A stretch of DNA of 64,000 bases from Microthrixaceae bacterium (lineage in GTDB: Bacteria > Actinomycetota > Acidimicrobiia > Acidimicrobiales > Microtrichaceae), in contig JAMLGM010000004.1 in NCBI GenBank assembly GCA_023957975.1, positions 124,001 through 188,000 on the forward strand, given 5' to 3'. The translations under genes were made by a program, and so were the position numbers. How positions within the stretch are numbered: the stretch's first letter is position 1; every line of letters starts with the position of its first letter. This document shows, in pieces, positions 1 to 64,000 of the stretch. Below the pieces are notes generated by a model, which worked only from the letters and a program-made list of their open reading frames with translations, had not been told where the DNA came from and made no database searches.

Positions 1-252
1 GGTCGATCGAACAACGTGCTCGCCGGGGACTTCAACGCCACCCCCGGATCGGCCGCCACCGGGGCGATGACCAACTACACCGACATGATCTCGGGTGTTG
101 CCGTCACCTACGAGACCAATTCGAACCACATCGACTACATATGGGCGCACGTGCCGAACCTGGCCGGACCGGACGCGATGGGCAATGTGCCCCCGTGGAG
201 CTACTCCGCCTCGGATCATCGCCAGATCTGGGGTTCGATGCACATCAAATGA
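1..252 (+). CDS. endonuclease/exonuclease/phosphatase family protein, C-terminal part
   Basis: Open from the first base, so the N-terminus lies outside the window. The visible 83 residues carry LAGDFNATP, the metal-binding/catalytic block typical of the endonuclease/exonuclease/phosphatase fold, and end with a SDHR motif, matching the C-terminal SDHxP/R block that holds the catalytic His. Substrate (DNA, sphingomyelin or phosphoinositide) cannot be told. The stop overlaps the next start (ATGA at 249-252), implying translational coupling with the beta-lactamase-fold gene. Confidence 0.75.
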   Translation, partial: GRSNNVLAGDFNATPGSAATGAMTNYTDMISGVAVTYETNSNHIDYIWAHVPNLAGPDAMGNVPPWSYSASDHRQIWGSMHIK

Positions 253-1250
253 TCGACAAGTTCGCGTATACGGACGCGGTTGCAGTGGACTCGCGGTCAG
301 GCGCCGTCCTTCTCGGGGACCCAGATTCCACAATTCGGGCATGGTATTGCGCAGGAAAGCCCTTGCTCTCGATCGTGGTCGGTGTCTTGGCTGACCAGCG
401 CAAGCTCGCCTTCGACGATCGATTGCATGACCTCATCGGCGCCGCGGGGTGGCTCGGCGACGCCACCCTGGCCGACCTACTGTCGCACGGATCGGGGATC
501 CTCGAGCCAGATGCAGTCGTGGCGCGCGGTATCCCTTCGAGCCACCGGATGCAGTGGATCGAGACCATCCTTACTGCTCCCGCGCCTGCGCACCGGCCGT
601 CGTACAGCACGTTCGTGGCCTGGTGGCTGGTCGGGCGGATCGTCGAAGAGCGGACGGGCACTCCGATGCAGCGACTCCTCGTCGACGGCCTCCTCGAGCC
701 CTACGACGTCGCACCCCAGGACCTTTGGCTGCACGTCACCCCGAGCGAGTTCGATGGGATAGCGAGTCGGCTGGTCTGGAACACCGACATGGTCGAAGGC
801 TGGCCGATTCCGATGTTGGCCGAGGTGTGTCCTCCAGTTGTCTGCGATTGGAACCCCGGGTTCGGTACCTACGGCACCGTTGAGGCGATGGCACGAGTCA
901 TGGCCGGCGTCGTGGGTGACCTGAACGGGCGCGGCCGCGCGCTGACTACCGAGACAGCATCAAGGATCTGCTCGACCGTGCACCGAGGCCTCGACAGCGT
1001 CCTCGGCCGAGACGCCGCGTACGGAATGGGCGTGATGACCCAGCTCGACGTGCACGGATTCGGCGATCGGCCGAGCGTGGGGTCGGTCGGTGCGGCCGGC
1101 GAAGGAGGCTTGTGCTGGGTTGTTGGCGACCCCTCCGCCGAGATGGCCGTGGCAGTACACGGGCGGGAGCTCGTTGACCCAACGCGGGCGCTCGGCGAAC
1201 GACGATCGTCGACGGCGACGGCGATCTGGGATGCCGTGAGGCCGCAATGA
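249..1250 (+). CDS. serine-hydrolase-like protein of the beta-lactamase/CubicO fold
   Basis: 333 residues from the ATG that overlaps the previous stop. The layout resembles class C beta-lactamase relatives: a nucleophile-helix motif WYCAGKPLLSIVVG near residue 35, followed by a YST(x)nG block (YSTFVAWWLVGRIVEERTG) where family members have YxN. In this protein the SxxK nucleophile is read as CAGK, with Cys where Ser is expected, and the C-terminal KTG/HxG-like block is weak (GAAGEGG). It may therefore use Cys, or be non-catalytic. No signal peptide, so probably cytoplasmic. Overlaps the next gene by 4 bp (ATGA at 1247-1250), so an operon with both neighbours is likely. Natural substrate unknown. 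Confidence 0.7.
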   Translation: MIDKFAYTDAVAVDSRSGAVLLGDPDSTIRAWYCAGKPLLSIVVGVLADQRKLAFDDRLHDLIGAAGWLGDATLADLLSHGSGILEPDAVVARGIPSSHRMQWIETILTAPAPAHRPSYSTFVAWWLVGRIVEERTGTPMQRLLVDGLLEPYDVAPQDLWLHVTPSEFDGIASRLVWNTDMVEGWPIPMLAEVCPPVVCDWNPGFGTYGTVEAMARVMAGVVGDLNGRGRALTTETASRICSTVHRGLDSVLGRDAAYGMGVMTQLDVHGFGDRPSVGSVGAAGEGGLCWVVGDPSAEMAVAVHGRELVDPTRALGERRSSTATAIWDAVRPQ

Positions 1251-1954
1251 CCACACCCGTCGACGACGCAGTTCTGCGATCCATCGAGGAGCAGATGCGC
1301 CTGGCTATTGGCATGCCTGTCTGGGCACCCGATGGCCAGTACCACCACGAGCAAGTCCTCCCCTCGGGCGAAGTCGCGACGCACGTCGAACGCGTGGCCG
1401 ACGGCCGCGTGAGTGAATGGAAGTGGACCGTTGAACCGGGGGAGGTCGCGCTGGTGCAGCGTGGCCGACCGCGACTCCTCGGGTCGAGCGTCGTTTCGTT
1501 CGACGACGCCCGGCGGACCTCAATGAGAGTCCACGACGTTCTTCAAGGGTTGCCACCGTGGGACGACACCAATCCCGACTTCTGGACCGCCTGGCACGGT
1601 GTGCCCGGAGCGTCAGTAGACCTCAACATGGCCTTCGTCTCGACGCCGCTTGGCGCTGCGGAGCTGCTCTACCGCTTTCGCGACGGGCGACTGGTCGGCC
1701 TGCACGGTGCTGAGGGAGCCAACGGGGACGGGTCGTCCGTGCCGAAGGCGAGAGTGGTGACGGACTGGGCGACCTACATGGGATGGCGGCACGGCGTCGG
1801 CGACGAACTCGACATGGTCCGTGGACTCGAAGGCCGATGGTCCACGCTGCTACTCGTGCAGGGTCTCTTTGGCGCTCCTCCACACCGCGCCGCCCGCCGG
1901 GATGCTACGCCCTCGCCGGAGCATTTCGCCCCGCACCCTGGCTCCAACCGATAG
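1247..1954 (+). CDS. hypothetical protein, possibly with a sterol-carrier-like C-terminal part
   Basis: 235 residues, ATG overlapping the previous stop. I do not recognise the N-terminal half. Residues around 165-205 (VVTDWATYMGWRHGVGDELD followed by GRWSTLLLVQGLF) look like the helix and strand of SCP2-type domains, a weak similarity. The last 30 residues are Arg/Pro/His-rich and out of character with the rest, which suggests a frameshifted or replaced C-terminus at the edge of the mobile region that begins about 100 bp downstream. Confidence 0.5.
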   Translation: MTTPVDDAVLRSIEEQMRLAIGMPVWAPDGQYHHEQVLPSGEVATHVERVADGRVSEWKWTVEPGEVALVQRGRPRLLGSSVVSFDDARRTSMRVHDVLQGLPPWDDTNPDFWTAWHGVPGASVDLNMAFVSTPLGAAELLYRFRDGRLVGLHGAEGANGDGSSVPKARVVTDWATYMGWRHGVGDELDMVRGLEGRWSTLLLVQGLFGAPPHRAARRDATPSPEHFAPHPGSNR

Positions 1955-2068
1955 GTCGCCATCGAGAGGGCGTGAGCACAAAGCCCAGAAGGCGCTAGCG
2001 GTCCGGACCCTCGACGGTGGGAACGCGAGACCCGTCGCGCGATAGAGGTTCTCCAGCACCGAAAGGGG

Positions 2069-2433
2069 GCAGTGCCTCCTCGGGTGGTGGGGTTTGAGGG
2101 TGGCGGTGGGGTCCACCACGTAGTGGGGCCATCGGCGTGATCCTCGGTGTGTAGCGCCAACTGCACACCAAGGAGAACCCACCGATGGCCCCTTCTGAGT
2201 CTGCCCTGTCCGACCTCCTCGACGCGTTCCGCGCCGGCGATGGCGTCGACCTGATCCGAGAATCCGTTCGCCTCGTCCTCCAAGAACTGATCGAGGTGGA
2301 GGCCGGTGAAGCGATCGGCGCCAGCCGTTACGAACGCGTTGACACCCGAGTCACCGAACGCAACGGGCACCGGCCCCGCCTGTTGGCGATCCAGGCCGGC
2401 GACATCGAACGGGACCGCTGCACTTGTAGGTGA
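2069..2433 (+). pseudogene. IS256-family transposase, N-terminal fragment with element left end
   Basis: ATG at 2185 opens about 75 residues of an IS256-family N-terminus (LLDAFRAGDGVDLIRESVRL, then EAIGASRYERVDTRVTERNG), ending where the family continues with the beta-strand block after GDIE. The frame then runs into unrelated RDRCTCR and a stop. The catalytic DDE domain is missing. The GT-rich stretch 2069-2184 upstream is probably the element's left end. It belongs to a different subgroup from the IS256 copies at 8162, 10104 and 18168. Confidence 0.75.
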
Positions 2434-2562
2434 CATCTGATCTGTGGTGCCGAGAGGTGCTGCTGGAAGGATGTTCACATGACCAGGCCCTGACCCTCCG
2501 AAACTCGCCGGGAGCGCTCGATAGCCGCCGTAGTCGCCGCCAGCCCCGAAATCCCCAATTCA

Positions 2563-2630
2563 TGGGCATTCTGAGGGCCGCCGGCATTGGCTGACACCCG
2601 CTGCACGCACCTTCCGCCGGAGTTCGAGTC
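2563..2630. repeat. 68-bp direct repeat, copy A (probable attachment-site core)
   Basis: Identical over 68 bp to 22150-22217, with weaker similarity extending about 60 bp to the left of both copies. It ends in GGAGTTCGAGTC, reminiscent of a tRNA T-arm, but I could not fold a tRNA around it. This copy lies 86 bp beyond the 3' end of the integrase at 2717-3949, the usual place of an attachment site. Confidence 0.7.
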
Positions 2631-2716
2631 CCACCCCGGGCACGCTTGTGATGGAGTGATCACCCCGAGAACATTGGGAACGCGGTGTTCGGTTCAGTGC
2701 CGTCGACGGCCTGTGG

Positions 2717-3949
2717 TCACAGATTGGTCACAGTTGGCTCGAAGAGCGCTGCGACTTGCTGTGCTGCGCCGAGATCCATGCCATCGGTGACGTGGCTGTA
2801 CACGCCGAGTGTGACCGCGATGGTGCTGTGTCCCAGGCGCTGCTGAACGATTCGGGGGTGGACCCCTGCTCGGAGTGCGAGCGTCGCCCAGGTGTGCCGA
2901 AGGCCGTGGACGCCGATGTGGGGGAGTCCGTAGCGGTTCGCCCGTCGGTCGAACCGCTTGGAAACTGCTTCGGGGTGCAGCCAGTCGCCGCTGGTATCTG
3001 CGAACGCCAATTCGTCCGACGAGGCCTGACCCTGACCGAGGGACAGGCGCTCTGCGGCCCGACGGGCGCGATGCGATCGGAGCGCGGCCGTCGTTCGTTC
3101 GTCGAGGGCGATGGTTCGGGCTCCCGCTGCCGTCTTGGGTTGTCCGAACTGAGCGACGTGGTCGACGATGATCAACGTCCTGGTGACCGTGACGGTTCCG
3201 GCGCCGAGGTCAACGTCAGCCCAGCGGAGACCGAGCGCTTCGCCGCGGCGCATGCCCGTGGCGGCGATGAGTCGCCAGAGTGGGTGGTCTCTGTCGCCCT
3301 CCGCCTCCGACTGTTGGAGGAAGGCCGCGAGTTCGGCGCCGGTCCATACCTTGAGCCCAGCCTTCTGGACGGCGGTCGACGGAGGTGGGTCGGCGAGGTC
3401 TGCCGGGTTCGACTGGAGGAGGCCGTGCCGAACGGCATCCTTCAATGCCCGATGGAGGACGGTGTGGATGTACTGGACAGTTCTAGGTGAGAGGCCGCGT
3501 TTGGGGGAGCGAAGGTTGGCGCCGGGCGCAAGCAGCTGTCCGTAGAGCCGATTGAGCGCCGGTCCGGTGAGCTGCTTGAGCTTCATGTCGCCGATGCGCG
3601 GCATGACGTGACGCTCGAGGTTCTGTTCATAGCTGAACAGCGTCGCCGGCCGGACGGTGGCCGGCAGCGTGTCGGACAGCCACTCTCGGAGGTAGCCGGC
3701 GACGGTCAGCTTGCTGTCGTAGGTGAACGTCCCGGTCCGTGCCTTGCCTCGGAGGTCGTCGAGCGCCTCCTGGGCGGCAGCCTTGGTGGCGAAGCCGCGT
3801 CGTCGCGCTTGGCGTCGCTCCCGCCAGACCCCGCCAGGGTCGGCGCCGGGACCGAGGTCGACGATGAACTCCCATAGCCCAGTCGTCGGGTTCTTGCGTG
3901 GAGCGACCGATGGTGCGCGCCGGTTCCTCTCGGGTGTCGGTTCTGTCAC
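2717..3949 (-). CDS. tyrosine recombinase / integrase (element 1)
   Basis: 410 residues from the GTG at 3949, whose GTGA overlaps the stop of the upstream XRE gene (3946-3948). An Arm-type DNA-binding N-terminus (AP2-like strand LWEFIVDLGPG, then a lysine/arginine-rich stretch), a SAM-like core-binding domain (residues 70-170) and a complete catalytic domain: TGMRRGEALGLRW (Arg I), HGLRHTWAT (His-x-x-Arg) and LGHSTIAVTLGVYSHV with the nucleophile Tyr. It should catalyse site-specific integration and excision of the surrounding island. The 3' end faces the 68-bp repeat. A longer in-frame reading up to 4219 only overlaps the XRE gene and is not used. Confidence 0.93.
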   Translation of the reverse strand: MTEPTPERNRRAPSVAPRKNPTTGLWEFIVDLGPGADPGGVWRERRQARRRGFATKAAAQEALDDLRGKARTGTFTYDSKLTVAGYLREWLSDTLPATVRPATLFSYEQNLERHVMPRIGDMKLKQLTGPALNRLYGQLLAPGANLRSPKRGLSPRTVQYIHTVLHRALKDAVRHGLLQSNPADLADPPPSTAVQKAGLKVWTGAELAAFLQQSEAEGDRDHPLWRLIAATGMRRGEALGLRWADVDLGAGTVTVTRTLIIVDHVAQFGQPKTAAGARTIALDERTTAALRSHRARRAAERLSLGQGQASSDELAFADTSGDWLHPEAVSKRFDRRANRYGLPHIGVHGLRHTWATLALRAGVHPRIVQQRLGHSTIAVTLGVYSHVTDGMDLGAAQQVAALFEPTVTNL

Positions 3950-4332
3950 GGTTTCCTCGTTGAGCGGAGTGTTCGTTGGAGGACGCTGGCGTCGAGGCCG
4001 TCGAGGTGGTCGGGCGTGGCTGCCACTGTCCCGGCGGGTGGGGTGAGCAACCAGCTGACGGGCCGGTCGAAACAGCGGGCGATTGCGACGAGTTCGTCGG
4101 CGGAGAACTGTTTGATACGGACCCCGTCGACCGACCGCTCGACGGCCGAGTAGCTCGCTCGCGACCAGCGCACTCCGAGGAACGGTTCGAGCGCCGCGGC
4201 GGCCTCGGGTTGGCTCCACCCGCGATCGGTGCGGGCACGCGTGAGGTTGAACGCAACGATCTGGTTCGGCGTGAGGCGCTTCGGGCGGCTGGGCACGTCG
4301 CCGACTCTACGCTTGCGGCGCCCCGCTGTCAT
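3946..4332 (-). CDS. XRE-family helix-turn-helix regulator
   Basis: 128 residues from ATG 4332 (a GTG at 4350 is an in-frame alternative, but it lies within the probable promoter/operator). The N-terminal half has the Cro/CI helix-turn-helix (LTRARTDRGWSQPEAAAALE, then WSRASYSAVERSVDG), followed by FSADELVAIARCFDRPVSWL, the fourth and fifth helices common in phage-type repressors. Its stop overlaps the integrase start, so regulator and recombinase are co-translated: a simple way to tie integrase dosage to the regulator. Likely autoregulated through the inverted repeat at 4331-4379. Confidence 0.85.
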   Translation of the reverse strand: MTAGRRKRRVGDVPSRPKRLTPNQIVAFNLTRARTDRGWSQPEAAAALEPFLGVRWSRASYSAVERSVDGVRIKQFSADELVAIARCFDRPVSWLLTPPAGTVAATPDHLDGLDASVLQRTLRSTRKP

Positions 4333-4379
4333 CAACGAAATAGTTGACACTTACGCGTCAAAGTCGGGACTCGTTGATG
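4331..4379. promoter_or_regulatory. candidate operator/promoter between XRE regulator and excisionase
   Basis: Outer inverted repeat ATCAACGA (4331-4338) / TCGTTGAT (4371-4378) encloses a second one, TTGAC...GTCAA (4353-4369). TTGACA/TTGACG look like -35 boxes on both strands. It sits at the 5' end of the XRE gene and upstream of the divergent excisionase gene, the expected place for the switch controlling integration versus excision. No binding data. Confidence 0.45.
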
Positions 4380-4607
4380 GTCACCCCTGAACGCGGGATT
4401 GTTCAGGTCGGTGGTCAGGATGACCATCGGAGTGGCCGGATCCGACGCTGTCACCGTGGCGACAGGAGAGGCGACAGTGAACACGACGGTCCGGTGGACG
4501 GCCGACTGGACAGTTTCGTTCCCTCGGGAGGATTCGACAGATATCGCCTTCGGCGGGACCCGCGCGCGCATAGGTAGGGAAACACCTCAACCCTTGGAGA
4601 AGCGCAG

Positions 4608-4961
4608 ATGTCACTACCTGAATTGTTCACTGTCACCGAGGCGGCCGTCGTGCTGCGCATCGGCCGGACCACCGCCTACGAGCTCGCCAGACGCGACCTC
4701 GCCACCGGGGGCGGGGAGGGCTTGGGGGTGATCCGGGTCGGAGGGCAGCTCCGGGTCCCCAGGGTGGCCCTTGAGCGGCTGATCGGCGCCCCGGTCGGGA
4801 CACCGGTCACCACCGGGCCGACGGTCCCGTTGGTGCCCGACACGGTGGTGCCGCTCGATGTCGTCCCCGATCCAACGCCTGCTCGCGTCGACCACCCGAG
4901 TGCTGCGTCTGGCAGTCGTCGTCGGTTGGTGTCGGTGGATCAGTTGCGGTTCGATTCGTGA
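4608..4961 (+). CDS. excisionase-type winged HTH DNA-binding protein
   Basis: 117 residues, start fixed by GGAG 8 bp before ATG. Residues 6-60 form an excisionase/MerR-like helix-turn-helix (LFTVTEAAVVLRIGRTTAYE, then IRVGGQLRVPRVALERLIG), the pattern of 'helix-turn-helix domain 17' Xis proteins. The remaining half is Pro/Val-rich and probably unstructured. Divergent from XRE/integrase and directly upstream of the relaxase, so probably a recombination directionality factor or plasmid-type regulator for this element. Confidence 0.85.
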   Translation: MSLPELFTVTEAAVVLRIGRTTAYELARRDLATGGGEGLGVIRVGGQLRVPRVALERLIGAPVGTPVTTGPTVPLVPDTVVPLDVVPDPTPARVDHPSAASGSRRRLVSVDQLRFDS

Positions 4962-5076
4962 TCGGTCGCGCGGTCGGCAGGACTGTTGGTTGGTCAGGTG
5001 CCATTTCGTTCGACGCACTTGCACCACGGTGCCCTGTGGTCGGACACGTCCGCTGTTCAGGTCGGCGGTCGCCTTG

Positions 5077-7617
5077 TTGAGCATCGGCAAGCTCGCCGCC
5101 GGGGCCGGCGACTACTACACCGCCATGGTCGCCGACGGCGCCGAGGAGTACTTCACCTCGGCCCGCGAGGCCCCCGGCGTCTGGGTCGGTCAAGCCAGCC
5201 AACGGCTGGGACTCGCCGGCACCGTCCAGCCCGACGACTTCGCATCCGTCCTCGATCATCAGTATCCGGGAACCAACGTGCGGATCACAGCGGCTCGGTC
5301 CGCGCCGAGCGTCGCCGGGTTCGACGCGACGTTCTGCGCTCCGAAGTCGGTGTCGATTCTCCACGGCCTCGGCACCCCCGACATCCGTGCTGCCGTCCGC
5401 CAGGCGCACGACGTCGCCGTCCGTGAAGCGCTCGCGGTGTTCGAGTCCGCAGCGTCGCGAGGCCGGCGAGGCCATGGCGGAGCCGACGTGATCGATGGCG
5501 ACGGGTTCGTCGCCGCTGCGTTCGCTCACCGCACCTCTCGCGCCGGCGATCCCCACCTGCACACACACGTGGTGATCGCCAACCTCGTCCACGGGCCCGA
5601 CGGGCGGTGGACCGCCCTCGACGCCCGACCGCTCTACCACTGGTCGAAGACGGTCGGCTACCTGTACGAGGCCGAGCTCCGTCACCAACTCACTCGGACT
5701 GTCGGTGTCGAGTGGCGGACGGTGCGGCGGGGGATCGCCGATGTCGCCGAGGTGCCGATGCAGGTGGTCGACGAGTTCTCTACCCGCCGTCACGAGATCG
5801 AAGCACACCTGGCGGAGAACGGGTTCGACTCCGCCCGTTCCGCACAGCTCGCGGCATATGCCACCCGGCGCATGAAAGACCACACGGCGACACCTGAATC
5901 GCTCGTCGACACCTGGCAGCGACGTGCGAGCGAGTTGGGGTTCGATTGCGAACAGGTCTGCGACCGGCTCAACGCCGGAACCCTCACCCTGAGGTGGACG
6001 GGTCTCGTCCATCTCACCCCGATGTTCGAGCACCTCGCCGGACCTGACGGGCTGACCAAAACCCGGTCGACGTTCGGACGACGCGAGGTTATCCAGGGGA
6101 TCTGCGACCGCCTCCCGATCGGCGCTCCCGTCGCCGACATCTGCGAATGGGCTGATCTGTTCATCGACTCCGAACACTGCACACGACTCGCAGGCACCAA
6201 GTCGGCGGTCATCCGAACCAGCGACGGCCGGACCGTGTCGGCACGAACCGACGAGAGACGCTTCTCCACCCCAGACATGCTCACCACGGAACGGCGACTG
6301 ATCGCCGCGGCCGTCGGCTGCGCCGATGCCGGGGTCGGCCTCGCCGACCCACAGGTCGTCGATGTCGCGATCGGACAGCGCCCGTCGATGAGCGACGAGC
6401 AGGTGGAGATGGTGAGACAACTCTGCACGAGCGGTCGCGGCGTCGACCTCGTCGAAGGTGTCGCCGGCGCAGGCAAGACGTTCGCCCTTGCTGCCGCCAA
6501 CCAAGCCTGGACCGAGTCAGGCCACACGGTGATCGGATGCGCCCTCGCCGCCAAAGCGGCGCGTCAACTCCAGACCGACGCCGACATTCCGTCCCGCACC
6601 ATCGATCGACTCCTCATCGACCTCGACCGACCTGAACGCGGAGGCCTCGCCCCGAACACCGTGATCGTTGTCGACGAAGCCGCCATGGTCGGTACCCGCA
6701 AGGTCCTCCGTCTCCTCGACCACGCCCGACAGGCCGACGCGAAGGTCGTGCTCGTCGGCGACCCGTGCCAACTCCCCGAGATCGAAGCCGGCGGAGCCTT
6801 CGTCGGACTCCGCCAACGCCTTTCGGCGTCATACCTGGCCGACAATCGCCGCCAACGCGAACCGTGGGAGCGCGCCGCCTTGGCCCGACTCCGGACCGGC
6901 GACACCGACACAGCCATCGACACCTACATCGAGCGAGGCCGCGTCGAGGTAGCGCCCACCGGAGCCGAAGCGCGGTCGCGAATGATCGGTGATTGGCTCG
7001 ACGCACGCCGAACCGGGACGGCCGTCATGCTGGCCAGCCGACGCGTCGATGTCGACGCCCTCAACAGGTACGCGCGTAGGGCACTGCGGAAGGACGGCGC
7101 GCTCGGTGCCGACAAGATCATCATTGCGGGCCACGGCTACACCGAAGGCGACATCGTGGTGGCCCTTCGCAACGATCGCCGACTCGGCCTACTGAACGGC
7201 ACAAGAGCGACCGTTGACGCCATAGACACCCACGCTCAGGTCATGCGGTGTCGCGCTGACGACGACCAGGCGGTCACGATCCCGTTCGACTACGCCGCCG
7301 ACGGGCACCTCACCCACGGGTACGCGACGACGATCCACAAATCCCAAGGCGCAACCTACGACCGGTGCCTGATCCTGGCCGGCGACCACCTCACCAAGGA
7401 ATCCGCCTACACCGCCATGTCCCGGGGACGCATCGACAACACGCTGTACCTCGTCGACGACGGTGACCGAGCCACCGACTCCCACACGAACGAGATCGAA
7501 TCGTCGCTCGTGGATCGCGTGAGGTCATCGATCAGCCGTACTGCTGCTCAGTCGATGGCGGTCGACCAGACGCCGGCGAGCCACGACGACGACCTGGACT
7601 TCGAGATCGATCTCTGA
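5077..7617 (+). CDS. TrwC/TraA-type relaxase-helicase (MobF)
   Basis: 846 residues from TTG 5077 (reads MLSIGKLAAGAGDYY, the typical family N-terminus). The open frame extends back to ATG 4858, but those residues overlap the excisionase gene and look unrelated. N-terminal relaxase: DPHLHTHVVIAN near residue 160 supplies the three-His metal site, and an early tandem Tyr (DYY) could be the nicking Tyr. C-terminal superfamily I helicase: Walker A GVAGAGKTF near 463, Walker B VVDEAAMVG near 531, motif GYATTIHKSQGAT and TAMSRGR near the end. It nicks an oriT and unwinds DNA for conjugative transfer. No coupling protein or type IV secretion gene is in the window, so the element is at most mobilizable as seen here. 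Confidence 0.9.
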   Translation: MSIGKLAAGAGDYYTAMVADGAEEYFTSAREAPGVWVGQASQRLGLAGTVQPDDFASVLDHQYPGTNVRITAARSAPSVAGFDATFCAPKSVSILHGLGTPDIRAAVRQAHDVAVREALAVFESAASRGRRGHGGADVIDGDGFVAAAFAHRTSRAGDPHLHTHVVIANLVHGPDGRWTALDARPLYHWSKTVGYLYEAELRHQLTRTVGVEWRTVRRGIADVAEVPMQVVDEFSTRRHEIEAHLAENGFDSARSAQLAAYATRRMKDHTATPESLVDTWQRRASELGFDCEQVCDRLNAGTLTLRWTGLVHLTPMFEHLAGPDGLTKTRSTFGRREVIQGICDRLPIGAPVADICEWADLFIDSEHCTRLAGTKSAVIRTSDGRTVSARTDERRFSTPDMLTTERRLIAAAVGCADAGVGLADPQVVDVAIGQRPSMSDEQVEMVRQLCTSGRGVDLVEGVAGAGKTFALAAANQAWTESGHTVIGCALAAKAARQLQTDADIPSRTIDRLLIDLDRPERGGLAPNTVIVVDEAAMVGTRKVLRLLDHARQADAKVVLVGDPCQLPEIEAGGAFVGLRQRLSASYLADNRRQREPWERAALARLRTGDTDTAIDTYIERGRVEVAPTGAEARSRMIGDWLDARRTGTAVMLASRRVDVDALNRYARRALRKDGALGADKIIIAGHGYTEGDIVVALRNDRRLGLLNGTRATVDAIDTHAQVMRCRADDDQAVTIPFDYAADGHLTHGYATTIHKSQGATYDRCLILAGDHLTKESAYTAMSRGRIDNTLYLVDDGDRATDSHTNEIESSLVDRVRSSISRTAAQSMAVDQTPASHDDDLDFEIDL

Positions 7618-7779
7618 TCGCGACCGTGCCGATGATCGGCGGGCGCTGTGACGACCGGGGAGGTTGTCCCTGGAGTAGCGGTGTTGGCTGATCTCGTCGT
7701 GAGTTGAGCCCCTCCGGACGAGGATGTGGGTCTTCCACAACTCACCGCCTTACCCGGGAGGGCTCCTGTCTCAAGCTAG

Positions 7780-8070
7780 AAGCCGTCACCCGAGCGCGCC
7801 TCTGACCCCGCTCGGGCGCCGCCGCACGGTCGACTGCGCCTCGTCGACCGCTGGTCGATCGAAGCGACCGAGTGGTTCCCGGTCGACCCCACGACCGTCC
7901 GGAAGTGGCGCGTCCCGTTCCTCGCCGAAGGCGAAATCGGCCTCCGGGACCGGTCCTCACGCCCGAAACGCGCACTGAACCGGACTCCGCGCCGAGTACG
8001 CAGCCTGTTGATCCAGCTCCGTAAGAGGCGCCGTTGGGGTGCAGACCGGATAGCCATCACATCGGGCTCG
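7780..8070 (+). pseudogene. IS481-family transposase, N-terminal remnant
   Basis: Two frames together read like the IS481 N-terminus: APLTPLGRRRTVD (7797-7838), then after a shift DRWSIEATEWFPVDPTTVRK (7846-7905), RDRSSRPKRALNRTPRRV and IQLRKRRRWGADRIAI (ending near 8063). This is the helix-turn-helix and RSSRP hinge of the family. The DDE domain is absent. Cut off about 100 bp before the IS256 element. The rest of 7618-8161 shows nothing else convincing. Confidence 0.7.
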
Positions 8071-8161
8071 CCATTCGACGGTAAACACCTCTTGCGCCAC
8101 GCTGGCCTCGGACGACTCGACAGAGGTGACCGCGCCACCGCACTACCGGTGCGCCGCTACC

Positions 8162-9592
8162 GGGAGTGTCAGATAAACGGTGGAACTGGTCTGGCCTGAC
8201 AGGCTGAGCGACTGCTTGGCCGGAAGGACAGCAGCAACCATCATGACTGACATCACAACAACGGATCCGACGACCCAATCGACCGGAGAGGAGTGGCGGT
8301 TGCCGCCGCCCGCGACGGGGAGAGTGGTGGTGAGCGATGAGCTCGCCGCCCAGCTCGTTGACCAGGCCCGCGCGGATGGGGTCGACCTGGTTGGCCCTGG
8401 CGGACTTTTGGGGGATCTCACTAAGCGGGTCCTCGAGGCCGGCCTCGAAGTAGAGATGGCCGACCATGTCGGCTACGACAAACACGACCCCGAGGGCCGC
8501 AATGGCGCCAACTCGCGCAACGGAACCCGTTCGAAAACGGTGCTCACCGAAGTCGGGCCCGTCGAGATCGACGTGCCCCGCGATCGCGATGGCACGTTCG
8601 ACCCGAAGCTGGTGCGGAAGCGTCAGCGCCGCCTCGCTGGTGTGGACGAGATGGTGATCTCGTTGACCGCGAAGGGTCTCACGACCGGTGAGGTCCAGGC
8701 GCACCTCGCCGAGGTGTACGGCACCGACATGAGCCGCGAGCAGGTCTCCAAGATCACCGACGCGATCTTGGGGGAGATGGCCGAGTGGATGACACGCCCC
8801 CTCGAACGGGTGTACCCGGTCGTGTTCATCGACGCCATGGTCGTCAAGATCCGTGACGGCCAGGTCGCGAACCGGCCGATCTACACGGCGATCGGCGTCA
8901 CCGTGGACGGCAAACGCGACGTTCTCGGCCTGTGGGCGGGCACCGGCGGCGAGGGCGCCAAGTTCTGGCTGCAGGTCCTGACCGAGATCAAGAACCGTGG
9001 CGTCGACGACGTGTGTATCGTGTGCTGCGACGGGTTGAAAGGGCTGCCCGACTCGATCGCGGCGACGTGGCCGCTGGCGGTCGTGCAGACGTGCGTGTTG
9101 CACCTGATCCGCAACACGTTCCGCCTCGCCAGTCGCGCCGACTGGGACCGCATGGCCAAAGACCTCCGGCCGGTCTACACCGCCGTCAACGAGGAGCAGG
9201 CCCAGGCGAAGCTCGCTGAGTTCCACGACGCGTGGGGCGACCGCTACCCCGCGATCAAGGGGCTGTGGGACAACGCGTGGGGCGAGTTCATCCCGTTCGT
9301 GGACTACTCCGTGGAGATCCGCCGGGTCATCTACAGCACCAACGCCATCGAGTCGCTGAACGCCCGGATGCGGCGGGCGACCAGGGCCCGCGGGCACTTC
9401 CCCAACGAGCAGGCGGCGCTCAAGTGCCTTTACCTGACGATCGCCTCGACCCCACCGGACGCGGAGCGCACCGCTGGATGAACCGCTGGAGGCCCGCCCT
9501 CAACGCCTTCGCCATCACGTTCGGCGACCGACTCTTCACCACCAACAACTAACAACCGCCACGACCAGTTACACCGTTCTCTTGACACACCC
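8162..9592 (+). mobile_element. IS256-family insertion sequence, copy 1 (full length)
   Basis: About 1431 bp bounded by imperfect inverted repeats: left GGGAGTGTCAGATAAACGG, right (reverse complement) GGGTGTGTCAAGAGAACGG, both continuing into TGxAACTGGTC. The immediate flanks show no matching target duplication, so it has probably recombined since insertion. Encodes one transposase (8243-9481). Confidence 0.85.
8243..9481 (+). CDS. IS256-family transposase, C-terminus frameshifted
   Basis: 412 residues from ATG 8243 (an in-frame GTG at 8180 lies in the terminal repeat). Contains the family signature: N-terminal DNA-binding part, YPVVFIDAMVVKIRDGQVAN (first Asp), CCDGLKGLPDSI (second Asp) and IYSTNAIESLNARMRR (catalytic Glu). 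Compared with copy 2 (10104-10573), four bases are missing near 9440, so the last ~30 residues (SLDPTGRGAHRWMNRW to DRLFTTNN, still readable to 9552) are replaced by ASTPPDAERTAG. All three catalytic acids precede the lesion; activity is uncertain. Confidence 0.85.
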   Translation: MTDITTTDPTTQSTGEEWRLPPPATGRVVVSDELAAQLVDQARADGVDLVGPGGLLGDLTKRVLEAGLEVEMADHVGYDKHDPEGRNGANSRNGTRSKTVLTEVGPVEIDVPRDRDGTFDPKLVRKRQRRLAGVDEMVISLTAKGLTTGEVQAHLAEVYGTDMSREQVSKITDAILGEMAEWMTRPLERVYPVVFIDAMVVKIRDGQVANRPIYTAIGVTVDGKRDVLGLWAGTGGEGAKFWLQVLTEIKNRGVDDVCIVCCDGLKGLPDSIAATWPLAVVQTCVLHLIRNTFRLASRADWDRMAKDLRPVYTAVNEEQAQAKLAEFHDAWGDRYPAIKGLWDNAWGEFIPFVDYSVEIRRVIYSTNAIESLNARMRRATRARGHFPNEQAALKCLYLTIASTPPDAERTAG

Positions 9593-9596
9593 CCCC

Positions 9597-10090
9597 CAGG
9601 CGGATGCTCGATAATCGCGACCGGCCGCTGCTTCGCCGGGCGACACGTCTCACACGGCGGCCGCAACCCGCGCTCGCGGATCTGGCGGGTCAACGTCTGG
9701 TAGCTCTGCTCGAACCCGAGACCGACCAGCTCGTCGTAGAGCGTGGTGGCCCACAGGTGCGGGTCTTCGCGCAACCGCTCGCGGGTGTAGTCAACGAACC
9801 GTTCGAACGCGTCGCCGCCCGCTGGTGCGCGTACACCGGCAGTGCGTCCGCCAGTCAGATACGCGCGGATCGTCTTTCGGTCATGTCCGAGATGGCGGGC
9901 GATCGCGGAGATCGTCCACCCCTTCGCTGCGAGCGCGTGCGCGTCCACATCGTCCTCCTGTGTGAGCATGAGAACCGGGCTCCCTCGTTGTGCTGGTGGT
10001 GGTCAGAGACCGTCAGCATCGAGGGAGCCCCACCCTCAAAGTGGGACCCACAGGTGGGGAATTTCAGTGAGCAACTCCGGGGAACTTCAC
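9597..10090 (-). pseudogene. IS21-family IstA transposase, N-terminal fragment with element end
   Basis: From ATG 9969 leftward about 125 residues of IstA: an HTH of the resolvase/IS21 type (WTISAIARHLGHDRKTIRAY), then RLREDPHLWATTLYDELVGL and SYQTLTRQIRERGLRP. It stops at about 9597 where the end of IS256 copy 1 begins, so the DDE domain and IstB are lost. The stretch 9970-10090, with its GGGAGCC / CCGGGCTCCC repeats, is the IS21 terminus, abutting IS256 copy 2. Confidence 0.8.
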
Positions 10091-10103
10091 CTGAGCGTCA
10101 TCA

Positions 10104-10577
10104 GCCTCGCCAGCCGCGCCGACTGGGACCGCATGGCCAAAGACCTCCGGCCGGTCTACACCGCCGTCAACGAGGAGCAGGCCCAAGCGAAGCTCGCGGA
10201 GTTCCACGACACCTGGGGCGACCGCTACCCCGCGATCAAGGGCCTGTGGGATAACGCGTGGGGCGAGTTCATCCCGTTCCTGGACTACAGCGTGGAGATC
10301 CGCCGGGTCATCTACTCGACCAACGCCATCGAGTCGCTGAACGCCAGGATGCGACGGGCAACCAGAGCACGGGGGCATTTCCCCAACGAGCAGGCCGCGC
10401 TCAAATGCCTTTACCTGACGATCCGAAGCCTCGACCCCACCGGACGCGGAGCGCACCGCTGGATGAACCGCTGGAAGCCAGCCCTCAACGCCTTCGCCAT
10501 CACGTTCGGCGACCGACTCTTCCCCACCAACAACTAACAACCGCCACGACCAGTTACACCGTTCTCTTGACACTCCC
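10104..10577 (+). pseudogene. IS256 copy 2, 3' fragment
   Basis: Begins abruptly at LASRADWDRMAKDLRPVY, about two thirds into the transposase, where the IS21 end joins, and runs to the natural stop at 10537 and the terminal repeat at 10568-10577. Unlike copies 1 and 3 it keeps the complete C-terminus (LTIRSLDPTGRGAHRWMNRW, ending TNN). The longer open frame from 9842 is a chimera with IS21 sequence. Its outer end lies 8 bp from the stop of the giant surface-protein gene. Confidence 0.85.
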
Positions 10578-10584
10578 TCGGGCG

Positions 10585-13500
10585 TCAGCGCTTGCGCAGT
10601 ACCAACATCCCGATCGCGATCAACGCGAGGCCAACCGCTGTCAATAGGAACGCAGGCGCACCGGTGAATGCTAGCGGCGACCGGAACGTGTCCGCAGCGA
10701 GAACCGGGGCCGCTGCAGAGGAATCGTTGTTGGTGCTATCAGGGTCGACGAAGCCGCCGTTGCCTACGTTCTCGCCCGTGACCATCGCAGAGTTGATGAT
10801 CGACCCCGAAGCAGCGGACGATACGGCGACCGTGAGGTCGATCGTGCTCGTCGCGTTCACGGCCAATGTTGAAGCACTCGTGCAACTCACCACGTTGGCG
10901 GCTGCGGCGCACGACCATCCCGAACCGGTTGCCGAAACATACGTGAGCCCGTCGGGAAGGTCATCGGTCATCACGATTCCCGTGGGAGCGACGGAGGGAC
11001 CCTTGTTGTTCACCGCCAGCGTGTAGGTGGCGTTCTTGCCGGCCTGGATGGCGCCGACCAGGGTCTTGACCAGCGAGACATCGGCGTAGGGGACCGACGT
11101 CGGGTCGGTGGCGGTGTTGTTGCCGGGCACGGGGTCGAAGACCGGACTCGACACGGTGACGGAGTTGATGGTCGATGGGGCGGCATCCTTCGCAACCGAC
11201 ACGACCAGTACGAACGTCACTGATGCGCCCGCCGCCAAGGAACCCCCTGACGTGCAGGTCACGACCTGGGCCACTGCGGCGCAGGTGAATCCGGTGCCGG
11301 CCATGCTGACGAACGACAATCCGGTCGGCAGGGTATCGACCACAGTGACCGGGTTCGCTGCTGACGGTCCATTGTTGGTGACCGTCACGGTGTACGTGCC
11401 GTTCGAACCTACGGCGAAGTCGCCGATATGGGTCTTGGTCACGGCCAGGTCCGCCTGGTAGCGGTACCCGAAGTCCATGTCGGTGCGGTCCTGGCCACTG
11501 GTGAGGGTGGTCACTGACTGGCCGTCGAGGGTTCCATCGGGATCGAACACGTTGACCAGGCCGGACGGGAGCGATGACGGATCGATCGTCACGCGGTACC
11601 AACCCGCGGGGAGATCGTTCACGATGTATGTCCCGTCGCTCGCGGTCGTGGTCGTGAAGGTCATGTCGTCAGCCGTTCCGGCGGTGCCGTCGAAGCCAGC
11701 CCACACCACAGTGACCGATGCGCCTGAGATACCCGATTCTGTGCCATCGAGTAACCCGTTGGCGTTGGCATCCACCCAGACGGTGTCACCAAGTGACCCA
11801 GTGCCCGTGTACCCGAAATCGGCATCGAGGTAGGGAGTGGTGCTGGTGAGCGTGATCACCCCGGAACGATGGTCGAGTGAGCCGCCCGAGCTGGCGTCGT
11901 CGTCGTAGGTCTGGGTCAGGCCACCGGGAAGCGAGGACTGATCCACCAGCACCCGGTAGTCGCCCACCGGCAGGTCGACGAACGAGTAGGAGCCCATCGA
12001 GTTGGTGGTGGTGGACGTGGTGGTGATGTCGTCACTCGTTGACGCAATCCCGTCGGGACCCCAGAAATCATCGGCGGTCCCGAACGTGTTGTCGTTGCCG
12101 GCGGCCTCCAAGGTCACGGTGACGTTGGGGATTCCCGGTTCATTCGAGTCGCGGGAATCGTCGCCGTCGGCATCGAACCAGACAAGGTCGCCCAGCGAGG
12201 TGGGCGCCGTGGTGATCGACGCGGCCGCGGAGTCGTCCTCCGAAGGTGCGGAGGATGCGTTGCCGGGCGTGGAGTCGGGATCCCACTGGTCGCTGGTACC
12301 GACTTCGGCCGTGTTGACGATCGTGCCGATCGAAGCGATTCGGGCACGGATGACCAGCGTCGCGAAGCCGCCATTGGTGAGGGTGCCCACGGACCAACGT
12401 CCTGTGCTGGACACGTAGCTCCCCTGCGAGGCGCTGACCGTGCTGCGGTACGCCATCGTGGCGGGCAGGAGATCATCCACCCGAACGGTGGTAGCGGTAT
12501 CGGGGCCGTCATTGGTGACCCGGACCGTGTAGTCCACGTCGGACCCGTAGTAGTAGGGGCCCGCAGTGACCGTCTTGGCGACACGAAGATCCGCTCGGCG
12601 CACCCGCGCGGTGGCGGTGTCGTTCGGCCCGGCGAAGCTGCCATCGGCATTGCTCGATGCGCCAGTGCGGTCCTCGCCAGCGACCGACGCCGTGTTTGTG
12701 TGATCGAACGTGCCGGTCTTCGGGACGGTCAGCACCGCCGAGGTCGGTGTCGTTGCGAGCCGTACCGTGATCGTCGCTCCCGGCGCCAGTGGTTGGCCGA
12801 CACCAGAGACGAGATTTGCCCACGAGACTGTGCCGCCGGTGGCGCAACTCGGCGCACAGCCCGGCTCGACCGCAGCGTTGGTCACGTAGGGAGTGGTGAC
12901 TCTCGCAGATCCGTTCACGTAGTCCCAGTCGGCAGGCAGCACGTCGCTCACGTCCACATTGAACGCGTTGTCGATCGTCGCCCCGGAGGCATTCGTCACC
13001 ACGATCTGCCAGGTGAAGTTCTGGCCGACCCGTGCATCGGTGGCGTCGCTCACGACGGTCTTGTCCACGCTCAGGGACGGGAACTTGACGGTCATGTTCA
13101 CCGTGTCGGCGGTCACGTTGCCGCCGGGCCCGCTGGGATCATTGCCATACGTGCGGTAGGTGATCGATGGGTTTGCCGTGCGTTCGGTGACTCCGATGCC
13201 GTAGTAGGTGGGGATATCCGCGGTGTTCTGGACGCTTGCCGCGTCGGAGAGCGATCCGCTGCCGACGAGGTCAGCCGTGTAGGTGATGGTCACGGTGCCA
13301 CCGGCGGCGATCGGACCGTCGATCACCCACGTGATGTCGGGATCACCACCCGTCCAACCGTCGGTGACGGTGATGCCGCTCGACCCTGTGGCGACAACAT
13401 TGGTGAGGTTGGCGCTCGGCTGGTCGGACACGGTTGCGTCGTATGCTGCGCTGGAACCGCTGTTCGTGATCGTCAGGGTGTACGTGTAGCTCGACCCGGG

Positions 13501-16500
13501 GGACGTGGCACAGGTATCGGTGTCTCCGATGTTGCCGGCAGTCTGGTCACACCCGGTCTGGGACACGTCCTTGTCGATGCGGAGTGTCGGCTCCTGCACC
13601 GTGAAGGTGGCGGTGGCGACCGGCAGGGTCGATGTGTAGCTGGAGGTGGAGGGGACGGAGCTCGGCGCCGTCGGTCCGGCGACGTCGGTGTTGTTCCAGG
13701 CGAGCTGCACCGAGTTCACCAGCGTGTTGCCGGCGACGACTGCTGCGCCGCCCGATGTCCGGTTGGCGGCGACATGGGCATCGAACGTCAGGAGGTATTG
13801 GCAGGCTCCGGCCGCCGGCATGGTGACATCGCCGAACCACCACCCGATCGAGGTCGTGCCGTTGCCGTTCGCCGTCGGGGGAGTGATGCCCGAGAATCCT
13901 GACGGATCCGGACAACTGCCCGGTCCGCTCTCGAGGGAGATCGAGTTGTAGGCATCGAACACCATCCCGTCGGGCATGGTGTCGATCACGGTCGCGTCGT
14001 ACAACCGGGTCGATGCCGGAACGGTCACCCGCACGGAGTAGGTGGCCTTCGTGCCAACGGTCCCGGTGGAGGGGCTCACGGTCTTCGCGATCGTGGGATT
14101 GGTGATGCTGATGGTGTTGGTGGCGGTTGCGGTGTAGGACCGTTCGCCGGTCACCGTTGCGGGCATCGAGCTGGTGGATCCGGAGACGTTGTTCACCAAC
14201 GTGTTCGAAGCGACGGCGGGGTTGTCGACGGTTGCCGAGTACGTGAGCGAGGTCGATCCGGCCGGGGCCAGCGATGTGAGTTTCGCCGACGTCGTGGTTG
14301 CGTTCCACGTGATCGTTCGGGCGGTGGCGTCCCAGGTTCCGCCGTCGGGATCGACCGACCCGCCGTCGGCAACCGGAGTTCCGCTGTTGGTGGGTTCGAT
14401 GCCGACGGGCACCGTGTCGACGATCGAGAGCTCGTGGCTGGTGGACACGTCCGATGCGGTCGGATTGGTGACGGTGAGGGTGTAGCCAACCGTCTGGCCG
14501 GGCGACGCGAAGTTGCCCGAGGTGTTGTTGGACTTCGCGATGGACAGGCGGGGTTCGACGATCGTGGTGACGACCGCGTTGGAGTTGATCGCAGTTGCCG
14601 AGGTTCCAGTTGCGCTCTTCCAGTTGATCGTCGAACGGTTCGACTTGGTGGCGTTTCGGGTATTAGATCCGGTGTCGAGCACTTTGACATCGAACTGCAG
14701 AGTGAGGGTGTCGTCACCGGAGTCGACGGCGTTCACGTACGGCGTCGGCAACGTCACCGAGACGGTGCCGTTCGATCCGACCGAAGGGGTGGACAGCGAC
14801 GAGCCGTCAAGCGTCACGTTCGACCCGACGATGCTCGCGTTCCCGTCGAACGCCAGTCCGGCCGGGAGGGCGTCGGAGAAGACGCCGTCGTAGGTGGTCG
14901 TGCCCTGAGGAATCGTGAGGGTCGTGCTGTACGTGATGACCTCGCCGATGGTCGCCTGCTCAGCGGTGGATGCCAGCGATCCGTTCGCGGTATTGCCGGT
15001 CTCACTCAGCGCAGACTGCTGCACCTTGGTGGCCCCGGGTTGGGGCGTATACACCGACGACGTGTCCGACGCGGCGTCGGTGTTGGCGGTGACCGTGCCG
15101 TCGATGTTGCTCGCCGGGTAGTACACCTGCGGCGAATCCGAGGCGTTCGTTGCCGCTTCGTAGCTTCGGACACCAGCCGTGTTGACGAACGTGTGCCCGG
15201 GCTCGACGGTCGACGGAATGGCAACGTCGTACGTCAGCGTCCGCTGGCTGCCAGAGCCGATGGATGCACCGGCGAGCACTGAGATTGCCGCGGAAGTCGG
15301 CCATACAACTCGGGTTCCCGGCGACACCGGGCACGACCCACCGTCGCTGACCGAGCTCACCATCGTGCAATCGATGCCGGAGGGCAGTACGTCCCAAACC
15401 TCGGTGTTCGCTGAGTCGACATTGCCGGTGTTCTCGAGGTCGACCCGATAGGTCACCACATCGCCGGCCTGTACGGCCCGATTGTCCGAGTTGGCAGCGA
15501 GCGGTCCGGCGACGGTGGTCGAGGTGCCCCCGGCGATGGATCGGACACCCTTGGTGAGCCGAATCTGCGGCTCGGTCCACACGGCGGCGGCCTGGTCGCG
15601 GAACTGAAATACCTCGTTGTCGGTATTTCGAATGGTCATCTTTTGGAGGTTGGCGACGATATCGGCAGCGACACCGAGCGGAGGTGTGCCCACTCGGGCC
15701 GCGATGGTCCAGTGGAACTTCTCGCCGGCGTTGGTGACGGCACCGCCGGAACCGACGGTGAAGGTGACCAGGTTGGCTGATTCGCTGAACGTGGTGCCGG
15801 AGAGTGTGTCGGCGTCGAACGCCGTGACCCGGGTGGCTGAGCCGGTGACGTACGTGTAGCTCGGCGGCAGCAGGTCGTCGATACGCACGCCGGCGGCATC
15901 GACGTCGACCGGGAAGGTCGCCTGGAGATCGAAGCACGCGAAGTCGCCGGGGCGGTACCCCGCCTCGGGTGTCGGGTCGCCCTCGGACCACGTGACCGTA
16001 CCCCCGGCGCAGAGCGCCCCGATGCCGGCCGAGGTCCGAGCCGCACCGGTTGCGAATGGGCCGGTTCGCACCGAGACCCGCTTGTTGATCGTCGGCAGGA
16101 CGCCGTCAATCGTGTCAGCGGAGATGTCGGCTACGCCGGTCAGGTCTGGCGTTGTGTCGTCGGTGATCGCCCCTCGGTGCGACGTGTCGCCGCTCAGTGA
16201 GACGTCGTTGGTCATCGAGTCGCCCATGAGTACCGGCGTTGTGTTCGACCCGTTCGATCGGTAGGTCGGGCGTACCCGTGCCAGCTGGGTCATCGTCACC
16301 TGGTTGTCGTGGGCGACATTGGCCAGTTCGGTGGTGTCCGCGAAGTCCCAGACGAGGGTCCAGGTGCCGTCAGCGTTCTCGGTGGCCGACGTGTACGGCG
16401 CGGCGACGGGGCCGGCGCCGATGTCGATCGTGGGATTGGCCCCGGAAGGCGAACAGGTCGGGTCCGCGGGTCCGCCGGTGGCGAGGTTGCCGAGCGGGCA

Positions 16501-17901
16501 CATGCCGTTGGGAAGTGTGTCGGTGACGATGAGACTCGATGAGTCTCGGTATTCGCTGGTCTCGATGGTGAGCGTGTTGGTGACGACTGTGCCCTGGACA
16601 ACCGTGCCCACAGATGACTTACGAATCAGCAGGTCCTCGGCGGTGACCGTCGCGTTGTCCGTGTCCGTGAGGGTGGGGTTGGTGCCACTGGTGGAGGGGC
16701 CTTGGTAGGTGCCGGTTGCGGCGGCGCGGTTGGTGATGGCGTCTTCGCTCGAGGTCTCCGTCGTGAGCGTACCGTTGTTGTTGTCGAGATTTCGACCCTG
16801 CTGCAGTGACGAATCACTCGGTTTCGTGCCGGTGAAGGTGTTCGTGTTGGCGCGAAGCGGAATGCCGGCCAGGTACGTGATGGTGAGCACGCCGCTGGCG
16901 GCTTGGCTGGCACCAGCGCCGAGTGCGGCGGCATTCCACGTGACCCGTGTGCTGCCGGCGACTGCTGTGCTGCCGTCGGCGAGCACGGTCGGCGCAGCGA
17001 GAGTTTCGATGCTGGACGGTGTGAGGCAGGTCGCTGCGGGGGTGCCGCCGGCGAGCGGCCCTGATCCGGTGTACTCCTCGGTGGAGCCGGTGTTCGTGGG
17101 CGCATCGCTGGTGGAGTCCGGAAGGTAGTTCGTGCATCCGAGGAACTCGAGCGTGGGAGGGAGCACGTCGACGACGCTGAAGTTGTTGGTGGTGCGCCGA
17201 CTGTTGTTGGTCACTGTGAGGGTGTAGGTCTTGGGGTCCGCACCATGGACGCCACGCGTCAGTTCGCCCTCGCCGTTGTTTCCGGCGACCTTGTCGAGGA
17301 TGAATGCGGCGACGTGTGAGGTCCTCGGCGTCGATACGGCGGACCCGGTGTAGGAAGTCGCGCCGCTCACGGGTACGCCATTGGCATCGAAGTCGGGGAT
17401 GTAGAAGGCGTCGGAATTCACGTACGCCTCGGGCGTGATGTTGTAGTTCGTGCCGACCGGCAGGGTCGCGACGTCGTTGTCGGCATCGGTGGATACGGCG
17501 AGGCTGATCGACGTGCAGGCGCCGGACAGGAGATCGCTCGTGTTCTCCCAGATCACCGTGGTCAGGCCGGCGCTCGGCTTGTTCGCGAGCACGGTGGTGG
17601 CCGCTGGTGTTGCCGAATCGAACCCGACGCCCGCTGGCAGCACGGTCCGGTAGGACAGGTTGTAGCCGTCGGTGGCGGTCGGATTGCAGGCTCGGAACGT
17701 GTAGCTAGCGCTGGTTCCGATGAGTACTCGCGCGGGCCCATCAGCGGAGACCGTGATGTCGGGAGTGCCAGACGCTCCAGCGCCGCGCGTTGGTGCGACA
17801 CCGAATGACAGCGGCAGCAGTGCCGCGACCATCGCCAGCGTGACGAGGGCTCGCGGCGAGGCTCGGCGAATCCAACGGACCAAAGAACAACTGAGTGCCA
17901 T
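10585..17901 (-). CDS. giant DUF11/SdrD-repeat cell-wall-anchored surface protein (LAFTG)
   Basis: 2438 residues. N-terminal signal peptide (basic WIRRASPRALVT, then hydrophobic to about residue 41). The body to about residue 1890 is a long series of DUF11 'conserved repeat' beta domains, each with phrases such as VVDVLPPTLEFLGC or VDDLLPATMAYRS and a following NTATV-like strand. Two SdrD-B/Cna-B-like domains (GDLVWFDADGDDSRDSNEPG near 1905; GDTVWVDANANGLLDGTESG near 2040), two final DUF11 domains, then SPLAFTG, a hydrophobic helix and RKR at the C-terminus: a sorting signal of the LAxTG class handled by class E sortases. Likely adhesin or surface-layer-like stalk. It is Thr/Ser/Asp-rich and Cys-poor. 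Its stop is 8 bp from an IS256 end, so its own terminator appears lost. Receptor unknown. Confidence 0.93.
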   Translation of the reverse strand: MALSCSLVRWIRRASPRALVTLAMVAALLPLSFGVAPTRGAGASGTPDITVSADGPARVLIGTSASYTFRACNPTATDGYNLSYRTVLPAGVGFDSATPAATTVLANKPSAGLTTVIWENTSDLLSGACTSISLAVSTDADNDVATLPVGTNYNITPEAYVNSDAFYIPDFDANGVPVSGATSYTGSAVSTPRTSHVAAFILDKVAGNNGEGELTRGVHGADPKTYTLTVTNNSRRTTNNFSVVDVLPPTLEFLGCTNYLPDSTSDAPTNTGSTEEYTGSGPLAGGTPAATCLTPSSIETLAAPTVLADGSTAVAGSTRVTWNAAALGAGASQAASGVLTITYLAGIPLRANTNTFTGTKPSDSSLQQGRNLDNNNGTLTTETSSEDAITNRAAATGTYQGPSTSGTNPTLTDTDNATVTAEDLLIRKSSVGTVVQGTVVTNTLTIETSEYRDSSSLIVTDTLPNGMCPLGNLATGGPADPTCSPSGANPTIDIGAGPVAAPYTSATENADGTWTLVWDFADTTELANVAHDNQVTMTQLARVRPTYRSNGSNTTPVLMGDSMTNDVSLSGDTSHRGAITDDTTPDLTGVADISADTIDGVLPTINKRVSVRTGPFATGAARTSAGIGALCAGGTVTWSEGDPTPEAGYRPGDFACFDLQATFPVDVDAAGVRIDDLLPPSYTYVTGSATRVTAFDADTLSGTTFSESANLVTFTVGSGGAVTNAGEKFHWTIAARVGTPPLGVAADIVANLQKMTIRNTDNEVFQFRDQAAAVWTEPQIRLTKGVRSIAGGTSTTVAGPLAANSDNRAVQAGDVVTYRVDLENTGNVDSANTEVWDVLPSGIDCTMVSSVSDGGSCPVSPGTRVVWPTSAAISVLAGASIGSGSQRTLTYDVAIPSTVEPGHTFVNTAGVRSYEAATNASDSPQVYYPASNIDGTVTANTDAASDTSSVYTPQPGATKVQQSALSETGNTANGSLASTAEQATIGEVITYSTTLTIPQGTTTYDGVFSDALPAGLAFDGNASIVGSNVTLDGSSLSTPSVGSNGTVSVTLPTPYVNAVDSGDDTLTLQFDVKVLDTGSNTRNATKSNRSTINWKSATGTSATAINSNAVVTTIVEPRLSIAKSNNTSGNFASPGQTVGYTLTVTNPTASDVSTSHELSIVDTVPVGIEPTNSGTPVADGGSVDPDGGTWDATARTITWNATTTSAKLTSLAPAGSTSLTYSATVDNPAVASNTLVNNVSGSTSSMPATVTGERSYTATATNTISITNPTIAKTVSPSTGTVGTKATYSVRVTVPASTRLYDATVIDTMPDGMVFDAYNSISLESGPGSCPDPSGFSGITPPTANGNGTTSIGWWFGDVTMPAAGACQYLLTFDAHVAANRTSGGAAVVAGNTLVNSVQLAWNNTDVAGPTAPSSVPSTSSYTSTLPVATATFTVQEPTLRIDKDVSQTGCDQTAGNIGDTDTCATSPGSSYTYTLTITNSGSSAAYDATVSDQPSANLTNVVATGSSGITVTDGWTGGDPDITWVIDGPIAAGGTVTITYTADLVGSGSLSDAASVQNTADIPTYYGIGVTERTANPSITYRTYGNDPSGPGGNVTADTVNMTVKFPSLSVDKTVVSDATDARVGQNFTWQIVVTNASGATIDNAFNVDVSDVLPADWDYVNGSARVTTPYVTNAAVEPGCAPSCATGGTVSWANLVSGVGQPLAPGATITVRLATTPTSAVLTVPKTGTFDHTNTASVAGEDRTGASSNADGSFAGPNDTATARVRRADLRVAKTVTAGPYYYGSDVDYTVRVTNDGPDTATTVRVDDLLPATMAYRSTVSASQGSYVSSTGRWSVGTLTNGGFATLVIRARIASIGTIVNTAEVGTSDQWDPDSTPGNASSAPSEDDSAAASITTAPTSLGDLVWFDADGDDSRDSNEPGIPNVTVTLEAAGNDNTFGTADDFWGPDGIASTSDDITTTSTTTNSMGSYSFVDLPVGDYRVLVDQSSLPGGLTQTYDDDASSGGSLDHRSGVITLTSTTPYLDADFGYTGTGSLGDTVWVDANANGLLDGTESGISGASVTVVWAGFDGTAGTADDMTFTTTTASDGTYIVNDLPAGWYRVTIDPSSLPSGLVNVFDPDGTLDGQSVTTLTSGQDRTDMDFGYRYQADLAVTKTHIGDFAVGSNGTYTVTVTNNGPSAANPVTVVDTLPTGLSFVSMAGTGFTCAAVAQVVTCTSGGSLAAGASVTFVLVVSVAKDAAPSTINSVTVSSPVFDPVPGNNTATDPTSVPYADVSLVKTLVGAIQAGKNATYTLAVNNKGPSVAPTGIVMTDDLPDGLTYVSATGSGWSCAAAANVVSCTSASTLAVNATSTIDLTVAVSSAASGSIINSAMVTGENVGNGGFVDPDSTNNDSSAAAPVLAADTFRSPLAFTGAPAFLLTAVGLALIAIGMLVLRKR

Positions 17902-18167
17902 ATCAGCCTATCGGCCAAGGTCGGGAGCAGTTGAGCGACAGAGCCCGCGAGGTCGTGGGGCCAGCGGTCCGAGTAGCGACGATTGTGCAACAGCGAGGCG
18001 CACGCTCCTCACAGGGCCCGATTGGGCGGTGGCGGAGACACTCATGAGCGATTAAGGCGCCTGGCCGAGGAATGGGCACGTGCGAAGGCTCGCTTCGCCG
18101 GAGTACTCGCCGAGCTGACTACCCCCGCACCGAAGGCCGACCCCCAGGCGGGCGACCCGCTCCGGTC
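17902..18167. other. upstream region of the giant surface-protein gene
   Basis: No clear gene. A short + frame around 18050-18165 (RLAEEWARAKARFAGVLAEL) looks protein-like and may be the tail of a host gene cut by IS256 copy 3, but it matches nothing I know. The promoter of the surface protein must lie here, or within IS256 copy 3; I see no clear -35/-10 pair. Confidence 0.3.
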
Positions 18168-19080
18168 GGGAATGTCAAGAAGACGGTGTAACTGGTCGCG
18201 GCGGTTGTTAGTTGTTGGTGGTGAAGAGTCGGTCGCTGAACGCGATGGGGAAGGCGTTGAGGGCGGGCCTCCAGCGGTTCATCCAGCGGTGCGCTCCGCG
18301 TCCGGTGGGGTCGAGGCGATCGTCAGGTAAAGGCACTTGAGCGCCGCCTGCTCGTTGGGGAAGTGCCCGCGGGCCCTGGTCGCCCGCCGCATCCGGGCGT
18401 TCAGCGACTCGATGGCGTTGGTGCTGTAGATGACCCGGCGGATCTCCACGGAGTAGTCCACGAACGGGATGAACTCGCCCCACGCGTTGTCCCATAGTCC
18501 CTTGATGGCGGGGTAGCGGTCGCCCCACGCGTCGTGGAACTCAGCGAGCTTCGCCTGGGCCTGCTCCTCGTTGACGGCGGTGTAGACCGGCCGGAGGTCT
18601 TTGGCCATGCGGTCCCAGTCGGCGCGACTGGCGAGGCGGAACGTGTTGCGGATCAGGTGCAACACGCACGTCTGCACGACCGCCAGCGGCAACGTCACCG
18701 CGATCGAGTCGGGCAGCCCTTTCAACCCGTCGCAGCACACGATACACACGTCGTCGACGCCACGGTTCTTGATCTCGGTCAGGACCTGCAGCCAGAACTT
18801 GGCGCCCTCGCCGCCGGTGCCCGCCCACAGGCCGAGAACGTCGCGTTTGCCGTCCACAGTGACGCCGATCGCTGTGTAGATCGGCCGGTTCGCGACTTGG
18901 CCGTCACGGATCTTGACGACCATGGCGTCGATGAACACGACCGGGTACACCCGTTCGAGGGGGCGGGTCATCCACTCGGCCATCTCCCCCAGAACGGCGT
19001 CGGTGATCTTGGAGACCTGCTCTCGGGCTCATGTCGGTGCCGTACACCTCGGCGAGGTGCGCTTGGACCTCGCCGGTCGG
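18168..19080 (-). pseudogene. IS256 copy 3, 5'-truncated and frameshifted
   Basis: Inverted relative to copies 1 and 2. The terminal repeat begins at 18168 (GGGAATGTCAAGAAGACGG), and the transposase runs rightward-to-left from about 19080. The 5' third is missing: homology stops after TGEVQAHLAEVYG at the junction with the thioesterase remnant. An extra base near 19025 breaks the frame before MAEWMTRPLERVYPVVFIDA, and the same four-base loss as in copy 1 occurs near 18313, truncating the C-terminus (readable to 18208). Confidence 0.85.
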
Positions 19081-19779
19081 CCGGGTTCGTGTGGATGGCG
19101 AAGTGGTCGCCCTCGATCTCACGGTGTCGGAACCGGCCGCTGGTGACCTGCCGCCACGCCTCGGCCGACGGCGAGGTGGTGCGATCCGATCGGGCACTGA
19201 TGGCACACACCGGAACGTCCAGGATCCCGTCGCCGGGCTCGGCGGCGCCTCGGAACAGGTGCATGTCCGCGAGGTCTGAGCGGCGACCCGATCGAGCAGT
19301 CCGGCGTGGTGGAGCTCGTCGCCCGAGGGATGCGATCGACGGATGTCCTTCGCGACCGATTCGAGGTCGGTGCCCCAACGACGCTCACCGTGCGGCCCGA
19401 CGGCCGACATGGCCGGGAGGAGACCTATCAGGGCCGATCCGGCCACGGTGCAGCGTTCCGCTGTAGCGAGGCCGATGCGGGCCCCGATGCTGTACCCGGC
19501 GATGATGAACGGCTTGCCCATCATCGCCAGCTCCCACTCCAGATCGTCCACGAGGGTTGCCAGATCCTCGTAGGGCGCCTCCGTCATCCGATGGGTCCGT
19601 CCCGGGAGCGCCAGGTACCGCACGTCGTGGTCCGGGACGAGCCAGCGCAGCTCGTTGGCGAACGCCTGGGCCGTTCCGCCGGCATACGGGCACACGATGA
19701 GCGCGACGTCCGCGTCGGTCGGACTGCCGGGGAGCGACCAGAGCAGCGACGGGGCGGCCGATGACGATGTGGGGGTCAT
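19081..19779 (-). pseudogene. type II thioesterase, frameshifted and 3'-truncated
   Basis: ATG 19779 overlaps the upstream kinase stop (ATGA). The reading frame gives an alpha/beta hydrolase of the GrsT/surfactin type II thioesterase family: LIVCPYAGGTAQAFANELRW, LALPGRTHRM, nucleophile motif GYSIGARIG. After LDRVAAQTS (about 19290) the frame breaks; the continuation DMHLFRGAAEPGDGILDVPV and IEGDHFAIHTNP, with the catalytic His, is in another frame and ends at the IS256 junction near 19081. Such enzymes edit misprimed carrier proteins in polyketide or nonribosomal peptide synthesis, but no synthase is in the window. Probably inactive. Confidence 0.75.
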
Positions 19780-20684
19780 GCCGGCGCGTCTGGTCCGGCG
19801 AGGAAGTCCGTGACGAACTCGGCGAGACGCGTCTTCCAGGCCGCGTCCGCCGCGGCCACGCCTCGCGGCGCGATGGACGGCTCTGCGAGCCACCGGCTGA
19901 GCATCATGGCACGAAGGATCACGAGGTCGTCGACGGCGGACCGATCGAGTGGTGTGGCGGCGACCGTGTCGTACGACGAGAGGAAATCCCGGCGGAACGC
20001 TGAGAACAGCTCGCCGGCACCTCGCTCGACGGTGAGGTCGAACAGGGCGAGGTAGAGCGAGTTCGCCACGTCGTACTCGGCCGGTCCGACCCCACACTCG
20101 TCGAAGTCGAAGACTCGCACCTCGCCAGCGGACATCCGGAGGTTGTGGCTGCCGTAGTCGCCATGGAGGAGCGTGGGCAGGCGCCGACCCGTCGAAGCGC
20201 CGGACTCGCTCGAGGACCCGTAGCAGGGCGTCCGTCGCACTCGGGGGTGCGAGGGCGGCTGCTTCGACGTCGATGACGGCGAAGCGCGGGACATCGTCAT
20301 GGGCGATCGAGCGACCGGCGTCGTGGATCAGCGCCAGCGTGGCACCGATCGCCTCGGTGTCGGCCGGCAGGAGCGGCGACGGTGCACGCCCGTCGGCGAA
20401 CGCGAACAGCATCACATGGTCGAGGTGGCCGTCGACCCCGGGGAGCGACGAGATGATCGCTCCGTCGAGGTCGAGCGGCGCACACACTGCGGGCGCAATG
20501 CCGGCCAAGCGTCGTACGGCGGCGAGACGTCCCCGCAGCGCCGCGGCATCGACGGCGTCGGCCGACACGACCTTGATCACACGTCGGCGCCGTCGTGACG
20601 GGCGCGCCACACGGTGCTCTGATGCCCCCCGGCGAGCGCCTCGACATCGGTGATTCCCGGCAGCGTGGCTACTGCCGATCCCAT
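19776..20684 (-). pseudogene. APH/choline-kinase-family phosphotransferase, frameshifted twice
   Basis: Three frames are needed. ATG 20684 gives MGSAVATLPGITDVEALAGG and HQSTVWRARHDG (nucleotide-binding strands), a break near 20580, then VIKVVSADAVDAAALRGRLA (the Lys-bearing strand) to about 20195, a second break, then LLHGDYGSHNLRMSAGEVRV (catalytic HGDxxxxN) and FDFDECGVGPAEYDVANSLY (metal-binding Asp). The family phosphorylates aminoglycosides, homoserine, choline or sugars; the substrate cannot be told. It precedes and overlaps the thioesterase gene. Two lesions suggest decay, or sequencing errors in this stretch. Confidence 0.7.
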
Positions 20685-20803
20685 GTCGCTCACGTTCCGA
20701 CGCTAGTGGTTCGACGGCCCCGCGGAGGTCGACACGACCGTGGCGAACAATTTCGTCCATCGAGCAGGCGGCGCGTTCGGCGTGCGCCCGGAAGGAACAG
20801 CTC

Positions 20804-21560
20804 ATGCGCAAAGCAGCGTTGACGACAGCGATCGTGATGGTCGTGGTGACCGGAGTCGCGTGCTCGAACGGATCGGTCGACGGCCCGGAGAGCTCCGCCG
20901 ACGGGACCCGACCGGCACAGGTCGAGCCTGCCGAGCAGCGCGACGATGCACGCGTCCTCCGCGAGCTCGAGGCAGTTCGTGCGGCCTTGCCCGCCGACCC
21001 ATCGCCTCCTCCGACGACGGGAAGGTACGGCTACTCGGTCTGGCGGTCCTACAGCGAGCCAGGTGGCATACGCGACGAGGTCGACGCGATCGTGCGAGCG
21101 CACCCGGATCGGGCACGGTCGATGGTGATCGGCACGTCGCATCTCGGCCAGGAGATCGTGGCCGTACGAGTGTCCTCGGACCTGTCGTCGGCGATCGGGG
21201 AGCGTCCCAGCGTCGTCCACCTCGCCGGCCAGCACGCGCGGGAGTGGATCGGCACGGAGATCGATCTGCGCCTCCTTCGCCTCTACCTGGACGGCACCGA
21301 TCCCGACGGGGCACTTGCTCGCCAACCCGCAGCACCGACCTGTGGTTCGTTCCGGTCGCGAATCCCGACGGATACGACTACAGCTTCAGCACGGAACCGC
21401 TCTGGCGGAAGAACCTGCGGGACAACGATGGCGACGGCCAGATCACCGATGCCGACGGCGTGGACCTCAACCGCAACCTGCCGTACAAGTGGGGCTTCGA
21501 CAACGAGGGGTCGTCTCCGCTGCCCGGCGCCCCGACGTACCGTGGCCCGTCTCCGGCGTC
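20804..21560 (+). pseudogene. M14 zinc carboxypeptidase lipoprotein, frameshifted and truncated
   Basis: MRKAALTTAIVMVVVTGVAC is a lipoprotein signal with lipobox GVAC. The peptidase domain shows HLAGQHAREWIGTE (zinc HxxE) in the first frame. Near 21310 two extra single bases shift it to LWFVPVANPDGYDYSF, LWRKNLRDNDGDGQITDADG and VDLNRNLPYKWGFDNEGSSP, ending at GPSPAS (about 21557), where unrelated DNA begins. The third zinc His and the general-base Glu region are absent. Would have been an extracytoplasmic peptidase. Confidence 0.78.
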
Positions 21561-21954
21561 GGTGCCGCCTCCTACACCACGTCATGGGACTCACTCGGCC
21601 ACCTCGCCACCATGTCGTATCCATCGGGGAGGAACTCGCGATCTGGGCTTCAGGCACCGCCACGAGACCGCACTCCACGGCCAGGTCGGTGACGAGCGAC
21701 TCGAACATCGCTGACCCATTGTGAGGGGTAGCGACGAAATGCTTGTGGTCGGACCCACGCCAGGTCGCCGCAGGTTCGAACTCCAGGAGGAGGCATTCGT
21801 TGCCCATCTCACTCCCAGCAGCGACGACCGTGGCCTGAGAACGCGTGTCGTCGTGCCCGTCGGCCGTGAGGTCCCACGGATCGCTCACAAAAACGTCGAG
21901 ATGCAGCCCCAGCAGACTCGACGCAGCGATCACCACCGGCAGGATAGGAGTCAC
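21560..21954 (-). other. possible fragment of an unknown secreted or peptidase-like protein
   Basis: A minus-strand frame from GTG 21954 reads plausibly as protein (MTPILPVVIAASSLLGLHLD, later EFEPAATWRGSDHKHF) and loses its character where the carboxypeptidase remnant begins. The GSDH block faintly recalls metallopeptidases. No ribosome binding site; may be a gene remnant. Nothing else is recognisable in 21955-22060. Confidence 0.3.
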
Positions 21955-22060
21955 GGACGACTACGCAGAAGGGCAGGCGACGGTGAACACGTCCGAAGGC
22001 TGCGGTCGGTCGTCGGCCGGTCGGCAAGTCAGAATACCGGTCGTGCGAGCGGGAGTAGGC

Positions 22061-22149
22061 GTGGTCACAATTTGGTCACACACTTCCCGAAACTCGCCAA
22101 CAGCGGTCGACAGCGGCCGAACTCGCCAGTCCTCGAAACGCCCAATTCG
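22061..22149. repeat. degenerate extension of the island boundary repeat
   Basis: GTGGTCACAATTTGGTCACA (22061-22080) nearly matches the 3' end of integrase 1 (2713-2732, GTGGTCACAGATTGGTCACA). The following ~65 bp resemble 2498-2562. This looks like the end of an older related integrase or attachment site, i.e. remains of earlier integrations at one place. Confidence 0.5.
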
Positions 22150-22217
22150 TGGGCATTCTGAGGGCCGCCGGCATTGGCTGACACCCGCTGCACGCACCTT
22201 CCGCCGGAGTTCGAGTC
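22150..22217. repeat. 68-bp direct repeat, copy B (probable attachment-site core)
   Basis: Identical to 2563-2630. Identity stops exactly inside a short inverted repeat CGAGTC-ATCTGACC-GACTCG (22212-22231), whose 6-bp arms and 8-bp spacer are typical of tyrosine-recombinase core sites. It lies about 60 bp from the 3' end of the second integrase. Confidence 0.7.
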
Positions 22218-22278
22218 ATCTGACCGACTCGTAACCACGCGGCTGCGAGTCCTCGCAGATCGACGAACGATGCCCGTC

Positions 22279-23478
22279 TCAACCGAGTTCCAGCGCCGCG
22301 ATCGCCTTACGTTTCCCGGCGTCGGTTCGTCCGTCGTAATGCAGGCGCAGGGTCGACTCACTGTTGCCGAGTATGTCCGCGACGGTGCGGTAGGACTCGC
22401 CGGCATCGAGCATCGAGGTTGCGGCGAAATGGCGCAGATGGAGGAGCGTGATAGGCGAGGTCCCTCGACTGGCAGCCCACCGCCCGGTCAACGACTCGGG
22501 CCGCAGGGGAAGATGCGCCGAGCCGGCCGACGGGAATACGAAGTCGGTCACCTTCGTCGGCCTACCGAGCCGTGTGCCCAGACGGTTTCGCTGCGCCTCG
22601 AACGCAATTACCGCTCGAGTCGTCAGCGGCACATCGCGCCAGTCGGACTGCTTCGTTGCCTTGCGCACCAGGCCCACGCCGGGACCGCCATCGGTGATGG
22701 CAGCTGCCACATGGATCTCGCCGGTCGTTAGATCGACGTCCTTCCACTGCAAGCCAAGGAGCTCACCTCGCCTCATCCCAGTGCTAGCGAGGATCATCGC
22801 GGCGTCGGCCAGCTCCGGATCGACCTCAGCAACATCCAACAGCAGATGGCGGACGTCGTCGAGAGTAGGGGAGTACGGCTTCGTCCTGGTCGTCTTCGGG
22901 CGGGTTGCGTCCTTCGAAGGGTTGGAATCGAGCAGACCCCGCTTGCGGGCAAGCTCGAGGGCTCTCGCGAGAACCGTCGCGCATCGTCGGATCCAGTCGT
23001 TCCCTCTGCCTGAGGTGCGCATGCCAGCGTAGAGGTGCTCGATCTCCTGCCACCCCAGCTTCGAGAGGCGGACGTTGCCGAACGGGCGTCCGTCCGGCAT
23101 CTCGATCGCCTTCATCGTTCTGATCGCCGAACGAGACGTCAGGATCGTGCTGGGCGCGAGTTCGATCAAGCCCTGATCGATCGACTCCAAGTATTGGTCG
23201 AGTGCGGCGCCGACCGAATGAGCGCGGGTGCCCCCGGACGGAAGCCGACGCTCGTGGTCCGCGACTTTGAGGCGGGCCAACGCAACCTCGGCATCTCTTG
23301 CCGTTCCTTCGACCGTGCGTGAGACCCGGCGTCGGGCGCCGGTGACCGGGTCCCGCCCGATCTCGACGTCGATACGCCAGACGCCCTCGCGGACGAACGT
23401 CACGCCTCCGCTGCCTCGTTTTCTCCGTCGGGTACCGCTCGGCGCCACCCGCCGTGCGGCCGTTGAAGCGCCGCTCAT
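22279..23478 (-). CDS. tyrosine recombinase / integrase (element 2)
   Basis: 399 residues from ATG 23478. Basic N-terminus, an arm-binding strand block (GVWRIDVEIGRDPVTGARRR), SAM-like core-binding domain (residues 85-185), and catalytic residues TGMRRGELLGLQW (Arg), LLHLRHFAAT (His-x-x-Arg) and LRLHYDG (Tyr), so it appears intact. Starts about 90 bp from the 3' end of tRNA-Gly, the classic position of an integrase whose attB is a tRNA gene. However, I found no second copy of the tRNA-Gly 3' end in the window. Not closely similar to integrase 1 outside the motifs. Confidence 0.92.
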   Translation of the reverse strand: MSGASTAARRVAPSGTRRRKRGSGGVTFVREGVWRIDVEIGRDPVTGARRRVSRTVEGTARDAEVALARLKVADHERRLPSGGTRAHSVGAALDQYLESIDQGLIELAPSTILTSRSAIRTMKAIEMPDGRPFGNVRLSKLGWQEIEHLYAGMRTSGRGNDWIRRCATVLARALELARKRGLLDSNPSKDATRPKTTRTKPYSPTLDDVRHLLLDVAEVDPELADAAMILASTGMRRGELLGLQWKDVDLTTGEIHVAAAITDGGPGVGLVRKATKQSDWRDVPLTTRAVIAFEAQRNRLGTRLGRPTKVTDFVFPSAGSAHLPLRPESLTGRWAASRGTSPITLLHLRHFAATSMLDAGESYRTVADILGNSESTLRLHYDGRTDAGKRKAIAALELG

Positions 23479-23538
23479 GAACGGGATAGTAGAGCGAGTT
23501 AGTAGAGCGCGGAAGGGCCACTTGTGCCGTGAACCAAC

Positions 23539-23564
23539 GAAACCCCCGACGAGTCGGGGGTTTC
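23539..23564 (-). terminator. intrinsic terminator of tRNA-Gly
   Basis: CCCCCGAC-GA-GTCGGGGG hairpin flanked by AAA and TTTC, placed directly beyond the tRNA-Gly 3' end when read on the minus strand. Confidence 0.75.
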
Positions 23565-23569
23565 TGTGG

Positions 23570-23642
23570 AGCGGACGACGAGATTCGAACCCGCGACCCT
23601 CACCTTGGCAAGGTGATGCTCTACCAGCTGAGCTACGTCCGC
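23570..23642 (-). tRNA. tRNA-Gly (anticodon GCC)
   Basis: Minus-strand cloverleaf: acceptor GCGGACG / CGTCCGC, D-arm AGCTCAGCTGGTAGAGC, anticodon stem-loop CACCTTGCCAAGGTG with GCC, T-arm CGGGTTCGAATCTCG, discriminator U. CCA is not encoded. A TATAGT box lies about 10 bp upstream of the 5' end. Confidence 0.95.
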
Positions 23643-23710
23643 AAGAGCGTTGACACTATAGCCGACCCCACCTCCGCGCGCGCCAACTCGGGCGTCGGTG
23701 GCCGGTGGGA

Positions 23711-26700
23711 TCACTGCGGGCGTAGACGAGCGCGCAGGGTCTCGACGATCTCGATGGCGAGGTCGACGTCGGGAATCTGGTCGACGGTCGCGACCTGGGT
23801 TCCGTCGATCACCGTGATCGAGGCAAGTCCGTTGGCATGGCGACCGACGAGTTGCAGCCTCGGCGACAACTCGAAGTGCTCGACGTCGGGGGTGTATCCG
23901 CGCTCGGACACGACCAGCACCCGCTGGCGGGTCACGACGAACGCCGTCACCATGCCGAGCGTGCGCCCGATGAGCACTCCCTCCACGATCTCGCCCGGCT
24001 CGAGCAACGCCCCGGTCACCGCGAACGGAACCGAACCGGCGATGCGGCTCTCGCCCCGCAGCCGCCGAACCGCGCCGGCCATTCCATGGGCGTCGTCGTG
24101 AAGGGGTTCGTCGTGAAGGGGTTCGTCGACCGCGGTGACCTCGTCGTCGCGGCGACCCGAGTCGCGGTGGAACGCCGACGTGCGGTCCTGAGGCGACTGC
24201 GAGACCGGCCGAACCGTATCGCGACGACGCCCGTAGGCCGGCGGGGCGGCGCTGGTGCCAGCCCCGGTCGAGCGCGACGGGGTCGGAATCGTCGCTTCGG
24301 GCACAACCTCGGTCGACTCGCCCGCGGAAAACACGCCGCGACGGGAGGTGATGAACTCGTCCGCCTCGGCGTCGTGTCCGGTGGCGCCGGGGTCGGCGGC
24401 AGCGCTCAGATCCTCCGGTTCGCCGGGTTCGAACAGATGCGAGCGGCTCGCAGCGGGATCGTTCACCCTCGAGCCGAATTTCGAAGCGCCGCGAGGCACT
24501 CGTCCGGCATCCGCCGTGTCCGGCGCTGTGGGCGTCGCCGCGGACTCGGGCGCCGCTGCGGACTCGGGATCGAAAGCGGCTGGATCGGGGTCCGTCGGCG
24601 TGGATGCCTGAGCGCCCACCAACGGTGGTGAAACATCACCAGCGGCTGGGGCGGGTGGGGTAACGACCACGGCGTCCACCGGTGCCGGCCCGGGCGTCGC
24701 CATGCCGAATACCGGGGGAGCAAGTGGTGCCCCGGCCGCCGCACCAGCCGCACCAGCAGCCGCACTAACGGCACCAAATCCCGCACCGGCACCGGCAGGC
24801 GTCAGGTCGGCGCCACAGACCACACAGTGATCCCGATCGCCGGGCTCACTACCGCATGCAAAGCACCGCACTTGATCGACTCCAGACTCCTGCGCTCGGG
24901 GAACTCGCGCCTCAACGTCACCGAATGCAACCGTATCCGCGTCCTTCGCAGATCGTGAGATCGGCTCGGCTCGGCGAGGGCCTCGCAACCGGCGACGCAA
25001 CGACCGCGACTCGTGATCGGCGATGGCATCGAGTGGAGCGATACGCACCGCGGCGAGCGCCGGCGCCACCGCGCACGACACGCTCAACACCAGCGCCCCC
25101 AGTCCGAGTGCGATCAGCACCGGCCAGGGCAGGGACAATGCTGTCATCCCGTAGTCGCGAAGCACCCGCACCGCGCCGATGGCGATCGCCGTGCCGAGCG
25201 CCGTCCCCACGACCGATCCGACGAGCGACAACGCGGCCGCCTCGGTCAACACCAGACGAAGCACCTGCCCACGGGTTCCGCCGACAGACCGAAGAAGGCC
25301 GAGTTCCCGGCGCCGCTCGTTGACCCCGAGCTGCAGCGTGTTCGCCACCCCGATCAGTGCGAGCACCACCGAGAACGCCAACATCCACTGGATGACCTTC
25401 GCGAACCCCGTGAAGTAGGCCGAACGGGCGCTCACCAGTTGATCCGGGTCGACGACCGAGGCAGCATCGAAGTGCTTCGCGACCCGTTCCACCTCGGCGC
25501 GGGTCTCGGCCCGTGCGTCGTCGCTCGCCGCAGGATCGAACTTCACCAGCGCCAACACGTTCTGGGTGAGCGGCACCCGTTCGCTCAACAGATCGTGATC
25601 GATGAGCGCATCGCCGAGCACCAACGACAGCGGGGTGTCGTAGATGCCGACCACCTGCAAGGTCGCCGGACTCGCGTTCAGAAACTCGATGACGGTCGAG
25701 TCGCCGACCTGCAGCCCCTCGTTGGCGGCGACGGCGCTGCTGACGGCGATGTCCTCGGGGCCGAAGGAGATCGGTTCCGGTCCGATCCAACCCGGGTTGA
25801 CCGAGTCGAGTAGCGCCGAACCGGTCACCCCGCCGATCTTGTAGCTGGTCGAACCGATCCTGGTCTGGCCCACCGACCATGGCGTCGCCGACTTCACCCC
25901 GGGGATCGTGCGAACCGTGGGGATGAGGTCGGCCGCGAGTCCGCCATAGGTGAAGGTCTGGGAATCGATCACGACATCTGCGGTGATCGTGTCGCGAATC
26001 TCCCCCTCGATCGACTGCATGAAACTCGACGCGATGATGGCGAGGCCCGACACGACAGCGGTGGCCAGCAACAGTGCCCCGGTGGTCGATGCCGCACGAG
26101 TTCGGGCCTGGCGAGACCTCAAGGCGCTCAACCGCTGAAGCGCCACCGAGTCGCCCAGCAGACCCGAGGTGGCGAGGCCGACGAGGCGCCCCAGCAGGCG
26201 GGGCAGCGCGATCAATACCAGCGCCAACGCCACGGCGGCACCTGCGGTGGCCAGACCGATGGTGCGACCGCCGACCACCGCTCCGCTCACGAAGGCCCCG
26301 AACGCGACGATGGCCAAGGTTCGAATCAGCGCCATGGCCGAACCCACGCTGCCCTGGGGCGACGCTACGTCGGCGCCCGTCACCGCCACCACCGGCGGCG
26401 TCTTGGACGCCTCGCGCGCCGGACGCAGCGACGTTCCGACCGCGACCGCCATGCCCACCACGATGGCGATGATCGGAATCCACCAGGTCAACAGTGGGCC
26501 CGAGACCGGAATCGGTGTGCCCGTCGCGGAAATGACCGCCTCGATGGCCACGCCCAGGCCGACACCCACGATCACGCCCAGAGCGCCTGCGGTCGCTCCG
26601 CCGATCAGCGCCTCGCCGACGGCCGCCCGGGTGAGTTGTTGGGGCGACGCACCCAGAAGGCGCAGCATGGCGAAGCCGCGGCGACGATGATCGAACAGCA

Positions 26701-28312
26701 ACGACATCGAGTTGGCCACGGTGAACGAGCCGACCACGATCGCCAGCCCGGCGAATCCGACCAGTAGGGCGCGGATCAGCACGAAACTGCGTTCGAAGGA
26801 TTCGGCGCGATTGGCAGCGTACTCCTCGCCGGTCACGACCTCGGCAGCCGGGCCGACCAGGTTCTGAATCAGCCGGATGGAGTCTTCGACGTCGGTGCCA
26901 GGCGTGAGCCGGACAGCGATCGCGTTGACGTCGGGTCCGAGATCGAAGAGCCGACGCGCCACCTCGGAGTTGAACAGGGCCAGCGAGCTTCCCGCGGGCA
27001 GGGCACCCGAGGTGGGCTCCACGATCCCGGTCACCGTGAAGGTGGAAATCGACGATTTCGTGGCGATCTGCACCGAGTCGCCCACCGTCAGTCGCCCCGT
27101 GGTCGCGCTGGCCGAATCGATCACCACCTCGTCGTCGGCGATCGGCGGAGCACCCGCGCCGACGAACCGGAACGGATTCAACTCGGAATCGGTCGGGAAA
27201 TTCGCGCCCATCGGGCGTTCGGTGAGCCCCAGCCCGACGACGCGCTCTCCATTGGCGCCGAGAATGACCGTCGAGCGGCTCTCGAGGCGCTCCTCCACGG
27301 CGTCCACCCGGTCGAGTTCCTCGATGAGCGGCACGAGGCTCGCCGACACGAGACGTCGCACCTCCTGGAGCGAGTTGCTCGCGGCGACGCCGCCCTGCAC
27401 GACGATGTCGGCGCGTTCGTCGGTGGACCCGGCCTGGATTGCGAGTCCGTTGCCGACCCGGTGAAGTAGCGACAACGCCCCGGCGAGATACCCGACGCCG
27501 AGGGCGATGGCGACGATCGACAGCGCGATGCGGCGACGTTCGCGCAGCAGCGTCTTGAGCGCGGCGCGGGTCCCGCGGGAGTTCGGTCCGGTAGTGGCGC
27601 TCTGGCGCGGGGGAGCCGTGCGGAAGAGCCGCTCGCCGTCGCCGAAACGCGGGCGTTCGTGAGCTGGGCGTGACGAGGGGTCGCTGCGGAACGCAGCGCC
27701 GACAGGTGCGCCAGCCGGTCCGCTCGCAGCGCGATCGACGGCGGCATCGACGGTCGGCTCGGCATCGACGGTCGGCTCAGTGGCATTCCTGGGTTTCGCA
27801 GCAATTGTGGGCAGCGGAACCGGCACGAGCGCTGAGCCGGGCGCCTGCCGCGGCGATGCGCTGGGCGAGGCGCTGGCCGAGGCGAGCGGCGCGGCGTCGG
27901 GTGGAGGCAAGGGCACCGGCGCGGTGCTCGGCGACGGAGGGGGAGCGCTCAGCGGATCGATCGGTGCCTGAGTCCGGCGGGCGGCGGGTAACGGCGGTGG
28001 CGGTGGCGGTGCAGTGCGGCGCCGAAGGCGCGACCGCGGTGCGGGAGGAGGCCATGGGGTCTCGTCGACCCTCGCCGAGGCCGGCCAGTTCGGGGACGGG
28101 GCATGTTCGATCGGCACCGAGGAGATCGGCCCGTCGACGGTCGGAACAACGACGGTCGGAACGTCAATCGTCGGCACCCCAACGTTGGGTACACCGAAGG
28201 AGCCGTCCGATGACGCGAACGACTCATGCGCATCGTTGTCGGTGGGAGCGTCGCTCACGTGTGCCTCTGGCTCGGGTCCGAAACGATCGTCGCCGATCGC
28301 AGTGGACGACAT
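23711..28312 (-). CDS. FtsX/MacB-type permease fused to a zinc ribbon and C-terminal domain
   Basis: 1533 residues. Residues 1-245 are Pro/Ala/Ser-rich and probably disordered, with repeated VPT and TVDAEPT phrases. From about 255 (RRRIALSIVAIALGVGYLAG) comes a duplicated MacB-periplasmic/FtsX architecture: transmembrane helix, large extracytoplasmic domain, three helices (AGLAIVVGSFTVANSMSLLF), a second such unit ending near 1110 (SVVLALIGVANTLQLGVNER). Then VRCFACGSEPGDRDHCVVCG near 1148-1168, a C4 zinc ribbon, a disordered linker, and a C-terminal 110-residue domain (residues 1420-1533; LIGRTLGMVTAFVVTRQRVL) resembling bacterial PH-like folds. FtsX permeases normally pair with an ATPase of the LolD/MacB type; none is adjacent. 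The added cytosolic domains are unusual. Confidence 0.85.
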   Translation of the reverse strand: MSSTAIGDDRFGPEPEAHVSDAPTDNDAHESFASSDGSFGVPNVGVPTIDVPTVVVPTVDGPISSVPIEHAPSPNWPASARVDETPWPPPAPRSRLRRRTAPPPPPPLPAARRTQAPIDPLSAPPPSPSTAPVPLPPPDAAPLASASASPSASPRQAPGSALVPVPLPTIAAKPRNATEPTVDAEPTVDAAVDRAASGPAGAPVGAAFRSDPSSRPAHERPRFGDGERLFRTAPPRQSATTGPNSRGTRAALKTLLRERRRIALSIVAIALGVGYLAGALSLLHRVGNGLAIQAGSTDERADIVVQGGVAASNSLQEVRRLVSASLVPLIEELDRVDAVEERLESRSTVILGANGERVVGLGLTERPMGANFPTDSELNPFRFVGAGAPPIADDEVVIDSASATTGRLTVGDSVQIATKSSISTFTVTGIVEPTSGALPAGSSLALFNSEVARRLFDLGPDVNAIAVRLTPGTDVEDSIRLIQNLVGPAAEVVTGEEYAANRAESFERSFVLIRALLVGFAGLAIVVGSFTVANSMSLLFDHRRRGFAMLRLLGASPQQLTRAAVGEALIGGATAGALGVIVGVGLGVAIEAVISATGTPIPVSGPLLTWWIPIIAIVVGMAVAVGTSLRPAREASKTPPVVAVTGADVASPQGSVGSAMALIRTLAIVAFGAFVSGAVVGGRTIGLATAGAAVALALVLIALPRLLGRLVGLATSGLLGDSVALQRLSALRSRQARTRAASTTGALLLATAVVSGLAIIASSFMQSIEGEIRDTITADVVIDSQTFTYGGLAADLIPTVRTIPGVKSATPWSVGQTRIGSTSYKIGGVTGSALLDSVNPGWIGPEPISFGPEDIAVSSAVAANEGLQVGDSTVIEFLNASPATLQVVGIYDTPLSLVLGDALIDHDLLSERVPLTQNVLALVKFDPAASDDARAETRAEVERVAKHFDAASVVDPDQLVSARSAYFTGFAKVIQWMLAFSVVLALIGVANTLQLGVNERRRELGLLRSVGGTRGQVLRLVLTEAAALSLVGSVVGTALGTAIAIGAVRVLRDYGMTALSLPWPVLIALGLGALVLSVSCAVAPALAAVRIAPLDAIADHESRSLRRRLRGPRRAEPISRSAKDADTVAFGDVEARVPRAQESGVDQVRCFACGSEPGDRDHCVVCGADLTPAGAGAGFGAVSAAAGAAGAAAGAPLAPPVFGMATPGPAPVDAVVVTPPAPAAGDVSPPLVGAQASTPTDPDPAAFDPESAAAPESAATPTAPDTADAGRVPRGASKFGSRVNDPAASRSHLFEPGEPEDLSAAADPGATGHDAEADEFITSRRGVFSAGESTEVVPEATIPTPSRSTGAGTSAAPPAYGRRRDTVRPVSQSPQDRTSAFHRDSGRRDDEVTAVDEPLHDEPLHDDAHGMAGAVRRLRGESRIAGSVPFAVTGALLEPGEIVEGVLIGRTLGMVTAFVVTRQRVLVVSERGYTPDVEHFELSPRLQLVGRHANGLASITVIDGTQVATVDQIPDVDLAIEIVETLRARLRPQ

Positions 28313-28413
28313 CGTACCGACCGCAACGCTGCGGGGATGTGACCATGCTCAGGAGCTCCTCGAGATAATGAAGTGCCGATCCGGCCCCGGGGCGCGCTAG
28401 GGTGATGGCCCCT

Positions 28414-28484
28414 GGCGACGTGGCCGAGTGGTTAGGCAGAGGCCTGCAAAGCCTTGTACACCGGTTCGAATCCGGTCGTCGCCT
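28414..28484 (+). tRNA. tRNA-Cys (anticodon GCA)
   Basis: Acceptor GGCGACG / CGTCGCC, D-arm GCCGAGTGGTTAGGC, anticodon loop CTGCAAA with GCA, T-arm CCGGTTCGAATCCGG, discriminator U. 71 nt. Lies about 100 bp upstream of and divergent from the FtsX-type gene. Confidence 0.95.
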
Positions 28485-28596
28485 CCCAGGGCGCCCGAAG
28501 CATCCGTGTGGTGCGGAGGGCGAAGGTGTCGGGCGACACCGCCGTGGCGATTGGTGTCAACCGATCGGTGCGGTGCTAAGGTGTCGCTCACCAAAC

Positions 28597-28670
28597 GGGC
28601 CGTTGGCGCAGTTGGCTAGCGCACCTGCATGACGCGCAGGGGGTCAGGGGTTCGAATCCCTTACGGCCCA
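28597..28670 (+). tRNA. tRNA-Val (anticodon GAC)
   Basis: Acceptor GGGCCGT / ACGGCCC, D-arm GCGCAGTTGGCTAGCGC, anticodon stem CCTGC/GCAGG around loop ATGACGC (GAC), T-arm GGGGTTCGAATCCC, discriminator A. 74 nt. Confidence 0.94.
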
Positions 28671-28678
28671 CAAGAGCG

Positions 28679-28705
28679 AAACCCCCCGACCGATCGGGGG
28701 GTTTC
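28679..28705 (+). terminator. intrinsic terminator after tRNA-Val
   Basis: ACCCCCCGA-CCGA-TCGGGGGGT hairpin followed by TTCGTCGTTTT, 9 bp beyond the tRNA-Val 3' end. Confidence 0.75.
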
Positions 28706-28731
28706 GTCGTTTTCAGGCGTGGGCGGGCACT

Positions 28732-28779
28732 GCACTCGACGGCACGACGGCACTCGACGGCACTCGACGGCACGACGGC
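28732..28779. repeat. short tandem repeat
   Basis: GCACTCGACG and GCACGACG units alternate about five times between the tRNA-Val terminator and the terminator of the LAATG gene. No coding sense; probably replication-slippage DNA. Confidence 0.7.
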
Positions 28780-28808
28780 GCACACATGTCGACGGTGCCC
28801 ACACGACA

Positions 28809-28850
28809 AAGCGGGGTGGAATCGACCAGTGGCCGGCTCCACCCCGCTGA
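28809..28850 (-). terminator. terminator of the LAATG secreted-protein gene
   Basis: GCGGGGTGGA (28811-28820) pairs with TCCACCCCGC (28838-28847). Read on the minus strand the hairpin is followed by TTTGTCGT. Located about 30 bp beyond the stop at 28878. Confidence 0.6.
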
Positions 28851-28877
28851 GCGGGTTCACTCAGTTGTGAACGACGA

Positions 28878-29771
28878 TCAGGCGTCGCCGACCCGGCGGC
28901 GACCCATGGTCAGCGCAGCACCGAGGAAGATGAGCCCGGCGCCGAACACGGCGAGCCACACGTTGTCGCTACCCGTCGCTGCCAATTCTGCTCCGACCTT
29001 GCCGTTGCTGCCCGGCGCCACCGTGGTTGCTGCCCGGACGTCGTTCGGAATCGTGGTTGCGCTGTCGACCACGGCGACGGTTGTCGTCGGGGCGGCACTG
29101 GTGGGCGCGACGGCCGTGGTGGAGGTCGTGGTGGTTGGCTCTTCACAGTCTGCGGCACGACCGAGGTGCTGATGCGCAGTGCCGAGGTCGCCAGGGAACA
29201 ACAGCGTGTGGTCGAAGCCGGTGTTCAACTGCTCGGGGTTGCGTCCGTCGGTGAGGTCGAACTGCACCCGACGGCACACCTTGGTGAACTCGATCGTGTA
29301 TGTGCCGGCGCCCTTGAACACGACGTCGAGGGTCTCAGACAGGGTCTGGGGCCACTGGTTGGTCGTCTTCATGTCGTAGATGACCGCGGTGGCCGCAACC
29401 GGCGAACACAGCGGCGCGGGTGCGTTGATCTCGAGGGTCCAGGTGGCGTCGGTCGGGATCGCACGGTTGGACCACTGGGGATCGAGAATCCGTGGGAAGG
29501 TGCCGAACGCCTGCGAACGGGAGATGCACGATGCGGTGGACTCGGTGGGCACGTAGGTGAACTTGATGTTCTCCGATGCCACATCGGCCGGCACGAGAGC
29601 ATCGTCGACGGCGGCAGCGACCGGGGCCGAAGTATCGGTGGTGGCCGGAACGAGATCCTCCGACTGTGCACCGGCGACCAAAGGGGCGCCGATCATCGTC
29701 GAACCGAGGATGATCGATGCCGCTGCGAGCCGCACTCGCTTTGACTTGGTCTGACTTGGGTTGTGATTCAC
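28878..29771 (-). CDS. secreted cell-wall-anchored protein with LAATG sorting signal
   Basis: 297 residues from GTG 29771, chosen because GGGAG lies 9 bp upstream and the product then starts MNHNPSQTKSKRVRLAAASI, a normal signal peptide cleaved near AGAQS. Central domain (residues 60-215) is unfamiliar, with paired Cys (ASCISR, APLCSPV, TKVCRRV, AADCEE) suggesting disulfides outside the cell. Then a Thr/Ala/Pro-rich wall-spanning stretch, LAATG, a hydrophobic helix and RRR. This is the LAxTG sorting signal of class E sortases, as in the giant protein at 10585. It has a 5' leader of about 240 nt containing a C-rich hairpin (29831-29851). Confidence 0.85.
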   Translation of the reverse strand: MNHNPSQTKSKRVRLAAASIILGSTMIGAPLVAGAQSEDLVPATTDTSAPVAAAVDDALVPADVASENIKFTYVPTESTASCISRSQAFGTFPRILDPQWSNRAIPTDATWTLEINAPAPLCSPVAATAVIYDMKTTNQWPQTLSETLDVVFKGAGTYTIEFTKVCRRVQFDLTDGRNPEQLNTGFDHTLLFPGDLGTAHQHLGRAADCEEPTTTTSTTAVAPTSAAPTTTVAVVDSATTIPNDVRAATTVAPGSNGKVGAELAATGSDNVWLAVFGAGLIFLGAALTMGRRRVGDA

Positions 29772-29830
29772 TGCTGCAACTCCCATGTAGCTCTCGGTCA
29801 CCGTGACAGAACGGTGATGAGAAATTCAAG

Positions 29831-29851
29831 GTCCGGAGGGGGGATCCGGAC
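29831..29851 (-). promoter_or_regulatory. C-loop hairpin in the leader of the LAATG gene
   Basis: On the transcript strand GTCCGGA-TCCCCCC-TCCGGAC forms a 7-bp stem with a C6-containing loop, 60 nt before the start codon. Seventeen bases (CCGGATCCCCCCTCCGG) are identical to the third hairpin of the 6C RNA at 43719-43843. No U-tract follows, so it is not an ordinary terminator. Confidence 0.55.
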
Positions 29852-30015
29852 GAACTCATTTTTCTGGGTCGAACGACTCTGGGCCACTCGGCTCAGATAC
29901 TGAGGCGTGCGACCCATCCTACCCGGGTCGCCTCCGTTTGATGCGGATCGGCTTCAGGTGGGTGAAATAACCCAACCGCTGGGATGGCGGTCTCAAAAAG
30001 GCGCCCGCGATGGAA

Positions 30016-30044
30016 GTGTTACGGAGCCGACGTCGCCACGTCAA
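30016..30044 (-). promoter_or_regulatory. candidate promoter of the LAATG gene
   Basis: TTGACG (complement of 30039-30044), 17-bp spacer, TAACAC (complement of 30016-30021). A start near 30009 would give a leader of about 240 nt. The leader (29772-30009) contains several pairable GGGTCG/CGACCC stretches. I do not recognise a known riboswitch, and see no gene in 29772-30155. Confidence 0.5.
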
Positions 30045-30155
30045 GGGTTTTGAGGTGACGCGAAATGTGCTGAAACTCGGGAATCGGCGCCGATGGAGCG
30101 GCTTCGTCGAGGTCACCATGTGCCGCCCGCGGCGCCGATCCGTGCGATGGCCGCG

Positions 30156-32237
30156 TCAGTCTCGACGCGGACCCTTATCGCGACGCACGCTCGTTCTGCG
30201 GCCCTTGATCGTCGTGTCGCCGAGCTTGCGGATCACCTCATCCGCGTTGCCGGAAGGAACCTCGACGAGGGAGAAGTTCTCGGTGATCCGGATGGCCCCA
30301 ATCTGGTTGCCGCGCAGCGAGGTTTCCCCGCAGATCGCCCCCACCAGGTCGCCCGGCCGCACACCGTTGCGGCGTCCGGCGCTCACCCAGATGCGGCTGT
30401 ATCCGGGCTGGACCGGGCGATCTCCCGGCCGTTCCCCGTCGCGATCGAAGCCCCTTCGGTCGCCACGTTTCGAGTCGAACCCACGGCGTTCGCCCGGGCC
30501 GCGCAGGGTCCGATCGGTTCCCTTGCGGAAACGATCGTTGCCCGCCGGACGGCGTTCCGAACGCATTTCGACGTTGTGGATTTCCTCTTCGTTTTCCGGG
30601 TGGGTCGACCCGAGTGCCTCGTGAGCGGCGCGCACCGCAGCCGCTGCGATGTCGGCAACGTCGAACTCGTCGCTCAGCGAATCGACGATCGAGCGGTAGT
30701 CCTCGTAGAGGTGTTCGACGAGCTCGGCGCGAATCTTATCGATCGTGAGTTCCTTGCGGCGGGTTCGCAGCTGGGCAACGGTCGGAATCTGGCCGATCGT
30801 GACGTGCTGTTTGGTCACGCGCTCGATGTTCTTGATGAACCGCTGCTGGCGCGGCTCGGCGATCGTGATCGCGGTCCCCTCGCGCCCGGCACGACCGACG
30901 CGGCCGATCCGGTGCACGTACTGTTCGGGAGCGGCCGGCACGTCGAAGTTCACCACGTGGGTGAGGTGATCGATGTCGAGGCCGCGAGCAGCGACGTCGG
31001 TGGCGATCAACAGATCGGCAGTCGTGGCGCGAACCCGACCCATGACGCGGTCGCGTTGTTCCTGACTCATGCCGCCGTGCAGGCCCTCGGCGCGATACCC
31101 GCGGCCGTTGAGCGCCTCGGTGAGTTCGTCGACCTCGGTTCGGGTGCGGCAGAACACGATCGCCGCCTCGGGAACCTCGACGTCGAGAATGCGGGCGAGT
31201 GCTGCGGCCTTGTCGTTGCGACGCACGTAGTAAACGGTCTGGCTGACCCGTGGCGCCTCGCCCTCGGCGACGACCTCGCGGGCGATCGTGATGTGGGTCG
31301 GGTCGTTGAGGTGACGCTTCGCCAGCCCAGCGATACGCGGGGGCATGGTGGCGGAGAACAACAGCGTCTGGTGCGGGTCGGGCACCGCCTCAAGGATGGC
31401 CTCAAGGTCCTCGGCGAATCCCATGTCGAGCATCTCGTCGGCCTCGTCCATCACCACGATCGACACGTCGTCGAGAACGAGCGATCGACGGTTGATGTGG
31501 TCGATGGCGCGGCCGGGAGTCGCCACGACGACGTCGACGCCGTGGCGCAGTGCGCCGAGCTGCTTGCCGATGGGCTGGCCGCCGTACACCGGCACGACCC
31601 GGGCACCGAAACGGCTGCCGTACGACTCGATGGCCTCCGACACCTGCATCGCCAGCTCGCGGGTCGGCGTGAGGATCAGCGCCATCGCCGTGTCGCCGCG
31701 GTTGCGGCCCTGGTTGCGCTGCGCCAGCTGTTCGAGCACGGGGAGGGCGAACGCTGCGGTCTTTCCGGTGCCGGTCGCCGCCTGGCCGAGCAGATCGTTG
31801 CCGGCGAGCACCGGCGGAATAGCCTCGCGCTGGATCGGGGTCGGTTCGTCGTAGCCGAGGTCGCTGAGCGCTTCGAGGAGCTTGGAGTTCAGGCCGAGTG
31901 CGGCAAATCCGCGGGCGGCCGGCGGCTGCGGCTGGTCTTCTTCGTCGTCTTCGTCGTCGTCGGGCTCGGGCTCGTCATCTTCGTCGGACGCATCGTCGTC
32001 GTCATCGTCGTCGCCTTCGGACTCGTCGGACTCGTCGGAGTCGTCGTCTTCGTCGTCGGAGTCGTTGTCGTCGGACTCGTCGTCTTCTTCGAACGCGGCG
32101 CGGCCGCGGTCACGCGGCGCGGCCAGCACGGGGTCGCTCAACTCAAGGTCATCGATACCGGCGTCATCGGAGGTCGCATCGGGCGTATCGGGGGCATCGT
32201 CGTCGCTGCCGGAAGCGGCAGAGGTGGTGTCGTTCAT
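30156..32237 (-). CDS. deaD: DEAD-box RNA helicase (CsdA/DeaD type) with acidic N-terminal tail
   Basis: 693 residues from ATG 32237. Residues 1-125 are dominated by Asp, Glu and Ser with hardly a basic residue, then the helicase core: Q motif PTPIQREAI, ATGTGKTAAF (Walker A), PTRELAMQV, VMDEADEMLDMGF (DEAD), SATMPP, ATDVAARGLDIDH and YVHRIGRVGRAGREG. The C-terminus ends in a DbpA-like RNA-binding domain (RIWVSAGRRNGVRPGDLVGA) after an Arg-rich linker. Acts in ribosome assembly and RNA turnover, often at low temperature. The S4-domain gene starts upstream on the same strand, 34 bp away, fitting a ribosome-related operon. The acidic tail is unusually long. Confidence 0.93.
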   Translation of the reverse strand: MNDTTSAASGSDDDAPDTPDATSDDAGIDDLELSDPVLAAPRDRGRAAFEEDDESDDNDSDDEDDDSDESDESEGDDDDDDDASDEDDEPEPDDDEDDEEDQPQPPAARGFAALGLNSKLLEALSDLGYDEPTPIQREAIPPVLAGNDLLGQAATGTGKTAAFALPVLEQLAQRNQGRNRGDTAMALILTPTRELAMQVSEAIESYGSRFGARVVPVYGGQPIGKQLGALRHGVDVVVATPGRAIDHINRRSLVLDDVSIVVMDEADEMLDMGFAEDLEAILEAVPDPHQTLLFSATMPPRIAGLAKRHLNDPTHITIAREVVAEGEAPRVSQTVYYVRRNDKAAALARILDVEVPEAAIVFCRTRTEVDELTEALNGRGYRAEGLHGGMSQEQRDRVMGRVRATTADLLIATDVAARGLDIDHLTHVVNFDVPAAPEQYVHRIGRVGRAGREGTAITIAEPRQQRFIKNIERVTKQHVTIGQIPTVAQLRTRRKELTIDKIRAELVEHLYEDYRSIVDSLSDEFDVADIAAAAVRAAHEALGSTHPENEEEIHNVEMRSERRPAGNDRFRKGTDRTLRGPGERRGFDSKRGDRRGFDRDGERPGDRPVQPGYSRIWVSAGRRNGVRPGDLVGAICGETSLRGNQIGAIRITENFSLVEVPSGNADEVIRKLGDTTIKGRRTSVRRDKGPRRD

Positions 32238-32271
32238 GAACCGGTTTTTCAAATCTGGGGGACGACCGAGC

Positions 32272-32664
32272 CTAGCGGTCCCTGCCCGTTCCACGGAATC
32301 TGTCCATCTCGCGACGTTCCTTCTTCGTGGGCCGACCCGTGCCACGGTCGCGCACCGCCGGCGGAGCGACGAACTCGCGCGGAGGCGGCGGCGGACTGTG
32401 ATCTACATAGGCGCTCTGGGCCACCGGGGCGCCGACCCGCTTGTCGAGCAGACGGACCGCCTCGACCACAAACGTTCGGCCCTGTGCCCGACATTCGATG
32501 CGGTCGCCCACCTTCAGCTTCGTCGCCGGCTTCGCCGGGTGACCGTTGACCCGGACGTGGCCTCCCTTCACCGCGTCGGTCGCGCTGGAACGGGTCTTGT
32601 ACAGCCGGATCGCCCACAAGAAGGAGTCCACCCGAACGGAATCGAGAACAGCGGAATCGGCCAT
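32272..32664 (-). CDS. S4-domain RNA-binding protein (HslR/Hsp15-like)
   Basis: 130 residues from ATG 32664. The N-terminal S4 fold is clear: VRVDSFLWAIRLYKTRSSAT then AVKGGHVRVNGHPAKPATKL and VGDRIECR. The C-terminal third is Pro/Arg/Lys-rich (GRPTKKERREMDRFRGTGRD), as in Hsp15-type proteins that bind stalled 50S subunits. Precedes the DEAD-box helicase gene by 34 bp and is divergent from the acyl-CoA dehydrogenase gene (80-bp gap). Confidence 0.88.
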   Translation of the reverse strand: MADSAVLDSVRVDSFLWAIRLYKTRSSATDAVKGGHVRVNGHPAKPATKLKVGDRIECRAQGRTFVVEAVRLLDKRVGAPVAQSAYVDHSPPPPPREFVAPPAVRDRGTGRPTKKERREMDRFRGTGRDR

Positions 32665-32743
32665 GCACGCGACGGTAGCGGTCCGGCACCGCTCGTGGCC
32701 TACGGTGGCACGAACCCAACGCCACTCGACCTGCGGAGGCCAC

Positions 32744-33973
32744 ATGTCCATCGACTTCACCCTCACCCCCGAACTCGACGACCTCCGGCTGCGGGTGCGA
32801 GCGTTCATCGACGAGGTCGTCAAGCCCGGCGAGGCGCGGATCGGCAACCCCGACGACATCGAACGTGACGAGTACGTGCGCCTGCTGTTCTCCATGCGCG
32901 ATCAGGCTCGCGCTGCGGGGTTGTGGTTGCCGCACATGCCTGTCGAATGGGGTGGCATGGGCCTCGGCCACGTGGAGCTGGCGATGGTTCAGGCCGAGGC
33001 GGCCAAGACGTACTACGGCCCATTCGTGTTGAACTGCATGGCCCCCGACGAGGGCAATATGCACACGTTGTTGCACTGGGCCACCGACGCTCAGAAGGAG
33101 AAGTACCTGCAGCCGTTGTGCGAGGGCATGGCGATGAGTTGCTTCGCCATGACCGAACCGGAGGTGGCCGGATCCGACCCCACGCTGATCCGGACGACCG
33201 CGGTCCAGGACGGCGACGAATGGGTTATCAACGGGCACAAGTGGTTCATCTCGAATGCCCGCCGGGCACAGTTCGCCATCCTGGTGTGCCGAACCGAGGA
33301 CAACCCCGATCTCCCGCAGGCGGCCAACACGGCGTTTCTCGTCGACATCCCGTCGGAGGGCTGGAACCGGGTGCGCGAGGTGGAAACGATGCACGGCGGA
33401 TCGGGACACTCCGAAATCGTCATCGAAGATCTCCGAGTGCCCGCCGCGAACATGTTGGGCGGCCGCGGCCAGGGGCATCTGCTCGGTCAATACCGCCTCG
33501 GCCCGGCCCGTCTCGCACACTGCATGCGTTGGATCGCCCAGGCCGAAACCGCGCTCGACATGATGGTCGATCGGTCGCTGAACCGCTACGCCCACGGTTC
33601 GATCCTCGCCGAGAAGCAGGGGATCCAGTGGATGATCGCGGATTCGACGATGGAGCTGTATCAGTCCAAGTTGATGGTGCTGCACGCCGCCTATCGCATC
33701 GACAACGGCCTGGAGTTCAAAAGCGAGGTGTCGATGGCCAAGCACTTCGTCGCCAACATGTTGAACCGGGTGATCGACCGATCGATCCAGGTGCACGGCG
33801 CCCTCGGCTACTCGACCGACACGCCGCTGGCCCACATGTATCAGCACGCCCGTTGGGCACGGTTCGCCGACGGTGCCGATGAGGTGCATCAGATGCGCAT
33901 CGCCCAGCGCACGATCGCCGCGTACCGCGACGAGGGTTCCACCCGCCGCGCCACCGGCGACCTGCCGCTGTAA
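32744..33973 (+). CDS. acyl-CoA dehydrogenase (FadE-type)
   Basis: 409 residues, ATG preceded by CGGAGG. Typical N-terminal helical domain, the middle beta domain with CFAMTEPEVAGSDPTLIRTT (flavin/substrate contact) and WVINGHKWFISNA, and C-terminal helices with IQVHGALGYSTDTPLAHMYQ and FADGADEVHQMRIAQRTI, where the Glu is the likely catalytic base. Oxidises acyl-CoA to the 2-enoyl-CoA with FAD, passing electrons to ETF. Chain-length or branched substrate not determinable. Stands alone. Confidence 0.93.
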   Translation: MSIDFTLTPELDDLRLRVRAFIDEVVKPGEARIGNPDDIERDEYVRLLFSMRDQARAAGLWLPHMPVEWGGMGLGHVELAMVQAEAAKTYYGPFVLNCMAPDEGNMHTLLHWATDAQKEKYLQPLCEGMAMSCFAMTEPEVAGSDPTLIRTTAVQDGDEWVINGHKWFISNARRAQFAILVCRTEDNPDLPQAANTAFLVDIPSEGWNRVREVETMHGGSGHSEIVIEDLRVPAANMLGGRGQGHLLGQYRLGPARLAHCMRWIAQAETALDMMVDRSLNRYAHGSILAEKQGIQWMIADSTMELYQSKLMVLHAAYRIDNGLEFKSEVSMAKHFVANMLNRVIDRSIQVHGALGYSTDTPLAHMYQHARWARFADGADEVHQMRIAQRTIAAYRDEGSTRRATGDLPL

Positions 33974-34066
33974 CGGCGAGCTCCTGCCCGCTCGCTGACC
34001 CGCCCGCGGTCCTCGGGTCTGGGAGGGGGACGTCCCCCATAGGCACGCCGCATCGGGTCGCCTTTC

Positions 34067-34684
34067 ATGGGCGCCATGCAACGCGTGGATGACCTTCAAC
34101 AACACCTGCTCGAATCCGTTGCCGAGGCCCAACGCGGCGTGGTGACGGTGCAACAGGTCCGCCAACTTCTCGGCTCGGCCTCGGCGGAACTGCGGTTCCG
34201 TTCCGACCCGCGCTGGGAGCAGGTGTCGAGCCGGCTCCACCGGCGAGTCGACTCCGAGTCGACCCTGGAACAGCGCTGTGTCATCGCGGTGCTCGAACTC
34301 GGAGGATGCACCCTGGTGTCGCACCGAAGCGCCGCCATGTTGTACGGGCTGTACGAACGCGACGACCAACTCGTGCACGTCACCACCACCTCCAAACGCC
34401 GCCAACACGGAGGGGTCGCCCGCCTGCACCGGGTCGACGAGGTGCCGCTCGAACAACAGCGACTGCTCGGCGGCGTGCCGATCGTGTCGCCGGCGCTGCT
34501 GGCCATGCAGGCCTTCGGTTCGCTGTCGAGCGACGATGCGGTCGAGCTGACCTCGACGATGATGAACCGTGCGATGCTCGACCGCGACGACCTCGAGGAA
34601 CTCCTGGAACGCTGGGGCGAACGCGGCCGAAACGGCGCCGGCGGACTGCGGGCGTTTCTTGGCCGTCGGCCGATGGCGGTGTGA
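34067..34684 (+). CDS. AbiEi-antitoxin-like winged-helix protein
   Basis: 205 residues (ATG 34067 or 34076). N-terminal winged-helix-like part (VVTVQQVRQLLGSASAELRF) followed by CTLVSHRSAAMLYGLYERDD and a short beta section, the arrangement found in actinobacterial 'type IV toxin-antitoxin AbiEi domain' proteins. These commonly continue into a DUF559 endonuclease domain, which is absent here. No partner toxin gene lies beside it, so a toxin-antitoxin role is not supported. Confidence 0.6.
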   Translation: MGAMQRVDDLQQHLLESVAEAQRGVVTVQQVRQLLGSASAELRFRSDPRWEQVSSRLHRRVDSESTLEQRCVIAVLELGGCTLVSHRSAAMLYGLYERDDQLVHVTTTSKRRQHGGVARLHRVDEVPLEQQRLLGGVPIVSPALLAMQAFGSLSSDDAVELTSTMMNRAMLDRDDLEELLERWGERGRNGAGGLRAFLGRRPMAV

Positions 34685-34719
34685 GTAGCGTTGCCCGCGG
34701 CCCGCTCGGGCCGCGTTGA

Positions 34720-37071
34720 TCAGTCGCCGTTTCGATCGGTGTTGGTGAACGCCTGGGCAGCGCGGCACGGCTGTGCCCGCAATCCGGGACACGCCGGGAA
34801 CTCGGGGCGATACCCGGTGACCGCATTTCCGATCGGCAACACGATCGAGGAGGGATGCGCCGCGTCGGTGCCGATATCGATGCTCGCAGGTTCGGTGTCA
34901 TCGATGATCCAGGCCCAACGCGCCTGATCGCCGCCGGGGGTGTGGACGCTCAGCTTCAGGCGGGCGCCGGCGCGCAGCACATGGCCGACCGGGAAAATCT
35001 CCACCCTCGCCTCGGTCCACTCGCCGGGTTTCAGCGCCTCGACGTCCTCACGGCGAAGCGTGTGGTCGGGATCGAATTCGGTGGCATTCGGCCCGGGTGC
35101 TCGCCGCGAGGCCTTCAGCTGGCCGACCTGGATGAACACCTCGGTGCCGTCGGGGCGAACCTCACTGAGCGTGACGCCCACGTGCGCCTCCTCGCCATCG
35201 GCCCGGATCCACAGATCCGCGGAGCCTCCGCCGAGAATCACCGTGTCGCGCTCGAGCGGTTCGGTTTGGAACGCCGCCGCGGCCCCCTCGCTGTCCTGGA
35301 CCCAGTCGTAGGTCGGCAGCGCGTCGAAGGCCTCGTCGATCCGGTCGCCGGGCAGGGTGGTTCGCTGGGCGCGCGCGAGGTCGGTATTGAAGGAGGTGAA
35401 GCCGCCGGACGCCGTCGGCGTCGCGTCGTCGAGTCGGCCGCCCGGGCCGAGGAACCAGCGTTGCGCAGCGACGTCTCGATCCGCCCACGTGTCGAACTGG
35501 GTTCGGCCCAACGATTCGGGGGCGCCAAGGTTGGACGGGTCGCCGCCGCGGTCCCACAGCACCGTCACATCGGGCTCGGCCTCGTATTGCGCGCGCAGGT
35601 CGTCGAACTCCCCGTCGATCAGACGCTCCGGCGGGTACTGAACCGTCACCCCGAAGGTGTCGGCCAGCAGCGAGGGCCCGAGGGAGCGCAGGAAGTCGGG
35701 CAACGGCGTGCGCTGCCCAGCGACGTAGAAATCGAGGAACATCTTGAGTTCCGCATAGGTCTCGGGGGAGTAACCGTCACCATGAGCCCCGTTCATCGCC
35801 ATGAACTTCGTGACCGGCGCTTTGGTGAATCGGTCCCACAGCCGCGAGAAACTCGGGCCGGTCTGTTCGTCCTGCCACGACCCGGTCATGAACACCGGCA
35901 CATCGATCCGATCGACGAAGGTCGACGGGTCGAGCGGCATGGCCACGTCGTCGGTGTAGTACTGGTTGGCGAGCGCCTTCTTGGTGGCATCGACGTTCTG
36001 GCCGCGGAACCGCTGGTTGGCGGCACACGTGGTGTCGCCACCTTCGGTCACCGTCTCGGTCCAGCCCTGGCCGAACGCAACGGCGTCGTCCAACACGTTG
36101 TCCGCCCACGACAGCGCGAACCCTTCGTTGTAGATGCCCCCGGGCGACAACACGCCGCGGGCGGTGTCGTGAAAGACCGACATCGGGGTGATCGCCGCGA
36201 GGTTCGGCGGATTGGTGGACGCGACGAAAAGCTGCGAGATGCCCGGGTAGCTGAGCCCCACCATGCCGACCTTGCCGCGCACCCACTCCTGGGCGGCGAC
36301 GGTCTCGATCACGTCGTAGCCGTCGAGGAGTTGCAGCGGTTCGAAGAAGTCGTAGGCCCCGCCCGAACATCCGGTGCCGCGCACGTTGACCGCAACCACT
36401 GCGTAACCGGCGGCCGCAGCGAGCAACGAACTCGGCTGGGCGGGCTTCGCGCAGATGATCTTGATCGTGGAACAGAGGTCGTCGGGGTTGAGGCCGAGGT
36501 CCTCCACGGTGCCGCGCAGGTTCTGGGTCGGGTCGCTCGGGTCGTAGCCGGAATACTCCACGACGGTGGGGAAGGGGCCATCGCCGGGGGGCAGATACAC
36601 CGCGGCGGACAGGGTCGTACCGTCGCGGGTGGTGATGTAGTGGAACCCCTCGGTAAGGGTCTGGTTGTCGTAGAAACTCTGATCGGGCTGCGATTCGTCC
36701 GCGTCGAGCACGTCGACCGTTTCGGATTGCACGGTGTTGTCCTGCGCACTGACGACCCGCATGTTGTCGCCTTCGTCGACGAGTCGATAGATCAGCGATC
36801 CCTGGTCGTCGGTGGTGGCGGTGTCGACGACCGCGCCGTCGGCATCGACGAGAAGTAGTTCCTCCTCGGGCTTGGCGTCACTGACGAAGACCTGGTTCAC
36901 CGAACCCGTCACGACGAACGAGGCCGTCGCCGAGTCGATGAGCTCGATGCGTTCGGTGTCCGAGTCGGTTCCACCCTCGTCGGTGTTGGTGCACGCTCCG
37001 GTCATCAACAGCGCCGCCACCGCCATGGCGACCGTCGCCGTCCGCGTCGACCTCAGACTCATCACGCCCAT
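34720..37071 (-). CDS. CocE/NonD-family hydrolase, lipoprotein
   Basis: 783 residues. GGGGGAG 5 bp before ATG 37071. Lipoprotein signal ending LLMTGAC, then a beta domain of about 110 residues, then a CocE/X-Pro dipeptidyl-peptidase-type alpha/beta hydrolase: YSGYDPSDPTQN, VRGTGCSGGAYDFFEPLQ, nucleophile GMVGLSYPGISQ, MNGAHGDGYSPE as candidate catalytic His region. The C-terminal jelly-roll is typical (DGEEAHVGVTLSEVRPDGTE, then LSVHTPGGDQARW). An extracytoplasmic acyl or peptide hydrolase; substrate unknown. Divergent from the alpha/beta hydrolase gene at 37185. Confidence 0.88.
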   Translation of the reverse strand: MGVMSLRSTRTATVAMAVAALLMTGACTNTDEGGTDSDTERIELIDSATASFVVTGSVNQVFVSDAKPEEELLLVDADGAVVDTATTDDQGSLIYRLVDEGDNMRVVSAQDNTVQSETVDVLDADESQPDQSFYDNQTLTEGFHYITTRDGTTLSAAVYLPPGDGPFPTVVEYSGYDPSDPTQNLRGTVEDLGLNPDDLCSTIKIICAKPAQPSSLLAAAAGYAVVAVNVRGTGCSGGAYDFFEPLQLLDGYDVIETVAAQEWVRGKVGMVGLSYPGISQLFVASTNPPNLAAITPMSVFHDTARGVLSPGGIYNEGFALSWADNVLDDAVAFGQGWTETVTEGGDTTCAANQRFRGQNVDATKKALANQYYTDDVAMPLDPSTFVDRIDVPVFMTGSWQDEQTGPSFSRLWDRFTKAPVTKFMAMNGAHGDGYSPETYAELKMFLDFYVAGQRTPLPDFLRSLGPSLLADTFGVTVQYPPERLIDGEFDDLRAQYEAEPDVTVLWDRGGDPSNLGAPESLGRTQFDTWADRDVAAQRWFLGPGGRLDDATPTASGGFTSFNTDLARAQRTTLPGDRIDEAFDALPTYDWVQDSEGAAAAFQTEPLERDTVILGGGSADLWIRADGEEAHVGVTLSEVRPDGTEVFIQVGQLKASRRAPGPNATEFDPDHTLRREDVEALKPGEWTEARVEIFPVGHVLRAGARLKLSVHTPGGDQARWAWIIDDTEPASIDIGTDAAHPSSIVLPIGNAVTGYRPEFPACPGLRAQPCRAAQAFTNTDRNGD

Positions 37072-37184
37072 CGGCTCTCCCCCTCGAGATCGGACTGCGC
37101 TCGGAGGTGTCTCCGGCGGCCGCAGGCGACACTACTCGGGCACGACGTGGGTCCGGGGCACCGTCGCGGTGCCATGATGGGCCG

Positions 37185-38144
37185 ATGTCAGCGGCCCAAC
37201 CCACACCGGATGACGCGGAGTTCGTCTACGACGAAATGGCCTACTTCGCCGAGAACTGCACCGAGTACGGCCTCGAATTGCCGGCCCCGGTTCCCGTCGA
37301 GCGCATCGAGGTCGGCCTCAGCGGCGGTGGGGTTCTGAGCGGGCTTCGCTGGGGGACCGGTCCGCTCGACGACTGTGCTGCGGTCTTCCTGCACGGCGGG
37401 GCACAGAACGCACACACCTGGGACACGGTGCTGTTGGCACTCGACCAGGAGTTGTCGGCACGCTCGGCGCTGTGTTTCGACCTGCCCGGCCACGGCCACT
37501 CCTCTCGTCGAGACGACGGATGGTACGACCCGACCAGCAACGCCGCAGCGGTCGCCGAAGCGATGGACACCCTCGGGGTGCGCGACGTCGTGTTGGTGGG
37601 GATGTCGCTCGGCGGGTTGAGCGCGAACGTCGTCGCCGCGACGCGTCCCGATCTCGTATCGAACCTCGTCATCGTCGACGTGACCCCGGGGGTGAACCCC
37701 GACAAGGCGAGCGCAATCCACGCCTTCATCGCCGGGCCACAACACTTCGCCACCTTCGGCGAGATCTTCGACCGCACCGTCGAGTTCAACCCCACCCGCA
37801 CCCCCGAGTCGCTGCGCCGCGGCATCCTGCACAACGCGCATCGGGTCGTCGAGGGGAAACACGCCGGTAGCTGGGAGTGGAACTACGACCGCCGCAAGCT
37901 CGACATCGACCAGATGCCTCCGATGGACGACCTGTGGGACCACGTGGGCGCGGTCGCCGCTCCGTATCTGCTGGTACGCGGGTCGACCTCGCCGGTGGTC
38001 GACGACGAGGACGTGGCCGAGCTGTTGCGCCGTCAGCCCGACGCCCGGGTGGTCGTCGTCGAGGGGGCCGGACATTCGGTGCAGGGGGACGATCCGCTGC
38101 GCCTCGCGGAGCTGTTGGTTCCGCTGCTCCCGCCACGGCTCTAG
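37185..38144 (+). CDS. alpha/beta hydrolase
   Basis: 319 residues from ATG 37185 (frame open further up, but no better start). AVFLHGGAQNAHTWDTVLLA gives the oxyanion-hole HG, FDLPGHGHSSRRDDGWYDP follows, nucleophile elbow VLVGMSLGGLSANVV, and a C-terminal GAGHSVQGDDP supplies the His. Cytoplasmic (no signal). Family members include esterases, epoxide hydrolases and C-C bond hydrolases; no neighbour narrows it. Confidence 0.88.
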   Translation: MSAAQPTPDDAEFVYDEMAYFAENCTEYGLELPAPVPVERIEVGLSGGGVLSGLRWGTGPLDDCAAVFLHGGAQNAHTWDTVLLALDQELSARSALCFDLPGHGHSSRRDDGWYDPTSNAAAVAEAMDTLGVRDVVLVGMSLGGLSANVVAATRPDLVSNLVIVDVTPGVNPDKASAIHAFIAGPQHFATFGEIFDRTVEFNPTRTPESLRRGILHNAHRVVEGKHAGSWEWNYDRRKLDIDQMPPMDDLWDHVGAVAAPYLLVRGSTSPVVDDEDVAELLRRQPDARVVVVEGAGHSVQGDDPLRLAELLVPLLPPRL

Positions 38145-38220
38145 CTGTTCGCTGAACGTTTACTCGTCGTTGGTGGTGGAAGCGTGCGGCGGGCTGTTTG
38201 CTTCGGGGTGTGCTGACGCT

Positions 38221-38289
38221 ATGTCCATCGCCATCGCCGTCGCCATCGCCATCGCCGTCCTCGGCGTCCTCGGCGTCATCGCTGGGTGA
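38221..38289 (+). other. 22-residue hydrophobic ORF in a GCCATC-type repeat
   Basis: MSIAIAVAIAIAVLGVLGVIAG, then TGA. The DNA is a near-repeat of CATCGCCGTCGC units, and the frame is the same as the acetyltransferase remnant that follows. No ribosome binding site. Most likely slippage DNA that replaced the start of the acetyltransferase, although a membrane micropeptide cannot be excluded. Confidence 0.3.
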
Positions 38290-38571
38290 CCTGTCGCAGG
38301 CCCCGGTCATCGCGTCGTCGGTCGTCTGGCGCATGCGTACGGCACCTTCGTCGAGGACGCCGGGATGGGGCTTGGTTCGTCGTTGCTGCGGCACCGGGTC
38401 GCACTCGCCGCCAGCCTCGGGGCGAGGAGTGTCACCGTCGACGTCCTGGGGTGGAACGAACGCTCCCGAGCGATGATCGAACGCGTCGGATTCGAATATG
38501 AGCGGTCCTGGCCCTCGCGGTGGGAACCGGGCCACACCGTGCTCGGTTACCGGCTCTGGTGCACCCGGTGA
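38290..38571 (+). pseudogene. GNAT acetyltransferase, C-terminal remnant
   Basis: The frame reads HRVVGRLAHAYGTFVEDAG, MGLGSSLLRHRVALAASLGA (acetyl-CoA binding segment) and VDVLGWNERSRAMIERVGFE, the second half of a GNAT domain. The N-terminal half is missing, and a stop at 38287-38289 and the repeat precede it. A start at ATG 38365 would leave only 68 residues. Confidence 0.65.
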
Positions 38572-38605
38572 GCGGGTGGTGACGGGCTCGGTCGGCGGCC
38601 GCGAT

Positions 38606-38636
38606 CGCTGACCGCGGTCGGTGACCGCGGTCAGCG
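38606..38636 (-). terminator. perfect 14-bp-stem hairpin over the acyl-CoA dehydrogenase stop
   Basis: CGCTGACCGCGGTC-GGT-GACCGCGGTCAGCG. Includes the stop codon at 38631-38633 of the minus-strand gene. No U-tract, so either a non-canonical terminator or an RNA-stabilising 3' end. Confidence 0.5.
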
Positions 38637-39728
38637 GGGGAGGCCGAGGATTCGTTCAGCGATGATGTTGCGCAGAATCTGCGTCGTGCCGCCCATGATC
38701 GTGTAGCCGGGTGCGTAACAGATGTTGCGGCTGGCGCGGTTCCATAACATGGCCTCGGCCCCGAACGACGCAACGCAGAACTCCGCCACGCGCTGTTCGA
38801 ACTCGGTGCACCAGGTCTTGGTCACCGCCGAGAACCCCTGCGGTGCCTGGCCCATGACCTCGCGCAACACGAGGTGGCGTCCGATGCGATAGCCACCCTC
38901 GAGCCGTCCGATCTCGTTGCGAACCCGCGGGTCGGAGATGTCGGCCCGGTCGCGGGCGTCGAGGTAGAGGCGACGGTTCGACACCAGCCGATCGATGCCG
39001 CCGCGCTCGTGTTCCATCTGACGCATGATCTGCTTGAACGCGGCGTTCTCGGTGCCGACAAGGCGGTCGCCCCCGATGCGCACGTCGTCGAAGATGACCT
39101 CACAGAAGTGGTGGTCGTCGCTCATGTCGTGGATCGTGCGGATCTCCACGCCGGGGGAGCGCAGATCGACGATGAACTCCGACAGCCCGGCGTGCGGCTT
39201 CGCGTTCTGGTCGGTGCGGGCGATCAGGTAGCACCAGTCCGACTCCGCGGCCCCCGAGGTCCACACCTTCGAGCCGTTCACGATCCAATCGTCGCCGTCG
39301 CGATCGGCTCGGGTCCGTAGCGAGGCAACGTCGGAACCGGCATCGGGCTCGCTCATGCCCACGCACCACTTCGAGCTGCCGGCGACGAGGTCGGGGAGGA
39401 ATTCGCGACGCTGGGCGTCGGTGCCGAACTGCAACAGCGTCGGGCCGATCTGGCGATCGGCGAACCAGGCGGTGGCGAGGGGAGCGCCTTCGGAGATGAG
39501 CGCCTCGACGACGACGAATCGTTCGAGCGCACTGCGCCCACCGCCACCCCACTCGGTCGGCCAGGTCATACCCAACCAGCCGTGTTCGGCCATGACCCGG
39601 GGGAACTTGACATCGACGCCGCGAAGCCAGGAATCCTCAGTGATGTCGAGATCGGCGGTGAACTCGCGGGCAACCGTACGGGCCTCGTCGGCCAGTTCGA
39701 GCAGCGCGGGCGACATCGAGAAGTCCAT
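38631..39728 (-). CDS. acyl-CoA dehydrogenase
   Basis: 365 residues, ATG 39728. N-terminal helices (ELADEARTVAREFTADLD), middle domain CVGMSEPDAGSDVASLRTRA and WIVNGSKVWTSGA, C-terminal YTIMGGTTQILRNIIAERIL typical of the family; the usual catalytic Glu positions are not obvious by eye. Resembles the FadE28/FadE-like pairs that form heteromers in sterol side-chain degradation, but its usual partner is not adjacent; the other dehydrogenase at 32744 is 5 kb away. Confidence 0.9.
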   Translation of the reverse strand: MDFSMSPALLELADEARTVAREFTADLDITEDSWLRGVDVKFPRVMAEHGWLGMTWPTEWGGGGRSALERFVVVEALISEGAPLATAWFADRQIGPTLLQFGTDAQRREFLPDLVAGSSKWCVGMSEPDAGSDVASLRTRADRDGDDWIVNGSKVWTSGAAESDWCYLIARTDQNAKPHAGLSEFIVDLRSPGVEIRTIHDMSDDHHFCEVIFDDVRIGGDRLVGTENAAFKQIMRQMEHERGGIDRLVSNRRLYLDARDRADISDPRVRNEIGRLEGGYRIGRHLVLREVMGQAPQGFSAVTKTWCTEFEQRVAEFCVASFGAEAMLWNRASRNICYAPGYTIMGGTTQILRNIIAERILGLPR

Positions 39729-39780
39729 GGCGGAAACCTAGCGCCGCCGGCGCTGACGACGAGCTTCCCGCCGGCCGTCT

Positions 39781-39831
39781 CAAACTTTGTGCCGGAAGCG
39801 ACACCAGATGTCGCTTCCGGCAAAAAGTTTG
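39781..39831. repeat. 51-bp palindromic element in a divergent intergenic region
   Basis: Arms TGCCGGAAGCGACA / TGTCGCTTCCGGCA with a 5-nt loop, extended outward by CAAACTTT / AAAGTTTG. Lies between the starts of two divergent genes (39728 and 39889), so not at any gene end. Single copy in this window; candidate operator or palindromic repeat. Confidence 0.6.
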
Positions 39832-39888
39832 CCGGATCGCCGTCGGTTTTGATGGGGCGACGTCGATCGAGCCGTAATGTGACCCACC

Positions 39889-41193
39889 ATGTGGCGCCGC
39901 AAGATATTGGTCGGAGTCGGGATCGCTGCGGTCGTGGCGCTGTTCTCGGGGGCACTCGTCCTCGTTCGACGCAGCGAGCGCCCCGCCATCCCCGACGCGG
40001 TCGACCTGAGTGTGCCGCTCGCGGTCGTCGAGTTGCCCGACCCGCCGGTCGGCCAGTGGGATCGCTACAACATCGTTCCGCTCGTCGATGGCCGCGGATT
40101 CCTCGTGGCCGGGGGTGGGAACAGCGTCGACGGATATGAGCGGCCGCGCCCGCACAACCTCGAGGCGGCGCTGTTTCGCTTCTCCACCGGCGCCTATGAA
40201 CTGCTGCCCGAGTTGCCGGTGAAAGCCGGGCTCGGCGCGGGCAGCGGCGCAGTGGTCGGCGGACCGGACGAGGAGACCGTGGTCGTCGTCGGACAGGATT
40301 GCCCGCCCGGTCCCGAGGTTTCCGCCGTCGGCATCGAGTTCTGCAGCTGGGGTGGCTCCGGGGCGAAGGTCGTGTTGTCCTGGAACACCGGCGAGGGGTC
40401 GTGGACGCGCCACGAGCTACCCAAGAAACTCGAGGACTTTTCGCCCGCGAGTCCGTCGGTCATCGGTGTCGACGGCGGACTCGTATGGCTGGCGAGCGAG
40501 ACCACCGGCCGCGTCCCACGGATCGCGTCCTTCGATCCGTCGACCGGGTCGTTCTCCGAGGTGATCGACGGCCCGGCGGAGCAAGCCGGCATCTGCCTCA
40601 TCGGTTCCGATCTGCTCGCGTTCGTGACCCCAGCGACCACCTTCGTCTCCGACATGAAGGTATCGAGTTGGGCATTCGACGGCGCGGCCTGGCAGGAGCT
40701 GCCGTCGTGGGGTGACGTCCCGACCCAGTTCACCCCGTCGGAGGCGTTGTGTACTCCGCAGGGGTACTACTCGGTGGTTCCGACCTCGGAGTCGTTCTGG
40801 TCAGACCTCCGGTGGACCGAGTCGGCCGAGGCGGCGAAACACGCAACGTTCACCGAGGTCGGGCGGTTCGTGAACGGTCTCGCCGGGTGGCGCATAGGGA
40901 TCCGACAGTTCGGCTCCGACGTGCTCGTGGGGCTCTCCCTGCAGATGCCAGACCTCGGGTCGATGATGACGACGATTCCGGGTGACCCGCCGGTCGATCC
41001 GTCCGAGATGAAAACGCTGCCCGGGAACGTGACGGCGGGATGGAACCTCGTGACCCCGACCGGACCGGTTCCTGTGCCGGGCTTATCTCCCGACGAGTGG
41101 TACGCGGCGGTCACCATCGGCGACCACGTCCTCATCGAGGTGACCGACGCGTCCGACGACTATGACCTGCTGGCATTGCGCACGCCGGTTTGA
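39889..41193 (+). CDS. hypothetical membrane-anchored beta-propeller-like protein
   Basis: 434 residues. RRK then a hydrophobic helix (residues 6-26) without a lipobox Cys, so an N-terminal membrane anchor with the rest outside. The body has repeated strand patterns (GRGFLVAGGGNSVDGY, GGLVWLASETTGRVPRIASF, DPSTGSFSEV) reminiscent of kelch-type propellers. No enzymatic motif. Its last codons are the first unit of the 20-bp tandem repeat at 41181-41259. Confidence 0.75.
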   Translation: MWRRKILVGVGIAAVVALFSGALVLVRRSERPAIPDAVDLSVPLAVVELPDPPVGQWDRYNIVPLVDGRGFLVAGGGNSVDGYERPRPHNLEAALFRFSTGAYELLPELPVKAGLGAGSGAVVGGPDEETVVVVGQDCPPGPEVSAVGIEFCSWGGSGAKVVLSWNTGEGSWTRHELPKKLEDFSPASPSVIGVDGGLVWLASETTGRVPRIASFDPSTGSFSEVIDGPAEQAGICLIGSDLLAFVTPATTFVSDMKVSSWAFDGAAWQELPSWGDVPTQFTPSEALCTPQGYYSVVPTSESFWSDLRWTESAEAAKHATFTEVGRFVNGLAGWRIGIRQFGSDVLVGLSLQMPDLGSMMTTIPGDPPVDPSEMKTLPGNVTAGWNLVTPTGPVPVPGLSPDEWYAAVTIGDHVLIEVTDASDDYDLLALRTPV

Positions 41194-41259
41194 CGCAGCG
41201 CACGCCGGTTTGACGCAGCGCACGCCGGTTTGACGCAGCGCACGCCGGATTGACGGCGG
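41181..41259. repeat. 20-bp tandem repeat, four units
   Basis: CACGCCGGTTTGACGCAGCG three times, then a diverging fourth unit CACGCCGGATTGACGGCGGG. The first unit contains the stop (TGA) of the upstream gene. Sits between convergent genes. Confidence 0.9.
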
Positions 41260-41265
41260 GCTCGA

Positions 41266-42543
41266 TCAGCGCTGCGTCATCGGGACGTAGTCGCGCACCT
41301 CGGAGCCGATGTAGGCCTGACGCGGGCGAGAGATTCGGCTGTTCTGCTCGAGGCTCTCCTTGTAGTGCGCCAGCCAGCCCGAGGTGCGGGGGATGGCGAA
41401 CAACACGGTGAACATGTCGAGCGGGAAACCCATCGCCTGGTAGATGAGGCCAGAGTAGAAATCGACGTTCGGGTACAGCTTGCGGCTCACGAAGTAGTCG
41501 TCGCCGAGCGCCACCTCTTCGAGCTTGAGCGCGATGTCGAGCAACGGGTTCTTGCCGGTCACCTCGAAGACCTCATAGGCCGTCTTCTTGATGATCGTGG
41601 CGCGGGGATCGAAGTTCTTGTAGACGCGGTGCCCGAAGCCCTGAAGCCGGCCCTTGCCCTGCTTGACCGCCTCGATGAACGAAGCGACGTTGTCGACCGA
41701 GCCGATCTCGTTGAGCATGCGCAGCACGGCCTCGTTGGCTCCGCCGTGGCGGGGGCCGTAGAGCGCGGCCGCGGCGGCTGCGGTGGAGGAGTAGGGATCG
41801 GCGTGGGACGAGCCGACCGTGCGCATCGCCGTGGTCGAACAGTTCTGCTCGTGGTCGGCGTGGAGGATGAACAAGATGTCGAGCGCACGGCTGAGCACCG
41901 GGTGGGCATCGAAGCGGGGTTCGGCGATCTTCCACATCATTGACAGGAAGTTCGACGTGAAATCGAGGCTGTTGTCGGGGTAGACGAACGGCATCCCGAC
42001 CGAGAACCGGTAGGCGCCGGCGGCCAGGGTCGGCATCTTGGCGATGAGTCGCACGATCTGGCGATCGAGATTCGCCGGGTCTTCGATGTTCTTCGCCTCT
42101 GGATAAAAGGTCGACAGCGCTGCGGCCGAGGACACCAACATGCCCATCGGGTGGGCGTCGTAGTGGAAGCCCTCCATGAACCGCTTGCGCACATTTTCGT
42201 GGATGTAGGTGTGGTGCACGATGTCGTAGCGCCACTTCTCGAACTGCTCTGCGGTGGGCAGTTCGCCGTAGATCAACAGGTAGGCGACCTCGAGATAGCT
42301 CGAATGTTCGGCGAGCTGTTCGATCGGGTAGCCCCGGTAGCGGAGGATGCCCGCCTCGCCGTCGAGTTCGGTGACTGCACTCTCGGTGGCCGCCGTCGCT
42401 CCGAAGGACGGGTCGAGGAACCAGATCCCCGGAAGAAGCTTCGCCCAGGCCTTCGCGTCGACGGCTCCGTTGACGATGGGGACCTCGACCTGTTCCCCAG
42501 TGCGGTTGTCGGTGATCGTTATGGAATCTGACACGTGCCTCAT
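41266..42543 (-). CDS. gltA: citrate synthase, GltA type
   Basis: 425 residues from ATG 42543 (GTG 42534 with GAGG upstream is an equally good start). Condenses acetyl-CoA and oxaloacetate in the TCA cycle. Shows the hexameric GltA N-terminal strand domain (GILRYRGYPIEQLAEHSSYL), HADHEQNCSTTAMR with the first catalytic His, GPRHGGANEAVLRML, GFGHRVYKNFDPRA with the second His, and the C-terminal FYSGLIYQAMGFPLDMFTVL with RTSGWLAHYKE. Full family length. A 50-bp palindrome lies between it and the LysR gene upstream. Confidence 0.96.
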   Translation of the reverse strand: MRHVSDSITITDNRTGEQVEVPIVNGAVDAKAWAKLLPGIWFLDPSFGATAATESAVTELDGEAGILRYRGYPIEQLAEHSSYLEVAYLLIYGELPTAEQFEKWRYDIVHHTYIHENVRKRFMEGFHYDAHPMGMLVSSAAALSTFYPEAKNIEDPANLDRQIVRLIAKMPTLAAGAYRFSVGMPFVYPDNSLDFTSNFLSMMWKIAEPRFDAHPVLSRALDILFILHADHEQNCSTTAMRTVGSSHADPYSSTAAAAAALYGPRHGGANEAVLRMLNEIGSVDNVASFIEAVKQGKGRLQGFGHRVYKNFDPRATIIKKTAYEVFEVTGKNPLLDIALKLEEVALGDDYFVSRKLYPNVDFYSGLIYQAMGFPLDMFTVLFAIPRTSGWLAHYKESLEQNSRISRPRQAYIGSEVRDYVPMTQR

Positions 42544-42649
42544 CTTACGTCCCGGGCGGCGGCCTCGGGGCCACCTGCGTGCAGCGCACGAAGTGTTCAT
42601 CTGCTCGTGACCTCGCGCCCGCCGCATTCGTGGGCGATCCCCACCTGCC

Positions 42650-42699
42650 GTTCTCCGATAACCAGTGGTCGTGATCACGACCACTGGTTATCGGAGAAC
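42650..42699. repeat. 50-bp perfect palindrome, copy 1
   Basis: Half-site GTTCTCCGATAACCAGTGG followed by TCGTGA and its exact complement. Ends 7 bp before the stop of the LysR gene (minus). Flanks ACCTGCC and GGCAGGT extend the pairing with one bulged base. Identical to copies at 46298, 51554 and 55165. Confidence 0.95.
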
Positions 42700-42706
42700 A
42701 GGCAGG

Positions 42707-43624
42707 TCAGGGGGTGCCGGTGAGGGCGAGACCCGGTTGCTGGGGTACCTCGTCGGCAACCACCTCGCGGATCACCTCGGCAACGGCGCGTTCGGCCGGG
42801 CTCAGCAGTCCCCGACGGCGCCGCGCCAACCCGACCGAACGGGTGCTGATGTCGGAGATCATCACTCGACGCCAGGCGCCATCGAGTGTTCCCGGCACCG
42901 CCGACGCGGGAAGCACCGCGGCGCCGTAGCCGCTGAACGCCAGCGATGCCAGCAGTCGCATCCCGTCGATCTCCGCCTTCGAGATGAATCGCACGCCGAC
43001 CCGTTCGGCCGCCTCGTCGAGTTCGCTACGAAAGCTCGTTCCGACCGCGGAGATCAACACCTCGTGTTTGGCGACCTCGGCGAGGGTGACGCTGTCGCGG
43101 TCCGCGAGCGGATGTTCGAGTGGCACCACCAGAATGCGTTGTTCGACAAAGAGGTCCTCGGAGCTGAGTTCGGGGTCTTCGACCGGGGTGTTCACGATGG
43201 CGAGGTCGAGTTGCCCGCCGGCGAGATGCAACACCAGCGAGGAGGTGGTCGCATCGAGAATGACGACGCGAACCTGGGGGTAGTGCGCTTTCAGCCGGGT
43301 CAGAAACCCGGGCACGATCCATCGGGCCGTCGTTCCGATGATTCCGATGCGCACGGATCCGGTCACCACGTCTCGCATCGCCGCGACGTCGGAGGCGAGC
43401 GCCTCGTATTCGTGGTCGATGCGGCGGGCGCGTTCGGCCACGACCCGACCCTCGGCGGTGAGTTCGTTGACCGCCCGATCGATCAGCGTCACACCGAGTT
43501 CTCGTTCGAGCCGGGCGACGTGGGTGCTCACGTTGGATTGAACGGTGTTGAGGGCCTTCGCTGCGGCGGAGAAGCTGCGGTGTTCCCCGACAGCGAGCAA
43601 TGCTCGGAGCTGTCGTTGGTCCAT
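42707..43624 (-). CDS. LysR-family transcriptional regulator
   Basis: 305 residues from ATG 43624. N-terminal winged HTH (SFSAAAKALNTVQSNVSTHV, residues about 17-36) and the C-terminal periplasmic-binding-like effector domain (GSVRIGIIGTTARWIVPGFL onward). Regulated genes are often divergent in this family; here the divergent side holds the 6C RNA and the HAD-IB/PlsC gene, while citrate synthase lies downstream on the same strand. Effector unknown. Confidence 0.92.
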   Translation of the reverse strand: MDQRQLRALLAVGEHRSFSAAAKALNTVQSNVSTHVARLERELGVTLIDRAVNELTAEGRVVAERARRIDHEYEALASDVAAMRDVVTGSVRIGIIGTTARWIVPGFLTRLKAHYPQVRVVILDATTSSLVLHLAGGQLDLAIVNTPVEDPELSSEDLFVEQRILVVPLEHPLADRDSVTLAEVAKHEVLISAVGTSFRSELDEAAERVGVRFISKAEIDGMRLLASLAFSGYGAAVLPASAVPGTLDGAWRRVMISDISTRSVGLARRRRGLLSPAERAVAEVIREVVADEVPQQPGLALTGTP

Positions 43625-43706
43625 GGTGCCGATCGTACCCCGCAATATCTCTAAAAGCGATCACAACTATCGACAACAACTGCTGGAAAGATTGCTTGCA
43701 GCTGTT

Positions 43707-43712
43707 TATACT
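43707..43712 (+). promoter_or_regulatory. -10 box of the 6C RNA
   Basis: TATACT, with transcription expected from about 43719. The region 17 bp upstream has only TGGAAA, a poor -35. Confidence 0.55.
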
Positions 43713-43718
43713 GAACCT

Positions 43719-43843
43719 CACAAGAGCGGCCAAGGCGAACGGACCCCCCTCCGAGCCGGGCCGCCGGTCTCCGACAGAATCCCCCCTCTGCGGAAGACCA
43801 ACCCCGAAGGACCGGATCCCCCCTCCGGTCCTTCGGCTGTTTT
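43719..43843 (+). ncRNA. 6C small RNA
   Basis: About 125 nt with three stem-loops, each carrying a run of six C in the loop (43744-43749, 43781-43786, 43818-43823): CGGA-CCCCCC-TCCG inside a longer stem, GGTCT...CAGA-ATCCCCCC-TCTG...AGACC, and a terminator CCGAAGGACCGGA-TCCCCCC-TCCGGTCCTTCGG followed by CTGTTTT. This is the hallmark of the actinobacterial 6C RNA (two or more hairpins with C6 loops). In Mycobacterium the 6C RNA (B11), as I recall, also lies beside a HAD-IB hydrolase gene, as here. 6C RNAs act by base-pairing with G-rich ribosome binding sites; reported targets concern division and secretion. Confidence 0.85.
43804..43843 (+). terminator. intrinsic terminator of the 6C RNA
   Basis: 13-bp stem, C-rich loop, then CTGTTTT. 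The next gene starts at 43921. Confidence 0.8.
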
Positions 43844-43920
43844 GCCCGGATGGGTCGGGTCCTCGCATATTGCGCGAAGAACCCCGTGTGGAGGCGGGGT
43901 TCAACGGATAGCGTCGGGGC

Positions 43921-45426
43921 GTGGCCGACTCAGCATCAGCATCACGTCCAGCGAAGAAGCGCCCGCCACGCCGGGCACGGACTCCGAAGTTCTCCAGCGC
44001 AGCGATCTTCGACCTCGACCGAACGTTGCTTGCAGGAGCAAGCGGTCCGGTGTTCAGCGACGCCCTTCGACGCCACGGGGTCATCAATTCGCCGAAACTT
44101 CCGATCGAGCCGGCGCTGTTCAAAATGTTCGACCTGTTCGGCGAGAACCGCCCGACGATGCTGCTGACCAAACAGGGAGTGCGCCTCGCCAAGGGATGGA
44201 ACCGCGCCGCGGTCGAAGCGGCAGCACTCGATGCGACCGACGAGTTGATGTCGAAGATCCTGCCCTACGCCATCACCGAAATCGCCCAACACCGAGCCGC
44301 CGGCCGAGCGATCGTGATGGCGACCACCACCCCGCATCACCTTGTGGCGCCGCTCGCGGAGCGTCTCGGCGTCGACGTCGTGCTCGCCACCCGCTACGGA
44401 GACGAGGCCCGCGACGACGGCATGGTCGTGTTCGACGGCACCGTCGAGGGGACCTACGTGTGGGGCAAGGGTAAGGCTGAGGTTGTCCATGCCTGGGCGC
44501 ATGAGGCCGGAATCGACCTCGCCGACTCCTATGCCTACAGCGACAGCTACTTCGACCTGCCGTTGTTGTCGATGGTCGGCCACCCCCATGCGGTCAACCC
44601 CGACGCCCGCCTCGCGGCGGTGGCGCTGTTGCGGCGCTGGCCGATACGGTCGCTGGCCACCCCACCCGGGGTGCCGAGTTTCGCCGGGTACGAACCCCAA
44701 CAGCTCGCCTTGCAGCTGGCCCGACCGGAGTTGTTGCCGTTCGTGTCGTTTCGCACCTATGGCACCCGACGGATCCCCGAGGCGGGCCCGGCGATCATCG
44801 TCGGGAACCACCGCAGCTACTTCGACCCGTTGGCGATCGCCGTCGTGTTGTCGAAACGTGGGCGCCAGGTGCGGTTCCTCGGCAAGAAGGAGGTGTTCGA
44901 CGCCCCCCTCGTCGGCGACGTCGCTCGGGCGATGGGTGGGATTCGAGTCGATCGGGGCACCGGCTCGGATGCACCGCTGCGCGCCGCCGAGGAGGCGCTC
45001 GAGGCCGGCGATCTCGTGGCCCTGATGCCACAGGGAACCATTCCGCGGGGCCGAGCGTTCTTCGACCCGGTCCTCAAAGGGCGATACGGGGCCGCTCGAC
45101 TCGCCCAGGCGACGGGGGTTCCGGTCATCCCCGTCGGGCTGTGGGGCACAGAACAGGTGTGGCCGCGGTCGTCGAAGCTGCCCAACGTCACCAACGTTCT
45201 GCATCCGCCGACCGTGTCGATCCGCGTTGGCCCGCCGGTGGAACTGGCCCACAAGTCGCTCGAAGACGACACCGAACGCATCATGGCTGCGATCATGCGG
45301 CAGTTGCCGGCGGCGGCCCGAGAATGGCGCGAGCCGACCCCGGAGGAGATTCGGCGAGCTTCGAAATCGGGTTCCCTCGACGACGATCTTGAGCACGAGA
45401 GCGACCGTCGACCCGGCGAAGACTGA
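43921..45426 (+). CDS. HAD-IB phosphatase fused to 1-acylglycerol-3-phosphate acyltransferase (PlsC)
   Basis: 501 residues from GTG 43921. Residues 25-235 form a HAD-IB hydrolase: AIFDLDRTLLAG (nucleophile Asp), MATTTPHHLVAPLAERLGV (motif II), YSDSYFDLPLL (motif IV). Residues 260-480 form an acyltransferase: GNHRSYFDPLA (HX4D near 297), VRFLGKKEVFDAPLVG, LMPQGTIPRG (near 369; family usually PEGT). The fusion, like CicA/PlsC-type proteins, would make phosphatidic acid from lysophosphatidic acid and act on a phosphorylated partner at the membrane. Downstream of the 6C RNA. Confidence 0.9.
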   Translation: MADSASASRPAKKRPPRRARTPKFSSAAIFDLDRTLLAGASGPVFSDALRRHGVINSPKLPIEPALFKMFDLFGENRPTMLLTKQGVRLAKGWNRAAVEAAALDATDELMSKILPYAITEIAQHRAAGRAIVMATTTPHHLVAPLAERLGVDVVLATRYGDEARDDGMVVFDGTVEGTYVWGKGKAEVVHAWAHEAGIDLADSYAYSDSYFDLPLLSMVGHPHAVNPDARLAAVALLRRWPIRSLATPPGVPSFAGYEPQQLALQLARPELLPFVSFRTYGTRRIPEAGPAIIVGNHRSYFDPLAIAVVLSKRGRQVRFLGKKEVFDAPLVGDVARAMGGIRVDRGTGSDAPLRAAEEALEAGDLVALMPQGTIPRGRAFFDPVLKGRYGAARLAQATGVPVIPVGLWGTEQVWPRSSKLPNVTNVLHPPTVSIRVGPPVELAHKSLEDDTERIMAAIMRQLPAAAREWREPTPEEIRRASKSGSLDDDLEHESDRRPGED

Positions 45427-45520
45427 GACTCGGCGCGGCCGCTGGCGCCAGCGGGCCATTCGGCCCAGAAAATCTCGCGGAACCCCTTGATTTCGCGGGT
45501 GGATCTGCCGATGGGACCTC

Positions 45521-46309
45521 ATGGCCACCCATGAACGTCGTCAACAACGATCCCTGAAGGAACGCGCGAACGTCGCGGTTCCGTTGCTCATCGCTTGGAG
45601 CGTCGGGGTGTTGGTGATTGCCGCCGTCGCCAGTCAACCGTCCGCTCGCGCCTCGGAACTCCTCATGGATCCGGCGTTCACCATCGGGGCCAAGTGGTAC
45701 ACGGGCCTCGTGTCGAACCTGGGCGTGTTGGCGTGGACGGTGGCGGTGGTGGCGGCGTTCGCAGGTTCCTGGATCTGTGAACTCGGTGGCCGCCATAGTG
45801 CCGGACGGTTCCTGCGACGCGGCGGAGTCGTCGGGGCGGTGTTGTTGTTCGACGACCTGTTCATGCTGCACGCCGTGCTGTTGCCGTCAGAGTTTGCGAT
45901 CCCGAAGCCGGTCGGTCAGGCCCTCATCGGGCTGGCGTTGCTGGGTTGGGCGTGGGCCGGGCGCACCGAAATTCGCCGTACGCACACGCACCTTCTGGTC
46001 GCTGCCGCTGCGGGCATGGCGATGAGCTACGCGGTCGATGCGATCTGGGCGCCCCTTCCGGGCGACGCGATGAACGTGGTCGAAGACGGCGCCAAATTCC
46101 TCGGCGTGTCGGCTTGGGCGACCTATTTCGTGGTGACCGCCCGCGACATCGCCAAGTCGGTGTTCGTGGACGCTCTGCTGACCTGGCCCGATGCGGCCTA
46201 TGAGTCGGTCTACGAGCAGTTGCGCGACGAGGACAAGCCCGCCGTTACCGCCGATGCCGATGCCGGTGCCGACGCTGAGGACCCTGCCAAAAAGGCCGTT
46301 CTCCGATAA
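45521..46309 (+). CDS. multi-pass membrane protein of unknown function
   Basis: 262 residues with about six hydrophobic helices (VAVPLLIAWSVGVLVIAAVA, LAWTVAVVAAFAGSW, GGVVGAVLLFDDLFMLHAVL and further). Acidic and His residues inside helices (LLFDDLFMLHA, MNVVEDGAKFLG) might bind a metal, as in ceramidase-like membrane hydrolases; weak. The C-terminal Ala/Asp-rich tail ends VLR, and the stop TAA is supplied by palindrome copy 2, so the original C-terminus may be altered. Confidence 0.8.
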   Translation: MATHERRQQRSLKERANVAVPLLIAWSVGVLVIAAVASQPSARASELLMDPAFTIGAKWYTGLVSNLGVLAWTVAVVAAFAGSWICELGGRHSAGRFLRRGGVVGAVLLFDDLFMLHAVLLPSEFAIPKPVGQALIGLALLGWAWAGRTEIRRTHTHLLVAAAAGMAMSYAVDAIWAPLPGDAMNVVEDGAKFLGVSAWATYFVVTARDIAKSVFVDALLTWPDAAYESVYEQLRDEDKPAVTADADAGADAEDPAKKAVLR

Positions 46310-46347
46310 CCAGTGGTCGTGATCACGACCACTGGTTATCGGAGAAC
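46298..46347. repeat. 50-bp perfect palindrome, copy 2
   Basis: Identical to copies 1, 3 and 4. Overlaps the last four codons, including the stop, of the + strand membrane protein gene, and lies 39 bp from the stop of the convergent substrate-binding protein gene. Confidence 0.95.
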
Positions 46348-46386
46348 GAGCCGGGTGGCTGACTCAGAACGAGTCGGGAGGCTGGC

Positions 46387-47748
46387 TCAGCAGGTTTCTG
46401 CAGGAGCCCCCAGCGGGGTGCCACACAAGATGTCGACGAAGTCGACCGTGGTGGTCTCTTCGAAGTTGCCTGAGAGTCCGTCGGGCGCTTCGGCGTCGGG
46501 GTTCCAGCTGTAGATGCCCCAGGTCGGAATGCCGGGTCGGGCGAAGAGGCCCTCGATCTGCACATCCGGGGTCCAGGTCTCGTCACCGAAAATGCCGAGC
46601 ATCGGAACGTCCTTCGCTGCACGGATCGCGGCGGTCACGTTCTCCCGGGAGGAGTCGGTGACGTTGGCGTCGCGAAGCATCTTGATGGTCGCATACAACC
46701 CGATCCATGACTGCTGGGCAGACGTCTTGAGGGTGTCGGGTTGCAGGCGGTCGTCGCCAGAGGCCGCAAGATCGGCGCGAAGAACCTCGTAGACCGGCAC
46801 GTCCATCGTGGCGGGCGGGAAGGCCCCGACGAAGACCATCTGTTCGGCGGTGTCGCCGAGGTCGGTGACGTTCTTGTGGGAGAACGTGCCGAGGCTGATG
46901 CCGAACTTGAGGTCGGTCGCCAACTGCTGGCCGGCCTTCACCAACTGCACCGCTTCCTGCTCGCCGGTTGCGATGACCACGCCTTCGGCGCCGGCATCGG
47001 AGGCCGACAGGATGTACTGGGTGTAGTCGGTGGTGCCGGAGGCGACCGGAGCATCCGAAACGAACTCCGCACCATCTGCGCCGTAGACCTGCTCGAACAG
47101 CGACTGCATGATCGCCGATTCCGACAGATCCGGGCGCAGGATGCCGATCTTGTTGATGCCCGACTCGACCAGACCCTTCGGCAGCAGGAACACCGCACCG
47201 GAACTCGACGCGTTCAGCGGGAAGGCCATGTCGTCGTCGTAGTTGCCGGGGGTGAGGTTGGTGGCGACACGTGGAATGCCGGCGCCGGACAAGACACCGG
47301 CGACCTCGGAGGCCCCGGCGGTCACCAGGTCGTTGACCACGACCTGAACGCCCTTGTCGTCGAGGTCGCGTGCACAGTTCACCGCGGCGTCGAGGTTCGC
47401 CTTGTCGTCGCAGGTGATGACCTGAATGCACGAGCCGTTGACACCGCCGCGCTTGTTGAACGCCTCACCAGCGGCTTCGAGCGCAACGGCGACGTCGCCG
47501 AGGGAGATGACCGGCGATTCGAACACCGTCTGGGTCCCGACGATAAGTGGGGGCTTGGATTCGTCGCACGCACCGTCGTCCCAGAGGCCGAGCGCGGCGT
47601 AGTCGAGGTCGGCGGGCGTGTCGGTGGAGCTGCCTCCGCCGGTGGTTCCCCCGGTGTCGTTGTCTGCGTTGTCATCGCCGCCACAGGCGCTCAGTATCAG
47701 CGATGCGGCCAGGCCGAGCGCGATTCCGCTTCGGAGTCGTCGTGTCAT
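46387..47748 (-). CDS. livK: branched-chain amino acid ABC transporter substrate-binding lipoprotein
   Basis: 453 residues. Signal MTRRLRSGIALGLAASLILS followed by ACGG lipobox Cys, a Gly/Thr/Asp-rich linker, then a type I periplasmic-binding fold (PPLIVGTQTVFESPVISLGD, NKRGGVNGSCIQVITCDDKA, GIPRVATNLTPGNYDDDMAF, GTTDYTQYILSASDAGAEGV). Captures branched-chain amino acids or related amides outside the membrane. Divergent from the permease/ATPase genes at 48021 and 50837, sharing one 270-bp control region. Confidence 0.88.
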   Translation of the reverse strand: MTRRLRSGIALGLAASLILSACGGDDNADNDTGGTTGGGSSTDTPADLDYAALGLWDDGACDESKPPLIVGTQTVFESPVISLGDVAVALEAAGEAFNKRGGVNGSCIQVITCDDKANLDAAVNCARDLDDKGVQVVVNDLVTAGASEVAGVLSGAGIPRVATNLTPGNYDDDMAFPLNASSSGAVFLLPKGLVESGINKIGILRPDLSESAIMQSLFEQVYGADGAEFVSDAPVASGTTDYTQYILSASDAGAEGVVIATGEQEAVQLVKAGQQLATDLKFGISLGTFSHKNVTDLGDTAEQMVFVGAFPPATMDVPVYEVLRADLAASGDDRLQPDTLKTSAQQSWIGLYATIKMLRDANVTDSSRENVTAAIRAAKDVPMLGIFGDETWTPDVQIEGLFARPGIPTWGIYSWNPDAEAPDGLSGNFEETTTVDFVDILCGTPLGAPAETC

Positions 47749-47779
47749 GCGAACCCTTCCTTCGTTGCGATCGGCCGGG

Positions 47780-47882
47780 GTCTCGACCGATCGTGTGACA
47801 AGTGTCGCACTAGGTCTACCGCATTTCGCGAGGCGGTGTTGGCGAAAACGTAATCCAGGTTCTCTTTTTTCGCGAAGACTAC
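47780..47882. promoter_or_regulatory. candidate operators between livK and the fused permease gene
   Basis: GTGTGACA-AG-TGTCGCAC (47792-47809) is an inverted repeat with one mismatch. TTTCGCGA-type half-sites recur (47824-47831, 47852-47858 region, and TTCGCGAA at 47869-47876). They lie within the divergent intergenic region 47749-48020. No -35/-10 stands out. Confidence 0.4.
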
Positions 47883-48020
47883 AATCATGCCGACGTTGCG
47901 GCAGGTGCGCCCATTACGCTGCAGCATAACTAAGTGAGCGTTTACCGCGTGGGGTGCGCGCGGCGGCCAGGCAACAGCGTGACGTTCGATCGTCGATCGG
48001 GACGCAAACAGGGGGAAAAT

Positions 48021-50840
48021 GTGCGTTCGTTCCTACAGTTTCTGATCATCGGCCTGGGCTCGGGGGCGACCTACGCGCTCTTCGCTCAGGGCGCGGTGGT
48101 GATCTACCGAGGTTCGGGTCTGGTGAACTTCGCGCAGGGGGCGGTGGGCACCCTCGCCGCGTACGTCGCGTTCGTCGACCTTCAAGCCGAAAGCGCCTGG
48201 CCGGTGCTACCGGCGATCCTCGTCGCCATCGCCGTCGCCGGCCTGGTCTCGTTCGCATTTCACGCCATCGTCCTGCGGGCGCTACGTGATGCGGCGCCCA
48301 TCGTGCGGGTGATCTCCACGATCGGCATGCTCGGACTGCTTCAAGCGATCGTCGCCAAGCGATACGGAAGCGGAAACCGGCCCGTCGAGGCGTTCCTTCC
48401 CCACGACGTGTTCCGGGTGGGCGACCTCGTCATCCAGGAAGAGCGCGTCTACATCGTCGCCATCACCATCGTCGTGACCTTCGGACTGTGGGCATGGACC
48501 CGCTACACCCGAACCGGCCTGGCGATCAGCGCAAGCGCCGAGAACGAACGACTCGTGCAGACCCTCGGCTGGTCCCCGGCGCGCCTCGGTGCGATCACCT
48601 GGACGATCGGCGGCATGGTCGGTGGGCTCGCAGCAGTGCTGGCCGCGCCGCTCACCGGGCTGTCGGCCATCACCTTCACCATCGTGGTCACCCTCGCCGG
48701 CCTCGGCGCCGCGCTGCTCGGCGGGTTCCACTCGTTCCCGCTCACGCTGGTCGGCGGGCTGGTCATCGGCGTCGGTGAGTCGATGGCCACGCTCTACGGC
48801 GCCGACATCAAGGACCTGTTGCACCAGGAAACGATCACCGGGCTGAACCGGCTCGCAGCGTTCATCGTCATCATCGGGGTCGTCGTGGTGCGAGGCCGAG
48901 GGTTGCCGTTGCGTTCACACGTCGCTGCGAAGCTGCCTCGTCTCGGAACCGGTGAGATCAACCCGATCGGGGTCCTGCTGGCGGGCGGGGTCACGTTGGT
49001 GGTGCTGCTCGGCGTCATGAACGAGGCGTGGGCGCGTGCCACCTACACCTCCCTTGCCGCCGGGGTGATGCTGCTGTCGATCGTGGTGATCACCGGGTAT
49101 GCGGGACAGATCTCGCTGGCTCAGTGGGCCTTCGCCGGAATCGGGGCGCTGATCGCCGGGCGAATGGTGCGGGCCGGAGTGCCGGTCGAGTTGGCCATCC
49201 TCGCCGGCATCTTGTTGACCATCCCGATCGGGTTGGTGTTCGCCATCCCCGCATTGCGAACCCGCGGCGTCAACCTGGCGGTCGTCACGTTGGCGCTCGG
49301 GTTCCTCGTGTCCGAAGTGGTGTTCGCCAACCCCAACTACCTTGGCGAACCCCTCGACGGTGGAACGCGGATCGGCACCATCACCCTGTTCGGCATGGAG
49401 GTCGACGCCCTCGATCATCCACACGCCTGGGCCGTGGTGTGTCTGGTGTTCCTCGTCGGGCTGTCGCTGATGGTGGCGAACCTGCGCCGGTCCAGAACCG
49501 GGCACCGCCTGTTGGCGGTTCGCACGAACGAACGGGCCGCCGCGTCGTTGGGAATCTCGGTGTTCGGGGTCAAGCTCTATGCATTCGCCTTGTCCGCCGG
49601 CCTCGCCGCGGTGGCCGGCATCCTGTTCGCGTTTCGCAGCCAGGTCATCACCTATCACGAGTTCAACCTGTTGGCCTCCATCGGCAGCCTCGGCAATGCG
49701 GTGATCGGCGGCCTCGGCTATGTGCTGGGCGCCCCCATGGCAGCGCCGATGGTCAACGGCGGGCTGGGAACGCGAGTGATGGAGGACTGGATCGGCCTCG
49801 CCAACCAGTGGGATCAGATCGTCGGAGCCGTCCTGGTGTTCGTCATCCTCATCTTCAACCAGAACGGTGTCGCCGACGTGGCAACCCGGCGCCGGCAGAT
49901 CTGGGAGAAGTTACATCTCGTCAAGCCGCGGGCACGACGCACCGAGTTGGGTGCGGTGAACGAGGAGATGGTCGCCGTCGATGGGTCGGTGTTGAAGGTG
50001 TCGGGCCTTTCGGTGACCTTCGGGACGGTGCAGGCGTTGCACGACGTGTCGCTCGAGGTCCGCCCCGGCGAGGTCGTGGGACTGATCGGGCCGAACGGTG
50101 CCGGAAAGACGACGTTCATCGGCGCCGTCACGGGTTTCGTCGATTCCTCGGCCGGCCAGATCGACCTCGGCGACCATCGCCTCGACAAGCTGAGCGCCAC
50201 CAGGCGTGCGCGTTTGGGGCTTCGCCGGTCGTTTCAATCGCTCGAGTTGTTCGAAGACGTGAGCGTCGAACAGAACATCCTCGCCGGCGCCGACATCAAA
50301 GAGCCGCTGCACTCGTGGTTCACCGACCTGTTCTGGCCGACCCGCCACGAGCTGCCGCCCGCGGCGGTCGCTGCGGTTCGCAGTTTCGAACTCGAGGCCG
50401 ATCTCGATTCGAGTCCCGAGGAGCTTTCCTACAGTCGCCGGCGGGTCGTGGGCATCGCCCGCACGGTGGCCTCGGGTCCGTCGGTCACGCTGCTCGATGA
50501 GCCCGCCGCCGGCCTCGACGAACACGAAAGTATGGAATTCGCGGGGCTCATCAGGGCACTGGCGGATCAACGAAACATGGGCGTGCTGCTGGTGGAACAC
50601 GACATGAATCTGGTCATGTCGATCTGTGATCGCCTGGTGGTGCTGGAGTTCGGACAGGTGATCGCGAGTGGCACGCCCGAGGAGATCCGAAACAATGCTG
50701 CGGTTCGAGCGGCGTACCTCGGCGAGAGCGTTGACGTGGAAAGCGTCGGGTCCGGCGCCGAGTCCGGGGGTGCTGTGGGCGCCGAGTCCGACGGTGCTGT
50801 CGCAAGTGCCGACACGCCGATCGAGGAGGTTGGATCATGA
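48021..50840 (+). CDS. LivH-LivM-LivG fusion: two permease domains plus ATPase
   Basis: 939 residues from GTG 48021 (GGGGG 5-9 bp upstream). Residues 1-295: LivH-type permease (ALFAQGAVVIYRGSGLVNFA). Residues 305-625: LivM-type permease (VVITGYAGQISLAQWAFAGI, LAVRTNERAAASLGISVFGV). Residues 650-915: LivG ATPase with GPNGAGKTTF, a modified signature (ELSYSRRRVVGIAR), LLDEPAAGLDEHE and VLLVEHDMNLV. In most bacteria these are three genes. A linker of about 25 residues joins LivM and LivG. Together with livK and livF it forms a complete importer. Stop overlaps livF (ATGA at 50837-50840). A short Ser/Glu/Gly repeat tail follows the ATPase. Confidence 0.93.
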   Translation: MRSFLQFLIIGLGSGATYALFAQGAVVIYRGSGLVNFAQGAVGTLAAYVAFVDLQAESAWPVLPAILVAIAVAGLVSFAFHAIVLRALRDAAPIVRVISTIGMLGLLQAIVAKRYGSGNRPVEAFLPHDVFRVGDLVIQEERVYIVAITIVVTFGLWAWTRYTRTGLAISASAENERLVQTLGWSPARLGAITWTIGGMVGGLAAVLAAPLTGLSAITFTIVVTLAGLGAALLGGFHSFPLTLVGGLVIGVGESMATLYGADIKDLLHQETITGLNRLAAFIVIIGVVVVRGRGLPLRSHVAAKLPRLGTGEINPIGVLLAGGVTLVVLLGVMNEAWARATYTSLAAGVMLLSIVVITGYAGQISLAQWAFAGIGALIAGRMVRAGVPVELAILAGILLTIPIGLVFAIPALRTRGVNLAVVTLALGFLVSEVVFANPNYLGEPLDGGTRIGTITLFGMEVDALDHPHAWAVVCLVFLVGLSLMVANLRRSRTGHRLLAVRTNERAAASLGISVFGVKLYAFALSAGLAAVAGILFAFRSQVITYHEFNLLASIGSLGNAVIGGLGYVLGAPMAAPMVNGGLGTRVMEDWIGLANQWDQIVGAVLVFVILIFNQNGVADVATRRRQIWEKLHLVKPRARRTELGAVNEEMVAVDGSVLKVSGLSVTFGTVQALHDVSLEVRPGEVVGLIGPNGAGKTTFIGAVTGFVDSSAGQIDLGDHRLDKLSATRRARLGLRRSFQSLELFEDVSVEQNILAGADIKEPLHSWFTDLFWPTRHELPPAAVAAVRSFELEADLDSSPEELSYSRRRVVGIARTVASGPSVTLLDEPAAGLDEHESMEFAGLIRALADQRNMGVLLVEHDMNLVMSICDRLVVLEFGQVIASGTPEEIRNNAAVRAAYLGESVDVESVGSGAESGGAVGAESDGAVASADTPIEEVGS

Positions 50841-51526
50841 ACGGAAGCCTCATCGAAGCGGTTGGCGTTTCGTCGGGATACGGCAAGGTCTCGGTGTTGC
50901 GCGGCGTCGATTTGAGCGTTGCCGCCGGCGAGGTCGTGGCGTTGCTCGGCGGCAACGGTGCCGGAAAGACCACCACGTTGTTGACCCTCGCCGGCGAGTT
51001 GACCCCCACCGAGGGCGAAGTGCGTTTCTTGGGCTCGAGTTGCACCGACCCGATGCACGTCCGCTGCCGCAACGGGCTCAGCTATCTCACCGAGGACCGT
51101 TCGGTGATCATGGAGATGACGGTGAAGGACAACCTGCGACTCGCCAACGTCTCGCCGGAGGTGGCCACGGAGTACTTCCCGGCGTTGGAACGGATCCTCG
51201 GCCGCCGTGCGGGGCTGTGTTCCGGTGGCGAGAAGCAGATGCTGGCTCTCGCGCGTTGCCTCGGCCGTAACCCGAAGGTGCTCCTCGCGGACGAGTTGTC
51301 CCTCGGCCTCGCACCCCTCGTGGTGGGGGGACTGCTGGAGACGCTGCGTCGCGTGGCCGACGAGCAGGGGATCGGGGTGTTGCTTGTCGAACAACACATC
51401 CGCCAAGCGTTGGAAATCGCCGATCGTGCCTATGTGATGGAGCGCGGACGCATCGTGTTGAGCGGTACCGCAGCCGAGGTCAGCGAGCAGATCGGCAAGG
51501 TCCAGTCGGCGTACCTCGCCGGCTGA
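50837..51526 (+). CDS. livF: branched-chain amino acid ABC transporter ATPase LivF
   Basis: 229 residues, ATG overlapping the previous stop. Walker A GGNGAGKTTT, Q-loop region GLSYLTEDRSVIMEMTVKDN, signature CSGGEKQMLALARCL, Walker B LLADELSLGLAP, H-loop VLLVEQH. Pairs with the LivG domain of the fused protein to power import. Followed 27 bp later by palindrome copy 3. Confidence 0.93.
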   Translation: MNGSLIEAVGVSSGYGKVSVLRGVDLSVAAGEVVALLGGNGAGKTTTLLTLAGELTPTEGEVRFLGSSCTDPMHVRCRNGLSYLTEDRSVIMEMTVKDNLRLANVSPEVATEYFPALERILGRRAGLCSGGEKQMLALARCLGRNPKVLLADELSLGLAPLVVGGLLETLRRVADEQGIGVLLVEQHIRQALEIADRAYVMERGRIVLSGTAAEVSEQIGKVQSAYLAG

Positions 51527-51553
51527 CCAGCGCCCAGGCCACCCGAGTTGCCC

Positions 51554-51603
51554 GTTCTCCGATAACCAGTGGTCGTGATCACGACCACTGGTTATCGGAG
51601 AAC
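51554..51603. repeat. 50-bp perfect palindrome, copy 3
   Basis: Identical to the other copies, between the convergent stops of livF (51526) and the SNF2 helicase (51640). The helicase's own last codons also contain TGTTCTCCGA. Confidence 0.95.
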
Positions 51604-51639
51604 AGGTAGGGCGGCTCCGGGGAACAGGTTTGGGGCGGC

Positions 51640-54600
51640 TCAAGTGTCGGAGAACAGGTTGCGGATGTCCGCCTCCGTCAACGCGCCCGACAGCCCGTCG
51701 TCGGACATGACACTGTCGAACAGCGCGGCCTTGCGCTCCTTCAACTCCATGACCTTCTCCTCGATGGTGCCCACCGAAACGTAGCGGTAGACGATCACCG
51801 GGTTGGTCTGGCCGATGCGGTGGGTCCGGTCGATGGCCTGCGCCTCGGTCGCCGGGTTCCACCAGGGGTCGAGCACGAAGCAGTAGTCGGCCTCGGTGAG
51901 GTTCAACCCGAACCCGCCCGCCTTGAGGCTGATGAGAAAGACCGGGGTATCACCGTTCTTGAACGAGGAGATCGCCTCGTCTCGACGTCTGGTCCTGCCG
52001 TCGAGGTAGGCGTAGGTGATGCCCTCGTCGTCGAGGCGATCCCGGACCCTCGACAGGAAGCTCGTGAACTGGCTGAAGACCAGCGCCCGGTGCCCCTCCG
52101 CGAGAATCTGTCCGAGGTCCTCGACGAGTCGGTCGATCTTGGCCGAGCCGATGTAGTCGTACTCGTCGTCGATGAGGCCCGGCGCGAGGCTCAGCTGGCG
52201 CAGCAACGTCAACGATTTCAGGATCTCAAACCGGTTCTTGTTCATGTCGCCGACGAGACCCAACACCTTTCGTCGCTGCTGTTGCAGTTGGGTGTCGTAG
52301 AGCTTCTTGTGTTTCGGACTGAGGTCGACCGGTACCTCGAGTTCGGTCTTCGGTGGGAGCTCCGCGAGTACCTCGTCCTTGGTGCGACGTCGCATGAGTG
52401 GGGCGATTCGCCGCCGCAGCGTCGCCAACCGCTCGGGCGCGAACCCGCGCTCGATCGGGCGTTGGTAGACCTCGGCGAATCGTTTCGGATCCGGGTAGAG
52501 CCCCGGAGCGGTGATCGAGAGCAACGACCACAGGTCCATCAGGCTGTTTTCGAGCGGCGTTCCGGTGATGGCGATCTTGGTATCGGCCTCGAGTCGACGC
52601 ACACAGAGGTACGCCTTGGAACGGTGGTTCTTGACCATCTGCGCCTCATCGAGCACGAGCGTGGTCCAGCGATGTTCGGCGTAGTCGTCGAACTCAAGAC
52701 GAAACAGCGTGTAGGAGGTGACGACGACGTCTGCCCCATCGACGACGGCGCTCAGCGGGGCGAGGCGGCGGGCCTCGGTCTCGGTCACGCAGCGTACGAC
52801 GAGGTCGGGAGCGAATCGCTCGGCCTCGTGTTGCCAGTTGCGAACGACACTCGTCGGGGCGACGACGAGGAAACGCGGACGCTCAGGGGTCTTCGAGCCG
52901 GGGCTCCCACCGGCGTCGGCCTCAATCCCGCCGGACGCGAACTCGGCGGAAGCGAATTCGTGCTCCTCGAGGAGGTGGAGAAACAGCGCCAGGACCTGCA
53001 CGGTCTTGCCGAGGCCCATGTCGTCGGCCAACACCCCGCCGAGGTGCGATCGCTGCAGGAAAGCCAGCCAGTCGAGGCCGACGTGTTGGTAGTCGCGAAG
53101 CTTGGCGTCGAGCGACAGCGGGGTCGGGACCGGTGTCGGCGCGGTCAGCTCGCCGAGTTGGGCAACGCTGCGCTGCCATCGGTCGGACTGCGATGCGACA
53201 ACTCCGAGCCGGGTGATCTCGTCCCACCAGTCGGTCTGAAACCGGTTGATACGCACCGACGATGCGTCATCGGCGAGCCCGTCGAGGCCTCGGGCTTCCT
53301 CGATAAGGGCACGCAGCTGTTCGAACTCCGGGCGATCGGTGCTGACCCATGAGCCGTCGTCGAGAATCAGTGTCGCCTCTCCCAGTGCCAGCGCCGTGAA
53401 CAGCTGGGCAAATGGCACCTCGTGACCGTCGATCGTGACCTCGATGGACAGGTCGAACCAGTCGTTGAACGGGCTGATGATCGTCGAGTCGCCGGAGCCC
53501 GCGGCGTCGCTTCGGCTGTCGCTGACGGTGAGCGAGACGAGGGCGTCCCCCGACAGCTCGTGCAGGGAAGGCACCGATTCCGACACCTCGACGGTGATGT
53601 GTTCGGCGGCCCCGAGTGCGTCGAGAACCTCGGTCATGAACACGACGAGTTCGGAGCCGCGCACGGTGAGATCCTGTAGATGGCCCTGTCCATCGGCCAG
53701 GCGCTCGAAGCGGTCGGTCGGCAGGTCGAGGGCCTGAGCCATGGCGAGTTCGCCACGGCGGTCCCGCGGGGCGCCGAGCGCGCCGTGCAGGGGGAAACGC
53801 GACGTGACGGCTCCGCGCCGGTACACGACATGCCACTGCAGCGATGCCTCGTTGAGGGTCGTGCGGTTGACGACGGCCACGAACCCGTCGAGTCGCCGCG
53901 GTGTAAGGTCGACCGTCGAGTCCGAGGAGGCGACGGTGCACGACCGGGCGATTCGCGGCACGTAGGTGTCGAGGAAGTCGTCGATTTCCGGCGTCGGGAC
54001 GAGGAATGGGCCGACGTCGAGCAGTGCCCCGACGGCGGTAGCCGGCACCGGATCGATTCGGGCGAGGGCCAGCGTGGTGCCGTCGTCGAGGAAGACGCCG
54101 TGGGCTGACCGGCCGATCGGCGCCCACTCCCGGACCGACGACGACTCCCATCCGAGTTCGACGAGCGGGTCGCTCAGGTCGATCGTGGGGCGCACAAGAA
54201 GTCCCTGCTCCACGAGCGTCAGGTCGACGACGACCGATGCGCTGCGTTCGAGGAGCCGCACCGGTGGAGCTGTCGTATCGTCGCGAATGAAGGCGACGCC
54301 GGCCGCTTGTGCGTCGTCGAGTTGCTTCCACACGGCGTGGCCGAGCGCGTCGAAGTATGCGTCATGGGAGCCGTAGGCGAACGCATTGGACGGCAGGTTG
54401 GAGACGATGGCGGCCAGAGCCTGGCGCTGTTCGTGATCGGCGCCAGCCAGTCCTGGCTTTGACATGTCGGTGATGTCGCGCCACGAGGCGCCGGTCTTGA
54501 CCCAGGTTCCCCGGGCCCCGGTGCGGACGGGGCGAACTGCGATCGATGCGCGGACCTCGCTGCCGAAGCGTTTGGTTCGCTGCTCGACGGAGAACTGCAG

Positions 54601-55146
54601 TGCAAGGTCGGTGGGGGTGGCGTTCGCCGACGCGGCCCTGGCGAAGTCCTGGAGCGCTCCTCGCCACGTGGGCCGCCTGAATGCCGCGGACACGGAGGGG
54701 GCGGGGACGGCGAGGCCGGAACCGGAGATGAGGGTGGTGTCGTCAGAGAGCGCGAGTTGCGTGGCCCCCGCTGCGGTATCGGAGGGTCGGGATCCGTATC
54801 CGTAACCGCGGGCCGACAAGATGAGCGCTACCACGTGTTTGCAACGGCCACCGAGCGGACAGTCGCAATCATCGCTGACACGCACGGAGCCGCGGACGTC
54901 GTCCACCGAGAACCAGGTGTTGTACGGCTCGCGATCCGAGCCCTGGACCCGGCCCAAATACGCCCCGAAATCGTCTTCGACCATGTCGACCATGGCCCGG
55001 TCCTGGCGTGCATAGCGCACACCCCGCTGGATCGTCGCGTCGGAGTAGGTGCGATGCAGCACCTCGTCGGTCACGGCGTCGACAGCCCTGCGGAGGTCGT
55101 CTGGAAGGTCGGGATTCACGGGCCGCGAGCCTACGCGTCGATCCAA
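51640..55146 (-). CDS. SWIM zinc finger SNF2-family helicase
   Basis: 1168 residues. SWIM finger CDCPLGGRCKHVVALILSAR (CxCx6CxH) near residue 100. A long middle region of unknown fold, then a SNF2 ATPase: LADDMGLGKTVQVLALFLHL (Walker A, near 708), VLDEAQMVKNH (near 832), and the C-terminal helicase half with LVFSQFTSFLSRVRDRLDDE, ISLKAGGFGLNLTEADYCF and DRTHRIGQTNPVIVYRYVS. Members translocate on DNA to remodel protein-DNA complexes; the bacterial role is unclear. Downstream of the DUF2786 gene on the same strand with palindrome copy 4 between. Confidence 0.92.
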   Translation of the reverse strand: MDRRVGSRPVNPDLPDDLRRAVDAVTDEVLHRTYSDATIQRGVRYARQDRAMVDMVEDDFGAYLGRVQGSDREPYNTWFSVDDVRGSVRVSDDCDCPLGGRCKHVVALILSARGYGYGSRPSDTAAGATQLALSDDTTLISGSGLAVPAPSVSAAFRRPTWRGALQDFARAASANATPTDLALQFSVEQRTKRFGSEVRASIAVRPVRTGARGTWVKTGASWRDITDMSKPGLAGADHEQRQALAAIVSNLPSNAFAYGSHDAYFDALGHAVWKQLDDAQAAGVAFIRDDTTAPPVRLLERSASVVVDLTLVEQGLLVRPTIDLSDPLVELGWESSSVREWAPIGRSAHGVFLDDGTTLALARIDPVPATAVGALLDVGPFLVPTPEIDDFLDTYVPRIARSCTVASSDSTVDLTPRRLDGFVAVVNRTTLNEASLQWHVVYRRGAVTSRFPLHGALGAPRDRRGELAMAQALDLPTDRFERLADGQGHLQDLTVRGSELVVFMTEVLDALGAAEHITVEVSESVPSLHELSGDALVSLTVSDSRSDAAGSGDSTIISPFNDWFDLSIEVTIDGHEVPFAQLFTALALGEATLILDDGSWVSTDRPEFEQLRALIEEARGLDGLADDASSVRINRFQTDWWDEITRLGVVASQSDRWQRSVAQLGELTAPTPVPTPLSLDAKLRDYQHVGLDWLAFLQRSHLGGVLADDMGLGKTVQVLALFLHLLEEHEFASAEFASGGIEADAGGSPGSKTPERPRFLVVAPTSVVRNWQHEAERFAPDLVVRCVTETEARRLAPLSAVVDGADVVVTSYTLFRLEFDDYAEHRWTTLVLDEAQMVKNHRSKAYLCVRRLEADTKIAITGTPLENSLMDLWSLLSITAPGLYPDPKRFAEVYQRPIERGFAPERLATLRRRIAPLMRRRTKDEVLAELPPKTELEVPVDLSPKHKKLYDTQLQQQRRKVLGLVGDMNKNRFEILKSLTLLRQLSLAPGLIDDEYDYIGSAKIDRLVEDLGQILAEGHRALVFSQFTSFLSRVRDRLDDEGITYAYLDGRTRRRDEAISSFKNGDTPVFLISLKAGGFGLNLTEADYCFVLDPWWNPATEAQAIDRTHRIGQTNPVIVYRYVSVGTIEEKVMELKERKAALFDSVMSDDGLSGALTEADIRNLFSDT

Positions 55147-55164
55147 GCGTTCTCCGCCCGACTC

Positions 55165-55214
55165 GTTCTCCGATAACCAGTGGTCGTGATCACGACCACT
55201 GGTTATCGGAGAAC
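55165..55214. repeat. 50-bp perfect palindrome, copy 4
   Basis: Identical to the other copies. Encodes the last seven residues (FSDNQWS) and the stop of the DUF2786 gene, and ends 18 bp before the SNF2 start. Outer CTCCGCCC / GGGCGGAG flanks add further pairing. Confidence 0.95.
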
Positions 55215-56689
55215 GGGCGGAGTGCGGCCGGCTCGGGTGGGGTTGGATCGTCGGTGGCCTCGTCGGTCAGGTCGCCGCGGTGCAACTTGGCGGTGTCAGC
55301 GGCGAGTTGCCCACTCGCCCACCCCGCCCGATCGTAGGAGCGGCGCATCGAACCGGAAGTGAGGTTCGTGAATCGATCGTTGAACAGGTCGTCGACCTCT
55401 TGTTGGCGACCGGCGAGCACCGGAAGGAACGCATCGCCGTACTCGGCGGCCGCCGCGTCGGCGGCGTGTTTCGATGCCTCGCTGAGGCGCTCGTCGATGC
55501 GCTGAGCGAAGGCCTGGTAGAAGGCTGCTCGAAATCCGGCTGAGCGCGTTCGGGTGCCGGGCGCAGCGGTGCGCGCCGCGTTGTTGAGCGCCGCCTGAGC
55601 CTGCACGAGCAGCGAGGTGAACAACACGTGCACCGCAGCGACGTCCGCAGGGAACCCGACGACGGTCGACATGTCGAGGCCGGTGAGAAACACCGTTCGA
55701 CAGCGCGACTGTCGGGCGATCATCTGCAGGAGCAGCGACTTGGCATCGGCATAGGGCGCATCGACAAAGACCCGGATGGCGACCGGACGGTCCTCGGGCG
55801 AACGGCGGTCGCCGGCCGTGAGCATTGCCTGATCGATGGCATGGCGGACGATGAGTTCCTGGGCTTTGGCGGTGAACGCTGCGGCCTCGGCCTCGAACTC
55901 GGTCGACTCTGCCTTCGCCAGCAGATTGCGGACTCGTTCGATGACCGGGTCGGCGGCGGTGTCGGGTGCGACGGCGCCACCGCCCGGCGGCCAGGTCGTC
56001 GAGCTGTCGGCGCCAGGAGGGGGGATCAGGACATCGAGGCGGCCGAGCCTCAGTGTTGCGAAGGTCTCACTGATCGACAGCAGCGCCTCGGCGCGAGTGG
56101 CTGCGCCGCGTAGCGCGGTGGTGATCCAGTCGCGTGTCGTCGCCCCTTGGACGATGTCGAGGGACTCGATCTGGGCGCGCCACCGAGCATCGATGCTGGT
56201 TGGCGGGCGCCTCAGGTAGTCGGCGGCGACCAGGGCGCTGAGGATGTCGCGGGTCGTGCGATTTTTGGTCACGCGTGTGACGTGGCGGACAAGTTCTGCG
56301 GGTTGCCATCCGTGGGCCCACACCTGGTCGATTTGGAGGAGGAGCAGTCGCTCTGCGCCCCGATTGACGGCGGAGGCATCAAGCTGAGCGAGCCGTCGAC
56401 GTGCCGGTTCGCTGCTCCGATCCCTCGACACAGCGCCGTAGACCTCGTGCCATAACGCGTCGACCTGCTCGGTCAGGATCCGCTCGCGCGCGAACGGATC
56501 GTTGAAGTCGTAGGTGTCGTGGTCGTGCTGTCGCCCGCCGTACGAGTTGCCGCCCGTGCCGCCCGTTGCCCCGCCCGAGACGCGGCCCGACCGGTCGCGT
56601 AGTCCATGGTCGCGTTGCGCATGCTCGCGGCGGGCCTGTTGGCGTGCCTTGCTCTTCGCGGCGCGGCGCGCCCGGTTGTTCGTTCCCAT
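55190..56689 (-). CDS. DUF2786 domain protein
   Basis: 499 residues from ATG 56689. Very basic N-terminus (RARRAAKSKARQQARREHAQ), Gly/His-rich linker, helical region, then a DUF2786 domain near residue 248 (IERVRNLLAKAESTEFEAEA, AFTAKAQELIVRHAID) and a helical C-terminal half. DUF2786 proteins are found with phages and mobile elements and in actinobacteria; function unknown. The basic tail suggests nucleic-acid binding. Its original C-terminus seems replaced by palindrome-encoded FSDNQWS. Confidence 0.85.
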   Translation of the reverse strand: MGTNNRARRAAKSKARQQARREHAQRDHGLRDRSGRVSGGATGGTGGNSYGGRQHDHDTYDFNDPFARERILTEQVDALWHEVYGAVSRDRSSEPARRRLAQLDASAVNRGAERLLLLQIDQVWAHGWQPAELVRHVTRVTKNRTTRDILSALVAADYLRRPPTSIDARWRAQIESLDIVQGATTRDWITTALRGAATRAEALLSISETFATLRLGRLDVLIPPPGADSSTTWPPGGGAVAPDTAADPVIERVRNLLAKAESTEFEAEAAAFTAKAQELIVRHAIDQAMLTAGDRRSPEDRPVAIRVFVDAPYADAKSLLLQMIARQSRCRTVFLTGLDMSTVVGFPADVAAVHVLFTSLLVQAQAALNNAARTAAPGTRTRSAGFRAAFYQAFAQRIDERLSEASKHAADAAAAEYGDAFLPVLAGRQQEVDDLFNDRFTNLTSGSMRRSYDRAGWASGQLAADTAKLHRGDLTDEATDDPTPPEPAALRPFSDNQWS

Positions 56690-56824
56690 GGTGGCGATGC
56701 TAGAGCGGACCCCCGACAGCGAGGCGCCGGCGCAAGCTGTGTTCATGCCCGCGGCGACGTCGCGTTGAGGGTACGGTCGCGTCACCGGAGTAATTCCGTC
56801 GTTGTCTAGAACAAAGGAGTCACC

Positions 56825-57589
56825 ATGACCGATCTCGCGAGTCGCGCACAGGCCCTGCTCGACATGCATCATTCGCCAGCCACGCTGGTGCTTCCAACCG
56901 TGTGGGACGTGTGGTCGGCCCGCACGGTCGTCGACGCCGGATTCGGTGCGCTCACCATCGGTAGTCACCCCGTCGCCGATTCTCGAGGGCAGCGCGACAA
57001 CGAAGGGATGACGATCGATGACGCACTCGACAGCGTTCGTCGTATCACCGCCGCAGTCGACGTGCCGGTGAGTGCCGATATGGAATCGGGTTATGCGCTG
57101 GCCCCGGCCGAACTCGTCGACCGGGTTCTCGAGGCCGGTGTGGCAGGCATCAACGTCGAAGACACCGTGCACAGCGAGGGCCGGGTACGGTCGCCCGCCG
57201 AGCACGCGGAGTACATCGGAGCGATTCGCGCCGCGGCCGATTCCGCCGGGGTCGCGCTGGTCATCAACGCTCGCACCGATGCGTTCATCGGGGCCGTCGA
57301 GAGCTACGCCGACCCCCTTGCGGAGGCCATCGCCCGCCTGAAGCTGTGCGAGGAGGCGGGAGCGCGGTGCGTCTATCCGGTGAAGGCCCCGAGCCGCGAG
57401 GCCATCGAGTCGTTACTTTCGGAGTTGTCGGGACCGGTCAACGTGTTGGCGAACCCGGTCGACGGATCGGCCGCGGGATCGTTGGCCGACCTGCAGGCCC
57501 TCGGGGTGCATCGCGTGTCGATGGGGCCGCTGTTGCAGAAATCGCTGGCGCCGCGCCTGGCCGACCTCGTCGGACCGTGGCTGGGGTGA
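56825..57589 (+). CDS. isocitrate lyase / PEP mutase family enzyme
   Basis: 254 residues. AAAGGAG 7 bp before ATG. TIM-barrel lyase family: FGALTIGSHPVADSRGQRDN, PVSADMESGYA (metal-binding Asp/Glu), GVAGINVEDTVH, LVINARTDAFI. The KKCGH signature of true isocitrate lyase is absent, so it belongs to the broader oxaloacetate hydrolase/2-methylisocitrate lyase/PEP mutase group; substrate not determinable. Confidence 0.9.
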   Translation: MTDLASRAQALLDMHHSPATLVLPTVWDVWSARTVVDAGFGALTIGSHPVADSRGQRDNEGMTIDDALDSVRRITAAVDVPVSADMESGYALAPAELVDRVLEAGVAGINVEDTVHSEGRVRSPAEHAEYIGAIRAAADSAGVALVINARTDAFIGAVESYADPLAEAIARLKLCEEAGARCVYPVKAPSREAIESLLSELSGPVNVLANPVDGSAAGSLADLQALGVHRVSMGPLLQKSLAPRLADLVGPWLG

Positions 57590-57650
57590 CCCGCCCATCG
57601 GCCGCAACGTCGGCAATGTCGGTGAGCTCGATCTGCCAGTATGCGGACAT

Positions 57651-58787
57651 ATGAAGCATTCACATCGTCTGGTGACGCTCGCCGTGGTTTCCGTTCTGGT
57701 GCTGTCCGGTTGCAAGTCGGACCCCGGCGGGACGGTCGACTCGGCCGGGGCCAGCGCCGACGAGCCCACGACCACGACCACGACGCTCCTGCAGGGTCCG
57801 CCTGTGGCGCCCGACGCCCTCGACATCAGCTTCACCGAGGCGCCGTTCGCCTACGACGGAGATGTGTCGTTCGTGTCGGATCTGCGTTGTGGTCCTGCCG
57901 AGCGCAACCTCGTCGACGTGGCCGTTCCCCGAAGTGTCGACGAGATCGAGGCGGCGCGCTCTGAGGGATCGGCCGATCTCCCGCTCGTGGTCCACATCCA
58001 TGGGGGCGGCTTCATCGGCGGTGATAAGGCGGAGGTGTGGACCGAGGATGCCGAGGAAATCACGACCTACCTGGCCAACGGTGTCGCCGTCGCGTCGCTC
58101 AATTACACGCTGTTGGCCTCAGCTGCTGACGGTGGCGTGAAGACCTCGATGGGCGACGCCGCGGCATGTCTGCAGTTCCTGCGATACAACGGCTCGGCCA
58201 CGTTCGGGATCGACCCGGATCTGGTGGTGTTGCGCGGCGGAAGTGCTGGCGCTGGAACATCGCTGTGGCTGGCGACCCATGACGATCTCGCGGATCCGAC
58301 GAGTTCGGATCCGATCGAACAACAGTCGACCAAACCCATCGCTGTCGCGGTGGTCGAAACCCAGGCCACCTACGACCTCGACCGGTGGGGTACCGATGTC
58401 TTCGGCGACTACACCGAACTGTTCGCCAACCAGACGCTCGTGCAACTCGCCGAGGCGTTCGGCCTCGCAGACCGACTCCTGTCGTTCTACGGCATCAGCG
58501 ACTCCAGCCAACTCGCCACACCCGAGATCGAGGCATACCGCGCAGACGTCGACATCTTGGCCCTCATGGACCCGAACGACCCGCCGGCATGGGTGCGCAA
58601 TACCCGTGAGGAGGAGGTGTTGCCCGTATCGGTCGGCCTGTTGTTTCACCACGGGTACCACGCCAGGGCGTTGCAGCGTCAGGCGGAGGCGGTCGGATAC
58701 GAGGCCGAGGTGACGTGGGGGTTTCATGCCGAGCCGGCGACAAGTGAGACCGACTTCGTGTTGAGAGCCATCGACGAGGCCCGCTGA
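57651..58787 (+). CDS. alpha/beta hydrolase lipoprotein (esterase, HSL/carboxylesterase-like)
   Basis: 378 residues. MKHSHRLVTLAVVSVLVLSG then Cys, a lipoprotein signal. HIHGGGFIGGDKAEVW supplies the HGGG oxyanion hole, VLRGGSAGAGTSLWLATHDD the GxSxG nucleophile, HHGYHARALQ and WGFHAEPAT candidate His. Extracytoplasmic esterase or lipase of the hormone-sensitive-lipase-like clan. No typical ribosome binding site before ATG 57651. Confidence 0.85.
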   Translation: MKHSHRLVTLAVVSVLVLSGCKSDPGGTVDSAGASADEPTTTTTTLLQGPPVAPDALDISFTEAPFAYDGDVSFVSDLRCGPAERNLVDVAVPRSVDEIEAARSEGSADLPLVVHIHGGGFIGGDKAEVWTEDAEEITTYLANGVAVASLNYTLLASAADGGVKTSMGDAAACLQFLRYNGSATFGIDPDLVVLRGGSAGAGTSLWLATHDDLADPTSSDPIEQQSTKPIAVAVVETQATYDLDRWGTDVFGDYTELFANQTLVQLAEAFGLADRLLSFYGISDSSQLATPEIEAYRADVDILALMDPNDPPAWVRNTREEEVLPVSVGLLFHHGYHARALQRQAEAVGYEAEVTWGFHAEPATSETDFVLRAIDEAR

Positions 58788-59082
58788 CCGGGGTTGGGGG
58801 AGCCAGGGAGCGCAGCTCCGGGTCGGGTTGGAGAGTGTTACGAGCGGTCATCCGAGCGCCCACAAGGTCGGCATGGTCAGATGACGGCAGGCGTTTGCAG
58901 GTTGCGTTATCGGCCAAATCCATGAGGAGTAGAGGTCTTGAATGACCATTTGACGTAGGCCAAATTGCCCAATTTCGGCGGGTGCCTGTCATTTCCTTGC
59001 ATTCTGCTCCCAGGATCCTTACGTTCGCTCGGCGCAGTGCGCGAGCGTCGGTTCCTATTCAAGGATGATATGGGGGCGAGTC

Positions 59083-60072
59083 ATGCAGTCGAATACGGCA
59101 GTAGCGATTGGTGGGGGAATAGTCCTCGCCGGGGCAGTGGGTCTATCCAGGACCCTGATGAACGGGTACCAACAAGAGGTCGCGGCGACGTTTCATCGCC
59201 TCAGGAACGAGTTTCGCGAGACATGTCGCGCAGGGAGTCTGTTTCCAGGATTCGGCTCGGGTGGAATTGCCGCACTCTTCGTGATGGCATCATGTCGTAT
59301 CTCGCACCTCGATCCGCGTTCGGTCAGTGCCGACGTTCATCGCTGCCTTGCCGGCCGACCGGATGAGTTCGGCACGGTTACCGCTTGGTCGGTTGCTCGC
59401 AACGGTCGCACCCTTGTCGGGAATTGCATCAAGGAGCGAAACGCGAAGGCTCACCACACGACGATTCGTTGGGCCCTGTACGTGGCCGCACGGCTCTTCA
59501 CCATGGCGGTCGCCGCATACGTGCTTGAAGTCATATGGCTGGCTGCTACGCGTGATCGAGCCGAAATAGCGCCACTCGTTGGCCCTGCTGCAGGGAATGC
59601 TTTGGCGGCATTGGGCGCCGCGGCGGCGGCGAAGGCCTTCCGCCATCATCGCCCCGACAACGCTCGAATCTTCTTCGTGATGGTCGGCGGAGCAATGGCG
59701 GTATCGGGGTCCTTGGGGATGGCGTGGTCGACCGTGGACCCCGAAATCCGGACGCTTGGTCACCTCGGACTCGTGATCGCCGGTGGGTTCGTCGCGTGCT
59801 GGGCGAATCTCGCATCGATTGACGGCCATCCCACGTCGCTGTGCCGGGCGTTCGCTGGCGTTGGGTCGGTTGGGTTCTTCGTCGTATTCGTCGTAACGGC
59901 CTGGGAGGTTCTCACCAGCCCGATCGCAGGGCCGATCCGTGCCGCCAATACCTTCGGCGCCTTCGGGTGGCTCATTCTTGGTACCGGGCTGGCGACCGTC
60001 GCAATCTGCGGCAAGAGCATCGGTGTGGGCACAGGCAATTGCCTCAACCATGATGTGACCTGCGCCTGTTGA
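59083..60072 (+). CDS. hypothetical membrane protein
   Basis: 329 residues. GGGGGCGAG ending 2 bp before ATG 59083 favours this start over ATG 59065. One N-terminal helix, a soluble part (FHRLRNEFRETCRAGSLFPG), then about six hydrophobic helices in the second half and a short CLNHDVTCAC tail. Not recognised. The upstream 295 bp (58788-59082) hold no recognisable gene. Confidence 0.65.
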   Translation: MQSNTAVAIGGGIVLAGAVGLSRTLMNGYQQEVAATFHRLRNEFRETCRAGSLFPGFGSGGIAALFVMASCRISHLDPRSVSADVHRCLAGRPDEFGTVTAWSVARNGRTLVGNCIKERNAKAHHTTIRWALYVAARLFTMAVAAYVLEVIWLAATRDRAEIAPLVGPAAGNALAALGAAAAAKAFRHHRPDNARIFFVMVGGAMAVSGSLGMAWSTVDPEIRTLGHLGLVIAGGFVACWANLASIDGHPTSLCRAFAGVGSVGFFVVFVVTAWEVLTSPIAGPIRAANTFGAFGWLILGTGLATVAICGKSIGVGTGNCLNHDVTCAC

Positions 60073-60112
60073 GCTCTGTAGTACCCCCAGGCGAGTTTGG
60101 GGGATTGCCCCG

Positions 60113-60937
60113 ATGGTCCCGGCGTCCGTCTCGGGCGATCGTCAGTGCATGGAACGTTCACTCCTCGTCTTGTTCGTCGTCGGCCTGGTGCTCGTCGCCT
60201 CGGAATTCGTCATCCGCCGTCATCGCAACATGGACATCGACCTGCACGACACGTGGGTCTCGGCGGGCGTCGGTTCGTTGTGGTTCGCTGCGAAGGCGAT
60301 CGGCGGATACGCGGGCCTCATCGTGGTGTACCGCTGGATCTCCGATCAGTGGGCCCCCTGGCAACTCCCGCTGAACAACCCGCTGACGTGGATCGGCTAC
60401 TGGCTGGTCGGCGACTTCTTCTACTACTGGGTGCATCGGGCGGAGCACCGCAGCCGGTGGATGTGGGCGAGCCATGTCGTGCATCACTCATCCATCGACT
60501 TCGGCTTCACCACGGCGATTCGTATGCCGCCGACGGAGATCCTCTACAAGCCGCTCACCGGGCTGTGGGCCCCGCTCCTCGGCTTCCCACCTGCGATGTA
60601 TGCCGCGATGGCGGCGTGGGGACTCATCACCGGGCAACTCCAACACACCCGCATCGTCGGATCGCTCGGTGTGCTGGATCGATGGCTGGCGACCCCGTCG
60701 AATCACCGGGTGCATCACGGCTCGAACGAGCGCTACCTCGACAAGAATTTCGGTGGCCAGACGATGATTTGGGACCGCATCTGCGGCACCTACGAGCCGG
60801 AGAGCGAACCTGTTGTCTACGGCGTCACCGAGCCGCTCGCCGGCACCCGGGTACGCGACGTTGCGCTCGGCGGCTACCCGGCGCTGTGGCAGGCGCGAAG
60901 GAGCCGACGTCTCGAAAGCGCCGGAGCCGCGGTCTAG
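60113..60937 (+). CDS. sterol desaturase / fatty acid hydroxylase family protein
   Basis: 274 residues (ATG 60113 with GGGGGA upstream; ATG 60149 possible). Integral membrane di-iron enzyme with the three His clusters: DFFYYWVHRAEH, HVVHHSS and HRVHHGSNERYLDKNFGG, and four or more hydrophobic helices. Hydroxylates or desaturates lipids, carotenoids or sterol-like compounds using O2; substrate unknown. Confidence 0.9.
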   Translation: MVPASVSGDRQCMERSLLVLFVVGLVLVASEFVIRRHRNMDIDLHDTWVSAGVGSLWFAAKAIGGYAGLIVVYRWISDQWAPWQLPLNNPLTWIGYWLVGDFFYYWVHRAEHRSRWMWASHVVHHSSIDFGFTTAIRMPPTEILYKPLTGLWAPLLGFPPAMYAAMAAWGLITGQLQHTRIVGSLGVLDRWLATPSNHRVHHGSNERYLDKNFGGQTMIWDRICGTYEPESEPVVYGVTEPLAGTRVRDVALGGYPALWQARRSRRLESAGAAV

Positions 60938-61020
60938 GCGCCCGGGCAGCGACAGTGCGACGGGCCGGCAGCGACAGCGGCGACAGGGCGACAGGGCGAC
61001 AGGCCGGCTCGGGATGCCGG

Positions 61021-61527
61021 TCAGCCGCTCGTGATGGTCCAGCCGGCCGTGTCCATGTCGGCGATCGCTCCGCCGTCGACGACGTCGAGTCCCGCGGCGC
61101 GCATCTGCTTGGTGGCCACCGCCGAACGGTTGCCGGACCGGCAGTAGACGACGTAGGCGCCGTCGGTCGTCAACTCGGCGATGAGTTCGTCGAACGAGCC
61201 GCCCTGGATGTCGAGATTGTCGGCGCCCTCGACGTGTTGCTCATCGAACTCACGGGCCGTGCGCACGTCGATCACTCGTCGGCCTTCGGCCAGGGCGGCC
61301 GTGGCGGAGTCGACGCCGGCCGCCGGAGTGTCGGTGCCGGTTGTCGCCTCGGCTGAGACGTTGGCGGAACCCGCCGAATCGGATTGGTCATCGGAACACC
61401 CACCGGCGACGAGGGCCGTCGTCAGCAGTAGCGCCGGGAGGACACGGACCCGCAACCTGTCGCCAGGCCGGACCTGCAAGACGTCACCTGACTCGACGGT
61501 TGCTCGTCGACCAATTCCTCCACCCAC
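61021..61527 (-). CDS. rhodanese-domain lipoprotein
   Basis: Up to 168 residues; the signal VLPALLLTTALVAGG then Cys (lipobox) suggests the real start is downstream of 61527 at one of the GTGs near 61455. Single rhodanese domain: RRVIDVRTAREFDEQHVEGA, YVVYCRSGNRSAVATKQMRA with active-site Cys, GLDVVDGGAIADM. Probably sulfur transfer or redox handling outside the membrane. A short GCGACAGG tandem repeat lies just downstream (60968-61002). Confidence 0.88.
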   Translation of the reverse strand: MGGGIGRRATVESGDVLQVRPGDRLRVRVLPALLLTTALVAGGCSDDQSDSAGSANVSAEATTGTDTPAAGVDSATAALAEGRRVIDVRTAREFDEQHVEGADNLDIQGGSFDELIAELTTDGAYVVYCRSGNRSAVATKQMRAAGLDVVDGGAIADMDTAGWTITSG

Positions 61528-61677
61528 GGCGCTCTCCTCGTATCGATGTCACTTGACGAGTTCACGCTACGGCACGGTTGCGGGCAGAACGACCGGCGAT
61601 GGTCCCGATCACCTGTGCCATCCGGCCCGCTCGTTTCGGGTCCGCGTCGGTGCTGGCCTGAAACGGTGCGGGTCGCC

Positions 61678-62343
61678 TCAGCGATTGAGCGCGAGGACCA
61701 ACTCCCGAATCTCATCCGGCGCCTTCGAGGGTGATCCGGCGTCGAGCGGAGGCTGTGGGTCGTATTCGATCCCGAGTTGGATGGCCTGGGCGGTCTCGAC
61801 TCCGGCCAACTCGATGACCAGGCGCAGCGCCATGTCGATACCGGCCGACACCCCCGCCCCCGTGATGACCTTGCCTCGCACCACGACCCGTTCCTCGGTC
61901 GGGCGGGCCCCGAAGGACGCCAACTCGTCGTACGCGATCCAGTGCGTCGTGGCATCGAGTCCATCCAACACACCGGCGGCGCCGAGGATCAGTGCGCCCG
62001 TGCACACCGACGTCGTCCAGGTGGTGCTCGGATGCGCGGTGCGTACCCACTCGACGAGAGGGTTGCCGTCGTGGGCCATCTCACGCGTGACGTAGCCGCC
62101 GGGCACGACCACGACGTCGGGGGTGGGAACATCGTCGAAGGTGTGCTCGATGTCGAGGTGCAAAAGGCCCTTGTCGTCGGTCACCCGTCCTCGTTCGGCG
62201 CCGACCAGCACGACCTCGGCCCCCGGCAACCACGTCAGGACCTGGTAGGGGCCGATCGCATCGAGGATCGTCATCTGGTCGTACATCGCGATGGCGATCG
62301 CGGTGGTAGCTGCTGGTGAGTCAATAGCTCTCTGTTCGGTCAT
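61678..62343 (-). CDS. DJ-1/PfpI family protein (isonitrile-hydratase-like)
   Basis: 221 residues from ATG 62343 with GGAGC upstream. IAMYDQMTILDAIGPYQVLT, VVVPGGYVTRE, TSVCTGALILGAAGVLDG (nucleophile elbow with Cys), ATTHWIAYDELASFGA. The ThiJ/PfpI group includes isonitrile hydratase and glyoxalase III-like enzymes. Follows the GlxA-type regulator by 13 bp on the same strand, so probably its target in an operon. Confidence 0.88.
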   Translation of the reverse strand: MTEQRAIDSPAATTAIAIAMYDQMTILDAIGPYQVLTWLPGAEVVLVGAERGRVTDDKGLLHLDIEHTFDDVPTPDVVVVPGGYVTREMAHDGNPLVEWVRTAHPSTTWTTSVCTGALILGAAGVLDGLDATTHWIAYDELASFGARPTEERVVVRGKVITGAGVSAGIDMALRLVIELAGVETAQAIQLGIEYDPQPPLDAGSPSKAPDEIRELVLALNR

Positions 62344-62356
62344 TGGAACGGCTCCT

Positions 62357-63364
62357 TCAGTGGGATGCATGGTGGTGGCGGTAGGCCGCCGGGCTGAGGC
62401 CGAGCGTCCGGTCGAACACTCGGTGCAGGGTGGAAGGGTCGCCAAGTCCGCTACGTCGAGCGACCTCGGCGACGGTGAGGTCGGTGGTCTCGAGGAGCGA
62501 CCGGGCGAGGTCCACTCGACACGACTCCACGTATCGACCGGGCGTCACCCCGACCTGCTCGCGAAAGACCCGGGCGAAATTGCGTGGGCTCATCGACGCC
62601 ACCGCCGCGAGTGCAGCGACCGAGCAGTCCCCAGCCGGGTCGGCCGCAACCCAATCCTGAGCCTGTCGAATCTCGTCGCGTCTGGCCGTCGTCGCAGCGA
62701 CCGGCGTTGAGAACTGCGACTGTCCACCCACCCTGCGCAGATACATCACGAGCCACTGCGCCACCTGCCGGGCCGACTCATCGTCGTGGTCCTGGGCGAC
62801 CAGCGCGAGCGCGAGATCCATGCCCGCGGTGACCCCGGCGGAGGTCCAGACGCTGTCATGTCGGACGTAGATCGAGTCGGTCTCCACCGTGACGCTGGGA
62901 TACTCGGCGGCGAGCCGCTGCGCCCAGGCCCAGTGGGTCGTCGCCCGCCGGCCGTCGAGCGCGCCGGTCGCGGCGAGGACGAATGCCCCCGTGCACACCG
63001 ACCCGACCCGCTCGCAGTCGCGCATCAACCGGCACAACTCGCCGACCAGTTCGGGGTTGGTGCTCTCGGTGCGGCTCCCCTGGCCGCCGGCGACGAGCAC
63101 GGTGTGGGGGAGTGGTTCGACGCGGCCGAGGTCCTCGAGCGCCCATCGTGGGGTGACGCCCAGCCCACTCGAGCAGTGAACCGGCATTCGCCCAAGGGTT
63201 GCGACGCCGACGTCGTAGCCGACGCGGCCCTCGGAGCCGACGCGGCCCTCGGAGCGCAGCACCTCATCGGCGGTACTGAACACTTCGAGCGGCCCGGTCA
63301 CGTCGAGGGACTGGACGCCGTCGTAGGCGATGATGGCAATTCGACGGGGGTGCGGCTCGGGCAT
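62357..63364 (-). CDS. GlxA-type regulator: DJ-1/PfpI domain plus AraC HTH
   Basis: 335 residues from ATG 63364. N-terminal DJ-1/PfpI-like domain (IAIIAYDGVQSLDVTGPLEV, VGSVCTGAFVLAATGALDGR) as sensor, C-terminal AraC/XylS domain (VAALAAVASMSPRNFARVFR, VAEVARRSGLGDPSTLHRVF). An internal duplication, SEGRVG twice (63218-63254), looks like recent 18-bp slippage. Likely controls the adjacent PfpI gene. Confidence 0.9.
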   Translation of the reverse strand: MPEPHPRRIAIIAYDGVQSLDVTGPLEVFSTADEVLRSEGRVGSEGRVGYDVGVATLGRMPVHCSSGLGVTPRWALEDLGRVEPLPHTVLVAGGQGSRTESTNPELVGELCRLMRDCERVGSVCTGAFVLAATGALDGRRATTHWAWAQRLAAEYPSVTVETDSIYVRHDSVWTSAGVTAGMDLALALVAQDHDDESARQVAQWLVMYLRRVGGQSQFSTPVAATTARRDEIRQAQDWVAADPAGDCSVAALAAVASMSPRNFARVFREQVGVTPGRYVESCRVDLARSLLETTDLTVAEVARRSGLGDPSTLHRVFDRTLGLSPAAYRHHHASH

Positions 63365-63563
63365 AGGTCCAGACTGCGCCACCCCCGAGGCGGCCGCAAT
63401 GCCATGAATCATGCAGATCCGGACGACTTTGAGCCGGACGACCTCGATCGCTACGCCTTCGAGACGGACGACGCCGATGAGGCTCAACACGCTGCACCAA
63501 CGGACCGCCGCGGGGTGGTGGCTCGCATAGTGTCAGCGACACACACCGCGAGGGGGCATTCGC

Positions 63564-64000
63564 ATGGAGACCGCTACACCCGGAAACGCAACTAGCGCGG
63601 GGTCGACGACCGATGTCGACGTGCTGATCGTCGGTGCGGGCATCTCGGGGATCGGTGCCGCGTATCACCTGGGTGACCAGCGACCCGGCACCACCTTCGT
63701 GATCCTCGACGCGTTGGATTCCTACGGAGGTACCTGGCTGACCCACCGCTACCCGGGCGTTCGTTCCGACAGCGACCTGTACACGCTCGGGTACCGCTTC
63801 AAGCCATGGACGGGGCGCCCGATTGCCTCAGGCGGCGAGATTATGGCCTACCTGGGCGAGGTGATCGACGAGAACGATCTCGCCCGCCACATCCGCTATC
63901 GCCGTCGGGTGACCGACGCGACGTGGTCGTCCGAGAAGGCCTGTTGGACGGTTACCGTGACCGTCCTCGACGCCGAGAGCACGGCGACCGAGACGTACAC
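63564..64000 (+). CDS. flavin-containing (Baeyer-Villiger type) monooxygenase, N-terminal part
   Basis: 145 residues to the window edge. GAGGGGG before ATG 63564. FAD-binding VDVLIVGAGISGIGAAYHLG, then DSYGGTWLTHRYPGVRSDSD, which matches BVMO/FMO enzymes (GGTW, YPG, RxDxD). NADPH-dependent oxidation of ketones, amines or thioethers; substrate unknown. The 3' end lies beyond the window. Nothing clear in 63365-63563. Confidence 0.9.
   Translation, partial: METATPGNATSAGSTTDVDVLIVGAGISGIGAAYHLGDQRPGTTFVILDALDSYGGTWLTHRYPGVRSDSDLYTLGYRFKPWTGRPIASGGEIMAYLGEVIDENDLARHIRYRRRVTDATWSSEKACWTVTVTVLDAESTATETY

Follow-up and report, generated by a model that had tools for sequence, protein, structure and literature searches.

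The 6C RNA (Rfam RF01066; B11 in mycobacteria) is known as a standalone small RNA, in which two or three hairpins each expose a loop of about six cytosines and the array ends in an intrinsic terminator. B11, the mycobacterial homologue of 6C, represses its targets by pairing of its C loops with their ribosome-binding sites; either of the B11 loops suffices for repression, and among the genes that rise in the absence of B11, those with at least six complementary nucleotides near the start are over-represented (PMC10470900). C-loop sRNAs are also found in another phylum, in alphaproteobacteria such as Caulobacter, Azospirillum and Croceicoccus (compare Rfam ar7 and CcsR1), and these too are standalone, multi-hairpin RNAs. 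Here we describe a hairpin with a 6C-type loop that is situated in the predicted 5′ leader of a surface-protein gene of a Microthrixaceae bacterium. The window, i.e. the whole stretch of DNA that was analysed, is 64,000 nucleotides long and also contains a 6C RNA of its own, with which the leader hairpin is compared below.

The 6C RNA of the window and the surface-protein leader

The 6C RNA of the window extends over positions 43719-43845 of the + strand, its 5′ end being estimated from the sequence TATACT at 43707-43712. It consists of three hairpins with C6 loops, with TTTT after the last of them, and has a structure z-score of -6.6. The third hairpin (43804-43836, +) has a stem of 13 bp and forms the terminator. 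Directly downstream lies a conserved neighbour of 6C, a HAD hydrolase-acyltransferase gene (43921-45426, +), and two to three C-loop hairpins were found upstream of the orthologous gene in nearly all readable family genomes, readable meaning that the contig reaches far enough; in the related genome G005 this array is positioned 1.3 kb upstream of the HAD-acyltransferase gene. A scan of the genome with RF01066 gave no match for 43719-43845, which does not attain the gathering cut-off. The element is nevertheless a real 6C RNA, named on its structure and its locus and not on an Rfam score, and the 6C label that it had received in the first-pass annotation is right, with both the HAD-acyltransferase locus and the array of C-loop hairpins recurring across the family. 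The RF01066 model matches few genomes in general (2 of 61, G058 above the cut-off and G021 below it), although the array stands before the HAD gene in nearly all readable members of the family; the match in G021 is the array adjoining the HAD gene.

The surface-protein gene (28878-29771, − strand) encodes a secreted sortase-type protein of 297 aa with an LPXTG-like LAATG anchor, which scores above the cut-off of TIGR01167; no Pfam domain was found in the protein. Translation most likely starts at GTG 29771, located 8 nt after a GGGAG Shine-Dalgarno (SD) sequence (29780-29784, −). An alternative ORF from ATG 29859, which is without an SD sequence and overlaps the LAATG gene in another frame, was set aside. 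Upstream, on the same strand, lies a gene for a DEAD-box RNA helicase with a DbpA domain (30156-32345, −, as the ORF is listed; the true start may lie inside it). The leader had earlier been put at about 240 nt, and this figure has to be revised: TAGGAT at 29916-29921 (−) is likely the -10 element of the LAATG gene, since TAGNNT upstream of genes in this genome is enriched in the sense direction (232 sense versus 68 antisense; 14 versus 3 for TAGGAT itself). From this promoter assignment, transcription would be expected to start near 29909, giving a predicted leader of about 138 nt.

The C-loop hairpin, GTCCGGA-TCCCCCC-TCCGGAC, occupies 29831-29851 (−), with the SD sequence beginning 46 nt after it. 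It has a perfect stem of 7 bp and a loop of 7 nt, and as RNA (GUCCGGA-UCCCCCC-UCCGGAC) it folds with -10.3 kcal/mol. According to the ensemble prediction for the leader, the 7-bp hairpin forms with a probability of 0.93-1.0 and its C loop is unpaired with a probability of 1.0. A possible extended hairpin (29817-29859, −), missed in the first-pass annotation, adds AUGAG/UUC ... GAA/CUCAU to the stem, resulting in 5 + 3 + 7 bp interrupted on the 3′ side by two bulges of 3 nt each, and reaches -13.9 kcal/mol when folded alone. Its outer 5 bp have a probability of only 0.01 in the full-leader ensemble and are not dominant, the outer part being in competition with a neighbouring hairpin, TCACCGT-TCTGTC-ACGGTGA (29798-29817, −), which is well formed in the predicted full leader.

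Compared with 6C RNA, the leader element has the identical 17-nt apex, CCGGA-UCCCCCC-UCCGG, and the same exposed C-run. It differs from 6C RNA in consisting of one hairpin, with no second C-run nearby, in the lack of an intrinsic terminator (the tail is only CTTGAATTTC, a weak match to the consensus), in being unconserved, and in belonging to the leader of a protein-coding mRNA instead of the HAD locus. An Rfam scan of the element yielded no relevant match. With one hairpin, no terminator and a position outside the 6C locus, the assignment to 6C RNA was rejected; the leader hairpin, though no 6C RNA itself, could work like one arm of it.

Identity of the two apices and their occurrence in other genomes

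The first-pass annotation had drawn attention to seventeen bases shared by the leader and the third 6C hairpin and had judged a chance match very unlikely. Both statements hold. The 17-mer CCGGATCCCCCCTCCGG is present at 29833-29849 (−) and, as an exact match in the apex of the third 6C hairpin, at 43812-43828 (+), 14 kb apart, and a search that allowed one mismatch gave no third copy anywhere in the 3.62 Mb of the genome. Markov models of orders 0-4, trained on 2.4 Mb of the genome, predict 0.0008-0.006 extra copies genome-wide and 0.0002-0.0005 in intergenic DNA; the pattern was selected post hoc, and these expected copy numbers are not clean p-values. The two copies agree beyond the 17-mer, with 22 of 24 bases identical and CCTT 3′ of the stem shared, and the two mismatches are both sides of one compensated stem pair, which is T-A in the leader and A-T in 6C. 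The next-best 24-mer site in 2.4 Mb has 5 mismatches, equal to shuffled queries. Judged from the sequences, the apex of the leader hairpin corresponds to the 6C apex and a chance origin appears unlikely.

Hairpins of this kind are also rare in the genome, of which approximately 2.4 Mb was read in stretches and approximately 1.2 Mb was searched only by pattern. When C6-loop hairpins were required to have 7 or more perfect pairs and a loop no longer than 9 nt, a census over 1.24 Mb gave only four, namely the 6C terminator hairpin, hairpins from two further 6C-like RNAs and the hairpin of the LAATG leader. A looser census over 2.0 Mb brought in more hairpins of the same RNAs. Strong C6-loop hairpins in this genome are almost confined to 6C-like RNAs and the LAATG leader.

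Within the order, the 17-mer was detected in 10 of 397 genomes, and the reversed 17-mer, used as a control, in none. The nine other genomes have one copy each, and because this copy is in all nine the last hairpin of a 6C array (an array being counted as 6C if at least one other C-run hairpin was present), the 17-mer is, on sequence grounds, 6C-specific within the order. At least 119 stretches of the genome_contigs collection, which covers 85,000 species, carry it, and 80 of these were read. Stems of at least 9 bp were seen in 19, mostly RNAs carrying other C-runs, and this group includes the 6C of Actinobacteria and the C-loop RNAs of alphaproteobacteria; in the latter the 17-mer is the apex of a terminator-type hairpin accompanied by other C-runs, and a putative relation to the leader would be one of function or convergence only. 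The remaining 61 are hairpins with stems of 5-8 bp from many phyla, some of them repeated in congeners, e.g. in Mesorhizobium, so lone copies do arise at a low rate. The 21-mer of the leader hairpin was not found in viral contigs.

Two of the short-stem groups have features of their own. Several Mesorhizobium species (L265, L270, L271, L283, L308, L318, L320) have a lone CCGGATCCCCCCTCCGG hairpin with conserved flanks (CAGGTCCGGATCCCCCCTCCGGGCCGGGTCACAATC) in a non-obvious context. In Polaromonas (L279, L286, L316) the 17-mer lies inside a longer repeat (CTTCTCGGCTCACT.CGTGTAG...), which is present twice in one genome and constitutes a dispersed repeat that includes a C loop.

Of the 32 other family genomes, 27 encode homologues of the LAATG protein, with 31-51% identity over the matched part, and no close relatives of this protein were found in the genome_contigs collection. 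The gene order of helicase and LAATG gene was found retained only in G005, with two ORFs in between. The G005 leader aligns partly with the leader described here (CGTTyTGTCACGsTGA) and has GATCCCTCCTTGCAGG at the position of the hairpin, with no C-loop hairpin; among the 24 other homologue leaders scanned, a C-run hairpin precedes the SD sequence in one (L010, from G028). The usual 6C apex of the family, CYGGCTCCCCCCGCCRG, is present in 14 of 33 genomes as one copy each, except for one genome in which the HAD locus itself is on two contigs. Judged by coordinates, no relative repeats its own 6C apex as a lone copy elsewhere than in 6C, the G003 copy of CYGGCTCCCCCCGCCRG, 15 kb from the HAD gene, having been placed by coordinates alone. 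Conservation of the hairpin upstream of orthologues, which the first-pass annotation had named as a check and whose lack in close relatives it would have counted as a refutation, was thus not observed: in this comparison, made with genomes outside the genus, the syntenic G005 orthologue lacks the hairpin, as do nearly all the other homologue leaders, and as far as can be seen from these sequences it appears private to this genome.

Possible action of the leader hairpin

The best explanation, which we put forward tentatively and at somewhat less than even confidence, is a lineage-specific C loop borne by an mRNA and acting on the same G-rich sites as 6C. The LAATG leader would be transcribed and would carry a lone C-loop hairpin of the 6C type specific to this lineage, whereby the short GC stem would present UCCCCCC single-stranded at its apex, the same surface as in 6C. 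The exposed C-run would pair with G-rich RNA, for instance with the G-rich ribosome-binding sites of other mRNAs, and the leader would thereby compete with 6C, add to 6C or dock a G-rich RNA, with presumable effects on the 6C targets or on the surface protein. This explanation is founded on the sequence, the predicted structure, the exposure of the loop, the identity with 6C and the rarity of such hairpins. The role of a sponge or competitor could apply by analogy with the C-loop hairpins in the untranslated regions of another mRNA in the same family.

No general rule stands behind the leader hairpin. Using home-made gene calls over 2.4 Mb, 40 C6 runs versus 48 G6 runs and 44 C5-loop versus 46 G5-loop hairpins were counted in sense leaders, and a general leader rule for C-runs was rejected, the C counts being no higher than the G controls. 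G-rich SD sites complementary to the loop were genome-wide no commoner than in the mirrored control, and an enrichment of such targets was likewise rejected.

A close rival, nearly as likely as the best explanation, is that of an ordinary stabilising or incidental leader hairpin that came to resemble 6C by chance or drift in GC-rich DNA and has no function specific to the C loop. It is in agreement with the relatives, which do not conserve the hairpin, with C-run leaders that are not enriched genome-wide, with the lone 17-mers on 5-8 bp stems in many unrelated bacteria and with a coincidence that was picked post hoc, but it has to accommodate expected copy numbers far below one both genome-wide and in intergenic DNA (about 0.0002-0.0005 in the latter), a 22/24 match with a compensated pair, and 7-bp C6-loop hairpins that are almost confined to 6C-like RNAs in this genome. 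Alternatively, the apex of the 6C terminator hairpin may have been copied into the leader and be now decaying or newly adopted. Such a duplication would fit a match that exceeds the 17-mer, with CCTT 3′ of the stem included, and two copies lying within 14 kb, but we consider it improbable: the similarity ends at 24 nt, with no flanking 6C sequence, outer stem or T-run, and a CGGA-UCCCCCC-UCCG apex recurs in the 6C hairpins of other lineages, including hairpin 1 of G005, so that convergence explains the likeness equally well.

Two further explanations place the action of the sequence elsewhere. The first-pass annotation had suggested a self-occluding element, in which the C-run would pair with GGGAG, the ribosome site of its own mRNA, and repress it. 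Between UCCC and GGGA 4 bp are possible, with -6.0 kcal/mol for the free duplex, and the G005 orthologue has an unstructured CUCCUUGCAG for which pairing with CUGCA...GGGAG is predicted, but 4 bp is less than the 6-nt rule for B11 targets (PMC10470900), and with the hairpin formed at a probability near 1 and its loop unpaired in the ensemble, no contact of the loop with the SD sequence is predicted; self-occlusion is accordingly disfavoured and may be regarded as very unlikely. Since the SD sequence offers the C loop only these 4 bp, whereas a B11-type target would have 6 nt or more of complementarity to a C loop, situated no further than 25 nt from the start, repression of the LAATG mRNA by 6C is not favoured by the sequence either. 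The + strand could matter instead, either through an antisense transcript with a GGAGGGGGGAUCC loop serving as an anti-6C sponge, or through the palindrome as a DNA operator. GGAGGGGGGAUCC is the exact complement of the 6C loops, the + strand hairpin is by construction perfectly complementary to 6C hairpin 3, and a T-run comes after the extended stem ATGAG...CTCAT. However, no promoter-like site was found on this strand, the T-run comes 8 nt past the GC stem, behind bulges, and the extended stem is not the predicted fold in a longer context; we hold a role of the + strand to be quite improbable.

C-loop hairpins in other messages of the family

The two further 6C-like RNAs revealed by the hairpin census are located 1.2 kb apart in the same genome (C1:480001-500000, referred to as L138), at L138 9366-9530 and 10599-10770. 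The former has the position of a 3′ UTR behind the gene of a 114-aa protein of no known family, cotranscription being presumed; gene and array together cover L138 8943-9535 (+), with orthologues in L225-L252. The latter (+), with C6, C8 and C6 runs and a terminator, is apparently standalone and scores 26 bits with the Rfam 6C model, below the cut-off. At the locus of the 114-aa gene, C-runs or C-loop hairpins immediately upstream of the SD sequence, and 2-4 C-loop hairpins with a terminator behind the stop codon, are conserved across the genera of the family. Of 29 family loci, 16 have two or more C-loop hairpins in the 200 nt that follow the stop codon (G-loop controls, 0). In the 70 nt upstream of the start codon, 20 loci contain a C5+ run (G5+ in 1) and 6 a C-loop hairpin (G control, 0), the 29 loci being mutually related and the counts not independent. 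By these counts, the family repeatedly has C-loop hairpins within an mRNA or immediately after it, though not at the LAATG gene. Like the LAATG leader, the 114-aa gene and its orthologues have C loops (C5-8) within an mRNA of the same genome and family; its arrays are conserved across genera and lie mainly in the 3′ UTR, whereas the hairpin of the LAATG leader is single and private.

The promoter regions of the 6C RNA (window 43690-43712) and of the 114-aa gene (L138 8911-8935) have TTGCTTGC in common, followed by a -10-like element, and this combination recurs in the family. From the shared sequence, common regulation of 6C and the 114-aa gene is possible.

A broader proposal, about which we are more doubtful than about the leader itself, is that the mRNAs of the family with 6C-type C loops act in trans on the G-rich ribosome-binding sites of 6C, which would then be one node of a C-loop RNA network. 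For this the 3′-UTR array is a stronger lead than the LAATG leader, which alone is weak evidence because it is private. If mRNA leaders and 3′ UTRs do carry the C-loop module, regulation by 6C could be extended by mRNAs or meet with competition from them, and the conserved 3′-UTR array makes the idea of mRNA-borne C loops testable across the family.
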